The notes under the pieces are model-generated. The model made no database searches. It was given only the letters and a program-made list of their open reading frames with translations, and was not told the DNA's origin. Of a stretch of 48,368 bases of DNA, positions 1-48,368 are shown one piece after another; position 1 is the first letter of the stretch; every line of letters begins with the position of its first letter. The position numbers and the translations under genes are program-made. The stretch covers positions 1-48,368 of the forward strand of contig LCCV01000007.1 of NCBI GenBank assembly GCA_000998135.1, read 5' to 3'. The stretch comes from Parcubacteria group bacterium GW2011_GWA2_42_14. Its GTDB lineage: Bacteria; Patescibacteriota; Minisyncoccia; Sungbacterales; GWA2-42-14.

Positions 1-4
1 ACTT

Positions 5-190
5 TTGCTGAAAGAAGGGGTTTATCCGGAAGGATTAATTACCGGATTTTTCGGCAATCTTACCAAACAGGCAGTTATTCGTTTCCAGGAAAAATACGCT
101 GATGAGGTTCTAAAACCGCTTGGTTTAACAAGCGGTACCGGCCTGGTAGGACCGTCAACCAGAGCGAAGATAAATCAGCTTCTAAAATAA
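5..190 (+). CDS. Peptidoglycan-binding-like domain, C-terminal fragment (gene probably begins upstream of window)
   Basis: ITGFFGNLTKQAVIRFQEKYADEVL...GTGLVGPSTRAKINQLL matches the PG_binding_1 pattern (G.fG..T..AV..FQ...G...G.vG..T...I). Confidence 0.7.
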   Translation: MLKEGVYPEGLITGFFGNLTKQAVIRFQEKYADEVLKPLGLTSGTGLVGPSTRAKINQLLK

Positions 191-301
191 ATCCTAAACT
201 TAAAATCCCGAACTTAAATAGCTCGTTAAGCAAGTTAAGTGAATTAAGTAAATTAAGCTTAATCGGCTTAACCCGCTTAATTCACTTAAAAAGCCGCAAT
301 T
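191..301. repeat. Family A inverted word array (9-nt period), copy A1
   Basis: Left arm ttaagcaag ttaagtgaa ttaagtaaa ttaagctta; right arm cggcttaac ccgcttaat tcacttaaa; ends in gccgcaattg. Confidence 0.85.
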
Positions 302-1175
302 GGATCTTTCCACCCTTCATCCCCATCATAAACGCAGTATCGTTTATATTATAATAGGGTTTTGCCTCGGCCTTGTTTTTTGGTTTTTATTGCCGCAGCT
401 CTTTCTTAAAGAACCGACTACTGTCCGTTCCGAATCAAAAATTCACGCTTTTCATAATCCGGATTCAAACCTTGAAAAAATACGCATCAGGGCTTTTTAT
501 GTTGTTCCCCAAAATAAAACCGCGGATGCTGTTTCCAACTGGAAAGAGTTTTTAGAAACATCCTTGGCAAAAGCCGCGGAGTTTCATAAAATTCAGTTTC
601 GCGAAAAATCGGCTCTCAACTATGATATTTACCCGGAACCGGTGATACTTGAAAAAAATAATATTTTTTATGACACCAAAACAACAAAATACGGAAATCC
701 CAAAGCGCTGATTGGCATAGCCAATGAACTGGAAAAACGAGTTTTTAGAAAGGATGGAGATTTATACAATGAGAACTTCAGTCAAAGAAGCGCATCTGAA
801 TATCCTGTTCTAGGAATTATATATGAGGGAGTGGGCGCGGCCGGAGGAGTAATATACGAAAGCGAACTTGAATCAACCGTAGAGATTGCCAAAAAACTTG
901 GCCTGCCGGAATCGGTTATTTATAAAGTTGATGTGGAATCAGCTGACGGATTTTTTATACTGTCGCGCACATTCTTGACTGATGCGGAATATCGCTTTAA
1001 TGGCGTAACCAATTTTTATCACGAATTCGCCCACACCTTCGGGCTTCCGGACGGCTATGACCTGGAAACAGGCGTTTCCAGTACTTTTGACATAATGGGA
1101 GAGGGGAGAAAAAAACCGATTGAAATAATGTATCTGGATAGAAAGTTTACGAGAGCAATGGGACTCGTTGAGTAA
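300..1175 (+). CDS. Membrane-anchored protein with zinc-metalloprotease-like motif HEFAHTFGLPDGYD
   Basis: N-terminal TM helix; HExxHxxGxxD-type motif followed by FDIMGEG; probable TTG start next to repeat A1. Confidence 0.65.
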   Translation: MDLSTLHPHHKRSIVYIIIGFCLGLVFWFLLPQLFLKEPTTVRSESKIHAFHNPDSNLEKIRIRAFYVVPQNKTADAVSNWKEFLETSLAKAAEFHKIQFREKSALNYDIYPEPVILEKNNIFYDTKTTKYGNPKALIGIANELEKRVFRKDGDLYNENFSQRSASEYPVLGIIYEGVGAAGGVIYESELESTVEIAKKLGLPESVIYKVDVESADGFFILSRTFLTDAEYRFNGVTNFYHEFAHTFGLPDGYDLETGVSSTFDIMGEGRKKPIEIMYLDRKFTRAMGLVE

Positions 1176-1239
1176 CTAACAACTAACAACCAACAACCAA
1201 CAACAATATTGTTGTAGATTATGAGTTGTAAGCTGTAAG
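1174..1239. repeat. Family E heptamer array, hairpin-like
   Basis: aactaac aactaac aaccaac aaccaac aacaata then ttgttgt agattat gagttgt aagctgt. Confidence 0.8.
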
Positions 1240-1242
1240 TTT

Positions 1243-3105
1243 TTGAATTCCTTAAAAGAATTTATATTTGATATCTTCTTCACTGGCGGCCGGCTTCGTA
1301 ATAAGCTCTTTTTTATGATTGTGGCCATTGCCCTGACCCCGCTTGTTTCGGTAAGTTTCCTTTCTCTTTATACCAGCACCCTTTCCCACAAAAATGACGT
1401 GGCTATAATTGAGGACAACATTTTGTTCCAGAAATCCGTTGAAATCCAGAATTTTATCGATGAAATATTAAGCACTTTTAAAATTCATTTTAACCTTCCC
1501 TTGGAACAGCTGATTGTTAAAGAAGACGAAGAAATAACCTATGCTGTTGCCAAAAAAGATCTCAATAATATTCTCCAATCAATAATGGAAGAAAACTCTT
1601 TTATTGAAGAGACGTCTTTCATTGATGCCTCAATATTGCGGGATAAAAATGAACCCACTAACGTTTATGGGCTGGAGGTTGCCAAAGTATCTAAAAATGG
1701 GGAAAACTCCGAGGCTTTCAGCAGTTTAAAAAATTTATCTTATTTTCAAAGCGCCGCCCGGGGAAAAGATTATGTTAGTGAAGTTTTTTTCACCGCCAAA
1801 GGCCCCATGGTCATCATAGCCAGCCCTGTTCGAAACGATATGAATAGGATAATTGGCGTATTGACCGGACAGGTGAATCTCTTAGGAATTCAAAAAATCG
1901 TATCTAGGACGCAATTCGGCAATTCCGGATATCTTTACGTGGTTGACCGCGAAGGAAGAATTGTTGCTTCCAGCCGCGAGCGGGGCTCAATAAAACCAAC
2001 AAATCTTTCCGGTCTTGCTCTTATCAGTGACGTACTTTTGGGAAAAGACCGCCTTGGAATAGAAGGACAGGGTCGTTTTACCAGTTTTTGGAATGAACAA
2101 GTCATTGGAGCTGGAAAAAAACTTCGTTCGCTTGATCTCTCGCTTATTGCCGAATGGCCCGTATCGGATGTTGACAGTTTTATCAACACGATCAGGAATT
2201 ATATGATACTTTTTTCGGTTATAACCTTGCTCTTAATTCTGGTTTCCAGCATTTTTATTTCGCACCGGATTGTGCACCCGATTGAAATTCTTGAAAAAGG
2301 AGCGGAAAGGATTGCGAAGGGTAATTTTGAAGAACCGGTAACGATAATAACTAGAGATGAAATTGAACGGCTGGGAACGGCGTTTAATTCCATGATGATG
2401 GGCTTAAAAGAGTTTCGGGCACTAAAAGATGAATTTGTATTTATCGCCGCGCACGAATTAAGAACTCCGGTAACGGCTATCAGGGGGTATCTTTCCATGA
2501 TTGAAGACGGAGACGCCGGCCCGGTTCCGCCGAAAATAAAAGAATATCTTGACCCGGTAATGCAATCCAATATGCGTCTGGTTACCCTGGTTAATGATTT
2601 GCTGGAAGTGGCCAGACAAGAAGCCGGCAGAATAACAATTCAAACCGCCAAAATTGATAATTTGGGCATGTCCATTAGTGCGGTAATAAAAGAATTAAAA
2701 CCGCTGGCCGATAAAAAACAAATAACCGTTCTTTATGACGACAGGGCTGTAAAACCGGTTATGACTGATGAATCGCGCCTTAAAGAGGTAATGGTAAATC
2801 TTTTGTCCAATGCCGTTAAATATACTCTTGGTTCCGGAAAAGTAAGCATCTGGCATGATGTTAGGGAAAATATGCTGGTAACGCATGTAAGGGACTCGGG
2901 CATCGGCATACCCAAAGAAGCGCAAGCAAAATTGTTTGAGAAGTTCTATCGGGTACAGGATGAGCGGTTACGCAATGTTACCGGCACCGGCCTCGGGCTT
3001 TTCATTATAAAACAGCTGATTGAAAGAATGGGAGGCAAAATCTGGTTTGTGTCAGAACCCGGGCAGGGGACAACATTTAGTTTTTCCCTTCCCTTAGCAT
3101 TTTAA
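1243..3105 (+). CDS. Sensor histidine kinase (extracellular Cache-like sensor, HAMP, HisKA, HATPase_c)
   Basis: HELRTPVTAIRGYLSMI H-box, NLLSNAVKYT N-box, DSGIGIP and GTGLGLFIIKQLIE G-boxes, HAMP region after the second TM helix. Confidence 0.93.
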   Translation: MNSLKEFIFDIFFTGGRLRNKLFFMIVAIALTPLVSVSFLSLYTSTLSHKNDVAIIEDNILFQKSVEIQNFIDEILSTFKIHFNLPLEQLIVKEDEEITYAVAKKDLNNILQSIMEENSFIEETSFIDASILRDKNEPTNVYGLEVAKVSKNGENSEAFSSLKNLSYFQSAARGKDYVSEVFFTAKGPMVIIASPVRNDMNRIIGVLTGQVNLLGIQKIVSRTQFGNSGYLYVVDREGRIVASSRERGSIKPTNLSGLALISDVLLGKDRLGIEGQGRFTSFWNEQVIGAGKKLRSLDLSLIAEWPVSDVDSFINTIRNYMILFSVITLLLILVSSIFISHRIVHPIEILEKGAERIAKGNFEEPVTIITRDEIERLGTAFNSMMMGLKEFRALKDEFVFIAAHELRTPVTAIRGYLSMIEDGDAGPVPPKIKEYLDPVMQSNMRLVTLVNDLLEVARQEAGRITIQTAKIDNLGMSISAVIKELKPLADKKQITVLYDDRAVKPVMTDESRLKEVMVNLLSNAVKYTLGSGKVSIWHDVRENMLVTHVRDSGIGIPKEAQAKLFEKFYRVQDERLRNVTGTGLGLFIIKQLIERMGGKIWFVSEPGQGTTFSFSLPLAF

Positions 3106-3221
3106 TAAGTGTAACTGCAATAAACTTTTTCTTTTTTATCAAACATTGGCGTCTCGTATAAGCGGACGTGATTATCCGGGGGATAATCACGGCGGATACG
3201 CTGATTTACGCGGATAAATTC

Positions 3222-3252
3222 GTCATTCTGAGCCGCAGCGAAGAATCTCTTA
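3222..3252. repeat. Family C-like fragment (gtcattctgag..gaagaatc)
   Basis: cgtcattctgagccgcagcgaagaatctctt resembles the arms at 7.6 and 37.9 kb. Confidence 0.55.
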
Positions 3253-3325
3253 CTTGCCGCAATGCGGAGTTAGTGAAGTCCGACTTCAATGTGGACAAAA
3301 AAATAAAAATATTGTACTTTGTGGT

Positions 3326-4282
3326 TTAGTATTCAAACTGGTCTACGATTAAATCCTGGCTATCGCGCAAAATCACCCGGTCATGCTTGGGGTCAAAAAG
3401 TTTTTGAGAGCGGTTGAGAAAAATATGCCAGGTATTTTTCATGAAATTTTTGTCATTGCGGTAATTCTTTACGCATCCGTTATAGCTTATATTCTGCGAA
3501 ATATAGGTAATACAGTTATTACCGATTCTTCCGGAATTTTCAAAATTAAACGCGGGGATACGGCAGGATGAAAGAGAAGAAACAAAATCTATGCACTCCC
3601 CGGAAAGCCCTAAATCAAGAAACCGGGAACGAATCTGGCCGGATGACTGATAGTCCATGCAGGAACCGTTTATTGGCGGCGTAAGTTGATAATATTGGTT
3701 AAGATAACCCGTACAGCCGTTCTCCCGAAAACTCATTCCTAAATCGCTTGAACCGGTTACGGCATATATTTCTCCTCCGGAAGGCAATAATATATCAACC
3801 GCATCGGCATCAATATAAGGTATATTAAATGCTTTGGGAATCGCGTACTTCTCTTTTTTGGAATTTTCAATTGTCCAGCCGGTAATATTAACAGCTATTT
3901 CTGTGGAGCCAAAACCAAAATAGCCGCCGTTTCGCAAAGTTACATATTCTTTTTTGGGGATGTCCGACGACCTATCAACATTGGAAATGAGAATCGCTCC
4001 TTCATATTGGGAATAACCGGGTTTAGTTGCTCTTGACTGGGAAACCGAAGGATTAATTGTTTTGGGTAAAGATGGCAGAGATGGAGGAGTACTAAAAATA
4101 TTGCCCAAACCCAAAAAACTCCTGCCGCTTTGAACCGGCTGGGGATTTCTTATCTCGCTTGAAGAACCAGGCCCTGTGGCAATTGGCCCTCCGGAAGAAG
4201 AAAACGGAGAAGAACCGGAAAAAGTCACGGCCACAATCGCGATAACGCCAAGCACTAAAATAACGAAGACTAAATTGTCCAT
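3326..4282 (-). CDS. Secreted/anchored protein, possibly with lamin-tail-like domain(s)
   Basis: N-terminal TM; EYVTLRNGG...VNITGWTIENSKKEKYAIP...ILLPSGGEIYAVTG...DRVILRDSQDLIVDQFEY resembles the LTD pattern. Confidence 0.55.
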   Translation of the reverse strand: MDNLVFVILVLGVIAIVAVTFSGSSPFSSSGGPIATGPGSSSEIRNPQPVQSGRSFLGLGNIFSTPPSLPSLPKTINPSVSQSRATKPGYSQYEGAILISNVDRSSDIPKKEYVTLRNGGYFGFGSTEIAVNITGWTIENSKKEKYAIPKAFNIPYIDADAVDILLPSGGEIYAVTGSSDLGMSFRENGCTGYLNQYYQLTPPINGSCMDYQSSGQIRSRFLDLGLSGECIDFVSSLSSCRIPAFNFENSGRIGNNCITYISQNISYNGCVKNYRNDKNFMKNTWHIFLNRSQKLFDPKHDRVILRDSQDLIVDQFEY

Positions 4283-4286
4283 ATTT

Positions 4287-4358
4287 CAACCAATAACTTG
4301 CAACTAGCAGCCAACAACAAAACGTGTCGTGAGTTATAAGTTGTTAGTTATTAGTTAG
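4287..4358. repeat. Family E heptamer array between the LTD-like gene and fmt; encodes the last Fmt codons
   Basis: aaccaataacttgcaactagcagccaacaac ... gttataagttgttagttattagttagga. Confidence 0.75.
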
Positions 4359-5327
4359 GATTGTTCCATTAATATCTCCATATCCATTCAAAAACTCTTT
4401 AGCCGTCATTTCTTTTTTTCCTTCCGGCTGTAATCTTAATATTCCCAAATACCCCTGGCCGGTTTTTACGAAAAGGCGCCTTTCTTTAATTAAAACTTTC
4501 CCGGAAACATGGTCATCGCTCAAATCGGCGGTTTTTTCAACACTCGCCTCAAGCAATTCTAATCTTACCTCTTTTTTACCTTTTTTCCAAAAAGTAAAAC
4601 TTCCCGGCCATGGGGCGAGTGCCCTTATTTGTCTTTCAATTCCATCAGCAGATTTTGACCAGTCAATTCTGCCGTCTTCTTTTTTTAAAATTTTGCTATA
4701 GGTGGCCTTAGTTTCATCCTGCGGTATTGGTTTAATTTCGCCATTTATCCATTTTGGAATAGTTTCTACAATCAACCCAGCCCCCATTTTTGATAAAATT
4801 TGCGATAACTCTGACGTAGTCAATTTTGCATTTTGTATTTTGATTTTTGAATTTTCGAGAATTGGCCCATGGTCCATCTTCTCATCCATTAATATTACGC
4901 CAACTCCTGTTTCGGTATCACCGTTCAAAATCGTATATTGAATAGGAGAAGCGCCGCGCCAACGCGGGAGAAGCGACGGATGTATGTTTAGCGCGCCGTA
5001 TTTTGGAATATCCAGAATTTCTCCGGGAAGTATTTTGCCGTAGGCGGCAACCACAAATAAATCCGGATTTAAACTTGTAATTTGAAACACGAAATCTGAA
5101 TCAAGTTTATTTGGCTGTAGTATTTGGACATGTGCATCCCTGTTTAGTGTTTCATGTTTCATGATCCATGATTTAACCGGCGGAGGGGTAAAGATTGCTT
5201 CTCTTCCGATCGGTTCGTCGGGATTTGTAATGACAGCAACAACGCTAAATTTCCCAATTAGCGCTTCAAGCGGGTAAAGCGAAAAATCCGGATTGCCAAA
5301 AAAGATGATCCTGGGTAGAGTTTTCAC
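4344..5327 (-). CDS. fmt: Methionyl-tRNA formyltransferase
   Basis: NPDLFVVAAYGKILPGEILDIPKYGALNIHPSLLPRWRGASPIQ motif and C-terminal domain. Confidence 0.96.
   Translation of the reverse strand: MKTLPRIIFFGNPDFSLYPLEALIGKFSVVAVITNPDEPIGREAIFTPPPVKSWIMKHETLNRDAHVQILQPNKLDSDFVFQITSLNPDLFVVAAYGKILPGEILDIPKYGALNIHPSLLPRWRGASPIQYTILNGDTETGVGVILMDEKMDHGPILENSKIKIQNAKLTTSELSQILSKMGAGLIVETIPKWINGEIKPIPQDETKATYSKILKKEDGRIDWSKSADGIERQIRALAPWPGSFTFWKKGKKEVRLELLEASVEKTADLSDDHVSGKVLIKERRLFVKTGQGYLGILRLQPEGKKEMTAKEFLNGYGDINGTILTNN
4824..4858. repeat. In-frame heptamer array inside fmt
   Basis: ttttgca ttttgta ttttgat ttttgaa ttttcga. Confidence 0.8.
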
Positions 5328-5330
5328 GCG

Positions 5331-5403
5331 AATTATGAATTATGAATTATGAATTAGGCAAGCTGAAAACTATTTCCATAATTCCTAATTCTTAATTCCT
5401 GAT
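5331..5403. repeat. Family G heptamer hairpin between fmt and def
   Basis: aattatg x3 + aattagg ... ccataat tcctaat tcttaat tcctgat; right arm overlaps the def stop codon. Confidence 0.9.
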
Positions 5404-5981
5404 TCATTTTTTGGTATATCAATAAACCTTTCCACTTTATCAATAAATAATACCCCATTTAGGTGGTCAAGTTCATGTTGAATTACTCTGGCATAAAATT
5501 TAGAGGCCCCCCTGATAAACTTTTTTCCGTTTTCGTCATAAGCTTCCACCGTTATTTTTTCACTGCGGTTTACGAATCCGAATTTACCCGGTACCGATAA
5601 ACACCCTTCCGGGTATTCAATTTTGCTTTTGGAAATCTTTTTGACAACAGGATTAATATAGATAAAATATCTCCAATCTTTTTTCCTTTCAATTCTTTCA
5701 ACTTTATTTGTATCATTAGTATGCATTTGTATATTGGCATCGCTGTCACGTTTTTTGTTGTCAACATATTCCGCTTCTTCTGATACCAGAAAAATTTTAA
5801 GCAATTCTCCGACTTGAGGCGCGGCCAGCCCAACTCCGTTATCGGTATTTCTCAAAGTTTCCTTCATTTGCAAAATTAGCTCCTGCATTTTAGGGCTTTT
5901 TATTTTATCAACAGGAACTTCCTTAGCCACTTGACGAAGCACCGGTTTGGGCGATATTACTATAGATAATTGTTTTAACAT
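5385..5981 (-). CDS. def: Peptide deformylase
   Basis: GVGLAAPQVG, EGCLSVPG and HELDHLNGVLF motifs. Confidence 0.96.
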   Translation of the reverse strand: MLKQLSIVISPKPVLRQVAKEVPVDKIKSPKMQELILQMKETLRNTDNGVGLAAPQVGELLKIFLVSEEAEYVDNKKRDSDANIQMHTNDTNKVERIERKKDWRYFIYINPVVKKISKSKIEYPEGCLSVPGKFGFVNRSEKITVEAYDENGKKFIRGASKFYARVIQHELDHLNGVLFIDKVERFIDIPKNESGIKN

Positions 5982-6065
5982 CAGTAAGGCGACCCGAATG
6001 ACTCAAATATATTAAGGTATTAGGATCATTAGAGTAAAATGCGTATATTGAGAATATTGAATAAT

Positions 6066-6182
6066 TACCAAAAAGTTATTTCCTAAGCATGTCGAAGGAT
6101 AACTTTTTGGCTTATTAGTGTAAACCCCTTGACTCGCTTCGCTCGCTCAGGGAATAATTCACCAGACTCATACTAAAATCGC
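6066..6182. repeat. Family D hairpin element
   Basis: ccaaaaagttatttcctaagcatgtcgaaggataactttttggcttat; related copy at 24.2 kb. Confidence 0.75.
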
Positions 6183-6194
6183 TTATTTTAACTT

Positions 6195-6521
6195 TTAGTG
6201 AGATTTTCTCGCTTTTTTTCTTTTTATTTCTTTATTATTCTTATTTCCATGTCTCACATTCTGTTTTCTTTCCAGCCTTCGCAATGCTCCGAAAAAATAC
6301 TTGCCCCGATTCTTGAAATCAAGGTCCTTTTTTTCTAAAATACTCCTTGTCAGGGCGCGTAAATCAGGTTCTTCATACATTTTGGCAATACCCAAATAAG
6401 CGGCGAACTTTTTCGGCTCAAGCATGGCTTTGGATAAATCATCCGCTAACACGTGTTCTCGCGAGTGGAGGTGTGTATTCCGCTTTTTTATGGAAAATTG
6501 AATGCGTGCGGTTTCCGACAT
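6195..6521 (-). CDS. Hypothetical protein with basic C-terminus
   Basis: 108-aa ORF; no family recognised. Confidence 0.55.
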   Translation of the reverse strand: MSETARIQFSIKKRNTHLHSREHVLADDLSKAMLEPKKFAAYLGIAKMYEEPDLRALTRSILEKKDLDFKNRGKYFFGALRRLERKQNVRHGNKNNKEIKRKKARKSH

Positions 6522-6536
6522 TGGTTCTACTATATC

Positions 6537-6565
6537 AAAAAAAGGCCCTTAATGAAAGGCCTTGA
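6537..6565 (-). terminator. Rho-independent terminator-like hairpin
   Basis: On minus strand aaggcctttcattaagggccttttttt, overlapping the end of the PRODH-like ORF. Confidence 0.65.
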
Positions 6566-7502
6566 ATACCGTAAGTATCGGAAGAAAAACATATTTGGGT
6601 TTTTCAATGATGCGGCGAACTACATATCCTTCAATATCCTTATCTTCTCCAAAAATAACATAAATTACAACCTTGTAACCCATTTTTAAAAGATGTCTGG
6701 CAAGTTCCATATCAACCCCGTAAAGCATGGCAAATTCAAAATTATTCCTTGAAATATAGCCGGTTTTTTCTAACTCTATTACCCAATTTACCAATTTTTT
6801 GTCATGAGTGGCAATTTGCAGATAATATCCTTTTTGAGAAAGGGCCTGGACTAATTCCTTAAATAGTATCCTTACGGCTGATGTTCTTTTTAAAATAATA
6901 TCTGCGGATTCCGAATATGCCCCCTTGCATATTCTAAAAATAGGTCTGTTTTTAACTTCACCGCGCTTATTAACCTTATCAAAAATTTTTCTTAAGTATG
7001 CCTGAAGCACATTGCCAACCGGATGCCTGCCGCCTATTTCCGAAATAATCTCATTGGTTTTTTCTTTATATTTATCTTCTTCTTCATCAATCCAAAGGGG
7101 GACGCCCGATTCATACATTTTTTCAACCAAAGAAAAAAACATTGAACGTGTTTTTCCGCGATGAAAATTTTGGTTAAACAGCCCCATTTGACCAAGTTTT
7201 ACTGAAATCCCCGCCAAAATCTTTTGTTCTCTTATTCCATCAATAAGTTTTCCATATACCCTTATTGATTTATCTCTTATTTCCGGAGAATCTCCGTGGT
7301 CTCCGGCATAATTAAATAGGCAATGAAAACCTTCGGTATTCAAATTCTTGCCAAGAAGCAGTGCGTCTTCTATGCTTTTGCCGGCAGAAAATTTTTTTGC
7401 CGCAATTCTCGTCATACTGGTGTGATAAGGGATTTTAGGCCAGATTTTGAAGAAAAAAAACTTCAGAAGATACCTCATAAAACCCTCGTTTTCAAAGGTC
7501 AT
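6549..7502 (-). CDS. Proline dehydrogenase-like protein
   Basis: RICKGAY, ATHDKKLVNW, FEFAMLYGVDMELARHLLKMGYKVVIYVIFGE, YVVRRIIEKP match PRODH motifs. Confidence 0.75.
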   Translation of the reverse strand: MTFENEGFMRYLLKFFFFKIWPKIPYHTSMTRIAAKKFSAGKSIEDALLLGKNLNTEGFHCLFNYAGDHGDSPEIRDKSIRVYGKLIDGIREQKILAGISVKLGQMGLFNQNFHRGKTRSMFFSLVEKMYESGVPLWIDEEEDKYKEKTNEIISEIGGRHPVGNVLQAYLRKIFDKVNKRGEVKNRPIFRICKGAYSESADIILKRTSAVRILFKELVQALSQKGYYLQIATHDKKLVNWVIELEKTGYISRNNFEFAMLYGVDMELARHLLKMGYKVVIYVIFGEDKDIEGYVVRRIIEKPKYVFLPILTVFKAFH

Positions 7503-7544
7503 TTTTTAAAATTATACAATATTTACCAATTTTTGCAATATGAC

Positions 7545-7683
7545 GACCAAACCGTCTGAAAACTGTAAAAAAGTGCTTTTGTCATTCTGAGCGAAGCGAA
7601 GAATCCCGTGTTTAAGCCATTTTCAAAGACAGAGATTCTTCACAAAATTCAGAATGACAGTTTTCGGACGGTCTATCGCTAAA
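7545..7683. repeat. Family C inverted element
   Basis: aaccgtctgaaaactg...gtcattctgagcgaagcgaagaatc...gattcttcacaaaattcagaatgacagttttcggacggtct. Confidence 0.8.
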
Positions 7684-7720
7684 ACTTCAATATAAAACAA
7701 TTATCTGGTATGATGAGTTA

Positions 7721-7900
7721 ATGAAAAAGCGGGTTTTTATTGCAATTAAAGTTCCGCCTGTTCTGGAAAAAACCGTTGAATTATGGCAAAATAAACATGG
7801 TGATTACAATGTCAAATGGATTAAGGCATGAAATCTCCATATAACCCTAATCCCTCCTTGGTACGTTGATGAAAACCAATTGCTTGAGGTGTATATATGA
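7721..7900 (+). pseudogene. RNA 2',3'-cyclic phosphodiesterase / 2'-5' RNA ligase (ThpR/LigT-like) remnant
   Basis: MKKRVFIAIKVPPVLEKTVELWQNKHGDYNVKWIKA*NLHITLIPPWYVDENQLLEVYI*; in-frame TGA at 7829-7831 before the HxT motif; truncated at the murC start. Confidence 0.75.
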
Positions 7901-9390
7901 AAAAAAATCAAGTAATACATTTTATCGGCATAGGCGGAATAGGCATGAGCGCTTTGGCTAAATTTTATTTGTCGGAGAGTGCGAAAGTCAGCGGCTCTGA
8001 TTTGGAATTTTCGGAGATTACCGAGGAACTTAAAAAAATGGGGGCGAAAATATATACAGGCCCGCATAAAGCATCTAATGTTCCCAAAAATGCTGATTTG
8101 GTCATATATAACGCGGCCATTGATAAAAAAAACCCTGAAGTTATCGCCGCGCGAAAAATCATAAAAAATATAACCACCCCCGCCTTATCACGTGATATTA
8201 AATTTAGCAAGAAAAACTTAAGGTTTCCATTAATCCCTATGGTAAAACCGAATAGAATTGGGGAAGATAGGGGAGTAAAGCGTTATTCAGAAGCAGTAGG
8301 AGAGCTTACTAAAAAATATTATACCATTGCCGTAGCGGGCGCCCACGGAAAAAGCACTACCACGGCCATACTCGCCAAAATTCTTATTGATGCCGGACTT
8401 GACCCGACGGTTATCATAGGAACAAAGGTTAAGGAATTCGATAATCATGCCCCGAACAACACTGAAGGGTCCAATTTCAAAAAAGGCGATTCAAAATATT
8501 TCATAATTGAAGCTGATGAATATGCCGCTTCGTTTTTGGATTATAAGCCGGATATAGCCATTATAACCAATATTGACAAAGAACACCTTGATTTTTATAA
8601 AAATGAGGATAGGGTCAGAAACGCTTTCAAAAAATTCATGCTCAATGTTAAACCCGGAGGATTTCTGGTGTTAAACAATGACAACAAAAATGTCTTAAAA
8701 TTAGGACTTGAACTTGCAAAATTAAAACGTTTTCAAAATAAAATTAAATGGTTTTCTTTAAGAAATAAGGCGGTAGAAAACATTAAAAATATTCTGCAAA
8801 TTCCAGGGGCGCATAATATTTCAAACGCTTTAGCGGCCTTAAGAGCGGGGGAGATACTGAATATTCCGCAGAATGATATTTTAAAATCCGTTTCCGGATA
8901 CGGAGGTGCGTGGCGGCGTTTTGAATATAGGGGAAGCATTAACGGCGCAAAAATATTTGACGACTACGCGCATCACCCAACCGAAATCAAAGCAACATTG
9001 CTGGGAGCGCGCGGCCATTTTCCCCATTCCAGAATTTGGTGTGTTTTTCAGCCGCATCAGCATCAGCGGCTATCCTTATTATTCAATGAGTTCGCCCTGT
9101 CTTTTGATTCGGCCAACGAAGTAATCCTACTTGAACCGTATGAAGTAAGCGGCCGCGAAAATATGCGCTTCGCGCATCGCGGACACACGCGGACAGAACG
9201 CGAGCATACGCAGAAATTCACGTCTTTCAATCTTGCAAAAAAAATTGATTCAAGAATGAAAAATAACGTGTATTACATTCCATATAAATCCGAACTCGTT
9301 GGTTTCCTTAAAAAATATACCGCATGGGGAGACGTTATAATCATGATGGGGGCGGGAGATATTTGGAGGATAACCAAAGAATTGATATAA
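7897..9390 (+). CDS. murC: UDP-N-acetylmuramate--L-alanine ligase
   Basis: HFIGIGGIGMSALA, AVAGAHGKSTTTAIL, FDDYAHHPTEI. Confidence 0.96.
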   Translation: MKKNQVIHFIGIGGIGMSALAKFYLSESAKVSGSDLEFSEITEELKKMGAKIYTGPHKASNVPKNADLVIYNAAIDKKNPEVIAARKIIKNITTPALSRDIKFSKKNLRFPLIPMVKPNRIGEDRGVKRYSEAVGELTKKYYTIAVAGAHGKSTTTAILAKILIDAGLDPTVIIGTKVKEFDNHAPNNTEGSNFKKGDSKYFIIEADEYAASFLDYKPDIAIITNIDKEHLDFYKNEDRVRNAFKKFMLNVKPGGFLVLNNDNKNVLKLGLELAKLKRFQNKIKWFSLRNKAVENIKNILQIPGAHNISNALAALRAGEILNIPQNDILKSVSGYGGAWRRFEYRGSINGAKIFDDYAHHPTEIKATLLGARGHFPHSRIWCVFQPHQHQRLSLLFNEFALSFDSANEVILLEPYEVSGRENMRFAHRGHTRTEREHTQKFTSFNLAKKIDSRMKNNVYYIPYKSELVGFLKKYTAWGDVIIMMGAGDIWRITKELI

Positions 9391-9450
9391 TTATTAGGGT
9401 ATAGGGTTTAACGAAAAACACTAACTACTAAACACTACATACCTATTTCG
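9391..9450. repeat. Heptamer array (family K) between murC and ctp
   Basis: ttagggtatagggttt ... aacacta actacta aacacta catacct. Confidence 0.6.
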
Positions 9451-10683
9451 ATGTCTATATTAATAAAAAAAATATTGATTATCATAATATCGTTTGCAAT
9501 TATTGCCGCAAGCTTTGTCGGCGGTATTTTTGTAGGATTAAACAAAAAACCCACGATTGAATCCATTACCAGTGTAATAAGGAAAACTCCTGAAATTTCT
9601 ACATTGGGCCAGGTTCAGGCCGGAACCGACTTCAATCTTTTTTGGGATGTGTGGTCTCGCCTTGAAGAAAATTTTGTTGATAGGTCAAAAATTGAACCGC
9701 AAAAAATGGTTTTTGGAGCAATTGACGGCATGGTAAAATCATTGGAGGACCCGTACACGGTCTTTTTGCCGCCCGAGGAATCAAAACGGTTCAACGACGA
9801 TATCAAGGGAGAATTCGGGGGCATTGGCGCGGAAATCGGCATTAAAAAGGGAATTCTAACCATTATTGCTCCGCTTAAAGATTCACCGGCAGAGAAAGCG
9901 GGGCTTAAAGCCGGAGATAAAGTTTTAAAAATAAACGGAACGTCAACTATTGACTTAACTTTGGACAAAGCGGTTTCTTTCATTCGCGGATTAAAGGGTA
10001 CTGAGGTGGTTTTAACAATCGCCGCCGCTGACGATTTGGGCGACACTAAAGAGATAAAAATTATCCGGGATACGATAAAAATTCCCGTTATTGAAACAAA
10101 AAAACTGGATGAAGGCATATTTTATATCCGCCTTTTCAATTTCAACGATAATTCAACCGCGGAATTCAAAAAAGGACTGATGGAAATGCAGAATTCCGGG
10201 GCGCGAAAACTGATACTTGATCTAAGAAATAACCCCGGCGGATACCTGAACGCCGCCGTTGATATTGCGTCTTGGTTTATACCCGCCGGAGAAATTGTTG
10301 CCCGGGAAAAAATGGCGAACGGAGAAGAACTTATCTATCGCTCATATGGTTATAGATTTTTGGAAAATACGCCTGTAATCACGCTCATAAACCAGGGCTC
10401 GGCTTCGGCCTCAGAAATCGTGGCCGGCGCCTTAAGAGACCAGCGCAAAATTAAACTAATCGGCGACAAATCATTCGGAAAAGGCTCGGTTCAGGAACTG
10501 GAAAAACTGCCCCAAAACGCTTCTTTAAAAATAACCATTGCCAAATGGCTTACTCCGCAAGGGCACTCCATAAACGATTCCGGCCTGGAACCGGATATTA
10601 AGGTTGAAATAACCAAAGAAGATAGTGATAATAATAAAGATACGCAGCTGGATAAGGCGATAGAGATTATTAAGGGTTTGTAA
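9451..10683 (+). CDS. ctp: Carboxyl-terminal processing protease (S41, PDZ)
   Basis: PDZ domain, DLRNNPGGYLNAAVDIASWF, NQGSASASEIVAGALRD..KLIGDKSFGKGSVQ. Confidence 0.95.
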   Translation: MSILIKKILIIIISFAIIAASFVGGIFVGLNKKPTIESITSVIRKTPEISTLGQVQAGTDFNLFWDVWSRLEENFVDRSKIEPQKMVFGAIDGMVKSLEDPYTVFLPPEESKRFNDDIKGEFGGIGAEIGIKKGILTIIAPLKDSPAEKAGLKAGDKVLKINGTSTIDLTLDKAVSFIRGLKGTEVVLTIAAADDLGDTKEIKIIRDTIKIPVIETKKLDEGIFYIRLFNFNDNSTAEFKKGLMEMQNSGARKLILDLRNNPGGYLNAAVDIASWFIPAGEIVAREKMANGEELIYRSYGYRFLENTPVITLINQGSASASEIVAGALRDQRKIKLIGDKSFGKGSVQELEKLPQNASLKITIAKWLTPQGHSINDSGLEPDIKVEITKEDSDNNKDTQLDKAIEIIKGL

Positions 10684-10723
10684 AAACTAAACTCGAAACA
10701 ATATTTGCCAATTTTTATGAAGC

Positions 10724-10993
10724 ATGGAAAGAACTGTTTTAAAAATTACCGGCCGAGTGCAAGGCGTCTTTTTCAGGCAAACCGCCAAAGAAACTGCGCA
10801 AAAACTGGGGATTGCCGGTTTTGCAAAAAATGAAAATGATGGTAATGTTACTATTGTTGCTGAAGGGAAGAAAGACAAACTTGTTCAATTTATCGGCCTT
10901 ATAAAACGCGGGTTTGATTATACCGAAGTAAAAGCGGTGTCAATGGAGTGGGGGAGCGCAACAGAAGAATTTAAAGATTTCAACATATTTTGA
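10724..10993 (+). CDS. acyP: Acylphosphatase
   Basis: [41 protein letters not shown]. Confidence 0.95.
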
Positions 10994-10998
10994 TAGAA

Positions 10999-11070
10999 AA
11001 CGGATTAAACTTTTTAAACGGGTTAAGCTTATTTGCCTAATTTACTTAACTTGCTTAACTTGCTTTAAAT
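10999..11070. repeat. Family A array, partial copy A2
   Basis: acgggttaagcttatttgcctaatttacttaacttgcttaacttgc. Confidence 0.7.
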
Positions 11071-11072
11071 TT

Positions 11073-11558
11073 ATGAAAGTTATTTTAATCCGGGACGTAG
11101 AAAAACTCGGAAAAAATGGGGAAATAAAAAACGTCGCGGATGGATACGCGCGGAATTTTTTATTTCCCAAAAAAATGGCTATGCTTGCCGGCGAAAAAGC
11201 TATAGCTGAAATAAAAAAACAAAAAGAACGTGAAGGTAAACACAGGGAAGAAGATATCCGGAAATATAAAGAACTGGCCGAATCATTGCAAAAAATAGAA
11301 ATCATCATGTCTTTAGAAGTAGGAAAAGAAGGCCATGCTTTCGGTTCTGTCAGTAAAGACGATATTTTTGCCGAACTGAAAAAAAGGAAATTGCCAATTG
11401 AAAAAGAATGGATAGAACTGGAAAAACCGCTTAAATCAGGTGGGGGCTGGGATATCAAAATCAAACTGCCGCATGGAATAGAAGCAACAATAAAAGTGAT
11501 TGTGGAAGCGAAAAAAGAAGAGAAGAAGAGGGGAAGGCCCAAAGTTATTAAATCCTAA
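11073..11558 (+). CDS. rplI: 50S ribosomal protein L9
   Basis: [36 protein letters not shown]. Confidence 0.97.
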
Positions 11559-11709
11559 ATTCGAAATTCTAAATCCTAAACTTAAATAGCTTGTTAAGCA
11601 AGTTAAGTGAATTAAGTAAATTAAACTTAACCGGCTTAATTTGCTTAATTCACTTAAAAAACTGCAATTGGGATTTATTTAGAATTTAGATTTTAGGATT
11701 TAGAATTTA
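11550..11709. repeat. Family A copy A3: nested array with outer 7-nt arms and inner 9-nt arms, rplI stop to pyrG leader
   Basis: aaatcct aaattcg aaattct aaatcct / ttaagcaag ttaagtgaa ttaagtaaa ... ccggcttaatttgcttaattcacttaa / ttagaat ttagatt ttaggat ttagaat. Confidence 0.9.
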
Positions 11710-11717
11710 ATTCATTC

Positions 11718-13340
11718 ATGTCTAAATTCATATTTATATGCGGTGGGGTAATGTCCGGCATCGGCAAGGGTGTAACAACGGCCTCCATTGGCCGTATTCT
11801 TAAATCAAGAGGATATCGCGTTACCGCCGTAAAAATAGATCCCTACATTAATGTTGATGCCGGAACTATGAACCCGATAGAGCACGGGGAAATTTTTGTT
11901 ACGGAAGACGGCGTGGAATGCGACCAGGATGTCGGAAATTACGAAAGATTTCTTGACCAAAATATACCTAAGGAAAATTATATGACCACCGGACTTATTT
12001 ATCAGACGGTCATTGAAAGAGAAAGAAACATGGAGTACGGCGGAAAATGCGTAGAAACGATTCCGCATATTCCGGAGGAAGTAATAAAGCGGCTTGACCG
12101 CGCCGCCAAAAAAGCCAAGGCGGATTTTACCTTAATAGAAATAGGCGGAACCGTGGGGGAGTATCAAAACGCGGTCTTTTTGGAGGCGGGCAGGATGATG
12201 AGGCTTATGCGTCCTAAAGATGTAATTTTTGTTCTGGTTTCTTATCTCCCTGTTCCTAAAATGATAGGAGAAATGAAAACAAAACCAACGCAATACGCAG
12301 TTCGTTCCATGAATTCCGCCGGAATACAACCGGATGTTATCGTCGCCAGATCAGTTATTCCTCTTGACGGACCAAGAAAGAAGAAAATTTCCATATTCTG
12401 CAATATTGCTCCCGAAGACGTAATATCCGCGCCGGATATAAAATCAATTTATGAAATCCCGATAAATTTTGAAAAAGACAAGCTGGGTTACAGAATTCTT
12501 GCCAAATTCGGATTAAAATACAGGCGAAAAAACATGGCAGATTGGGAACAATTGGCCAAAAATATAAAAAAAGCTAAAAAACCGGTAAAAATAGGCATCG
12601 TCGGCAAATATTTCGGTACTGGAGATTTTACCTTGGCCGATTCTTATATTTCGGTAATTGAAGCGCTGAAACACGCCTCCTGGTTTCATAACCGCAAACC
12701 CGAATTAATATGGCTCAACGCGGAATCATACGAAAAAACCCCGGGTTTATTAACCGAACTTAAAAATTTCAACGGCATTGTGGTTCCCGGCGGATTTGGA
12801 GCCAGGGGAGTAGAAGGAAAAATTAAAACCATTGAATATGCCAGAAAAAATAAAATACCGTTTTTGGGGCTTTGCTACGGGCTACAACTCGCCGTGGTGG
12901 AATTCGCCAGAAATGTTTGTGGGATGAAAAATGCCCATACTACCGAAATTTCTCCGCGCGCAAAGTACGCGGTAATTGATATGCTTCCCGAGCAGCTTGC
13001 CAATATTAAAGAAAAACGCCTTGGCGGCTCCATGCGGCTAGGCGCTTATACATGTGAATTGGCGCCCGGCACAAAGAGTTTTAAGGCCTATGGAACAAAA
13101 TTGATTTCCGAAAGGCACCGCCATCGCTATGAAGTCAATAATGATTTTCGGGAAAAACTTGAAAAAGGAGGAATGATATTTTCGGGAATCAATCCCGAAA
13201 GGAATCTAATCGAAATTATTGAGCTTAAAAATCATCCGTTTTTTGTGGGAACGCAATTCCATCCGGAATTCAAATCTCGTCCGTTAAATCCCCATCCTCT
13301 GTTCAAAGAATTCATAAAATCGGCTATAAAAACAAATTAA
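11718..13340 (+). CDS. pyrG: CTP synthase
   Basis: MSKFIFICGGVMSGIGKGVTTASIGRILKSRG; glutaminase GLCYGLQLAVVEFARN. Confidence 0.97.
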   Translation: MSKFIFICGGVMSGIGKGVTTASIGRILKSRGYRVTAVKIDPYINVDAGTMNPIEHGEIFVTEDGVECDQDVGNYERFLDQNIPKENYMTTGLIYQTVIERERNMEYGGKCVETIPHIPEEVIKRLDRAAKKAKADFTLIEIGGTVGEYQNAVFLEAGRMMRLMRPKDVIFVLVSYLPVPKMIGEMKTKPTQYAVRSMNSAGIQPDVIVARSVIPLDGPRKKKISIFCNIAPEDVISAPDIKSIYEIPINFEKDKLGYRILAKFGLKYRRKNMADWEQLAKNIKKAKKPVKIGIVGKYFGTGDFTLADSYISVIEALKHASWFHNRKPELIWLNAESYEKTPGLLTELKNFNGIVVPGGFGARGVEGKIKTIEYARKNKIPFLGLCYGLQLAVVEFARNVCGMKNAHTTEISPRAKYAVIDMLPEQLANIKEKRLGGSMRLGAYTCELAPGTKSFKAYGTKLISERHRHRYEVNNDFREKLEKGGMIFSGINPERNLIEIIELKNHPFFVGTQFHPEFKSRPLNPHPLFKEFIKSAIKTN

Positions 13341-13392
13341 ACCGCGCTTTATTGCGGCACTAGACCTATAGATAATTTAACTCACGCGAATC

Positions 13393-13427
13393 AAAAACCC
13401 CTTCTTATTAAAGGGGGAAGTTTTTAT
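13393..13427. terminator. Possibly bidirectional rho-independent terminator between convergent pyrG and rpmA
   Basis: aaaaaccccttcttattaaagggggaagttttta. Confidence 0.75.
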
Positions 13428-13508
13428 ATTTTAAGCCTTACGGCTAACCCTTACCTTGCCGGACACGCCCTTCTTCATTTTTTGCGTTTTTGTTTTAGCC
13501 GTTCTTTT

Positions 13509-13799
13509 TTAAGAACTGTTAATCGCCTTCATAACATTCACCACTTTAATAAATTTTCTTGTTCCGTCAAAACTTGTCTTATGCCTGTCTTGAAACTTTA
13601 CAAATCCGCTGTCTATGGCATATAATGTATAATCGCGTCCAAGTTTTACATTTTGTCCGGGAACGAACTTGGTTCCCCTTTGACGAACCAAAATATCCCC
13701 CGATTTTACGGATTCTCCGTCATATTTTTTAACCCCCAGATACTTCGGCTGGGAATCACGTCCTAATTTAGTTGTACCGCCGGCTTTTGTATGTGCCAT
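13509..13799 (-). CDS. rpmA: 50S ribosomal protein L27
   Basis: [69 protein letters not shown]. Confidence 0.95.
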
Positions 13800-14029
13800 A
13801 TTTGTCGAAATTTTGAGCTCACATTGAGCGAAAAAATTTCGCTACAAATATGAGCATCCTCCTCTAATTTTGCCATAGAAAAATGTTTTTTCCGATAATA
13901 CGCAAAAAACCATTCACGGATATGGGGCGCGGGCGCGAATAGCGCATCCCTCATTGCGCGAAGCGCCCCACCCACCGATTTCAAGGGCAAAATTAGGGGA
14001 GGATAACCATTTTACTATTAATTACCTCT

Positions 14030-14434
14030 ATGTTATACCACCTCTATAAAAAAATCAAGTCATGGCTGGAATCTAATCAAAAAGACCTATTTTTGGCCGC
14101 AACCATTATATTGGTCAGCATAATTAGCTTTGGATTTGGTAGATTGTCCGCGATTTGGCCGGAAAAACAACCGATACGAATTGAAAAAAGCCAATTAAGC
14201 GAGTTAAGTGAATTAAGCAACGACGGAAACGACAAGCTTAACCCGCTTAACCAGCTTAATTCACTTAACCAGCCAAATGGCAAATATGTTGCCTCCAAAA
14301 ACAGCACTTTTTACCATTATCCCTGGTGTCCGGGGGCGCAAAAAATAAAAGAAGAAAATAAAATCTGGTTCCAGACAAAAGAAGAAGCGGAAAGCAGGGG
14401 ATACAAGCCGGCAGGAAATTGCGACGGATTATAA
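14030..14434 (+). CDS. Membrane-anchored protein with Ada-like metal-binding C-terminal region
   Basis: TM helix; YVASKNSTFYHYPWCPGAQKIKEENKIWFQTKEEAESRGYKPAGNC. Confidence 0.7.
   Translation: MLYHLYKKIKSWLESNQKDLFLAATIILVSIISFGFGRLSAIWPEKQPIRIEKSQLSELSELSNDGNDKLNPLNQLNSLNQPNGKYVASKNSTFYHYPWCPGAQKIKEENKIWFQTKEEAESRGYKPAGNCDGL
14195..14270. repeat. Family A array A4, in frame inside a CDS
   Basis: ttaagcgag ttaagtgaa ttaagcaac ... agcttaacc cgcttaacc agcttaatt cacttaacc; encodes LSELSELSN...KLNPLNQLNSLNQ. Confidence 0.9.
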
Positions 14435-14525
14435 AATTTATAAGAACCTCTACCCATTGACACAAAATTTTAATTGTTTATCATTATTTCAGTAATCTTA
14501 AAAAGACGGGGTTAAACAAACAATA

Positions 14526-14993
14526 ATGAAAATACTTACCCGCACAAAATTTGGTAATCCAATTCTTCGACAAAGGACACAACCCGTGTTTCTTAAAACA
14601 GCTAATAAAAGTAGATTTCAAAAATTGATTCAGCAGATGTTCTATACAATGAAACGCGCCGGTGGCGTGGGGCTTGCTTCGCCGCAAATTAATAAACCAT
14701 TACAAATGTTTGTCGTAGAAATCAAGAAAAGTAAAATCAGACCCGAGGTCAAACCCCTAAAGAAAACAATTGTTGTAAATCCCAAAATTACAAGTTACTC
14801 TAAAAAATTAGCCAATGACTGGGAAGGTTGTTTAAGTTTACCGGCAATACGCGGTCTCGTACCGCGTTATACGGATATAATTGTAGAATTCTATAACCAA
14901 TTGGGTAAAAAACAAATTATGAAATTAAGCGGTTTTCAAGCACGAGTTTTCCAGCATGAAATAGATCATCTAAATGGTATTTTGATAAAATGA
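14526..14993 (+). CDS. def: Second, divergent peptide deformylase
   Basis: GVGLASPQINKP, EGCLSLPAIRG, HEIDHLNGILI. Confidence 0.92.
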   Translation: MKILTRTKFGNPILRQRTQPVFLKTANKSRFQKLIQQMFYTMKRAGGVGLASPQINKPLQMFVVEIKKSKIRPEVKPLKKTIVVNPKITSYSKKLANDWEGCLSLPAIRGLVPRYTDIIVEFYNQLGKKQIMKLSGFQARVFQHEIDHLNGILIK

Positions 14994-15070
14994 ATGACCT
15001 AAAAACTTTAATGACCGTTGATGAATTCAAAAAACGGATTTTGAAAAAGAGCGCGTTGAAAAGCAAATAG
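14990..15070 (+). CDS. Possible 26-aa ORF overlapping the def2 stop (ATGA)
   Basis: MNDLKTLMTVDEFKKRILKKSALKSK*; followed by a terminator. Confidence 0.3.
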   Translation: MNDLKTLMTVDEFKKRILKKSALKSK

Positions 15071-15080
15071 CCATTTGCGA

Positions 15081-15110
15081 AAGTCGGAACTAATTACTCC
15101 GGCTTTTTTA
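15081..15110 (+). terminator. Rho-independent terminator after def2
   Basis: aagtcggaactaattactccggctttttta. Confidence 0.65.
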
Positions 15111-15139
15111 TCCTCCCGCCTATGTTTAAGCGGGAGGAT
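15110..15139 (-). terminator. Perfect 10-bp hairpin at the end of the PD-(D/E)XK gene
   Basis: atcctcccgc ctatgttta agcgggaggat. Confidence 0.6.
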
Positions 15140-16301
15140 TTATTTTCTTCACGGAAACCCTTAAAGCCGTGAACTCTTTTGTTTCAATACCCAATTCTTT
15201 TATTTTTTGCTGTATTTCCTCCGGCAATGACTTCATTAATATTTTAAGTTTTTTCTCATCCGCGTCCAGAATTTCCGGCCATTTTCCAATGGGTTCAAGA
15301 ATCTCGCGGATTTTGTCAAAATTATATTTATAGCGTGTTTGCAGGGTTTTGGAAATATAACCATTATCTCCGAAAACCCGCGTTAAATTTTCCTGTTCCA
15401 TATAATTTTTAATTTGGGCATGAAACTCGGCAATTTTATCTTCTTCTTTTTCAACATTCTTTTTTAATTCAAAATATTCTTTGATAATTTCGTCGATTTG
15501 TTGCTGGTTATAAGTTGTTGGTTGTCGGTTGCGGTAAAGGTGTCTCCACGCCGGACAAACAGACCGATATGAGCAATAATCACAAAGCGGGGAGGGGATT
15601 GGTTCAAATGTTTCTTTTTTTTCAAGTTTATTTCTTATTTGCCCAATCGTATCTATAACATCATTCTTGGTCTTCTCAATTGAATCGGCTGTTCTTGTTG
15701 AAGTAAGCTTTTCGCTGTGCTTTAAAAAATATAAAGATACTTTAATCTGTTCCGGTTTTAAATGAGGCCACTTTTTTTGAACTCCCAAGCTATAAATTGA
15801 CAGTTGTAGGTCGTTATCAACCGATTCCTGAGACGGCAGGCGTTTGGATGTTTTATAATCAATAATTTCATAAAATTCATCCGGTAGTTTATCAATTCTG
15901 TCTATTTTTCCGGAAAGGACATGGGTTTCCTGTTTTTTTTCATCAACCAGCGGAATTTCAAAGCGGGATTCCAGATCAATTACCGAAAAATTCCAGGGAG
16001 CGTTTTTTAAATAAAAATTTTTAAGCATTTTCAATCCTTCCCCAAAATAGGCATTACGGACAATTTCCGTTTCAAAAATACTGTTTTCGGCCGGAGGAAA
16101 ATTGCTGCGATAAAATTCAATAACCTCATCCAGAGTGGGGAAGAGCGGGGTTTTTTCAAACATGAACTTAAGAGAACTATGAATCAAAGTTCCAAAAACC
16201 GCTTCTTTGGACTTCTTAGAAGGAACCCTGTCTATTTCCTGAAATTTGTATTTTTGCGGGCACTGTTTATAGGTTTGTAGTGCCGAATATGAGGTGCGCA
16301 T
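15126..16301 (-). CDS. PD-(D/E)XK nuclease superfamily protein (RecB/AddB C-terminal-like)
   Basis: SYSALQTYKQCPQKYKF, FGTLIHSSLKFMFE, GKIDRIDKLPDEFYEIIDYKTSK, CDYCSYRSVCPAW. Confidence 0.88.
   Translation of the reverse strand: MRTSYSALQTYKQCPQKYKFQEIDRVPSKKSKEAVFGTLIHSSLKFMFEKTPLFPTLDEVIEFYRSNFPPAENSIFETEIVRNAYFGEGLKMLKNFYLKNAPWNFSVIDLESRFEIPLVDEKKQETHVLSGKIDRIDKLPDEFYEIIDYKTSKRLPSQESVDNDLQLSIYSLGVQKKWPHLKPEQIKVSLYFLKHSEKLTSTRTADSIEKTKNDVIDTIGQIRNKLEKKETFEPIPSPLCDYCSYRSVCPAWRHLYRNRQPTTYNQQQIDEIIKEYFELKKNVEKEEDKIAEFHAQIKNYMEQENLTRVFGDNGYISKTLQTRYKYNFDKIREILEPIGKWPEILDADEKKLKILMKSLPEEIQQKIKELGIETKEFTALRVSVKKINPPA
15501..15535. repeat. In-frame family E heptamer array
   Basis: ttgctgg ttataag ttgttgg ttgtcgg ttgcggt; encodes RNRQPTTYNQQQ. 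Confidence 0.8.
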
Positions 16302-16313
16302 AAAAGATTACCT

Positions 16314-16408
16314 TTTGTAACTTATAACCTACAACCCACAACTAACAACTTATAACAATTGGTCGGTCATCCGTGTTGTCGGTTGTTGTATAGGTTGTTG
16401 GTTTAGTA
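16314..16408. repeat. Family E heptamer array
   Basis: tgtaacttataacctacaacccacaactaacaacttataac ... gttgtcggttgttgtataggttgttggttta. Confidence 0.8.
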
Positions 16409-16484
16409 GTAGAGGAGTGGTCTTTTTATTTATCTATATATTCGCGCATTATACCTTTTGCGACTATCCATAGCATCTATTATA

Positions 16485-16856
16485 TTACGCCCCGGATTTA
16501 ATACTCTGCAAAAGCTGAGTCAGCCATAAAAATGCCTTGTAAAACAAACCGGTAATAAAGCTAAAAAATTTAATTATATCCACTCCGGTTATATCCCTTA
16601 TATTATCATTAAATCCGGCGAATATGTCGTTATTAATCATATCCTTTGGGTTAAATATAAAAATTTCAATGGATATAAAATCCTTCAGTTTTTGGAATAA
16701 ATCATTCGGGCTAAAATTAAACGAATCCGTAGTGCTTGCCGAACTTGGCGATAATTGCCCGATATCGGAAAAAACCGCCTCAACGCCATATGCTGATGTC
16801 AAAATCATCGCAATGATTATTCCAATAAAGAGAATGTTTCTTTTATTTGGTTTCAT
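16485..16856 (-). CDS. Hypothetical secreted/membrane protein
   Basis: N-terminal signal/TM helix; no family recognised. Confidence 0.55.
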   Translation of the reverse strand: MKPNKRNILFIGIIIAMILTSAYGVEAVFSDIGQLSPSSASTTDSFNFSPNDLFQKLKDFISIEIFIFNPKDMINNDIFAGFNDNIRDITGVDIIKFFSFITGLFYKAFLWLTQLLQSIKSGA

Positions 16857-16860
16857 GGCG

Positions 16861-16940
16861 GAGTAAATTAAGTGAATTAAGCTGTTTAAGCAAGTTAAGC
16901 TTAATTTACTTAATTAACTTAACTTGCTTAACAGGCTTAC
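16861..16940. repeat. Family A array A5
   Basis: aaattaagtgaattaagctgtttaagcaagttaagcttaatttacttaattaacttaacttgcttaacaggctta. Confidence 0.85.
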
Positions 16941-16978
16941 TGAAATTTTGAATTTAATATTTTTTTATATTTTTAAAA

Positions 16979-18229
16979 TTATAAATAGTCCATCGGGTCT
17001 ATAGAACCCCCATATGGCATCGGTCCGCAAACTCTGCTTTGCTTAACTTCAACCGTGCGCGAATCATAAACCGTAAAATGAACGTGTGAACCCGTAGTAA
17101 GGCCGGACCTGCCCATATATCCGATGAGCTGTCCTTTTTCCAATCTGTCACCCACGCCAACCTTTATTAACGATAAATGTGTATAAAAAGTCGCAAGATT
17201 ATTTTCGTGGTCAACTAAAACATATTTTCCGTAAGCGCCTCGCGGGCAATAGTTATCCGTATTTCCGATATAAATCACTTTTCCTGGATACGCCGACACA
17301 ATCGGAGTTCCATAAACATTGGCAATATCAATGCCGTTATGGAATTTATAAAAATCCGAACGCACGGCAAAAGAAGTTCTTCCGTAAAACTGCGAAATCC
17401 TGCCATCTGCGGGCTGGTTGAAAAATCCTTTTATTGAGAGCGGCAACGATGATGGGTCAATTAAAACACGTAATCTATCTTCAAGCTCTTCCAATTCCTT
17501 AAGGATTTCTTCTTCTTTGGCCTCGGTTTTTTTAAGCAGCTGCTGATACAATTTCTCCTGATTTTTGGTGGAGGTTAGAATCTGCGTTTTTTCTTTTTGT
17601 TGTACCGCTTGAAGCACTTTTTTATCGCCCAAAACACCCTGCAGGCCCGCCAACTCATTCTTTTTATCCTCTTCGCTTGTTTTTTTTGATTCCAGTTCAG
17701 CTTTTAAAGATTTCAATCCGGAAAGATATTCTTTGAATTTATTCTGAATCAGGGTAAACTCGTTAAATCTTGTCAAAAGCGAGGAAAGCGAAGAATTTTT
17801 TATGAACATCGCATAATAACCTTCCTTATCTTTTTCATAAATAAGCCGAAAAATTCCGGCCATCCCCTGTTTTCCTGATAAAATTTCATTCTCCTTGGCC
17901 GAAATTTCTTCCCGCAACACTTTAATTTCAAGATTGGCTCTGGCAATTTTTGCTTCGTTAATTCTTACTTCCGAATTTATATTTTTAATGCTTTTTTCAA
18001 TAGACGCTACTTGATTGGCCAGTGTTTTAGACGTTTTTTGCGTTTCAGTAATGCTTTGCTTGAACTGTTTTTCCTGTTCTTCAAGTTTTTGAATTTCCTG
18101 GTTTTTAGCCTCAATTTCTTTTTTTAAATCATCTATGGTGGAAGCTCCGGCTTTAAAATAAAAAGCCGTAAAAACCATCAAAATAATGGCGGTAAACGGG
18201 ATAAATCTTTTTTTTAAAACGGGCCTCAT
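16979..18229 (-). CDS. EnvC-like murein hydrolase activator: coiled coil + M23 peptidase
   Basis: Long coiled coil; FHNGIDIANVYGTPIVSAYPGKV, HVHFTVYD. Confidence 0.93.
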   Translation of the reverse strand: MRPVLKKRFIPFTAIILMVFTAFYFKAGASTIDDLKKEIEAKNQEIQKLEEQEKQFKQSITETQKTSKTLANQVASIEKSIKNINSEVRINEAKIARANLEIKVLREEISAKENEILSGKQGMAGIFRLIYEKDKEGYYAMFIKNSSLSSLLTRFNEFTLIQNKFKEYLSGLKSLKAELESKKTSEEDKKNELAGLQGVLGDKKVLQAVQQKEKTQILTSTKNQEKLYQQLLKKTEAKEEEILKELEELEDRLRVLIDPSSLPLSIKGFFNQPADGRISQFYGRTSFAVRSDFYKFHNGIDIANVYGTPIVSAYPGKVIYIGNTDNYCPRGAYGKYVLVDHENNLATFYTHLSLIKVGVGDRLEKGQLIGYMGRSGLTTGSHVHFTVYDSRTVEVKQSRVCGPMPYGGSIDPMDYL

Positions 18230-18495
18230 ACAATGATTATAACAAAAATTACCAAAAAATAATAACCCTTACCGCAAATGGTACGATACCAGACAAGCCG
18301 TCTAAAACCGCAAAATCCTATTTTAAATATTAAGTTAAACTTTATATGGCTTTAGCGTTAATGCTTACGATATATGCGAGATTTGTCATATTATAATTTC
18401 ATAATATATCCTTATCAGGGTTTCCATACTAATATGCCTAGGCATATAATGGAAATCTTAATAATTAATAAAATAGCGTTATTTCATAAACGCAT

Positions 18496-20022
18496 TCATC
18501 CTGTAATTTTTCTAGTTGCGGTTTTTAATTTTTTTAAAGATTCTTCCTTTCCCAAAATTTCCATAATTTCAAACGGACTCGGAGACGCTTTTTTGCCGGT
18601 TAAAGCGACCCGCAAGGGCCACAAAATTTCACCTTTATCCCCTTCCCCTATTTCCTCTAAAAATATCTTTTCTATTTCAATTTTTGACTTTAAACTTTTA
18701 ACTTTTAACTTGATTATTTCTTCCGCGCGTTTTAATGCCGCTAATACCTTCTCATCATTCATATCTTTCCATCTGAGCAGGCCTTTGTTATAAGCAGGGG
18801 CGCGGAAAAAATAATCAGTCCTCTCCCCTATCTCGGACAGCTTCTTTAATCTCGGCTGTTCCAATGCCAAAACTTTTTTAAGATAATCGTTTGTGATTTG
18901 TGATTTGTGATTTGTGATTTGAAGCAAGCCGCTTTCTTTTAAAAATGGCATGGTCAATTCCGCAAGTTCTGAAAGCGGCTTACGACGAATATATTCTCCA
19001 TTCATCCAATCAAGTTTCTGGATATCAAAAATAGCTCCTGCTTTTTGGACATTTTCAATTGAAAATTCTTGAATAAGTTCTTCTTTGGTAAATATTTCTT
19101 TATCCGTACCGGGATTCCAGCCAACAAGCGCCATAAAATTAAAAAGTGCTTCCGGCAGGTATCCCTGTTCCCGATATTCATCAACCGATGTCGCGCCGTG
19201 TCGTTTGGAAAGTTTTGAACAGTCGGGACCAAGAATAAGCGGCAGATGCGCATATCTCCAAGGCGGTACAATATCGCCGAACTCATTAGTTGTAGTCCAA
19301 CCCAGGGCTTCTGCTATAAGCAACTGTTTGGGCGTATTTGGAATATGATCTTCTCCCCTGATGACATGAGTTATCGCCATCTCGTGGTCATCCACAACGA
19401 CCGCGAAATTATAGAGCGGTGTTTCAAGATTTTTTGCTATTGAAAAATCACCAAGCAGTCCTGTAAAAAAATGAACTTGATTTCGAATTAAATCCTGAAA
19501 GGTAATTTGATGATTTGACGGTTCCGTTGGAATTTTAAATCTAATAATGGCGGATTGACCAGCCGCCTTTTTTGTTTCTGCTTCGCTTTGTGGCATATCG
19601 CGAAATGAGCATAAGTGAAAAAGCGGCAATTTCATGCTCATTTGCTCTTTCGCTTCGAACTTGAGCTCTTGCTCAGAATGAAAACAATAAAATGCCCTAC
19701 CTTCATCCAAGAGTTTTTTAATATATTTTTTATACGACGCGGTTCGTTCACTTTGTCTGTATGGCGCATGGGGACCGCCCGCCTCGGGACCTTCATCAGC
19801 ATTAATGCCGAGCCACTGCAATCCCTCCAAAATATTTTTTTCAAATACCTTATCAGAGCGTTCAATATCAGTATCTTCAATGCGTAATATGAATTTCCCG
19901 CCGTATTTTTTTGCGAATAAATAATTAAATAGGGCGGCTCTTGCTGTGCCTATGTGTAAATTACCGGTAGGACTTGGCGCAATACGGCAACGAACACCGC
20001 CTGGTTTGATAAATAACGGCAT
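18496..20022 (-). CDS. gltX: Glutamyl-tRNA synthetase
   Basis: RIAPSPTGNLHIGTARAALFNYLFAKK, KLSKRHGA. Confidence 0.96.
   Translation of the reverse strand: MPLFIKPGGVRCRIAPSPTGNLHIGTARAALFNYLFAKKYGGKFILRIEDTDIERSDKVFEKNILEGLQWLGINADEGPEAGGPHAPYRQSERTASYKKYIKKLLDEGRAFYCFHSEQELKFEAKEQMSMKLPLFHLCSFRDMPQSEAETKKAAGQSAIIRFKIPTEPSNHQITFQDLIRNQVHFFTGLLGDFSIAKNLETPLYNFAVVVDDHEMAITHVIRGEDHIPNTPKQLLIAEALGWTTTNEFGDIVPPWRYAHLPLILGPDCSKLSKRHGATSVDEYREQGYLPEALFNFMALVGWNPGTDKEIFTKEELIQEFSIENVQKAGAIFDIQKLDWMNGEYIRRKPLSELAELTMPFLKESGLLQITNHKSQITNDYLKKVLALEQPRLKKLSEIGERTDYFFRAPAYNKGLLRWKDMNDEKVLAALKRAEEIIKLKVKSLKSKIEIEKIFLEEIGEGDKGEILWPLRVALTGKKASPSPFEIMEILGKEESLKKLKTATRKITG
18682..18709. repeat. In-frame heptamer array in gltX
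   Basis: ttttgac tttaaac ttttaac ttttaac; encodes IKLKVKSLKSKIE. Confidence 0.75.
18892..18919. repeat. In-frame perfect heptamer array (TGTGATT x4) in gltX
   Basis: tgtgatt tgtgatt tgtgatt tgtgatt; encodes QITNHKSQITND. Confidence 0.92.
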
Positions 20023-20182
20023 GAATCATGAACCCCATTACAACCAAAATGGCGCTAACTATCTGATTGTAACGGGTAAGTAATTAAAAAATAATTATAA
20101 TAATTATTACAAATTGGTTGTAACGGGGTGAATCATGAATCATTGTAACCTTGTATAATGTTACATGTTTCAAGTTTCATGT
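20020..20182. repeat. Family B array with a nested inner palindrome, murG/gltX spacer
   Basis: catgaatcatgaa ccccattacaaccaa...ttggttgtaacgggg tgaatcatgaatcattgtaacc...tgttacatgtttcaagtttcatgttta. Confidence 0.85.
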
Positions 20183-21303
20183 TTATAATGTAGTCCCAGT
20201 TTAATTATCTCCCTGGCAATGATTTCTGAAGCGTCAATCCTGGAAAATTTTTGAGCGGATTCCATCATTTTTTTTTGAATATCAGGATGCTCAAATATTT
20301 TTTCAATATCATTCAGTAAAAGATGCGGGGATAAATTATCTTCTTCAATTACCGTACAGCTTCCGGTTTTAGCGTATTCATAAGAATTTTCCCTTTGATG
20401 ATTTTGCGCGGAATTTGAAAGCGGTATGAGTATTGACGGCTTTTGCATCGCGGCAATTTCAAAAATAGAAGAAGACCCCGCCCTTGAAACAATAAGATTG
20501 GAAACGGCGTAAATCTCACGAATCCTGTCTTCGGACAAAAAATCAAAAAGATGATATTTTTCTTTTCCCATTCTTTCTAAAAGCACCGAGGTTTCTTCCG
20601 CTACGGCTTTATAATTTTTCTTGCCAGCCTGATGAATAACCTCATATTTTTTAATAAGCTGGGGAAGTATGCCGATGACCGCGTTATTTAGATTCTCGGA
20701 ACCCTGGGAACCGCCGTTGAAAAATATGATTGGGTCGCCGGAAAATACTGATATATTCATTTTTGCCTCCGCCGCGTTCGCTCCGAGCAATTTTTTTCTT
20801 ATGGGGTTTCCGGACACAACTGTTTTTTCCGGAGAGAAAAATTTCACCGATACCCCAAAAGCAACGGCAATGCGTTTGGCAAATTTTGCCGACCATTTAT
20901 TGACAATGCCCGGCACCGCGTCCGATTCATGAATAATGACCGGTATCCGGTAAAGCCTCGCGGTAAACAAAACCGGAAACGCGCCGAAGCCGCCCTTGGA
21001 AAAAATTACATCAGGCAAAATTACAAATAACTTCCAGAATGCCCGCAGGATTCCGAAAAACGTCTTAAAGAGGTCGGTTATATTATAGAAAGAAACATAT
21101 CTCCTGATTTTTCCGGTTGCCAGAGGATAATAAATTATCCCTTCCTTTTTCAGGTCTTCTTCTCCAATAAAAATCGGCCCTATATAAAATAGCTTTAGGT
21201 CAACGATTTTTTCTTCTTCGGCTATTTTTTTTAATTCTCTGGCAACGGCAATAATCGGATAAAAGTGTCCTCCGGAACCGCCGCCGGTAAATAGAATTCT
21301 CAT
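20170..21303 (-). CDS. murG: UDP-N-acetylglucosamine--N-acetylmuramyl-(pentapeptide) pyrophosphoryl-undecaprenol GlcNAc transferase
   Basis: MRILFTGGGSGGHFYPIIAVARELK; NGGSQGSENLN; SRAGSSSIFEIA. Confidence 0.96.
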   Translation of the reverse strand: MRILFTGGGSGGHFYPIIAVARELKKIAEEEKIVDLKLFYIGPIFIGEEDLKKEGIIYYPLATGKIRRYVSFYNITDLFKTFFGILRAFWKLFVILPDVIFSKGGFGAFPVLFTARLYRIPVIIHESDAVPGIVNKWSAKFAKRIAVAFGVSVKFFSPEKTVVSGNPIRKKLLGANAAEAKMNISVFSGDPIIFFNGGSQGSENLNNAVIGILPQLIKKYEVIHQAGKKNYKAVAEETSVLLERMGKEKYHLFDFLSEDRIREIYAVSNLIVSRAGSSSIFEIAAMQKPSILIPLSNSAQNHQRENSYEYAKTGSCTVIEEDNLSPHLLLNDIEKIFEHPDIQKKMMESAQKFSRIDASEIIAREIIKLGLHYKHET

Positions 21304-21374
21304 GAATCATGAATCATGAATCATGAATCATTGTAACCTTATATAATGTTACATGTTTCAAGTTTCATGTTTTA
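21301..21374. repeat. Family B heptamer array filling the whole ftsW/murG spacer
   Basis: catgaat x4 ... tgttaca tgtttca agtttca tgtttta. Confidence 0.92.
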
Positions 21375-22454
21375 TGAATGTTTTGAAATATTAAGCAACA
21401 CTCCCACGCTTGCCAGATTTATAATCATGGCAGAGCCGCCATAGCTTATAAACGGAAGCGGTATGCCCGTAAGGGGCAGAAGACCGGAGATGGCCGCGAT
21501 ATTTATAGTCGCCTGGGACACTATTCCGGCGGTCAGCCCGAAACCAAGCAGCATTCCGAAAAAATCCGGAGATTTTTTGGAAATATATATTCCTCTCCAT
21601 AAAAACGCGGACAAAAACGCCAAAAAAATCAAAGTTCCCAAAAAACCGGTTTCTTCTCCTAAAACCGCGAAAATCGAATCCCCTATCGATTCCGGAAGAT
21701 AATTATATTTTTGTATCCCTTTTCCCAGCCCTCTTCCCAATATTCCGCCCGAACCCAAAGCTATGAATGACTGATTTATCTGATATCCGGAACCCATAAA
21801 ATTCTGATTCTGATTTAAAAAAGTTTTTATTCGTTCCGTTCTGTACGGAGCCGCCTGAACGATGAAATATAAAGCGACCAGACCAAGCATAAACAAGGAC
21901 AAAAGCTGGCTTATTTTTCCACCCCCTATAAAATACAAAAAACAGCTTGTTATAAAAATCACGCCAAGAGTGCCGATGTCCGGCTGCAAAATAAGTAAAA
22001 TGGAAACAAGCCCGATAATAATCACAAAAGGCACGAACATCCTGTTTAAGGATTTCTCCTCTAGTTTTCTGGTATTTAACCAGCTTGCCAAATATACGAT
22101 TAGAGAAAATTTCAAAATTTCTGCAGGTTGGATTGTAATAAAATAAAGGTTTATCCAGCGTTTGGCCCCGCCGTGTTCAAACCCTATTTTAGGCAAAAAA
22201 ACAAGAGATAAAAGAATTAGGGAAAAAATCAGAAGTGGCAGCGCTATTTTTTTCCAAAACCCGAATGGAATCGCCTGTGCCGCGAACGCCGCGGCAATTC
22301 CGATAAAAACGTAAATTAAATGGCGCATCGTATAAGCGTAAGTAATGCCGAAATTCTTTTGAGAAATTGCAAGCGATGCCGATGATAGTATAAAAATACC
22401 CGTCAAAATCAGAATAGCAGTAATAAATAATAATGGTTGGTCAACCTTAGACAT
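21372..22454 (-). CDS. ftsW: FtsW/RodA/SpoVE-family SEDS glycosyltransferase
   Basis: Multi-TM; WLQPAEILK-like QPAEILKFSLI, ILQPDIGTLGV, GLTAGIVSQATINIAAISGLLPLTGIPLPFISYGGSA. Confidence 0.95.
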   Translation of the reverse strand: MSKVDQPLLFITAILILTGIFILSSASLAISQKNFGITYAYTMRHLIYVFIGIAAAFAAQAIPFGFWKKIALPLLIFSLILLSLVFLPKIGFEHGGAKRWINLYFITIQPAEILKFSLIVYLASWLNTRKLEEKSLNRMFVPFVIIIGLVSILLILQPDIGTLGVIFITSCFLYFIGGGKISQLLSLFMLGLVALYFIVQAAPYRTERIKTFLNQNQNFMGSGYQINQSFIALGSGGILGRGLGKGIQKYNYLPESIGDSIFAVLGEETGFLGTLIFLAFLSAFLWRGIYISKKSPDFFGMLLGFGLTAGIVSQATINIAAISGLLPLTGIPLPFISYGGSAMIINLASVGVLLNISKHS

Positions 22455-22525
22455 TTATCATGAATCATGAATCGTGAATCATTTTAATAATGTTTCAAGT
22501 TTCATGTTTTATGTTTTATTTTCAT
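22452..22525. repeat. Family B heptamer array, murD/ftsW spacer
   Basis: catttatcatgaatcatgaatcgtgaatcattttaataatgtttcaagtttcatgttttatgttttattt. Confidence 0.85.
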
Positions 22526-23911
22526 AACTTCTTTCTCAAACTGCTCTCCTCTGTCAAACTCGTTTTGAAACAACCCGAAACTTGCTGCTCCCGGAGATAA
22601 AATCACCACATCGCCCATCTTTGCATTGCTATAAGCAATTCTAACCACTTCTTTCATTGATGAAACCTCAAACATTTTGAAATTAGTTTGTTTGGAAATT
22701 GAGTTGGAAGCAAATGTCTTTGCTTCCGACGGGTGAAGCCCGGGAATTCGCCGATAAGGCAAATTTTGGAAATTGGAAATTAGTTTTTTGGTTGCATCTC
22801 CCGGCAAAAGTATCAATACGCCCGCCAGTTTTTTTATCTCCCGCGCCATTTCCCCAAAATCAAGTTTTTTATCCGTTCCTCCGGCTATTAAAATTATCTT
22901 TCCTCTCTTCACCGGCTTAATTGAATTCAGCGCTAAAACTGCGGCATCCGGCATAGTCGCGGTTGTATCATTATAATACGATACTCCGTTAATTTCGGCA
23001 ATTTTTTCCTGTCTTCCCGGAAGGCCCTTAAAGGCTGAAATACTCTTTTTAATAAGGTGTTCTGCAACCCCGCAAAGTTTAGCAACCGCCGTTGCCATTC
23101 CTATATTTCCCGCGATAGCGAAGTCCGACTTCGCTAGAATTCTTATCGAATAAATAATTCTTGGTTTCGCCTTTTTTAAAAAACTGCGAAGAAAGATTTT
23201 AGCATCTTTGTTAATAATCAGATAATCCCCGCTTTTTTGAAATTTAAAAATCAGCGCTTTGGCTTTGGCATAAGCAGTAAAATTTTTATAACGATTAAGG
23301 TGTTCTTTTAAGATATTGGTTATAACAGCAATATGCGGACTTTTTTTATGCCGGGCCAATCCCTCCAATTGCCAACTTGATAATTCCAGCACAATTTTAG
23401 TTGTTGGTTTTATCCTGTCGACGTAATCCAAGGGCGATTTGCCGATATTTCCGGCAAATATCGCGTCTTTATATTTTCGTTTCAATATATTATAAATTAA
23501 AGCCGCGGTTGTTGATTTCCCCTTGGAACCGGTAACGCCGATTATCGGCGCCGGGCAACGCGCAAAAAATATTCCTATATCGGTGTCTATCGGAATTTTA
23601 TTTTTTACGGCATAAGCCAAAAATGGCGAATTGTCAGGAACGCCCGGCCCTTGAATGACTAAATCGGCGTCTTTAAAATCATTTTTTCTATGGCGCCCCA
23701 ATATAAACCTAAGCCGGCCGCATTTTTTTCCGCATTCTTTTTTAAATACCAAAAGTTTTTTTATTGACGGCCAAAGTTCTTTTTTTGATTTAAGGTCGGT
23801 AACCAAAACATCCGCCCCCCTCCGCAAAAAAAAGCGCGTTGTCCCGGCACCGCCATCATTAAGACCCAAACCCATTATCACGATTTTCTTATTGCGGAAA
23901 TCTTGACTCAT
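22502..23911 (-). CDS. murD: UDP-N-acetylmuramoylalanine--D-glutamate ligase
   Basis: GVTGSKGKSTTAALIYNIL, ELSSWQLEGL, NDTTATMPDAAVLALNS. Confidence 0.95.
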   Translation of the reverse strand: MSQDFRNKKIVIMGLGLNDGGAGTTRFFLRRGADVLVTDLKSKKELWPSIKKLLVFKKECGKKCGRLRFILGRHRKNDFKDADLVIQGPGVPDNSPFLAYAVKNKIPIDTDIGIFFARCPAPIIGVTGSKGKSTTAALIYNILKRKYKDAIFAGNIGKSPLDYVDRIKPTTKIVLELSSWQLEGLARHKKSPHIAVITNILKEHLNRYKNFTAYAKAKALIFKFQKSGDYLIINKDAKIFLRSFLKKAKPRIIYSIRILAKSDFAIAGNIGMATAVAKLCGVAEHLIKKSISAFKGLPGRQEKIAEINGVSYYNDTTATMPDAAVLALNSIKPVKRGKIILIAGGTDKKLDFGEMAREIKKLAGVLILLPGDATKKLISNFQNLPYRRIPGLHPSEAKTFASNSISKQTNFKMFEVSSMKEVVRIAYSNAKMGDVVILSPGAASFGLFQNEFDRGEQFEKEVMKIKHKT

Positions 23912-23970
23912 ATTATAAATTATGATAATATTACAAATACCAATAAAACCTTTATTCCGGAGGTAATTAA

Positions 23971-24186
23971 ATGTTAAGCGACGGCCTCACATCCAAAACC
24001 GCACTAATTGCGAAAAGAAACGAGATTCTAGAACTCAAAGAATTGGTTTCAAAAACGCTTGAAAAATGGACGGCTTCAGCCGAAGAATCCGCAAGAAACA
24101 ATCAGCCGTACAACCATCAAGTTCTTTATACAATCAAAAAAGAACTAAATAAATTATTTGAAGAAGAGCTAAAAAAATTGCAGTAA
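23971..24186 (+). CDS. Hypothetical 71-aa protein
   Basis: Good Shine-Dalgarno (ggaggtaatta) before ATG; followed by a terminator. Confidence 0.7.
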   Translation: MLSDGLTSKTALIAKRNEILELKELVSKTLEKWTASAEESARNNQPYNHQVLYTIKKELNKLFEEELKKLQ

Positions 24187-24187
24187 G

Positions 24188-24210
24188 GGGCCGAAATCGG
24201 CCTTTTTTCT
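24188..24210 (+). terminator. Rho-independent terminator
   Basis: gggccgaaatcggccttttttct. Confidence 0.8.
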
Positions 24211-24224
24211 TTCAGGCGCGAAAA

Positions 24225-24345
24225 ACTGTTCAAAAAGCCAAAAAGTTATTCCCTGAGCATGTCAAAGAGTAACTTTTTGGCTTATGTTTACAGGCCTTAG
24301 ACAAGCTCAGTCAATATAATTGGGGTTTCCATACGGTCTATTGCT
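24225..24345. repeat. Family D hairpin element, second copy
   Basis: gccaaaaagttattccctgagcatgtcaaagagtaactttttggctta. Confidence 0.75.
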
Positions 24346-25918
24346 ATTTTTTCAATACCTTTCCGGCTTTTATTCCGGTCAATTCACCATTTTTCATCGC
24401 GATTTTCCCATTCACAATAACCCAATCTATTCCGCTTGAATATTTGTAGGGATTCGTATAAGTGGAATTATCGGCAAGACTGTCCGGAGATAAAACAACT
24501 ATGTCCGCGTAATATTTTTTGGCAATCATCCCCCTGTTTTTTAACCCAATTACCTGGGCCGGTCGCGATGAAACTTTTTGAATGGCTTCTTCCCACGTTA
24601 ATTTGCGAAGCACTTTTACAAAATGGTGGAGAAAATGAACGAAAGTTCCGAAAGAGCGCGGATGAACCAGCATCCCGCTTTTTTGGTGTTCCGTGCTGTA
24701 ACCGGCGCCGTCGGAAGCAATGGAGGACTCCGGATACAAAACCAGTTTCATAAGATTTCTTCCGGAAAGATTTTTGTTAAAAATAGAAACCCTGCCTTCA
24801 TTTACAATAAGCAGTTCGGCAATGGTTTCCTCCGGCGACAAATTGGCTGATTTGGCAATTTCGGCAATAGATTTGCCCACACCTGAAACATCTTTGGCCG
24901 AAGCTAAGATGATTCTATTATAATGGAGCGTGGCTCTTTGCATATCAATTACAATTTTGGCAAACATATCCGGCGACTTAAGGCGTTCAAAAATTTTTAC
25001 AAATCCGCCCTCGCGCGCCCAACGGGGCAACAATTGGTATAAATGAGAACCGGTCCTTAAATATGGGAATACATCAAATGTTATTAAAATTCCGTCATTT
25101 CTGGCGTTTTTAATCATATCAATGGCTGCTGTTATATACTGCCATTCTTTCCTGCCTATGGCCTTAAGATGCGAAATTAAAACCGGCACCTCGGCTTCTC
25201 TGCCTATTTTTATTGTTTCATTGATGGCGGCTAAAAGTCCCTCCCGCCCTTCGGACCTCAAATGCGTTTTATAAACTCCTCCGTAATTTTTTACCACTCG
25301 CACAAAATTTATAACTTCGTCGGCCGTAGCTGGCTGTTCATGCGAATATCCCAGGCCGGTTGACAGGCCAAAAGCGCCCGCCTTCATTGATTCTTCCGTA
25401 AAAAGTTTTATCTTTTCTATTTCTTCAAGATTCAAAGGGCGGATTGCTTCACCTATTACCCCGCGTCTCATTGTTCCGTGGCCTACCAGCGTCCCGAAAT
25501 TTACCCCGAGAGGCATCTTTGACATTTCCTCAAAAAATTCTTTAGTCGTTGCCCAATTGATATTTATTTTTGAAATATCGGTCCATTTCTGAATGGATTT
25601 AATCGCGTCCGGATGCACCAAGGGCGCCAATGAAGATCCGCAGTTTCCGCCGATAATGGTGGTAACGCCCTGGGACAACAAGCTTTCCTGCCCCGGATAA
25701 TCAAACAAGGTCCAAGATGTGTCCGAATGCGAAGTTATATCCACAAAACCGGGAACAACGAATTTTTCCTTGGCGTCAATTACGGTTTTCCCGTTTTTTT
25801 CCGGAATTCCCACGCTTATTTCGGAAATTTTATCTCCGGAAATTCCGACATCTTTAAGAGCCGGAGAAACGCCGGTGCCATCAATAACTAACCCGTTTTT
25901 TATAAGAATATCGTACAT
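24344..25918 (-). CDS. N-acyl-D-amino-acid deacylase / D-aminoacylase-like amidohydrolase
   Basis: VPGFVDITSHSD, GGNCGSSLAPL, YKTHLRSEGREG, LISHLKAIGRKEW, SDGAGYS. Confidence 0.88.
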   Translation of the reverse strand: MYDILIKNGLVIDGTGVSPALKDVGISGDKISEISVGIPEKNGKTVIDAKEKFVVPGFVDITSHSDTSWTLFDYPGQESLLSQGVTTIIGGNCGSSLAPLVHPDAIKSIQKWTDISKININWATTKEFFEEMSKMPLGVNFGTLVGHGTMRRGVIGEAIRPLNLEEIEKIKLFTEESMKAGAFGLSTGLGYSHEQPATADEVINFVRVVKNYGGVYKTHLRSEGREGLLAAINETIKIGREAEVPVLISHLKAIGRKEWQYITAAIDMIKNARNDGILITFDVFPYLRTGSHLYQLLPRWAREGGFVKIFERLKSPDMFAKIVIDMQRATLHYNRIILASAKDVSGVGKSIAEIAKSANLSPEETIAELLIVNEGRVSIFNKNLSGRNLMKLVLYPESSIASDGAGYSTEHQKSGMLVHPRSFGTFVHFLHHFVKVLRKLTWEEAIQKVSSRPAQVIGLKNRGMIAKKYYADIVVLSPDSLADNSTYTNPYKYSSGIDWVIVNGKIAMKNGELTGIKAGKVLKK

Positions 25919-26025
25919 AATTCAATTATAAATTATCAACAATAAATAGCAAATCCTCCTTTTTCAACCATCACCCAAGTTTTAATTAGGGTATTAATGA
26001 TAAAATAACAAATAAATTATCTCGG

Positions 26026-27099
26026 CTAGCGTCCAATGAGAGCGATAACCATGCCTATGATTGCGGTTACCACGCTTATAACCCAAAATCTCATTGTTAC
26101 TTTATAAGGAGGCCACCCAAGCGCTTCAAAATGATGATGAATCGGGGCAACAAGAAATATTTTACGGCCAAGCCATTTTTTAGAGGAAAATTGAATTATG
26201 ACTGAAGCTGTTTCCGCCACAAGCAAAAAAGCAATTATCGGCAAAACAATTATAGAATCGGTCAGAAAAGCAATAACCGTAATGGCGGTTGTTAAACCCA
26301 ACATTCCGGTTTCGCCCATATAAAAACGCGCCGGCGGGATATTGAACCAAAGAAACGCTAATAACGCCCCAAGAACTACGGCGGCAAAGGTCGCAATATC
26401 AATCTGATTCCTAAAAAAAGCGATACCGGCATATGACGCGAAAATAGACACAAAAACCCCTCCGGCAAGCCCGTCAATGCCGTCAATAACTCCTCCTGAA
26501 AAAACTCCAAGCATAGTTATGATAAAAAGCGGAATATACAAACCATTGATATAAAAATCCCCGAAACCCGGAATATAAATTGTCTGCCAGCCGAGCTTGA
26601 AATAAAACCAATAAGCGCCGGCAGAGGCAATAAGCAAAACAAAAAAAATTCTTCGTGATAAACCCATTCCCCCTCCGCGATATGAACCCTTCCCGTAAAT
26701 TTGAAACAGGTCGTCCAAAAGTCCGAGGATTGATCCGGCAATCATGGTTAAAAAAGGAAGCCATGTTTGATTTCTTGATAAAAAATTCAGTTTATCAAAA
26801 AGCGGAATGTCGGTTGTTTTTGATAACCAATAAAAAAACAGGGCGATAAGCGAAGGAATAACCCAGAATAAAAGCCCGCCGAGCCGAGGCACGCTCGTTT
26901 CCCCTTCTTTATGAAGCGACTGGTAAATCGGGGTTTTGGAGCCGTCGGCCGTTTCTTCCCTAACAGTTTTTCTCCACATTTTATATTTGTATAAAAAATA
27001 GGTAAGAAGCGGGGTCAATAAAATGGCCACCGCGAAACTTAGAGTTGAGAGTCCGAATACTTTTAAAACATTGAGAGTAAGTTCTGTATTAGAAAGCAT
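26026..27099 (-). CDS. mraY: Phospho-N-acetylmuramoyl-pentapeptide-transferase
   Basis: KTPIYQSLHKEGETSVPRLGGLLF, NGLYIPLFIITMLGVFSGGVIDGIDGLAGG, IHHHFEALGWPPYKVTMRFW. Confidence 0.95.
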   Translation of the reverse strand: MLSNTELTLNVLKVFGLSTLSFAVAILLTPLLTYFLYKYKMWRKTVREETADGSKTPIYQSLHKEGETSVPRLGGLLFWVIPSLIALFFYWLSKTTDIPLFDKLNFLSRNQTWLPFLTMIAGSILGLLDDLFQIYGKGSYRGGGMGLSRRIFFVLLIASAGAYWFYFKLGWQTIYIPGFGDFYINGLYIPLFIITMLGVFSGGVIDGIDGLAGGVFVSIFASYAGIAFFRNQIDIATFAAVVLGALLAFLWFNIPPARFYMGETGMLGLTTAITVIAFLTDSIIVLPIIAFLLVAETASVIIQFSSKKWLGRKIFLVAPIHHHFEALGWPPYKVTMRFWVISVVTAIIGMVIALIGR

Positions 27100-27115
27100 A
27101 GTCAGTTAATAAAAT

Positions 27116-27252
27116 TTTAAATCGAAATCCCAAACTTAAATAGCTTGTTAAGCAAGTTAAGTGAATTAAGTAAATTAAGCTTAACTGGCTTAACTCGCTT
27201 AATTCACTTAAAAAGCTGCAATTGAAATTTATTTAAAAATTAAAATTGAAAA
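27116..27252. repeat. Family A array A6 (dacA/mraY spacer)
   Basis: aatagcttgttaagcaagttaagtgaattaagtaaattaagcttaactggcttaactcgcttaattcacttaaaaagctgcaattg. Confidence 0.9.
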
Positions 27253-27254
27253 TT

Positions 27255-28172
27255 CTATAAGCCATAAACCAGTTTTGTCCATGCTATTAAAGTTTTTACG
27301 TCTTTAATCCTGTCATCAGAACGTAAAATAACAAATACTATCGGGTCGTTTTTAAGCACATTTACAACCAGGACGAGAGATTCTTTGGCGCCGTCGGTTG
27401 AACCGGTTTTTGTTCCGACAATATCGGTAATCTCGCTCAAAAGCCGATTAGTATTAACAAGATGGTATTTATTTCCGGATTTTGAAAAAATATCCGTTTC
27501 ATAAATCCTGGAAATATCCCAAATTCTGGAATAATTTTGTGTTATATATGACGCCAGTTTGACGAGGTCCGAAGCGGTTGAATAGTTGCCGATTGAATCA
27601 AGCCCGGCCGGATTGTCAAAACGGGTATTACTCATGCCGAGTTCCCCGGCTTTTTTATTCATCAATTCCGAAAAGGGCGCAAAATTCTCTTTTTCGCTTA
27701 CATATTCGGACGCGGTCCTGGCAATGTCGTTATAGGAATCTATAATCATCAATTTAAGAATATCTTCCGATTTTAAAAATTCTCCGGCCGGAAGAACGCT
27801 CATTTTTTCCCTTTTTTCTTCCGGTTTTTTGGCTGACTGAGAAATTTTAATTAAATCAAATAAATCGGCATGTTCAAGAAAAATAACGGCGGTCATAAGC
27901 TTGGTAATTGAAGCAACGGGCAAAAAAACATCCGGATTCTTTGAAAATAAAACCTGCCCATCGGCAATTCTGACAATCGCAACCGAGTCCGCGCTGATAT
28001 CCGGCTCAAGGCCGTTATCGACCATTGCGTATGAAACAATGACTGAGGCAACGTCTTTTGGCGCCGGAGAATTGATAAAAAAAGAAATAAAAACCAAGAG
28101 GGTTATCAGAACCGACAAAGCGAATATAGGTTTGTAAAAATCATTCTCCATACTTCCTGAAACATAAATCAT
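27255..28172 (-). CDS. D-alanyl-D-alanine carboxypeptidase (S11 family); true start may be the internal ATG near 28151
   Basis: PVASITKLMTAVIFLE (SxxK), SYNDIA (SxN), VGTKTGSTDGAKESLV (KTG). Confidence 0.92.
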   Translation of the reverse strand: MIYVSGSMENDFYKPIFALSVLITLLVFISFFINSPAPKDVASVIVSYAMVDNGLEPDISADSVAIVRIADGQVLFSKNPDVFLPVASITKLMTAVIFLEHADLFDLIKISQSAKKPEEKREKMSVLPAGEFLKSEDILKLMIIDSYNDIARTASEYVSEKENFAPFSELMNKKAGELGMSNTRFDNPAGLDSIGNYSTASDLVKLASYITQNYSRIWDISRIYETDIFSKSGNKYHLVNTNRLLSEITDIVGTKTGSTDGAKESLVLVVNVLKNDPIVFVILRSDDRIKDVKTLIAWTKLVYGL

Positions 28173-28190
28173 AAAACATGAATTATATTT
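28148..28190. repeat. Family B-type words
   Basis: ccatacttcctgaaacataaatcataaaacatgaattata. Confidence 0.6.
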
Positions 28191-28522
28191 TAATTCTTCT
28201 AATAATACCCCAAAGCATTGCGCCTATCTCATCAGCAAGTTTTGCTGCTGCATCAAATTCTTCTTTTGAGGGAAAAAATTAGAATATATTTAGATTCCTG
28301 AAGTGAACCGTAAGCTATCTCAAGAAAATTTTTATGAACTTTAATTCGGCCTCTGGCATATCCTTCAATATAATTAAGAATTACAGAAAGCGCCACCCTT
28401 CGTATCTGAGACGTCACGCCGTATATTTCATCTTTTGGAAACTTTTTAGTCAATCGATAAATCAAATGTATATATTCATCCATTTTTCTCTTTAATTGTT
28501 CGTGATATGTTTCAGATTTCAT
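28183..28522 (-). pseudogene. Four-helix bundle (23S rRNA IVS-type, S23) protein with apparent frameshift
   Basis: MDEYIHLIYRLTKKFPKDEIYGVTSQIRRVALSVILNYIEGYARG...EIAYGSLQESKYILIF; after a T6 run the alternate frame continues FPSKEEFDAAAKLADEIGAMLWGIIRRIKI*. Confidence 0.8.
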
Positions 28523-29061
28523 GTTGCATGATTCATATTGCCTTGAATTACTTCCTCTGTTTTATGTTGCAACTCTCGATATCCGGGCAGTTCGTCTACT
28601 GAAGTTACTCCAAGGTATTTAAGAAAATCAAAACTGATTTTATAAATATAAGAACGGGCGTCTTTCGGATTTTCAATCCGTTCAATCAGTCCGCGCAAAA
28701 GCAGGTTTCTTACGGTAAAAGAAGTATTAACGCCTCTTATAAATTCAATTTCCGAACGGGTAAGCGGGCCTTTGTAGGCGATAATCGTCAGGGTTTCCAA
28801 AGCCGCCTTGGTCAAATCCTCGGTAAATTCCGATTTAACGAGTTTTTCAATCAGTTCCGCGTTAGCCGGATTGGTGCCAAATTGAAACTCATCTTCTTTC
28901 CTAAGTATGTTCAATCCCCTATTTTCATAATCCGCGGAAAGTCCGCTTAAGGCGTCCGCGATTTTTTCTTCCGGTTCTTCCAAAACTTTCGCCAGTTTGG
29001 CCAAAGAAACCGGCCCGCCGGTTACAAAGAGAATTGATTCAATTTTTGATTTAAGATACAT
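28519..29061 (-). CDS. scpB: Segregation and condensation protein B
   Basis: KSKIESILFVTGGPVSLAKLAKVL, ALETLTIIAYKGPLTRSEIEFIRGVN. Confidence 0.94.
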   Translation of the reverse strand: MYLKSKIESILFVTGGPVSLAKLAKVLEEPEEKIADALSGLSADYENRGLNILRKEDEFQFGTNPANAELIEKLVKSEFTEDLTKAALETLTIIAYKGPLTRSEIEFIRGVNTSFTVRNLLLRGLIERIENPKDARSYIYKISFDFLKYLGVTSVDELPGYRELQHKTEEVIQGNMNHAT

Positions 29062-29128
29062 GAATCATAAATCATGAATCATGCTAACAAATTTATGTTA
29101 TATGTTACATGTTTCACGTTTCAACATA
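29059..29128. repeat. Family B array, scpA/scpB spacer
   Basis: catgaatcataaatcatgaatcatgctaac...tgttatatgttacatgtttcacgtttcaaca. Confidence 0.85.
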
Positions 29129-29129
29129 T

Positions 29130-29855
29130 TTATTCTTTTTTAATCTTAATTTCCCCGAACAATTTGTCCTGCTCCAGAGACAAAAATTTCTGCTTAGCCA
29201 TTTCAAGAATAGCAAGAAAACTTACTATAATCTCAATTTTATCCGCCGCCGTTTTAGTTATTTCGGAAAAGGTGCGTTCAATTTTCTCCTTTAAAAGGCC
29301 GCGCAAACTCCTTATTTTTTCTTCCAGAGTAATTATTTTCCTTATTTTTTCTTCCGCAAGTTTTTCAATTTTAGGAATAGCGTTTAAGACACCTTCAAAT
29401 ATTTTTTGCAAAAGGGATGGAGAAACTTTTTTCGGCGGATAAAAAACAGAAGGCATGCCGGCATAAAATTCTCTGGTGAAAATACGCGTTCCTGATTCGG
29501 CGATTTTTCTAAGCTCTTTGGATAATTCTTTCAAACGCTTGTATTCTTCAAGCCGCTTTTGCAATTCTTCAATAGAAACCTCCTCTTCCTCGGAAACCGC
29601 GAGTCCGGGCAGAAGCGAGCGGGATTTAATCAGAATTAATTGCGCGGCAACGACCAGAAATTCAGCCAACTCCTCCTTGTCTATATTTTCTAATGAATTT
29701 ACAAATTTTACATATTCTTCGGCTACATTTGCCAACGACACTTCATTGATATTGAGCTTTTCTTTTTCAATCAAATCCAACAAAAGGCCTAACGGCCCCT
29801 CAAATTCACCTTGTTTTACGGTATATACCACCTTGAAATATGAAACTTGAAACAT
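29130..29855 (-). CDS. scpA: Segregation and condensation protein A (ORF can extend to 29882)
   Basis: FEGPLGLLLDLIEKEKLNINEVSLANVAEEYVKFV, EFLVVAAQLILIKSRSLLP. Confidence 0.93.
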   Translation of the reverse strand: MFQVSYFKVVYTVKQGEFEGPLGLLLDLIEKEKLNINEVSLANVAEEYVKFVNSLENIDKEELAEFLVVAAQLILIKSRSLLPGLAVSEEEEVSIEELQKRLEEYKRLKELSKELRKIAESGTRIFTREFYAGMPSVFYPPKKVSPSLLQKIFEGVLNAIPKIEKLAEEKIRKIITLEEKIRSLRGLLKEKIERTFSEITKTAADKIEIIVSFLAILEMAKQKFLSLEQDKLFGEIKIKKE

Positions 29856-29928
29856 GTAACCTAAAGTACAAAATCGTTCCAATATAGCCGCGTTATATGT
29901 TACATGTTTTATGATTCATGAATAATGT
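29830..29928. repeat. Family B array, aspS/scpA spacer
   Basis: ttgaaatatgaaacttgaaacatgtaac...gttatatgttacatgttttatgattcatgaataatg. Confidence 0.85.
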
Positions 29929-31303
29929 TTATATGCGCTTCTTTCAACTGCTTGGGACTAACTTCCGACGGCGCGTCCATCATTAAATCTCTCGCGTCCC
30001 CAGTTTTTGGAAAAGCCATAACTTCACGAATTGACGGCTCATTTTGTAAAATCGCGACAAAACGGTCTATTCCCAAAGCAATTCCGCCGTGCGGAGGCGC
30101 TCCGTATTCAAATGCTTCCAGCATGTGCCCGAAACGGCCCTTAATTTCTTCTTCGGCAAGCCCGAGCACGCGGAATATTTTCTCCTGCAAATCCCTCCGA
30201 TGGATTCTTATGGAACCGCCGCCTATTTCATAACCGTTCAGCACCAAATCATACGCCTTGGCCATGACTTGTTCCGGATTTTTTTCAAGCAAACGCAAAT
30301 CACCGTCCTTGGGAGAAGTAAAAGGGTGATGCGAGGAAACCAGGCCTTTTTCTGTTTCGGAGTATTCAAACAACGGAAAATCAACTACCCATAAAAAAGC
30401 CAATTCTTGAAAATCGTTTTTATTTTCGCGGATATCCGGCTTGTCGGAATTATATTTTTCCACGGCCTCCTTTTGAGACATCACCGGAAAAGGCGTTTTT
30501 AATATTTTTTTTGCCGGAAACAATTCGCCGATACTTTTAATGACAATTTCTTCAATGATGCTCCGTATTGATTCTTCATCCAAAAAACTGATTTCAACGT
30601 CAAGCTGAGTGAATTCCGGCTGGCGGTCTTTTCTTTCGTCTTCATCGCGAAAGCATCTGGCAAACTGAAAATAGCGTTCAAAACCCGAAACCATCAATAA
30701 CTGTTTGAATTGCTGGGGGGACTGCGGAAGAACAAAAAATTTTCCCGGATGGAGCCGCGAAGGAACAATGAATTCCCGGGCGCCTTCCGGCGTTCCCTTG
30801 GTAAGGCTGGGAGTTTCAATTTCCACGAATCCGCGTTCCGAAAAAGCGTTTCTCATAAACAAGGCCATCTTATGCCTCATGCCTATATTTTTTTGCAGAC
30901 GGGCCCTTCGTAAATCCAGATAGCGGTATCTTAACCGGTTATCTTCGCCTATTTCATAGCCGTCAGAATTAAGCGCGAATGGAGGAGTTTTGGCTTCGTT
31001 TAAAATAACCAATTTTTCAACCAGCATTTCAATATTGCCGGTAGTAAGTTCCGGGTTTTCCACGCCCTTGGGTCTTTCGCCGATTTTTCCTTCAACCTCA
31101 ATAACCCATTCTCCCCTGAGAGTATTGGCAAGGCCGTAAAGTTCTTTATCTTTAGGAGTAAACACTAATTGCAAAATTCCGCTCCGGTCGCGAAGGTCAA
31201 TGAAAATAATTTTGCCGTGGTCACGCCGTGTGTCCACCCAACCGGAAACTTTAACAATCTTACCCGCCTTACTTATTGTATCAATGGTTAATATTCTTTC
31301 CAT
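29909..31303 (-). CDS. aspS: Aspartyl-tRNA synthetase, short form
   Basis: [54 protein letters not shown]-type motif, [34 protein letters not shown]. Confidence 0.95.
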   Translation of the reverse strand: [464 protein letters not shown]

Positions 31304-31368
31304 GAATCATGAATCATGAATCATGAATCATTTTAACAATGTTTCAGGTTTCATGTTTCAAGTTTTAT
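31301..31368. repeat. Family B array upstream of aspS
   Basis: catgaatcatgaatcatgaatcatgaatcattttaacaatgtttcaggtttcatgtttcaagtttta. Confidence 0.9.
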
Positions 31369-31370
31369 AA

Positions 31371-32981
31371 TTATGCAATAGGAAGTTCCACAAAAAAACT
31401 ACTCCCCTTTCCTACTCCTTCCGATTCAACATAAATCCGGCCTTCGTGGTCGTCAATTATTTTTTTGGCCACATAAAGGCCCAATCCGCTGCCTTCGGTG
31501 TATAATTTCCTGGTGCGCTCCGCCCTTACAAATTTGACAAATAAATGGCCTATATCCTCTTTATCAATACCGCGCCCTGAATCCTCCACAATCATCCCCA
31601 AATATTTCTTGCCGCCAACTTCCTTTTTATAAAACCTGATTTCCGCTCCCCCTTTATCAGTATAACGAATGGCGTTATCAATCAAATTCAAAATTATCTG
31701 GCGGATTTTATCGTAATCGGCAAAAATCGGCGGGATTGCGAAAGAGGGCTCGGTTATTATAATCCGCAAGTTTTTTTTCTCAATATTCAGCTCCTGTTCT
31801 CCAATAACCTCCTTGACCAAATACAATAAATTTATTTTTTTGAATTCGTAATTCATCCGGCCGGATTCAATCTGCGACAAATTAAGAAGGTCATCAATCA
31901 ATTTTATCAGATGTTCGGTTGAAACAAAAATTTTATGAAGAGCCTCAATTTGTCCGGCGGTTAAACGGCCGAAAGTACCTTCAAGCAGAATGGAAATGTA
32001 TCCTTTCACGGCCGTTAGGGGAGAACGCAATTGGTGCGAGGCGATGGAAATAAATTCCGACTTGGTTTCATCCAGCCGTTTTAATTCTTCGTTGGCATGG
32101 GACAGGCTGTTGCTAAGGCGCTCAAGCTCTTCTTTCTGTTCTACTTCCCCTACGACGCTTCGTATAAGAAAAATGCCTGAAAGAAGCGTAACGATAAAAA
32201 CAGAAATGTTGAATAATAATTCTTTAATGCTACTAAAGATAAAAACATTCACAAAAAGGAAAATCCACATGATGCTTGCAAATATTTCCGTTGCGATAAC
32301 CCGGATATTTAAAAGGTGATGGCGCATAATTCCGTATGTAAGAATTCCCGCCCAAATGGCAACGCCGATCGGCCCGGCCCAAAGAAGTTCAAACCGGTTG
32401 AACCACGGCATGATAATATTTGTTGACGCCGACAGGATTAAACCGATAAGCGTACCGGTAATTATAAAAACGAATTGTAATTTTTTGTTCCGGTCATCCT
32501 CAGCGCGAAACGCCCGTGCAAGCACGATAAAACCTAAAATGAAATATGACCCGAAATATAAATCAAAAAGCAGATGCCACGGTCCGTAGGCGAATCCCTT
32601 TACCAGACCAAATAAAAGAATCTTTTTAATAAGGAACGGTGTGAAAAAATAAAGATAGGCAAGGAAGGCCCAAGGAAGAGCCAGGAGCATGCTTGAAATG
32701 GTCTGCAGTTTTTTACCTGAAAACAAAAGGGCAAAACGCAAAAAAAGGAAGGCAATAAATCCTCCGGATATATATACTAACCGCCCCCAAAAATCCAAAA
32801 AAGGCCCGTTTTCGGCAAAATAAAAAAAGGTGAGAGAGAGGGCCCAAAACGCAATCGACCCGGCAAAGGCACTGAAGGCAATACGGTCCCTTGTCTTCCG
32901 GTAGGAGATAATGGAAAGCCACGCCACGATAAATACGACTGTGGCAAGAATAACAATACGATAGTCGTTCATACTATTCAT
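31371..32981 (-). CDS. Sensor histidine kinase with N-terminal multi-TM region (ORF can extend to 33026)
   Basis: Multi-TM N-terminus; SHQLRSPLTAVKGYISILLEG, NLIDNAIRYT, DSGRGIDKED, GSGLGLYVAKKIIDDHEG. Confidence 0.93.
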   Translation of the reverse strand: MNSMNDYRIVILATVVFIVAWLSIISYRKTRDRIAFSAFAGSIAFWALSLTFFYFAENGPFLDFWGRLVYISGGFIAFLFLRFALLFSGKKLQTISSMLLALPWAFLAYLYFFTPFLIKKILLFGLVKGFAYGPWHLLFDLYFGSYFILGFIVLARAFRAEDDRNKKLQFVFIITGTLIGLILSASTNIIMPWFNRFELLWAGPIGVAIWAGILTYGIMRHHLLNIRVIATEIFASIMWIFLFVNVFIFSSIKELLFNISVFIVTLLSGIFLIRSVVGEVEQKEELERLSNSLSHANEELKRLDETKSEFISIASHQLRSPLTAVKGYISILLEGTFGRLTAGQIEALHKIFVSTEHLIKLIDDLLNLSQIESGRMNYEFKKINLLYLVKEVIGEQELNIEKKNLRIIITEPSFAIPPIFADYDKIRQIILNLIDNAIRYTDKGGAEIRFYKKEVGGKKYLGMIVEDSGRGIDKEDIGHLFVKFVRAERTRKLYTEGSGLGLYVAKKIIDDHEGRIYVESEGVGKGSSFFVELPIA

Positions 32982-32987
32982 TATAAT

Positions 32988-33016
32988 ATAAAAAGGCGGA
33001 GTATCAAACCCGCCCT
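32988..33016 (-). terminator. Rho-independent terminator-like hairpin after the FabZ-like gene
   Basis: On minus strand agggcgggtttgatactccgcctttttat. Confidence 0.55.
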
Positions 33017-33022
33017 GTTTGT

Positions 33023-33616
33023 TCATTGTCTGAGGGCGGCAAGCAGAAGCTGTTTCGGAATAATTGCATATTCAAGCCCGCTTATTTTACCCGCAGGTAC
33101 GAAATGATCTCCGGCCACTATCCATGTTTGAGTATTCATAGTTGCCTTGATAACGCGCCGTCCTTTAACTGAAATTACTTCAGCATACGAAAGAGCGTTT
33201 ACAGGCGGCCGGGTATAGCGCAGGTCGGAAAAGCCCAGGAGCGACTCAACCGGTCCGGTTTTAATGACTTCGGCAACAACATTATTTCCGCCGTTTAAGA
33301 AGGCGGCGAGAAATCTGCCGGTAAGGGCAAGCGCCTTGGAAAAAAGAATAAGCGGCGTCATGAGTTCTTCAGGAATATGTCCGGCGCAATCCTCGCGCGT
33401 TATTTCAGAAAGCGAAACAATTGATTTGTTGCCGTTCTTATTGGTAAACACTGCCGCTTTCTTTAAGATTAAAAAAGGCGGCCGGTCCGGTAAAATCTCT
33501 TCAATTCCGCTTTGGTCAAATAAAATCAGGTCGTTATCAACTTTCAAAATTTCATTGAGCTCAACAAGCGACGGCGAAATCCCAAAAAAAAGAGAGATTT
33601 CCTCATGCTTTGCCAT
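33023..33616 (-). CDS. FabZ/FabA-like hotdog-fold protein
   Basis: IEEILPDRPPFLILKKAAVF resembles FabZ I..iLPhR.PFLLvD; hotdog-like length. Confidence 0.6.
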   Translation of the reverse strand: MAKHEEISLFFGISPSLVELNEILKVDNDLILFDQSGIEEILPDRPPFLILKKAAVFTNKNGNKSIVSLSEITREDCAGHIPEELMTPLILFSKALALTGRFLAAFLNGGNNVVAEVIKTGPVESLLGFSDLRYTRPPVNALSYAEVISVKGRRVIKATMNTQTWIVAGDHFVPAGKISGLEYAIIPKQLLLAALRQ

Positions 33617-33709
33617 GGACCACCTCCATGTTTTTGAGGAACCTATGCAAGCATATCATAAACTCTCTAAAAAATACAATACCTCAAGAGGAAAATGGGC
33701 AGGAAAAAA

Positions 33710-34678
33710 TTAAGTTGTTTGCTGTTTTCGCAAAGCCGACTCAATCATCAAATCAAGAAGTTCGGAAAAACCGATTCCCGCGGCTTTTGCCGATTCAGGC
33801 AACAAGCTGGTTGAAGTCATGCCCGGCAAGGTGTTTATTTCCAGGATATGAATTTTGCCGTTTGCAGATAAAATAATGTCTGTTCTAGACATTCCCCGGC
33901 AGCCAATAATGTTATGGGTGAGGCGGGCGGCATCCTGTATTTTTTTAATAAGGATTTCCGGTACGTTTCCGGGTGGTATGATATGTTTACTTCCCCCATC
34001 CGCGTATTTTGATTGATAATCGTAGAAAGTTCCTGCTTTTGTCAGAATCTCAACCGGGGGCAAGGGCAACAACGTTCCAGTTGCACCTTCTACCACTCCG
34101 CAGGTCATTTCCCTCCCGCGGATAAATTTCTGGACCAAAACGCTGTTGGAATACGAAAAAGCGGAATTTAACGCATTTCTAAGTCCGTTTTTTTTCTTAA
34201 CAATTGACACTCCGACGCTGGAACCGCGATTGGCCGGTTTAATAACCAGAGGGAATGAAAAACCGCCGGTGATTCTTAAAACCGCGCGGCTTTTGTCAGA
34301 CAACCAATCCTGTTTTTTTATTACGGCAAATTCCGGAACCACAAGGCCCGCCTGACGAAATAAAACAGCTTGTCTTAGCTTATCCATTCCCAAGGCGCTC
34401 GCCAAAACGCCGGAACCGGTATAAGGAAGACGGGATGATTCAAGCAATCCCTGCAGGATGCCGTCCTCGCCAAATTCACCATGCATGGCTATAAAAACAA
34501 CAGCGCCATTCATTCTTGCCCTAGGGAAAAACCAATTTCCTTTTCGGGGAACTATAATTGAATCTACTTCATATTTATTCCTATCCAAATGTTTTATAAC
34601 TTCTTTTCCGGTATTTAAAGAAACCCCGTGCTCAGACGAGGGTCCTCCCATAATAACTATCACGCGCCGCTTCTTCAT
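33710..34678 (-). CDS. ddl: D-alanine--D-alanine ligase
   Basis: GGPSSEHGVSLNTGKEV, AMHGEFGEDGILQGLLE, KPANRGSSVGVS, ILEINTLPGMTSTSLLPESAKAAGI. Confidence 0.95.
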   Translation of the reverse strand: MKKRRVIVIMGGPSSEHGVSLNTGKEVIKHLDRNKYEVDSIIVPRKGNWFFPRARMNGAVVFIAMHGEFGEDGILQGLLESSRLPYTGSGVLASALGMDKLRQAVLFRQAGLVVPEFAVIKKQDWLSDKSRAVLRITGGFSFPLVIKPANRGSSVGVSIVKKKNGLRNALNSAFSYSNSVLVQKFIRGREMTCGVVEGATGTLLPLPPVEILTKAGTFYDYQSKYADGGSKHIIPPGNVPEILIKKIQDAARLTHNIIGCRGMSRTDIILSANGKIHILEINTLPGMTSTSLLPESAKAAGIGFSELLDLMIESALRKQQTT

Positions 34679-34914
34679 TATTTTATTTGGAGTAATTCAA
34701 AAAGTTTCGGCTTGTCAAAACCGACTATGATTTTTCCGTCAATTTCAATAACCGGAACCCCAAGTTGTCCCGATTTCTGAACCATTTCATCGCGGGCTTT
34801 TTCATCAACCGCCACATTCAATTCTTTATATGCAACATTATTATCCTTAAAAAACTCCTTGGCCATTTTGCAGTAAACGCAACTTGGTGTTGTATATATA
34901 ATTATATTAGACAT
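34678..34914 (-). CDS. Glutaredoxin-like protein
   Basis: IIIYTTPSCVYCKMAKEFF, GVPVIEIDGKIIVGFD. Confidence 0.93.
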   Translation of the reverse strand: MSNIIIYTTPSCVYCKMAKEFFKDNNVAYKELNVAVDEKARDEMVQKSGQLGVPVIEIDGKIIVGFDKPKLFELLQIK

Positions 34915-34924
34915 ATTTATTCGA

Positions 34925-35095
34925 TAAATCCTAAATTCGAAATCCTAAATTCTAAACGTAAATAGCCTGTTAAGTAAGTTAAGTGAATTAAGTAAATTAA
35001 GCTTAACTCGCTTAAAAAGCTAAAATTGTAATTTGTTTAGGATTTTCCGCCAGAGGTGAATCCGCCTTCGGAGGAAAATATTAGGATTTAGGGTT
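34925..35095. repeat. Family A array A7 with outer heptamer arms and an inner ccgcc...ggcgg-type hairpin
   Basis: taaatcc taaattc gaaatcc taaattc...ttaagtgaattaagtaaattaagcttaactcgcttaa...ggattttccgccagaggtgaatccgccttcggaggaaaatattaggattta. Confidence 0.88.
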
Positions 35096-35551
35096 TTATT
35101 TAGCAAAATATTGCTTTATCAAATCACTGATTTTTCCCGGGGTCGTTTCGGCCTTAATGAAAATATCAACAGCCCCCAAATCTTTAATATTTTCTCTTTC
35201 GTCCGGATAAAGCATGTTGGTTAACACAAAAACAACTATTTTTTTTGTATCAGGGTCGCCTTTCAGCAGTTTTAAAACATCAATGCCATACATTCCCGGC
35301 AAGCGCAAATCAAGCAAAATCACATCGGGCTTTTCGGCTTTCGCGGTTTCAAAACCTTTCCGGCCGTCGTCCACGTGCAAAACTTGACACCCGACCCCTT
35401 CCAGATGGTTTTTATACATCTTTGCCAAATCCTGATCGTCTTCAATAATCAACACTTTTTGGGTTATACGAATGGGAATATCTACCATAACATTATTATA
35501 AATTAAAAAACGATGAATATCAATAAATATCGCGAAGCAAATATCCATCAA
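35096..35551 (-). CDS. Response regulator receiver protein (likely start at the internal ATG near 35488)
   Basis: KVLIIEDDQDLAKMYKNHLE, PDVILLDLRLPGMYGIDVLKLLK, VFVLTN. Confidence 0.92.
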   Translation of the reverse strand: MMDICFAIFIDIHRFLIYNNVMVDIPIRITQKVLIIEDDQDLAKMYKNHLEGVGCQVLHVDDGRKGFETAKAEKPDVILLDLRLPGMYGIDVLKLLKGDPDTKKIVVFVLTNMLYPDERENIKDLGAVDIFIKAETTPGKISDLIKQYFAK

Positions 35552-35591
35552 TATCAGATATTAATTGATACTTATTGATACTTGTTGATAT
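35509..35591. repeat. Array with about 10-nt period
   Basis: gatgaatatcaataaatatc...gcaaatatccatcaatatc...ttgatactta ttgatacttg ttgatattta ttg. Confidence 0.7.
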
Positions 35592-36623
35592 TTATTGTTT
35601 GGAATTTTGAAATAATAACCTGGCTTTGTCCCAAAATCCCCACTGATTATGCTTCTGCCCCATCCAATACCACCACTCTGCCCCCCAAAAATATATCGTA
35701 TCAAATCCTGTTTTTTTGACAAATTCAACGCGCTCCTCAAATTCCGATTCGGGAAAAACCGCCAATTGCTCTTCCAAAGCCGTTTCATAAATTTGCTTCG
35801 GATTCCAGGGTTCCATTTGAAATTCCACAACTATTTTCGGTTTTTTACCGGCAATAAAATCAGTTAATCTTGACTTGGCCCTGAAAAATCCTGGGCCGAT
35901 GGGATAACGGAACTGGCCAATCCAATTATTATAAATCTGAAAATACATTGTTGTCCCGAAAATATCGGCCCTTGACGCGGCCGGTATCCATCTGCCCAAT
36001 TCTCCTGAATCGGTAATTAAAACCGGGCGCGACGGATCAAGCGAACGAACCAGCTCAATTTCCCTTTCCAAAAATTCTTTATCAAATTCGGGGCATTCCC
36101 CAAACGGCAAAAACGGTTCATTCTCTACCTGCCAGTATTTGACGCTTTCATAATTTTTAAAACGGTTTATTGTTTCTTCTATATATTTTAATAATTTTTG
36201 TTGTTTATATTCTTTGTTCTGTGGTTGGTGGTTAGCGGCTGATTGTTGGTTGTTGAGCCAACCGGGTTCATGGCATTCGGGCCAGCGCGGAAGTTTTCTG
36301 CCGACCGCCAGAATTATTTCCGCATTCCTTTTTTCCGCCTCCCGAACCTGCCACCATAAATCATCAAAATCGAAACTTTCCTCCCGCGTTTCAATTTCGT
36401 CCCAATAAGCGGGTAATCTTAATTTTCTTGCCCCCAAATCATCAAGAAGAGCGGCATAAAGCGCCTTCCAATCCAGTCCCAATTTTTCAGCAAATGGCTT
36501 AGAGAAAGTAACGCCGTACCGCATTTGTTGCGGCGCGGGAAACGGGCGGGAAAGGTACCATAAAAAAGCACCGAACAACAACAAAATAAATACAACCAGC
36601 CACAGTTTAACCTTATTAATCAT
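35592..36623 (-). CDS. Membrane-anchored glycoside hydrolase-like (TIM-barrel) protein
   Basis: YWQVENEPFLPFGECPEFDKEFLEREIELVRSLDPSRPVLITDSGELG, VVEFQMEPW, FDTIYFWGAEWWYWM. Confidence 0.7.
   Translation of the reverse strand: MINKVKLWLVVFILLLFGAFLWYLSRPFPAPQQMRYGVTFSKPFAEKLGLDWKALYAALLDDLGARKLRLPAYWDEIETREESFDFDDLWWQVREAEKRNAEIILAVGRKLPRWPECHEPGWLNNQQSAANHQPQNKEYKQQKLLKYIEETINRFKNYESVKYWQVENEPFLPFGECPEFDKEFLEREIELVRSLDPSRPVLITDSGELGRWIPAASRADIFGTTMYFQIYNNWIGQFRYPIGPGFFRAKSRLTDFIAGKKPKIVVEFQMEPWNPKQIYETALEEQLAVFPESEFEERVEFVKKTGFDTIYFWGAEWWYWMGQKHNQWGFWDKARLLFQNSKQ
36218..36259. repeat. In-frame family E heptamer array
   Basis: tctgtgg ttggtgg ttagcgg ctgattg ttggttg ttgagcc; encodes NNQQSAANHQPQNK. 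Confidence 0.8.
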
Positions 36624-36626
36624 AAT

Positions 36627-36742
36627 TTATAAATCCCAAATCCAAAATTCCAAATAATCCAAATAACCAAAAAATAAAATATTTTGATATTTTAATTTTG
36701 AATTTATTTGGGATTTTAATATTGGGATTTTGAATTTAACCC
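36627..36742. repeat. Family F heptamer array
   Basis: aaatcccaaatccaaaattccaaataatccaaataacc...ttttgaatttatttgggattttaatattgggattttgaattt. Confidence 0.85.
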
Positions 36743-36745
36743 GTA

Positions 36746-37675
36746 TTATCCCAACGCCAACAACGCTAGCCCCGATACCACCAGCACTATCCCGATACTT
36801 TTCTGGTAAAGGGCCGGGCGCCTGAAATCTTCCGCCAGAATTTTCGGATATTTTCTGGAAAGCAATGCCGCAAAAATAAAAATCAAAGTGTATTCTACGC
36901 CTTGCATGGCGTTAATAATGCTTACCCTGCCTATGGATATGGCATAATCAAGCAGGAAAAAACCGGTTGCCCCCAAAAATTTATTAAGCATAAAAAAGGC
37001 TCCGGTGGAAGTTATGGCCTGAAGCCGCGAAGAATTCAAAATATCGTACCTTGACTCTTTTCCAAATAAAAACAAAATGGCAGCGATAAATCCGCCAAGG
37101 CGCGACCAAATAAAAGCGTTTATAAACGGGGTGTGGTTGGTTGCGGCTTTGAATAAAACATAAGTTAAAGCAAAAAGAAAAGCGGAAAGCAGAGTGATAA
37201 AAAATATTTTTTTTGTTTCCGGTTTTTGCACGCGGATGCCGTCCACCTTGATAGCCAGACTTATTAAAACTCCTCCGGCGATAAGAAATAAAAAAGCCAT
37301 TAATTCCATCCATCCTAAACTCTCACCCAAAAAAATCCGCGACAAGAGCAAAACAAATATGGGACTGAATCCGCCGATAACCGGTGCGATACGCGATGCC
37401 TCGTTTTTTTGAAGAATCACAAAAAAGGAATAAAAAGCCAAAACAGACAAAAATCCGGAAATAGTTGCAAATAAAAATTCTTTCAATGCTGGTATAAAAA
37501 AACCGAAGGGCGCCAGTAGTAAAGCAAAAATTCCGAAAATGCCGACCCAAAACGCGTAGGTTGAAGGATGGGAAATTCTTTTTTCCAGCAAAAACTTATC
37601 AATTATCGCCGTTGCGGCATGGAAAAAATAAGCAATAACGGCAATCAAAACCCAGCTTTTTAATAAAAAAGGCAT
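36746..37675 (-). CDS. EamA/DMT-family transporter
   Basis: About 10 TM helices; PVIGGFSPIFVLLLSRIFLGESLGWMELMAFLFLIAGGVLI. Confidence 0.88.
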   Translation of the reverse strand: MPFLLKSWVLIAVIAYFFHAATAIIDKFLLEKRISHPSTYAFWVGIFGIFALLLAPFGFFIPALKEFLFATISGFLSVLAFYSFFVILQKNEASRIAPVIGGFSPIFVLLLSRIFLGESLGWMELMAFLFLIAGGVLISLAIKVDGIRVQKPETKKIFFITLLSAFLFALTYVLFKAATNHTPFINAFIWSRLGGFIAAILFLFGKESRYDILNSSRLQAITSTGAFFMLNKFLGATGFFLLDYAISIGRVSIINAMQGVEYTLIFIFAALLSRKYPKILAEDFRRPALYQKSIGIVLVVSGLALLALG

Positions 37676-37684
37676 ATTCGTATT

Positions 37685-38075
37685 ATATCATATCGTTAAA
37701 AATCTTAAACTATAAAAATTAAAATCTAAACAATCCGGCATATTAAGCAAGTTAAGTAAATTAAGTAAATTAAGCTTAACTTGCTTAACCCGCTTAATTC
37801 ACTTAATAAGCTATAAAATTTGTTTAGGATTTTCCACCCAGACCGTCCGAAAACCGTCATTCTGAACTTTGTGAAGAATCTCTGCCATTCAAGATTGGTT
37901 TAAACACGAGATTCTTCGCGGATGGATTCGATAAACTCACCACAGGGTTTATCCTGAGATTCTTCCCCTTCGCATGGCTCAGGGTCAGAATGACGACCGA
38001 AGGACTCAAAATGACAAAAGCGCTTTTTTAGCAGTTTTCGGACGGTCTGTCGGCGGAAGATATTAAGATTTAAAA
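37685..38075. repeat. Family A array A8 containing a family C element in its right part
   Basis: ttaagcaagttaagtaaattaagtaaattaagcttaacttgcttaacccgcttaattcacttaa...ggattttccacccagaccgtccgaaaac...ttttcggacggtctgtcggcggaagatattaagattta. Confidence 0.88.
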
Positions 38076-38135
38076 AACTGTGTGTGGATAAGTTTTACAT
38101 CGAAAAAAACTGTTAAAATGCTATAATAAAGTCCT

Positions 38136-39473
38136 ATGGCTAAAAACGATGAACAATTAAATGACGAGGAAGCAGAAATAGAAGATTTTATAACAAGCAT
38201 TCTTACCCAAGCAGTGGCCGAAAGGGCGTCAGATGTTCATATTGAGCCGTACCTCGGAAATATCAGAATAAGATTCAGAATTGACGGAATTTTGCAGGAC
38301 AGAGGATCTCTGCCCATTGAAGAAATGGAAAGAATTCTTGTTAAAATAAAGGTTATGTCCAACCTTGACATTACCAGGCACAACATTCCCAAAGACGGCC
38401 ATTTCCGATTTGCCATTCAGTTGTCCAAAGAAATTTATGAAAAGAAAAAAGAAAAAACTCCGGAAAGCCTCGTACCCGATGTAACTTCCCGCTTATTTGC
38501 CAAATCCGCTTATGAAAAAATCAGAGAGAAAGAAAAAATATCGCCGGCCAAAGCAGAGGCCATCATCCTTGATATCGGAAAACGCCCTCTTGACGTGCGC
38601 GTTTCTATATTCCCGACTATCAGCGGAGAGGCGATTGTCTTAAGAATTCTCAACCGCGAAGAAATGATTATTTCATTAAAAGATCTCGGCCTGAATAACA
38701 ATATTTTCTCAACTGTCAAAAAAATGATTACGAGACCCTACGGAATGGTGCTTATCACGGGACCGGCCGGTGCCGGAAAAACGACTACCCTGTACGCAAT
38801 CTTGAGAGAAATTAAAAGCGATGAAAAAAATATTATTACTCTTGAAGACCCCGTAGAACTTTTTCTTGAGGGTGTGCGGCAGGTTCAAGTCAATCCCGGA
38901 CAGGGTTTTGATTTCGCCCAAGGAATGCGCTCAATTCTGAGACAAGACCCCGATGCCATGATGATCGGAGAAATACGTGACGGTGAAACCGCCGAAAACG
39001 CCATTCGTTCGTCCTTAGCCGGAAAAATAATTTTTTCAACAGTGCACGCCAATACCGTTATCGGAACCATAGCACGGCTTCTGGACATGGGAGTGGAACG
39101 GAGCCTTATTGCCTATTCCTTAAACGGGGTTATATCCCAACGCCTCGTAAGAAAAGTCTGTCCGGATTGCAAAATCGTGTATAGCCCCGGATCGGAATAT
39201 TTGAAATATTTCGGGCTGGAAAATACGCCTTCAAGATTTGTCCGCGGACAAGGCTGCGACAAATGCAAAAAGACCGGGTTTCTCGGCAGAGTAGGAATTT
39301 TTGAAGTATTTGAATTTGATAACGGCCTAAGATCGCTTATCGTGGAAAAAGCGCCGATGCGCTCTTTGGAAGAATACGTAGAAGGCGCGGGAATGAAAAC
39401 GCTTAAACAAGACGCCGTAGAAAAAATTCTGGCCGGAATCACGACCGCCGAAGAAGCGGCTAAAGTAGTATAG
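38136..39473 (+). CDS. GspE/PilB-family type II secretion / type IV pilus ATPase without the usual N-terminal domain
   Basis: ASDVHIEP, GPAGAGKTTTLYAIL (Walker A), EDPVELF, LRQDPDAMMIGEIRDGETAE (Walker B), CPDC..CDKCKKTGFLGR. Confidence 0.95.
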   Translation: MAKNDEQLNDEEAEIEDFITSILTQAVAERASDVHIEPYLGNIRIRFRIDGILQDRGSLPIEEMERILVKIKVMSNLDITRHNIPKDGHFRFAIQLSKEIYEKKKEKTPESLVPDVTSRLFAKSAYEKIREKEKISPAKAEAIILDIGKRPLDVRVSIFPTISGEAIVLRILNREEMIISLKDLGLNNNIFSTVKKMITRPYGMVLITGPAGAGKTTTLYAILREIKSDEKNIITLEDPVELFLEGVRQVQVNPGQGFDFAQGMRSILRQDPDAMMIGEIRDGETAENAIRSSLAGKIIFSTVHANTVIGTIARLLDMGVERSLIAYSLNGVISQRLVRKVCPDCKIVYSPGSEYLKYFGLENTPSRFVRGQGCDKCKKTGFLGRVGIFEVFEFDNGLRSLIVEKAPMRSLEEYVEGAGMKTLKQDAVEKILAGITTAEEAAKVV

Positions 39474-39484
39474 ATTATTCAAAA

Positions 39485-39516
39485 AACAGCCCCGCTTTCA
39501 GCGGGACTGTTTTATT
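39485..39516 (+). terminator. Rho-independent terminator
   Basis: aacagccccgctttcagcgggactgttttatt. Confidence 0.85.
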
Positions 39517-39552
39517 TTATAAAACTTCCCGTACAGAGAGTGAGCGGCGGCG

Positions 39553-39750
39553 TCTACTGAATTTATTTATGAACGAGATAGAATGTTTGAAAATAGTAAT
39601 ACCTAAAATTTCTTAAAATCGAGGGCACAAATTATAAAAAATTTATATCAAAGAAATTACTCCCGGATGATGCTATTTTTGTAATTGTTGACAATCATTT
39701 TTATATCCTTGAAGTAAAATCTCAAAGCGGCTTAAAACAAAAAGAAGTCC
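39553..39750 (+). pseudogene. Degraded PD-(D/E)XK-like nuclease remnant
   Basis: Frame 1 STEFIYERDRMFENSNT*; frame 2 IEGTNYKKFISKKLLPDDAIFVIVDNHFYILEVKSQSG; PDDAIFVI..NHFYILEVK resembles the D...E-x-K nuclease core. Confidence 0.6.
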
Positions 39751-39785
39751 CGGTTTTCTTTGAAGAAGATCGGGACTTCTTTTTA
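39738..39785. terminator. Long hairpin with T-tract, bidirectional-type terminator
   Basis: aaaaagaagtcccggttttctttgaagaagatcgggacttcttttta. Confidence 0.8.
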
Positions 39786-39809
39786 GATTTTCATTTGCTT
39801 TCGTTACCT

Positions 39810-42800
39810 TTAAAAAACGCGCCTAAGGTGATAGATTCCGAATCCCAAGAGAATCAACGCCGACGTTCCAATAAGAAACGCAAGAATCCTGCTTTCAGTG
39901 CCCAAGCTTAAAACTCCGATAGTTGCGGCCATAAAAGTGTTTCCCTGATTTTCTGAAACTTGCCCGTCGCCAACTGGCGGTGGTGTTTGTTGTTCTACTG
40001 ATTGCGCTGTTTCAATACCGAAAGCCAAGAAATCGCCGGATGGCACTTCTTCCACTGTTTCGCCAACTTGAGATTGCTGTGGCAAAGCTATCGACAGCTC
40101 GGAGGAAGATGGCGCTAAAGTTGAAGACGGCAATGTTGGCGACGATAACGGAATTTCTTGATTAGTTGGCGCTGAATCTTCGGAAGAGGTTATTTGCGCA
40201 GGCGGAGGCGCGGGAGGCGTTGAGGCCGGCGGAGTAGTTGTTACAAATGGATACGGGCTTCCACCGCTTAACGCGAATAATTCCGGATTGCCACCTCCGC
40301 CTCCACCGCCACCACCACCTCCACCGAACGAACCGGAAGAGGCGGGCGGAGTTGCGGTTGTAACACTTCCCTCACCGCTAACCGATTCAGGTGACGCCGC
40401 GGAAACAACGCGGTAATAATATGTCGTACCCGGAGTAAGACCGCTTATAGTAACGCTATGATTTTGCACCTTAGGACTTTCGTCAAAAGTCGCCGTAGAA
40501 TTCGCGTACCCGTAATTCGGCGCGGAACCAAGCACCGGATGCGAAACGGTATCATACACAACACGGCTCGTTCCCGGAAAATCCGTCGTCCAGGTAATCA
40601 CGGTTGAAGTTTGTTCGGTTGAAGCTTGCTCAGCCGCTATTACCGCCTCCTGGCTGATAACAAGCAATTTATGATTGCCGAACTCAAGCGGAACGCTTGG
40701 AATGGTTGTGATTGAATCCTGTGTCGCTTCGCTCTGATTTACATTCTGTCCGCTCAATTCTACGAATACATCAAAGAAGGAATCGCGCAAGAGGTCAAAG
40801 TCGGGGTTTCCCGTAACGCGCAAAAGATCAAAGTCAGGGTCTCCGATAGATGCCATATCATAGGTAATGTCAAAAAATGAATCTGCGCGTTGAGCCGGGG
40901 TGGTTGGCGTCCAGCCACTCTTTTTTTCTTCAAAAAGTTTATAACGGCCTGGACCGACATCGGGAAAAACAAAATCGCCGCGTTCCCCAGTCAAATCCAT
41001 GGCAATAATTTCAATGGGAATAGTTTCATGTCCATCTTCCTGCTTTGGTTCTCCATTCTGACGGCCAAGAGCCACGATAACATCATCTTTCCCCGGCTCC
41101 GCGATGCACCCCTCCTCTTCGCACGATTTCTGCCACGCGCCATCTCCGTTTCTATCATCCCATTTGAATCCGGTAATATCCACTAATTCAAAGTTGCCGA
41201 AGTTCCTGTTACTTTCTTCTTCGGAAGTGACCACTATGGTATGTTTGTAATTAGTATCGGTACCGGGGAATATTTGCATCCATCCGTCTTCAGATACCTC
41301 GCGAACAATATATGTTCCCGGCGCAAGGTTTCCAAAATAGTAGAAGCCCTCTTCTTCGTCACCTGTTTCTTGATACGGCTCGTCCTCATCAAGAACGCCG
41401 TTGTCATTTAAATCCAAGAAGATAGTCCACTCATCAAGCGCACTCTCTCCTTCGTCCCGTTCGCCGTCAGCATCGCTGTCTTCCCACTTGTATCCGGAGA
41501 TGGAACCATTTTGATAGTTACCGAAGTCCTTGCCGTTGATATTGTCTCCGGCCGCGACTGTTAATTCATACCCATACTCATCAACATCACAAGAAACTGC
41601 GCCCGCAATGCTTAAAGTCGGATACGATTGATACCAATTCTCCTGAAATGTTTCGCAAATTTTATATGTGCCCGGCGGGACTCGCAGAGTATAATCGCCT
41701 TCATCATCTGTTGTCGCCTCATAACTACCGCTCTCAATATCTTCGGTTTCCGGATTGTCTTGTCGCGTTGCAGTAATTGTCCAATCCTCAATACCCGAAT
41801 CTTCTCCTTCAATTCCGTCCGCATTCATATCTTCAAATTTCTTGCCGGTTATAAGAGCGTCCTGCGTATTATTGACTGCACAGCTCATACTCTCACCCGG
41901 GTTAAGCGTGAATTCAAACGGACTCGCAACAGAACCGAAGGGGTCGTTATCCCCGTTACCGTTACAAACAATTGCTTGCGAGCCAGTCCAATCTGCCGGG
42001 GAAAGAATGGTTTCTGACAACGAGTAAAGACCGGAAAGAAGATTATTTAAATCCCAAACACCGCTTGGGATTAATGTGTGTGAAGCCGGAATATCCGTTT
42101 GCGCGGGGCCGGTCAAGTCAAATTGAAATTCTCCTCCGTCCGGCTCTGATATTTTTTCCAAACTAAATGACGCGCGCTTAGCATTGGTGAAAGTGCAGGT
42201 GACGGTTTCGCCTTCCTCCACGTTAAATGTCACAATTCCTGTTTCAATACTTCCGCTTGAATTATCGTCATCACAGGAAATATCCGTAAGATCCCATCCT
42301 TCCTTTTTTGATTCTGTAACCGGATATGGCCCCCCCTCTGCCCAAACCTTATTCTCCAGCGTGCCGCCGTGGAAAAGATCGCCGGTAAGATTGCCCGTAA
42401 ACGAAAAGAGTGTATTGTCTCCGGATGGAACGGTAATTTTTTCCACGATAATCTTACCAATTTTTTTATTCGTAAACGTACAGGTTACGTGCTCACCCGC
42501 GGCAACCAGAATTGTTGCAATCCCTGTCTGCACATCAACCGTTGAGTCTGAATCACTACAAACGATACCCATGATACTCCAATCTGCCAGGTCGGTTTCT
42601 GAAACAGTGTAAGTATTAGGGTTAAGAAACCCGCTGTTGTTCGATTGGCCGTCAGACAGCGCAAACCCAACGCCGTCATAACTTGCGGCAAAACTGAAGC
42701 TTTGCAAATCACCGTCGGGTAATGTTTCTTTTTGAACAATAATTTCCCCTTTTTGGGTGTTGGTAAATGTGCAAGTCACGGTTTCTCCGGAATCAAGTTC

Positions 42801-44345
42801 AATCGCGCCGATGGTTTCAGAATCCCCGATACTGCTTATACAGACGGTGCTTGATTGCACCCATCCGTCAGGAACGGTCTCGGAAACGGAATAGTTGCCG
42901 AGAGCGAGCGTTTGATCATTTGGAGTATCCGCGTCGGTTAATGCGAAGTCGGCATAGGTACCTCCTGTGGCGTCAAAACTGAATGATTGCGGGTCGCCGG
43001 ACGGATTGGTAACTTTATCTATAACAATGTGGCCGGGCGGAACGGTATAATGAACTTTTGCCTGAATTTGATCAAGATTCCAATTTCCATTGCCGCTCTG
43101 ATGGTCAACGCGAATTCTAAAATTAGCATCGGTAAAATCACCGGGCGACCATACCGTTCTTCCCCATTTGTCGCTTGATCCGCCGACCATCAGCGTTGCA
43201 TCAGACGAACTGAAATTTCCCGAACTCTTCGCGCCGGTAAAATTATTGCCTCCGTTCCACGAAAGAAGGATGTTCGCTTTTCTGGTGGATATTCTGTTTC
43301 CCTCCAAAGCAACTTCAATGCCGTTAATCGTAGCCGCCGACGGAATATCCAAACCAAAATTAATATAATCAACTTCATCATTGCTGTTATTTAATACGGC
43401 ATAAGTATCATCGGATGTAAACGCGGAGTCGGGAGCAGAAACATCAGAATCGGCATCAACCGAACCAGCCGGAGCGCTCCAATCCGGATCAAAACTCGCA
43501 GATATTGTGTGGTCAGCCGTAACATTGTTGAACATATAATTGTTTATTCGTCCCTGCGAAACGGCATCAACCAATACATTAAAAACTATGTAATCGGTAC
43601 TCGGCTGAATAATGAATGTTGTATCGTTTCCGTTGATAACCGTTACTGCTCCGGAGGGAGTTATGGCACCGCCTGCCGCCGCGCTGGCGGTTATCGTGCG
43701 TTCGGGAGCATCATAGTAAACCGTAATTCTAATGAAATCCGCGTATATATCGGCGTTGTTATCGGTGGCCTGCGCGGCAAGGTGAACACCAAAGGAAGAC
43801 GCTTTAATTTCAGCCGGAGTCCACGTTGTTCCCCAGAGGTCAGTTGGCCCGCCATAGGTTTTGATTGCAAAAGAGGTGGGCCATTCAGTTGAGGTATCGG
43901 CTTTGTTGTCGCCAACTCGAGCGGCGCCATTTTTTGTAAGCTGAACTACGGCATCTTTACCGCGTTCGCCGAAATCGCTTTTGCGTTCAATCTCAACCTT
44001 AATGCCTTGTATGGTACCGTCAGCAGGTATTGCGCCAAAATCAAAGTCAGTCGCCCGCAGGACCCAAGAATAGTCAGTGTCATCAAAGTTACTAGTGGTT
44101 ATGCTGGTATTGCCCCCGCCATCCCCATCTACGTTTCCCGGCGAAGTCCAGTTTTCATCATCATACGGCGTTTCTAAATTTGTGTTGACTGTCTTCGGAT
44201 ATTTGGCGCCGGTATCAATATTTGTCGCAAACGCCGGTTGTACCGCTACAAATAAAACAAGCGCCCCAACAATGGTAAGCGCGATTTTTTCGGAAGGGCT
44301 AAACCCTCCAAATACCGACTGAAAAAATCCTGTGTCTTTATACAT
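39810..44345 (-). CDS. Large surface protein (1511 aa): InlB-like/bacterial repeat, repeated prealbumin-like domains, SdrB-like domains, FN3-like region, poly-Gly and Pro-rich stalk, C-terminal TM
   Basis: N-terminal and C-terminal hydrophobic helices; repeated SVSETVPDGW..C.CTFTN units; ISGYKWEDSDADGERDEGE units; GGGGGGGGGGGG. Confidence 0.9.
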   Translation of the reverse strand: MYKDTGFFQSVFGGFSPSEKIALTIVGALVLFVAVQPAFATNIDTGAKYPKTVNTNLETPYDDENWTSPGNVDGDGGGNTSITTSNFDDTDYSWVLRATDFDFGAIPADGTIQGIKVEIERKSDFGERGKDAVVQLTKNGAARVGDNKADTSTEWPTSFAIKTYGGPTDLWGTTWTPAEIKASSFGVHLAAQATDNNADIYADFIRITVYYDAPERTITASAAAGGAITPSGAVTVINGNDTTFIIQPSTDYIVFNVLVDAVSQGRINNYMFNNVTADHTISASFDPDWSAPAGSVDADSDVSAPDSAFTSDDTYAVLNNSNDEVDYINFGLDIPSAATINGIEVALEGNRISTRKANILLSWNGGNNFTGAKSSGNFSSSDATLMVGGSSDKWGRTVWSPGDFTDANFRIRVDHQSGNGNWNLDQIQAKVHYTVPPGHIVIDKVTNPSGDPQSFSFDATGGTYADFALTDADTPNDQTLALGNYSVSETVPDGWVQSSTVCISSIGDSETIGAIELDSGETVTCTFTNTQKGEIIVQKETLPDGDLQSFSFAASYDGVGFALSDGQSNNSGFLNPNTYTVSETDLADWSIMGIVCSDSDSTVDVQTGIATILVAAGEHVTCTFTNKKIGKIIVEKITVPSGDNTLFSFTGNLTGDLFHGGTLENKVWAEGGPYPVTESKKEGWDLTDISCDDDNSSGSIETGIVTFNVEEGETVTCTFTNAKRASFSLEKISEPDGGEFQFDLTGPAQTDIPASHTLIPSGVWDLNNLLSGLYSLSETILSPADWTGSQAIVCNGNGDNDPFGSVASPFEFTLNPGESMSCAVNNTQDALITGKKFEDMNADGIEGEDSGIEDWTITATRQDNPETEDIESGSYEATTDDEGDYTLRVPPGTYKICETFQENWYQSYPTLSIAGAVSCDVDEYGYELTVAAGDNINGKDFGNYQNGSISGYKWEDSDADGERDEGESALDEWTIFLDLNDNGVLDEDEPYQETGDEEEGFYYFGNLAPGTYIVREVSEDGWMQIFPGTDTNYKHTIVVTSEEESNRNFGNFELVDITGFKWDDRNGDGAWQKSCEEEGCIAEPGKDDVIVALGRQNGEPKQEDGHETIPIEIIAMDLTGERGDFVFPDVGPGRYKLFEEKKSGWTPTTPAQRADSFFDITYDMASIGDPDFDLLRVTGNPDFDLLRDSFFDVFVELSGQNVNQSEATQDSITTIPSVPLEFGNHKLLVISQEAVIAAEQASTEQTSTVITWTTDFPGTSRVVYDTVSHPVLGSAPNYGYANSTATFDESPKVQNHSVTISGLTPGTTYYYRVVSAASPESVSGEGSVTTATPPASSGSFGGGGGGGGGGGGNPELFALSGGSPYPFVTTTPPASTPPAPPPAQITSSEDSAPTNQEIPLSSPTLPSSTLAPSSSELSIALPQQSQVGETVEEVPSGDFLAFGIETAQSVEQQTPPPVGDGQVSENQGNTFMAATIGVLSLGTESRILAFLIGTSALILLGFGIYHLRRVF

Positions 44346-44554
44346 ATATCTATTTACCCCAATACGGTGGGGGCGGGCAATAATACTCGAATACGCCGCA
44401 AAAAGACATAAAATTAAGCCAATTTGACTATTATACGCTAATGGACCGTAAAATAAAAATCCCCTTTTTAATAACTATCTTAATTATATATAACAAAGTT
44501 TAAACAAAATGTCAATAGCTGACAAAAACCTGTCCCCTGACGATAATCAGTTTA

Positions 44555-45646
44555 TCATTTAATCCCGAATTTGAGCTCCGGCGCTATTTCTTTCCTCACA
44601 ACGTGAAAAACTTCCCTTCCGAGAACCCGGCCGTCATCTGTCATCACCTCAACCCTCCATTTTCCCGGTAAAATCGCTGTCTTAAAACTATAGCCGCGAT
44701 AACCGCCGTCTCTGCCCCCGGTTATCGGAAATCGAATACTCTCTTTCTTGACCCATCCTTTTTGAATATCATCATAAAAAGACCAGCGGTGCATAATGGG
44801 CACGGCAAAATCGGTCGGAGCAAAAACCGAACTGAAATAATAAACCGGTTCCCCCTCTCTCCAATGATAAATCCGGCTTGTTTCATCAAAAAAAAGATAC
44901 CACAAAGCCGGTTCAAAACTCATGATATACCCTCCGTTATCGCGCTCAATGGAGTGATAAATTCCGCTTTCTTTCAAAGAAAGCGGAGCCGGAGGGATAA
45001 TGTTCAAAAAATATAAAAAATTAAAAGCGGCATAAATGCCTCCTATGCTTAATGCCAAGACGCGCAAATTTCTTTTGATTGGATAAGAAACAAACCGGAA
45101 TAAAAATAAAACAAATAAAGCGACAAGAATAACGCTTGCCAGCCCGCTCAACAAAAAAATTCCGTCCCCCATTTTTTTAAAAAATATCGGAAGAGCAAAA
45201 ATTGAGTAAGAAAAAACGGCTATGAAAAATAAACTAAGTTGAAAAACAAAACGTTCATATTTCTTTCTGAATTTTTCGTTGCCGACCAAAAGCATAATCA
45301 GAGTCAGCAGAAAAATCCAGCTTTTTCCCAAAGCCGCGCTTTTCGTGTAAAAAATCACAAAAGCGCTAAACAATCCCCCGAAAGCAAACTGCATCAATAC
45401 CGGCGCAAAAGGAATCAAGAAAACAACCGCACGAAAACGAAACCGGCCGGCTTCATATAAATTAAGAACAATTATGGCCAAACCGGCCAAAATCAAATTC
45501 GCAAGAATAACCAAATGGTCAAACAGCAAGTCAACGCGCTTAAGGGTCAAAGTATCAAAAACAAAGCCGGCCACAAAGGTAAAAGGGGCTATAAAACGCT
45601 CGTATTTATGAATCAACGATTCAATTAGTTCTTGTTTTGACGGCAT
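44555..45646 (-). CDS. Multi-TM protein with DUF2914-like C-terminus
   Basis: About 7 TM helices then HRWSFYDDIQKGWVKKESIRFPITGGRDGGYRGYSFKTAILPGKWRVEVMTDDGRVLGREVFHV. Confidence 0.8.
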   Translation of the reverse strand: MPSKQELIESLIHKYERFIAPFTFVAGFVFDTLTLKRVDLLFDHLVILANLILAGLAIIVLNLYEAGRFRFRAVVFLIPFAPVLMQFAFGGLFSAFVIFYTKSAALGKSWIFLLTLIMLLVGNEKFRKKYERFVFQLSLFFIAVFSYSIFALPIFFKKMGDGIFLLSGLASVILVALFVLFLFRFVSYPIKRNLRVLALSIGGIYAAFNFLYFLNIIPPAPLSLKESGIYHSIERDNGGYIMSFEPALWYLFFDETSRIYHWREGEPVYYFSSVFAPTDFAVPIMHRWSFYDDIQKGWVKKESIRFPITGGRDGGYRGYSFKTAILPGKWRVEVMTDDGRVLGREVFHVVRKEIAPELKFGIK

Positions 45647-45780
45647 GACAATTTTATCCAGTTAAAACCGGCACCAACGCGGCATAAAAAATTATTTCCG
45701 CTCCTTAATATTGCCGCAATATCCGGTTAAACTATTTCTATTTTCCAAAAACCGTTATATTTTTATGGCGCGTTTTTTAT

Positions 45781-46005
45781 CTATGACGCGAAAATTTCCA
45801 CGATTTTTTGCCTGAAATAGCGTCCGGAAACAATCCGCACCAAAGACCTTGAAACCCCGAAATAATCCGCCAACATCCGGCAAACGGCCTCATTCGCTTT
45901 GCCGTTTTTGGCCGGCTCTTTGACCCAGACCGCGAATTGATATTCGCTCATTTTTTCTATTTTTGCTTCCTTGGCATTAGGTTTTACTTTTATAATAATC
46001 TTCAT
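45781..46005 (-). CDS. DUF167/YggU-family protein
   Basis: MKIIIKVKPNAKEAKIEK...VWVKEPAKNGKANEAVCRMLADYFGVSRSLVRIVSG. Confidence 0.93.
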   Translation of the reverse strand: MKIIIKVKPNAKEAKIEKMSEYQFAVWVKEPAKNGKANEAVCRMLADYFGVSRSLVRIVSGRYFRQKIVEIFAS

Positions 46006-46206
46006 AAAAAATTAATCTTTTAAAAGTCCGGCAAAATTATACTGAACCTTCTGAAACTTGAAATCGATAACAACCCGACAATAGGTCTTATCTGTCATAA
46101 TAAGGATAATAACATAAACGGTCAGCTTATTAACAAAGGGTATTGCGCTAATTATTTATATTAATTAGTATAAAAATACCGGTTCTTTGCCAAAAAGAGG
46201 CTCAAT

Positions 46207-46836
46207 ATGTTAGTTAACAAAAAAGGGTTTAATATAGATAATGACCAATTTTTAAGGCATTTGTTCTTTGAAAAACGGATAATTTTCCTTGAGGGCTTTA
46301 TAAGTGATGCCTATGTGGGCGACCCGACCATGCCCATGGGCTGGGCAAACACTCCCCGCGGAGTAATAGACCAGATAATTTACCTTTCTTCAAAAAGCCC
46401 GGAACCAATCAAACTCTTTATCGATTCGCCTGGCGGATTTCTAACTACGGCATTCAGTTTGCTTGATTTCATGACAACCGTATCCTGTCCCATCCATACC
46501 ATTGGCACGGGAATTATCGCATCGGCTGCCGTTCCGGTACTGGCGGCAGGTAAATCCGGAAAAAGATTCATTTTTCCGCATACACGAACAATGATTCATC
46601 TGCCCGAGGGCGGCACTCACGGGGACGCGAAAGACCGAAAAATCGCCCAACAACAAATAGAAGAAATTACCAACGAATATATATCAACAATTTCACATTA
46701 TACCGGAAAGGCCAAAAAAGAAATTGAATCCATAATTGATAGAGCATATTGGATGAACGCGGAAGAAACAAAAGCTTTCGGTCTGGTTGACCATATTGTA
46801 ACCAATTTTTCTGATATTGGAATAAACCTAAATTAA
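46207..46836 (+). CDS. ClpP-like ATP-dependent Clp protease proteolytic subunit
   Basis: FIDSPGGFLTTAFSLLDFM, GTGIIASAAVPVLAAGKSGKRFIFPHTRTMIHLPEGG, AYWMNAEETKAFGLVDHI. Confidence 0.9.
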   Translation: MLVNKKGFNIDNDQFLRHLFFEKRIIFLEGFISDAYVGDPTMPMGWANTPRGVIDQIIYLSSKSPEPIKLFIDSPGGFLTTAFSLLDFMTTVSCPIHTIGTGIIASAAVPVLAAGKSGKRFIFPHTRTMIHLPEGGTHGDAKDRKIAQQQIEEITNEYISTISHYTGKAKKEIESIIDRAYWMNAEETKAFGLVDHIVTNFSDIGINLN

Positions 46837-46841
46837 AGTTC

Positions 46842-46867
46842 ACTCCGCGTTTCGCGGAGTATTTTTT
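46842..46867 (+). terminator. Rho-independent terminator
   Basis: actccgcgtttcgcggagtatttttt. Confidence 0.85.
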
Positions 46868-46919
46868 AAATAAGGCTCCGACTAGCTTACTGGTCAATAC
46901 TCAACGAAAAAGAATAAAA

Positions 46920-47010
46920 AAACCGCGCCTTTTAGGCGGGTGTAACGGGCTTATTCCCTTTCGCCTTAAACCCCCACCCCTTGCGGGGTGTGGGTAAAAG
47001 GCGAAAAACA
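46920..47010. terminator. Nested GC-rich hairpins, terminator-like
   Basis: ccgcgccttttaggcggg and tttcgccttaaacccccaccccttgcggggtgtgggtaaaaggcgaaa. Confidence 0.5.
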
Positions 47011-47015
47011 GGTAT

Positions 47016-47204
47016 TTATTTTCCCTGCTCCTGTTGGGAGCTTTTAGAAAAATGCCTGTAAAGAAAATCACCATCAAGGGGGCTTAAATTAAACTTAAAA
47101 GAAGCGCGCTCAATAAGGTCAAAACGACTCGCTTTCGGATTTTCCCGAAATTGCTCATCAATCCATTTTACGGCCTTTTTAATTGGCGCTTCCCCTAAAG
47201 CCAT
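47016..47204 (-). CDS. Hypothetical small protein
   Basis: 62-aa ORF; no family recognised. Confidence 0.5.
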   Translation of the reverse strand: MALGEAPIKKAVKWIDEQFRENPKASRFDLIERASFKFNLSPLDGDFLYRHFSKSSQQEQGK

Positions 47205-47385
47205 TCATCCTCCATGTCTAGTTGTTAACAACATTGGCGGTTATTAACACCGCTCTTCCAGAATACTATACAAAAATAAGCTTGTCAATAGCACGCTTTA
47301 GCTCATAAAAACTGTTACCAAGAATTGAGTAGCGGTTAGCTCATAATTCCTGTTGAATTTCCATTCATGAATAAACGAATACGGC

Positions 47386-47997
47386 TTACTGCATATACAA
47401 CCATTGCGTTGTTCCCTGCGTCGTTGTCCCCAAATTCCCGTTTCGGTCGTAACTCAAAGTCATTGACCCCATGCTTGTTACCGCGTGCGGATTGGCATAG
47501 TTCGACCCCGTATGCCCGTCATATTGATAATCTCCGATTGCAGATGTTGTAGAAATATTCCCGATAGCGTTATATCCCCATGTTTGCAAATAATTTGGAC
47601 TTGTTGAAGCTTGTGAAGTAGAAGCAGTGGCTAAACGATAAAGCGCGTCATAGCCGAAATTAACAATCTTGGCTGTCGTGCTGGAATAATCCTCAATCTT
47701 GGTGATGTTGCCTACGGAGTCGTAGGTGTAATTAAGCGCTTGGATAGCTTCAGCAGTTTCAGGAGAATAGCTATATGCCCAGACGAACAAATCATCAGTT
47801 ACCGGAGAAATGCCAAGAACGCCACCGATGTCGTCGAGGAAGAAATAAACGGGATATGTGGTTTCGTGATCTTCTGAACTGGCTGACTCCGAAATAACAA
47901 AAGGTTGCTCGCAGGTGCAATTTTTATCAAACGCAAAAACTGCCTGCGGGAGGAGGATAGAGATAACTAATGAAAGATAAGTGACTCGCTTGATCAC
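47386..47997 (-). CDS. Short RHS/YD-repeat-like secreted protein, probably truncated
   Basis: Signal peptide; LNYTYDSVGNITKIEDYS, FGYDALYRLATAS, WGYNAIGNISTTSAIGDYQYDG, LSYDRNGNL. Confidence 0.8.
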   Translation of the reverse strand: MIKRVTYLSLVISILLPQAVFAFDKNCTCEQPFVISESASSEDHETTYPVYFFLDDIGGVLGISPVTDDLFVWAYSYSPETAEAIQALNYTYDSVGNITKIEDYSSTTAKIVNFGYDALYRLATASTSQASTSPNYLQTWGYNAIGNISTTSAIGDYQYDGHTGSNYANPHAVTSMGSMTLSYDRNGNLGTTTQGTTQWLYMQ

Positions 47998-48118
47998 GAG
48001 TTTATTATATCAGATTTGAGATTTTTATTTAACTTGTTAATTCCGACCAGCTTGCTGGTCGGAGGTTCATTTCTTTTGATTACCGACTTGAGAACTGGAC
48101 CTACTTAACCATGCGGCA

Positions 48119-48346
48119 TTATTGGTCTTTGCCATACTCAGTCCGCATCTTGGCGCGCAGCCAAAAATCTTCTTTCTTCCCTTCCTCCGTTGCTAAGAAC
48201 CAATAAAATTTAAGAGGATCAACATTATAAGGTTTCATCGATCGTTTAATTTCATTCTTGAGTCGCAAAATATCAAGCCGCACTGGTTTATATGTCTGAT
48301 CCGCAACGCTTTCATACTCTATAGGATAGATTTTTTTCTCTTTCAC
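48119..48346 (-). CDS. Hypothetical protein
   Basis: 75-aa ORF near the window edge; no family recognised. Confidence 0.4.
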   Translation of the reverse strand: MKEKKIYPIEYESVADQTYKPVRLDILRLKNEIKRSMKPYNVDPLKFYWFLATEEGKKEDFWLRAKMRTEYGKDQ

Positions 48347-48368
48347 AAGTTCAGATATAACCCGTATA

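Follow-up and report, generated by a model that had tools for sequence, protein, structure and literature searches.

The window, by which we mean the whole stretch of 48,368 nucleotides that was analysed, contains an open reading frame whose product has an N-terminal transmembrane (TM) helix, followed by a linker and a C-terminal Ada-like domain (Table 1). PF02805 (Ada_Zn_binding) matches the protein with E=3e-4 and 21.1 bits, below its curated cut-off of 23. The top three Foldseek hits are all N-Ada, with probabilities of 0.97-1.00 and a weak E value of 0.08; the best rmsd against N-Ada is 1.4 over 46 columns, and 1u8b is matched with a probability of 1.00. The four zinc-binding cysteines are absent as a set, C100 and C131 being the only invariant cysteines in 24 sequences. 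The protein has a match in 95 of 113 relatives, almost always a single one per genome, as judged from ORF-based gene calls in genomes that are mostly metagenome-assembled. In the predicted structure, pLDDT is below 50 at residues 63-80, which corresponds to predicted disorder.

The linker joins the TM helix to the Ada-like domain, and its reading frame gives QLSELSELS..KLNPLNQLNSLNQ; the peptides LSELSELSNDGNDK and LNPLNQLNSLNQ are the predicted translation of this region. The 9-nt words and their in-frame translation are as the original prediction had described them; a point absent from it is that the left array, made of TTAAG-words, and the right array are reverse complements, so that both belong to one quasi-palindrome. 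Its perfect stem of 16 bp pairs 14203-14218 with 14254-14269. The stem score of the linker is 16, compared with a mean of 5.8 and a maximum of 11 in 4,000 codon shuffles, and because none of these shuffles exceeds 11 a chance origin of the stem is excluded.

Table 1. Repeat arrays and palindromes in the window, with the host ORF of the in-frame copy
Feature	Position	Strand	Remarks
Intergenic family A copy	211..300	+	covariance model
Heptamer array in fmt	4822..4855	-	ENSKIKIQNAKL
Degenerate intergenic family A copy	10990..11073	-	covariance model
Intergenic family A copy	11579..11668	+	nested in heptamer-armed palindrome 11549-11709
Host ORF	14030..14434	+	134 aa: TM helix, predicted disordered linker (~residues 51-82), Ada-like domain
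In-frame family A quasi-palindrome	14186..14277	+	with its edges, the entire linker (KSQLSELSELSNDGNDKLNPLNQLNSLNQPN)
Left arm	14195..14218	+	TTAAGCGAG TTAAGTGAA TTAAGC, encodes LSELSELS
Loop, 17 nt	14219..14235	+	AACGACGGAAACGACAA; ~10 nt longer than the loops of other copies
Right arm	14236..14270	+	GCTTAACCC GCTTAACCA GCTTAATTC ACTTAACC, encodes LNPLNQLNSLN
Heptamer array, ACAACCA-type, in PDDEXK nuclease loop	15500..15540	-	
Intergenic family A copy	16857..16946	-	covariance model
(AAATCAC)x4.6 in gltX	18890..18921	-	in frame, encodes QITNHKSQITN
Intergenic family A copy, nearest to consensus	27133..27222	+	covariance model
Intergenic family A copy	34955..35042	+	right arm lacks two 9-nt words
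Intergenic family A copy	37728..37817	+	covariance model

The quasi-palindrome belongs to a dispersed family, here family A, which is a palindromic repeat of 9-nt words with TTAAG-words in one arm and their reverse complements in the other, and a core of ~75-90 bp. Both arms of the linker copy are clearly homologous to those of other copies in an alignment with twelve others, and a covariance model, built from 13 sequences of which the linker copy is one, matches it at 14180-14279 with E=3.5e-15. The linker DNA thus represents one copy of an element that is dispersed between genes, and the DNA-level origin that had been proposed for it stands; a search for orthologs with the same peptide but unrelated codons, which would have pointed to an origin at the protein level, found the peptide in 0 of the 132 other orthologs. 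We also considered an origin in situ, in which replication slippage would have expanded an LSE-like sequence present by chance and the array would have no relation to the intergenic arrays. A 9-nt period keeps the frame and such arrays expand easily, and the number of words does differ between copies (as in the copy at 34970), but slippage yields no reverse-complement arm, and both arms, inverted as they are, agree in order as well as in sequence with 13 dispersed copies. Slippage is already contradicted by this match; we reject it and regard it as extremely improbable.

Using the covariance model, we found 14 family A loci in this 1.24-Mb genome of an uncultured, very small, Sungbacteria-like member of the Patescibacteria, eight of them in the 48-kb contig of the window and six elsewhere. 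Eight of 14 copies within 3.9% of the genome is far from a random distribution (binomial 1.3e-8); local spread and a regional origin are both possibilities for this cluster, which extends from 211 to 37817 of the window. The words had been said to be intergenic elsewhere, and 13 of the 14 loci do lie between genes, frequently within tens of bases of one, the linker copy being the only coding one. The copy on contig C11 (L066:967-1053) provides the last codons and the stop of rpsQ, just upstream of rplN. When 22 further genomes of the order are compared, G005, of the same family, is the only one to show the triple-word pattern. Some family A copies are enclosed by larger palindromes with heptamer arms (TAAATTC / GAATTTA), at 11549-11709 and 34915-35100, and this nesting gives long composite hairpins. 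Clear arrays of period 7, 9 and 10 share another trait, each arm ending at ~30-36 bp regardless of word length; arms of ~32 bp are seen at 18890-18921, 21300-21331, 31301-31331, 35564-35597 and 27148-27211.

The original prediction also held that a 9-nt period makes this family especially suited to create protein linkers, and this part is not borne out. In a family A copy usually one of the three frames per strand, the LSE frame, is open throughout. The left arm of the linker copy is read in this frame, the sole open one of three on the + strand, and it is because its loop is ~10 nt longer that the right arm is read as LNPLNQ and not as LTR/LIH. The 9-nt words are open in just one or two frames, whereas a pure heptamer array is either open or closed in every frame of a given strand, and pure arrays of AAATCCG, AAATCAC and AACCAAC contain no stops in any of the three frames of the strand shown. 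The coding counts point the same way, with one of 14 family A loci against 22 of the 44 heptamer sites sampled in the related genome G015, and the idea that 9 nt is the key property is rejected on these counts.

Nor is there support for the suggestion that the array created the linker, since a linker is present in every ortholog. In 133 distinct orthologs its length ranges from 22 to 66 aa and its sequence is variable throughout; linkers with a repeat do not exceed the others in length (median 41 versus 40 aa, p = 0.63). The linker of the window has 41 aa against a median of 40 aa in the 132 other orthologs, and a lengthening by the element is rejected. The nearest orthologs are 60-64% identical and have linkers of similar length and unrelated sequence, so replacement of the former linker instead of insertion is possible; no empty site with a conserved flank was found among the orthologs compared.

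Inverted repeats at p<=0.01 under the codon-shuffle null are found in 11 of 133 linkers and in none of the 133 Ada domains, and inverted or direct repeats in 16 linkers versus five Ada domains, although these 16 represent fewer independent events because the sequences share descent (L035 and L036 are of one genus, L047 and L053 of one family). The density of stems scoring at least 14 is 0.38/kb for the linkers, against 0.02/kb for the remaining coding DNA and 1.1/kb for intergenic DNA (Fisher p=1e-5; background computed on the loci of all 133 orthologs). As the Ada domain used as control is a conserved domain, this enrichment shows tolerance of the linker and not targeting. In other genera the repeats at this linker are unrelated to family A and are mostly arrays of 7-nt words or REP-like hairpins. 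For five genomes the linker repeat is dispersed in the genome that carries it: the GAACTTA family in G015 (129 pattern matches), the GAATGCT family in G011, a REP, CCCCAACTTGGCGGC, in G027, and GAGGT hairpins in G091 and G071. The repeats in the linkers of L052, L106, L115 and L154 (p<=0.01) are weaker and lie outside the set with shown dispersal. The presence of unrelated repeats in the same linker of relatives hints that protein sequence is regularly drawn from such repeats in this lineage.

Two forms of selection could also be invoked for the linker copy. The hairpin might function as DNA or mRNA, for instance by pausing translation after the TM helix and before the outer domain; the TM-coding part is indeed followed directly by a stable stem, and several lineages have unrelated palindromes recurring at this linker. 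Some 88-92% of orthologs, however, have no significant repeat in the linker, and members of the same families are also found in loops of unrelated proteins, which makes this function improbable. Selection may instead act on the LSE/LN peptide itself, through binding or helix formation, with the DNA repetition as a by-product. A short helix is possible in the left half (H59-62 in the predicted structure), yet the peptide was sought in the 132 other orthologs and found in none, every linker sequence being different, most of the linker has a pLDDT below 50, and the inverted complementarity exceeds that of every codon shuffle. We give this explanation hardly any credence.

Other proteins carry comparable arrays. 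In the window, the array in gltX aligns as a 7-residue insertion against 2o5r, the best solved glutamyl-tRNA synthetase; a second heptamer-like stretch in the same gene, 18682-18728 (EEIIKLKVKSLKSK), lies near an 18-nt inverted pair at 18711-18728/18800-18817. The site in the PDDEXK nuclease loop is occupied by different heptamer arrays in six genomes (the window, G015, G022, G005, G011 and G016), with an almost constant loop length, the shorter arrays being judged by eye; the AAATCCG word of the G022 loop is dispersed in G022. The in-frame heptamer sites of G015 are in genes assigned by NCBIfam to argS, ileS, mfd, fusA, map, pcrA/uvrD-like and rsmH, and further to uvrC, lepA, mnmA (two inserts), gdh, alr, uvrB and rpsC. 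Compared with the sequences of solved structures, the copy in fusA (EF-G) is a clean insertion of 18 residues and that in map (MetAP) one of 15 residues; the EF-G of G015 is predicted to contain ELRTENLELR-type peptides.

Insertion and replacement are both in play, because loop lengths are near-constant at two sites, yet the EF-G and MetAP copies are true insertions. That lineage-specific palindromes with periodic arms overwrite the same tolerant sites of Patescibacteria, leaving lengths unchanged, instead of inserting into them, is conceivable but on balance doubtful. Somewhat less likely still is that an older linker repeat predates the split of the lineages and was rewritten in each genome by its current family, in a gene-conversion-like turnover with no fresh insertion. 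Related genera do share the site and a similar length while differing in words, at the linker as in the PDDEXK loop, and the linker arrays of two genomes of genus g16 are in similar register; against this, most orthologs have no array at all, and insertion-tolerant loops would produce the same picture.

As to how the repeats move, Y1/RAYT genes are present in eight of the 11 genomes tested. The RAYT gene of the genome under study (L288, G000 C4) contains in frame a REP-like palindrome, GTAATTTAGCGAAGT CGG ACTTCGCTAAATTAC, with related copies on both sides, and that of G027 (L235, C41) contains in frame the palindrome family of its linker (HQLGGGAAKLV), with a related copy upstream. Since both genes carry palindromes in frame, a RAYT origin is plausible for some linker palindromes. 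The ORF neighbouring the G027 RAYT gene (L235) has LGGGAAK after a TM helix. No family A copy lies beside the RAYT gene; the nearest is at C4:125836, ~16 kb from RAYT at C4:109050. A role of RAYT as the mover of family A is unsupported, as a different palindrome flanks the RAYT gene found here, and G015, despite its 44 sampled heptamer sites, gave no match in the Y1 search. No mobility enzyme linked to family A was found in this genome, and the same holds for the heptamers.

We consider it highly probable that the linker DNA is a family A copy captured in frame and kept as a passive spacer, as part of an RPE-like spread of repeats into tolerant loops. The copy, one of the dispersed quasi-palindromes with arms of 9-nt words, would have landed or been copied in the sole frame without a stop in the left arm. 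It would have survived there because the extracytoplasmic linker is predicted to be disordered and may tolerate nearly any sequence, as the variability across 133 orthologs and the predicted disorder suggest, and it would now act as a passive spacer derived from selfish DNA. The same process, with other repeat families, would have affected this linker, as well as further proteins, in related genomes; repeats would arrive all over the genome, and inside genes they would persist wherever an open frame coincides with a tolerant loop. Three observations count against this explanation, namely that no empty site with a conserved flank was found among the orthologs, that family A mostly avoids genes and that no mobility enzyme is linked to it. 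Passive capture is nevertheless the most economical account. It would add the Patescibacteria, and arms of 7- or 9-nt words, to the cases in which palindromic selfish DNA is captured in frame, of which those in Rickettsia and Wolbachia are the best known. As one linker and one nuclease loop are each occupied by unrelated families in different genera, how often repeats become protein, and whether by insertion or overwriting, can be asked from genomes alone. The G015 repeats in EF-G, LepA, S3, two aminoacyl-tRNA synthetases, the tRNA thiolase and UvrB would be natural probes of loop tolerance, and such peptides in Patescibacteria proteins should be read with caution, as repeat-derived and not as conserved function.

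In-frame palindromes have been described for Rickettsia, Wolbachia and M. jannaschii (PMC2996958, PMC2229807, PMC10969869). Like those studied here, they are dispersed, intergenic as well as in frame in conserved genes, and found in small genomes and at unstructured sites; the likeness to the Rickettsia palindromic elements (RPE) is drawn by analogy at the level of function. With its 14 loci and the long stems seen in folds, family A is a dispersed family able to form a long stem-loop, as RPEs are. Insertion in frame in conserved genes is also found, for family A in the focal gene only and for other families in gltX and at the 22 of 44 sites of G015. The family A core is shorter than the 105-146 bp of RPEs (PMC2229807), and unlike RPEs the repeats here have arms of short-period words (7 or 9 nt), include several unrelated families at one site and are hosted by Patescibacteria. 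REPs, defined as palindromes of 20-40 bp with a GTAG or CGTC tag, have also been described inside genes, including at about the same recB site in two Xanthomonas species (PMC3733652). The REP/RAYT system shares with the present repeats that it is palindromic and dispersed, and in the RAYT genes found here a REP of their own lies in frame. By contrast, the family A consensus has no short hairpin tagged with GTAG or CGTC, is longer and does not adjoin RAYT, an adjacency shown in this genome by a different palindrome. The TAACTGA heptamers of Beggiatoaceae form short, mostly intergenic arrays (PMC4679880) of direct repeats that bring stops on the forward strand, whereas the arrays here are paired inverted arms, often in frame; family A has 9-nt words and an inverted partner arm instead of 7-nt direct repeats without one. 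The PARCELs of Mollicutes are palindromic DNA encoding repeats (PMC2996958), but they are tandem domains of surface proteins, whereas family A is a dispersed intergenic element captured as a linker. In the literature searched, coverage of which was incomplete, there were no reports of heptanucleotide repeats, in-frame insertions or REP elements in Parcubacteria, CPR or Patescibacteria. In-frame palindromes being already known, what appears to be new here is the phylum, the periodic anatomy and the recurrence at the same site.

Follow-up and report, generated by a model that had tools for sequence, protein, structure and literature searches.

The window analysed here, the whole 48,368-nt stretch of contig LCCV01000007.1 from Parcubacteria group bacterium GW2011_GWA2_42_14, contains two related palindromic sites, F and G (37822-38072), each directly after a copy of the same AT-rich TTAAG ladder palindrome (Table 1). 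The preliminary description held that the units at 35.04 kb and 37.8-38.07 kb share their flanks and differ inside. This was confirmed by alignment: the flanks are alike and in the same order, and the interiors are unrelated. Hairpin F is bulged (its longest ungapped inverted repeat scores only 7) and folds as DNA with z = -2.3. At site G a long palindrome, of which the first C and the last G are part, stands on the lower stem of a hairpin whose tip, present at F, is missing; together with its flanks it folds with z = -4.6. No family threshold was reached in an Rfam search of 34.5-38.5 kb. The ladder palindrome, with a 9-nt period, has intergenic copies at 212-304, 11580-11672, 14174-14274, 16854-16946, 27134-27226, 34956-35030 and 37729-37821 of the window, and is far denser on this contig than on the other contigs matched by a 35-kb query.

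Table 1. Positions of the palindromic features within the window.
Feature	Position	Strand	Remarks
Second MITE of the family, 127 nt	7548-7674	-	ends checked; folds with z = -5.8
Decayed MITE with CCAAAAAGTTA interior	24225-24338	+	related to G000 C5:28.4 kb; alignment
Site F, paralogous hairpin without MITE (empty-like)	35036-35090	+	55 nt; sequence, alignment, folding
Site F left arm TTTAGGATTTTCCGCC	35036-35051
Site F tip AGAGGTGAATCCGCCTTC	35052-35069	+	18 nt without counterpart at site G; alignment
Site F right arm GGAGGAAAATATTAGGATTTA	35070-35090
TTAAG ladder palindrome, AT-rich (family D1), upstream of site G	37738-37812	+	counterpart 34965-35039 upstream of F
Site G left base of host hairpin, kept beside MITE, GTTTAGGATTTTCCACC	37822-37838	+	aligns with F left arm; pairs with right base
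Site G MITE (filled site), at the tip of the host hairpin, CAGACCGTCCGAAAACC...CAGTTTTCGGACGGTCTG	37839-38049	+	211 nt; ends, recurrence, folding
Left terminal inverted repeat CAGACCGTCCGAAAAC	37839-37854	+
Extra module of about 85 nt inside the site G MITE	37920-38004	+	absent from standard 127-145 nt copies; also present on its own at other places in the genome
Right terminal inverted repeat (GTTTTCGGACGGTCTG on the + strand)	38034-38049	-
Site G right base of host hairpin, kept beside MITE, TCGGCGGAAGATATTAAGATTTA	38050-38072	+	18/21 identity to F right arm

The similarity of the flanks exceeded all 2,000 mononucleotide shuffles on each side. The left flanks reached a local score of 47 (shuffles: mean 13.8, maximum 28; p < 0.0005), and no comparable second match to the left flank was found within the window. 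The right flanks scored 30 (shuffles: mean 12.4, maximum 26; p < 0.0005). Taken alone, the right flank is not unique in the window, with 34 at F and 33 near 10.58 kb, so that the ordered combination of both flanks is the convincing part. The relation of F to G is that of paralogues rather than alleles.

The element at 37839-38049 is a MITE: it is short and non-coding, has no gene of its own, is bounded by terminal inverted repeats and belongs to a family of dispersed copies. Ten bounded copies of 120-211 nt were found in the window's genome (G000) and further ones in five relatives from three families (G004, G015, G016, G022 and G031); the 211-nt piece of site G matches 34 stretches of G000. 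The ends are precise, CAGACCGTCCGAAAACT and its complement. Standard copies of 127-145 nt (C7:7.6 kb, in the window, and others on C6, C11, C4, C9, C2 and C1) match only positions 1-82 and 168-212 of the query, and copies on C10, C3, C2, C14 and C4 match parts of 71-206. Copies with other interiors (GTCATTGCGAGG, CCAAAAAGTTA, AACACCGGGTGTT) carry the same ends; since the ends are constant while the interiors vary, it is the ends that define the mobile unit. The inner arms GTCATTCTGA and GAAGAATCTC also occur within other end types in G000 (L003, L014, L016, L018-L020 and L025), for example GGGACTGTTGCCGAATG...CATTCGGCAACAGTCCC and GTTGAAATAGT...ACTATTTCAAC. Variants of these arms in the same genome, GTCATCCTGA / GAAGGATCTC and GTCATTGCGAG / GAAGCAATCTC, look like compensatory stem changes.

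The same 17-mer lies at both ends of a 1,535-bp insertion sequence (IS) in G004, a genome of the same family as G000, and the ends of the window MITE differ from it only at the 17th base on the left. Between these terminal repeats the G004 element encodes a 474-aa DDE transposase of the IS1182 family (NF033551, 343.9 bits with a cut-off of 270; Pfam DUF772 and DDE_Tnp_1). In G000, the right 99 nt of a G004-type IS (87/99 identical) are present at the start, that is the edge, of contig C16. A search of the assembled contigs of G000 gave no full transposase gene, which would fit repeated IS copies breaking the assembly; an active transposase may be, or have been, present in this genome. Among 384 genomes of the class, 6 contain the 17-mer with at most one mismatch; the reversed pattern, used as a control, gave two single matches. 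IS elements from Lachnospiraceae and other Firmicutes carry the same ends, as do elements of MITE size in sphingomonads and Neorhizobium. The latter elements (L135:5537-5695, L145:3951-4099 and L187:1084-1242; 149-159 nt, nearly the same ends), from Neorhizobium, Sphingobium and Sphingomonas, are possibly MITEs in Alphaproteobacteria. Elements of Lachnospiraceae and other Firmicutes or Coriobacteria with the same 17-mer at one end (L159, L164, L166, L173, L182 and L197) adjoin runs of G or C, targets that look unlike the hairpin targets of Patescibacteria; target choice may therefore vary among relatives or subfamilies.

Target duplications, a usual but not universal feature of MITEs, are absent from the bounded copies that have these ends. 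Of the two features for which a search had been proposed, pairs of empty and filled sites were found elsewhere, whereas duplications were not, with one exception: a diverged MITE at C1:65.9 kb of G000 (L024:1501-1640), with the same interior and GGGGCTGTCCC ends (GGGGCTGTCCCAAAAC), has a 5-bp direct repeat, AATAC, and is also flanked by CCTA/TAGG. It is the sole copy that resembles a duplication. Plain insertion with target duplication was rejected, as the copies with these ends lack duplications.

Filled and empty sites were compared by using the joined flanks of five 79-nt copies from G022 (Parcubacteria GW2011_GWA2_45_30), and of single copies from G015 and G016, as queries against related genomes. 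G015 belongs to the same genus as G022. Three of its four sites orthologous to G022 MITEs hold an unrelated hairpin exactly at the junction (inverted-repeat scores 16, 17 and 14), in comparisons made between species at 68-79% identity. Scores of 14 or more occur in 3.6% of random 70-nt intergenic windows and in 13.3% of whole gaps. The exception is uvrC, where there is no good hairpin. At the uvrB and RluA-family sites the outgroups examined have no hairpin insert, so the hairpin is probably older than the MITE; the most economical order there is no insert, then a hairpin, then the MITE in its place. The G015 hairpins resemble a double-hairpin family common in that genome, so REPIN-like elements were probably what the MITE overwrote. 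The anatomy of F and G recurs in G015 in the paralogous pair L118/L235: the outer stem is kept and the inner hairpin exchanged. All together, inverted-repeat targets without a sequence consensus were found at the three orthologous sites, at L118/L235 and at F/G. Loss of a hairpin or its tip with blunt junctions was seen at G and at L118/L235, as judged from paralogues or other species rather than alleles. Across 22 copies, pairing between the two flanks of a copy is better than that between permuted flanks (p = 0.008), as would follow if the base of a stem stays in place; in many copies of G000 no residual stem is visible. Searches for empty sites of G000 copies in genomes of the same family (with the 37.84 kb site outside the query) returned one-sided gene matches only, and those for G031 copies partial matches.

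Three of the 79-nt MITEs in G022 (L110:990-1068, L113:1019-1097 and L114:1123-1201) lie in frame within uvrB, uvrC and a gene for an RluA-family pseudouridine synthase, and each adds about 26 residues; the uvrB product scores 932 bits to NF003673. At the corresponding position in the sister genome, uvrB and the pseudouridine synthase gene carry a different hairpin, likewise in frame. Of the G000 copies examined, none is inside a reading frame of this kind, and those in the window are intergenic.

The proposal that one palindrome had entered the loop of another, or taken that loop's place, is supported by flanks more alike than chance allows and by the further pairs of empty and filled sites. 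On the sequence evidence, replacement fits better than insertion, because target duplications are absent and site G has kept the lower stem but lacks the 18-nt tip. There is a precedent within the same transposase family: the staphylococcal elements IS1272 and TnSha1 use hairpins as targets, whatever their sequence, and delete all or part of the stem-loop without duplicating the target (PMC5678879, PMC4923244). Because F and G match this mode, the best reading, which we consider likely, is that an IS1182 transposase moved the MITE into a hairpin and replaced its tip. The element at 37839-38049 would be non-autonomous and depend on an IS1182-family DDE transposase acting in trans, which would recognise its 16-17 bp ends; the target would be a DNA stem-loop, not a sequence. 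A cut in the stem would remove the upper stem and the loop, perhaps in the same event that brought the MITE, and the MITE would be joined bluntly, leaving no target duplication and lower stem on both sides. The MITE being a large palindrome in its own right, a hairpin would then rise from the truncated stem of another hairpin. Such an exchange of hairpin for hairpin would also explain most of the other filled sites for which there is a comparison. Since F and G are paralogous and the orthologous pairs lie between species, the hairpin of a sister site need not be the exact one that was replaced.

Alternatively, an ordinary MITE insertion into hairpin-rich intergenic DNA may have been followed by decay of the duplications and by small deletions, hairpins being merely common neighbours. 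Hairpins are indeed frequent (an inverted-repeat score of at least 8 in 47% of the intergenic gaps of G015), and several copies lack a visible residual stem. However, the near-identical, recent-looking 79-nt copies of G022 are also without duplications, strong hairpins lie at the junctions in three of four orthologous comparisons, where 3.6-13.3% would be expected, and two of the three hairpin-junction sites are within genes, at the same few codons; we therefore regard this explanation as unlikely. Recombination or template switching between palindromic repeats, with the interior swapped and no transposition at site G, is still less probable. Palindromes are prone to such rearrangement, and the interior of the window MITE is a mosaic of modules found elsewhere, and the 85-nt internal module is still well explained in this way; but the swapped segment has precise transposon ends common across families, and recombination between repeats does not predict the unrelated flanks at every site.

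The two inverted arms GTCATTCTGA...GAAGAATCTC of the MITE interior, together with a RAYT-like Y1_Tnp gene at C4:109 kb of G000, raise the possibility that the element is REPIN-like and depends for its movement on a RAYT (Y1 tyrosine) transposase acting via single-stranded hairpins. This we consider very improbable, and RAYT/REPIN was rejected as the mover: the gene is surrounded by a different hairpin, GCGAAGTCGGACTTCGC, the element ends match those of the IS1182 IS, and it is the interiors that vary while the ends stay fixed. No CAGACCGTCC ends were found in the 18-kb stretch around the gene. One GCGAAGTCGGACTTCGC hairpin lies in frame inside the RAYT-like gene (L055:7790-8518; C4:108.8-109.5 kb). 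Finally, chance similarity between two unrelated hairpins in similar AT-rich contexts is hardly credible and was rejected by the shuffles: the flanks are short and AT-rich, and the right one has its near-equal match elsewhere in the window, but both follow the same ladder repeat in the right order, and independent pairs exist elsewhere.

Replacement of a hairpin tip by an IS1182-mobilised MITE, as we propose, resembles the staphylococcal systems in transposase family, 16-17 bp ends, hairpin targets without consensus, stem-loop deletion and lack of duplication. It differs from them in that the movers are non-autonomous MITEs of 79-211 nt, themselves palindromes, in Patescibacteria, and in that the evidence is comparative, between paralogues and between species. 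Like other bacterial MITEs (PMC10969869), these elements are short, non-coding and mostly intergenic, with terminal inverted repeats common to an IS; unlike them, they have no target duplications. IS1182 and nested elements are not mentioned in that review (PMC10969869). REP/REPIN elements share with them the inverted hairpin arms, the intergenic location and a RAYT-like gene in G000, whereas the ends here are those of IS1182 and a different hairpin accompanies the RAYT gene; the REPIN-like doublets seem to be victims rather than movers. Rickettsia palindromic elements are likewise palindromic repeats in frame in conserved genes, a likeness limited to the three G022 copies; they differ in sequence and host, and the window copies are intergenic.

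The stem-loop-replacing mode, a rare one, is already known from IS1272, and the evidence for it in the literature that we found comes from a single staphylococcal IS together with its composite transposons (PMC5678879, PMC4923244). What is apparently new is its use by MITEs, in Patescibacteria, with a hairpin-for-hairpin exchange that builds nested palindromes, and the in-frame MITEs in uvrB, uvrC and the pseudouridine synthase gene of G022. A literature search of partial coverage returned no stem-loop replacement by MITEs, in Patescibacteria or hairpin for hairpin, and no such in-frame residence.

That tiny MITEs in an uncultivated phylum leave this footprint too points to stem-loop replacement as a trait of IS1182-type transposases, for which the 79-nt MITEs are natural minimal substrates in an assay. 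Hairpin replacement would account for the nested, mosaic look of the palindromic repeats in these genomes and, as the target would be a structure, the exchange could happen within genes in frame, as in uvrB and the pseudouridine synthase gene of a relative. We suggest, tentatively, that stem-loop-replacing transposition could be a general engine of palindrome turnover in Patescibacteria, in which IS1182 MITEs would overwrite REPIN-like and other hairpins and each other, make nested mosaic palindromes and swap in-frame hairpin inserts in essential genes. We know of no explanation for how the palindromic elements of Rickettsia spread; if true, this engine could also be a mechanism for coding palindromes of the Rickettsia type.
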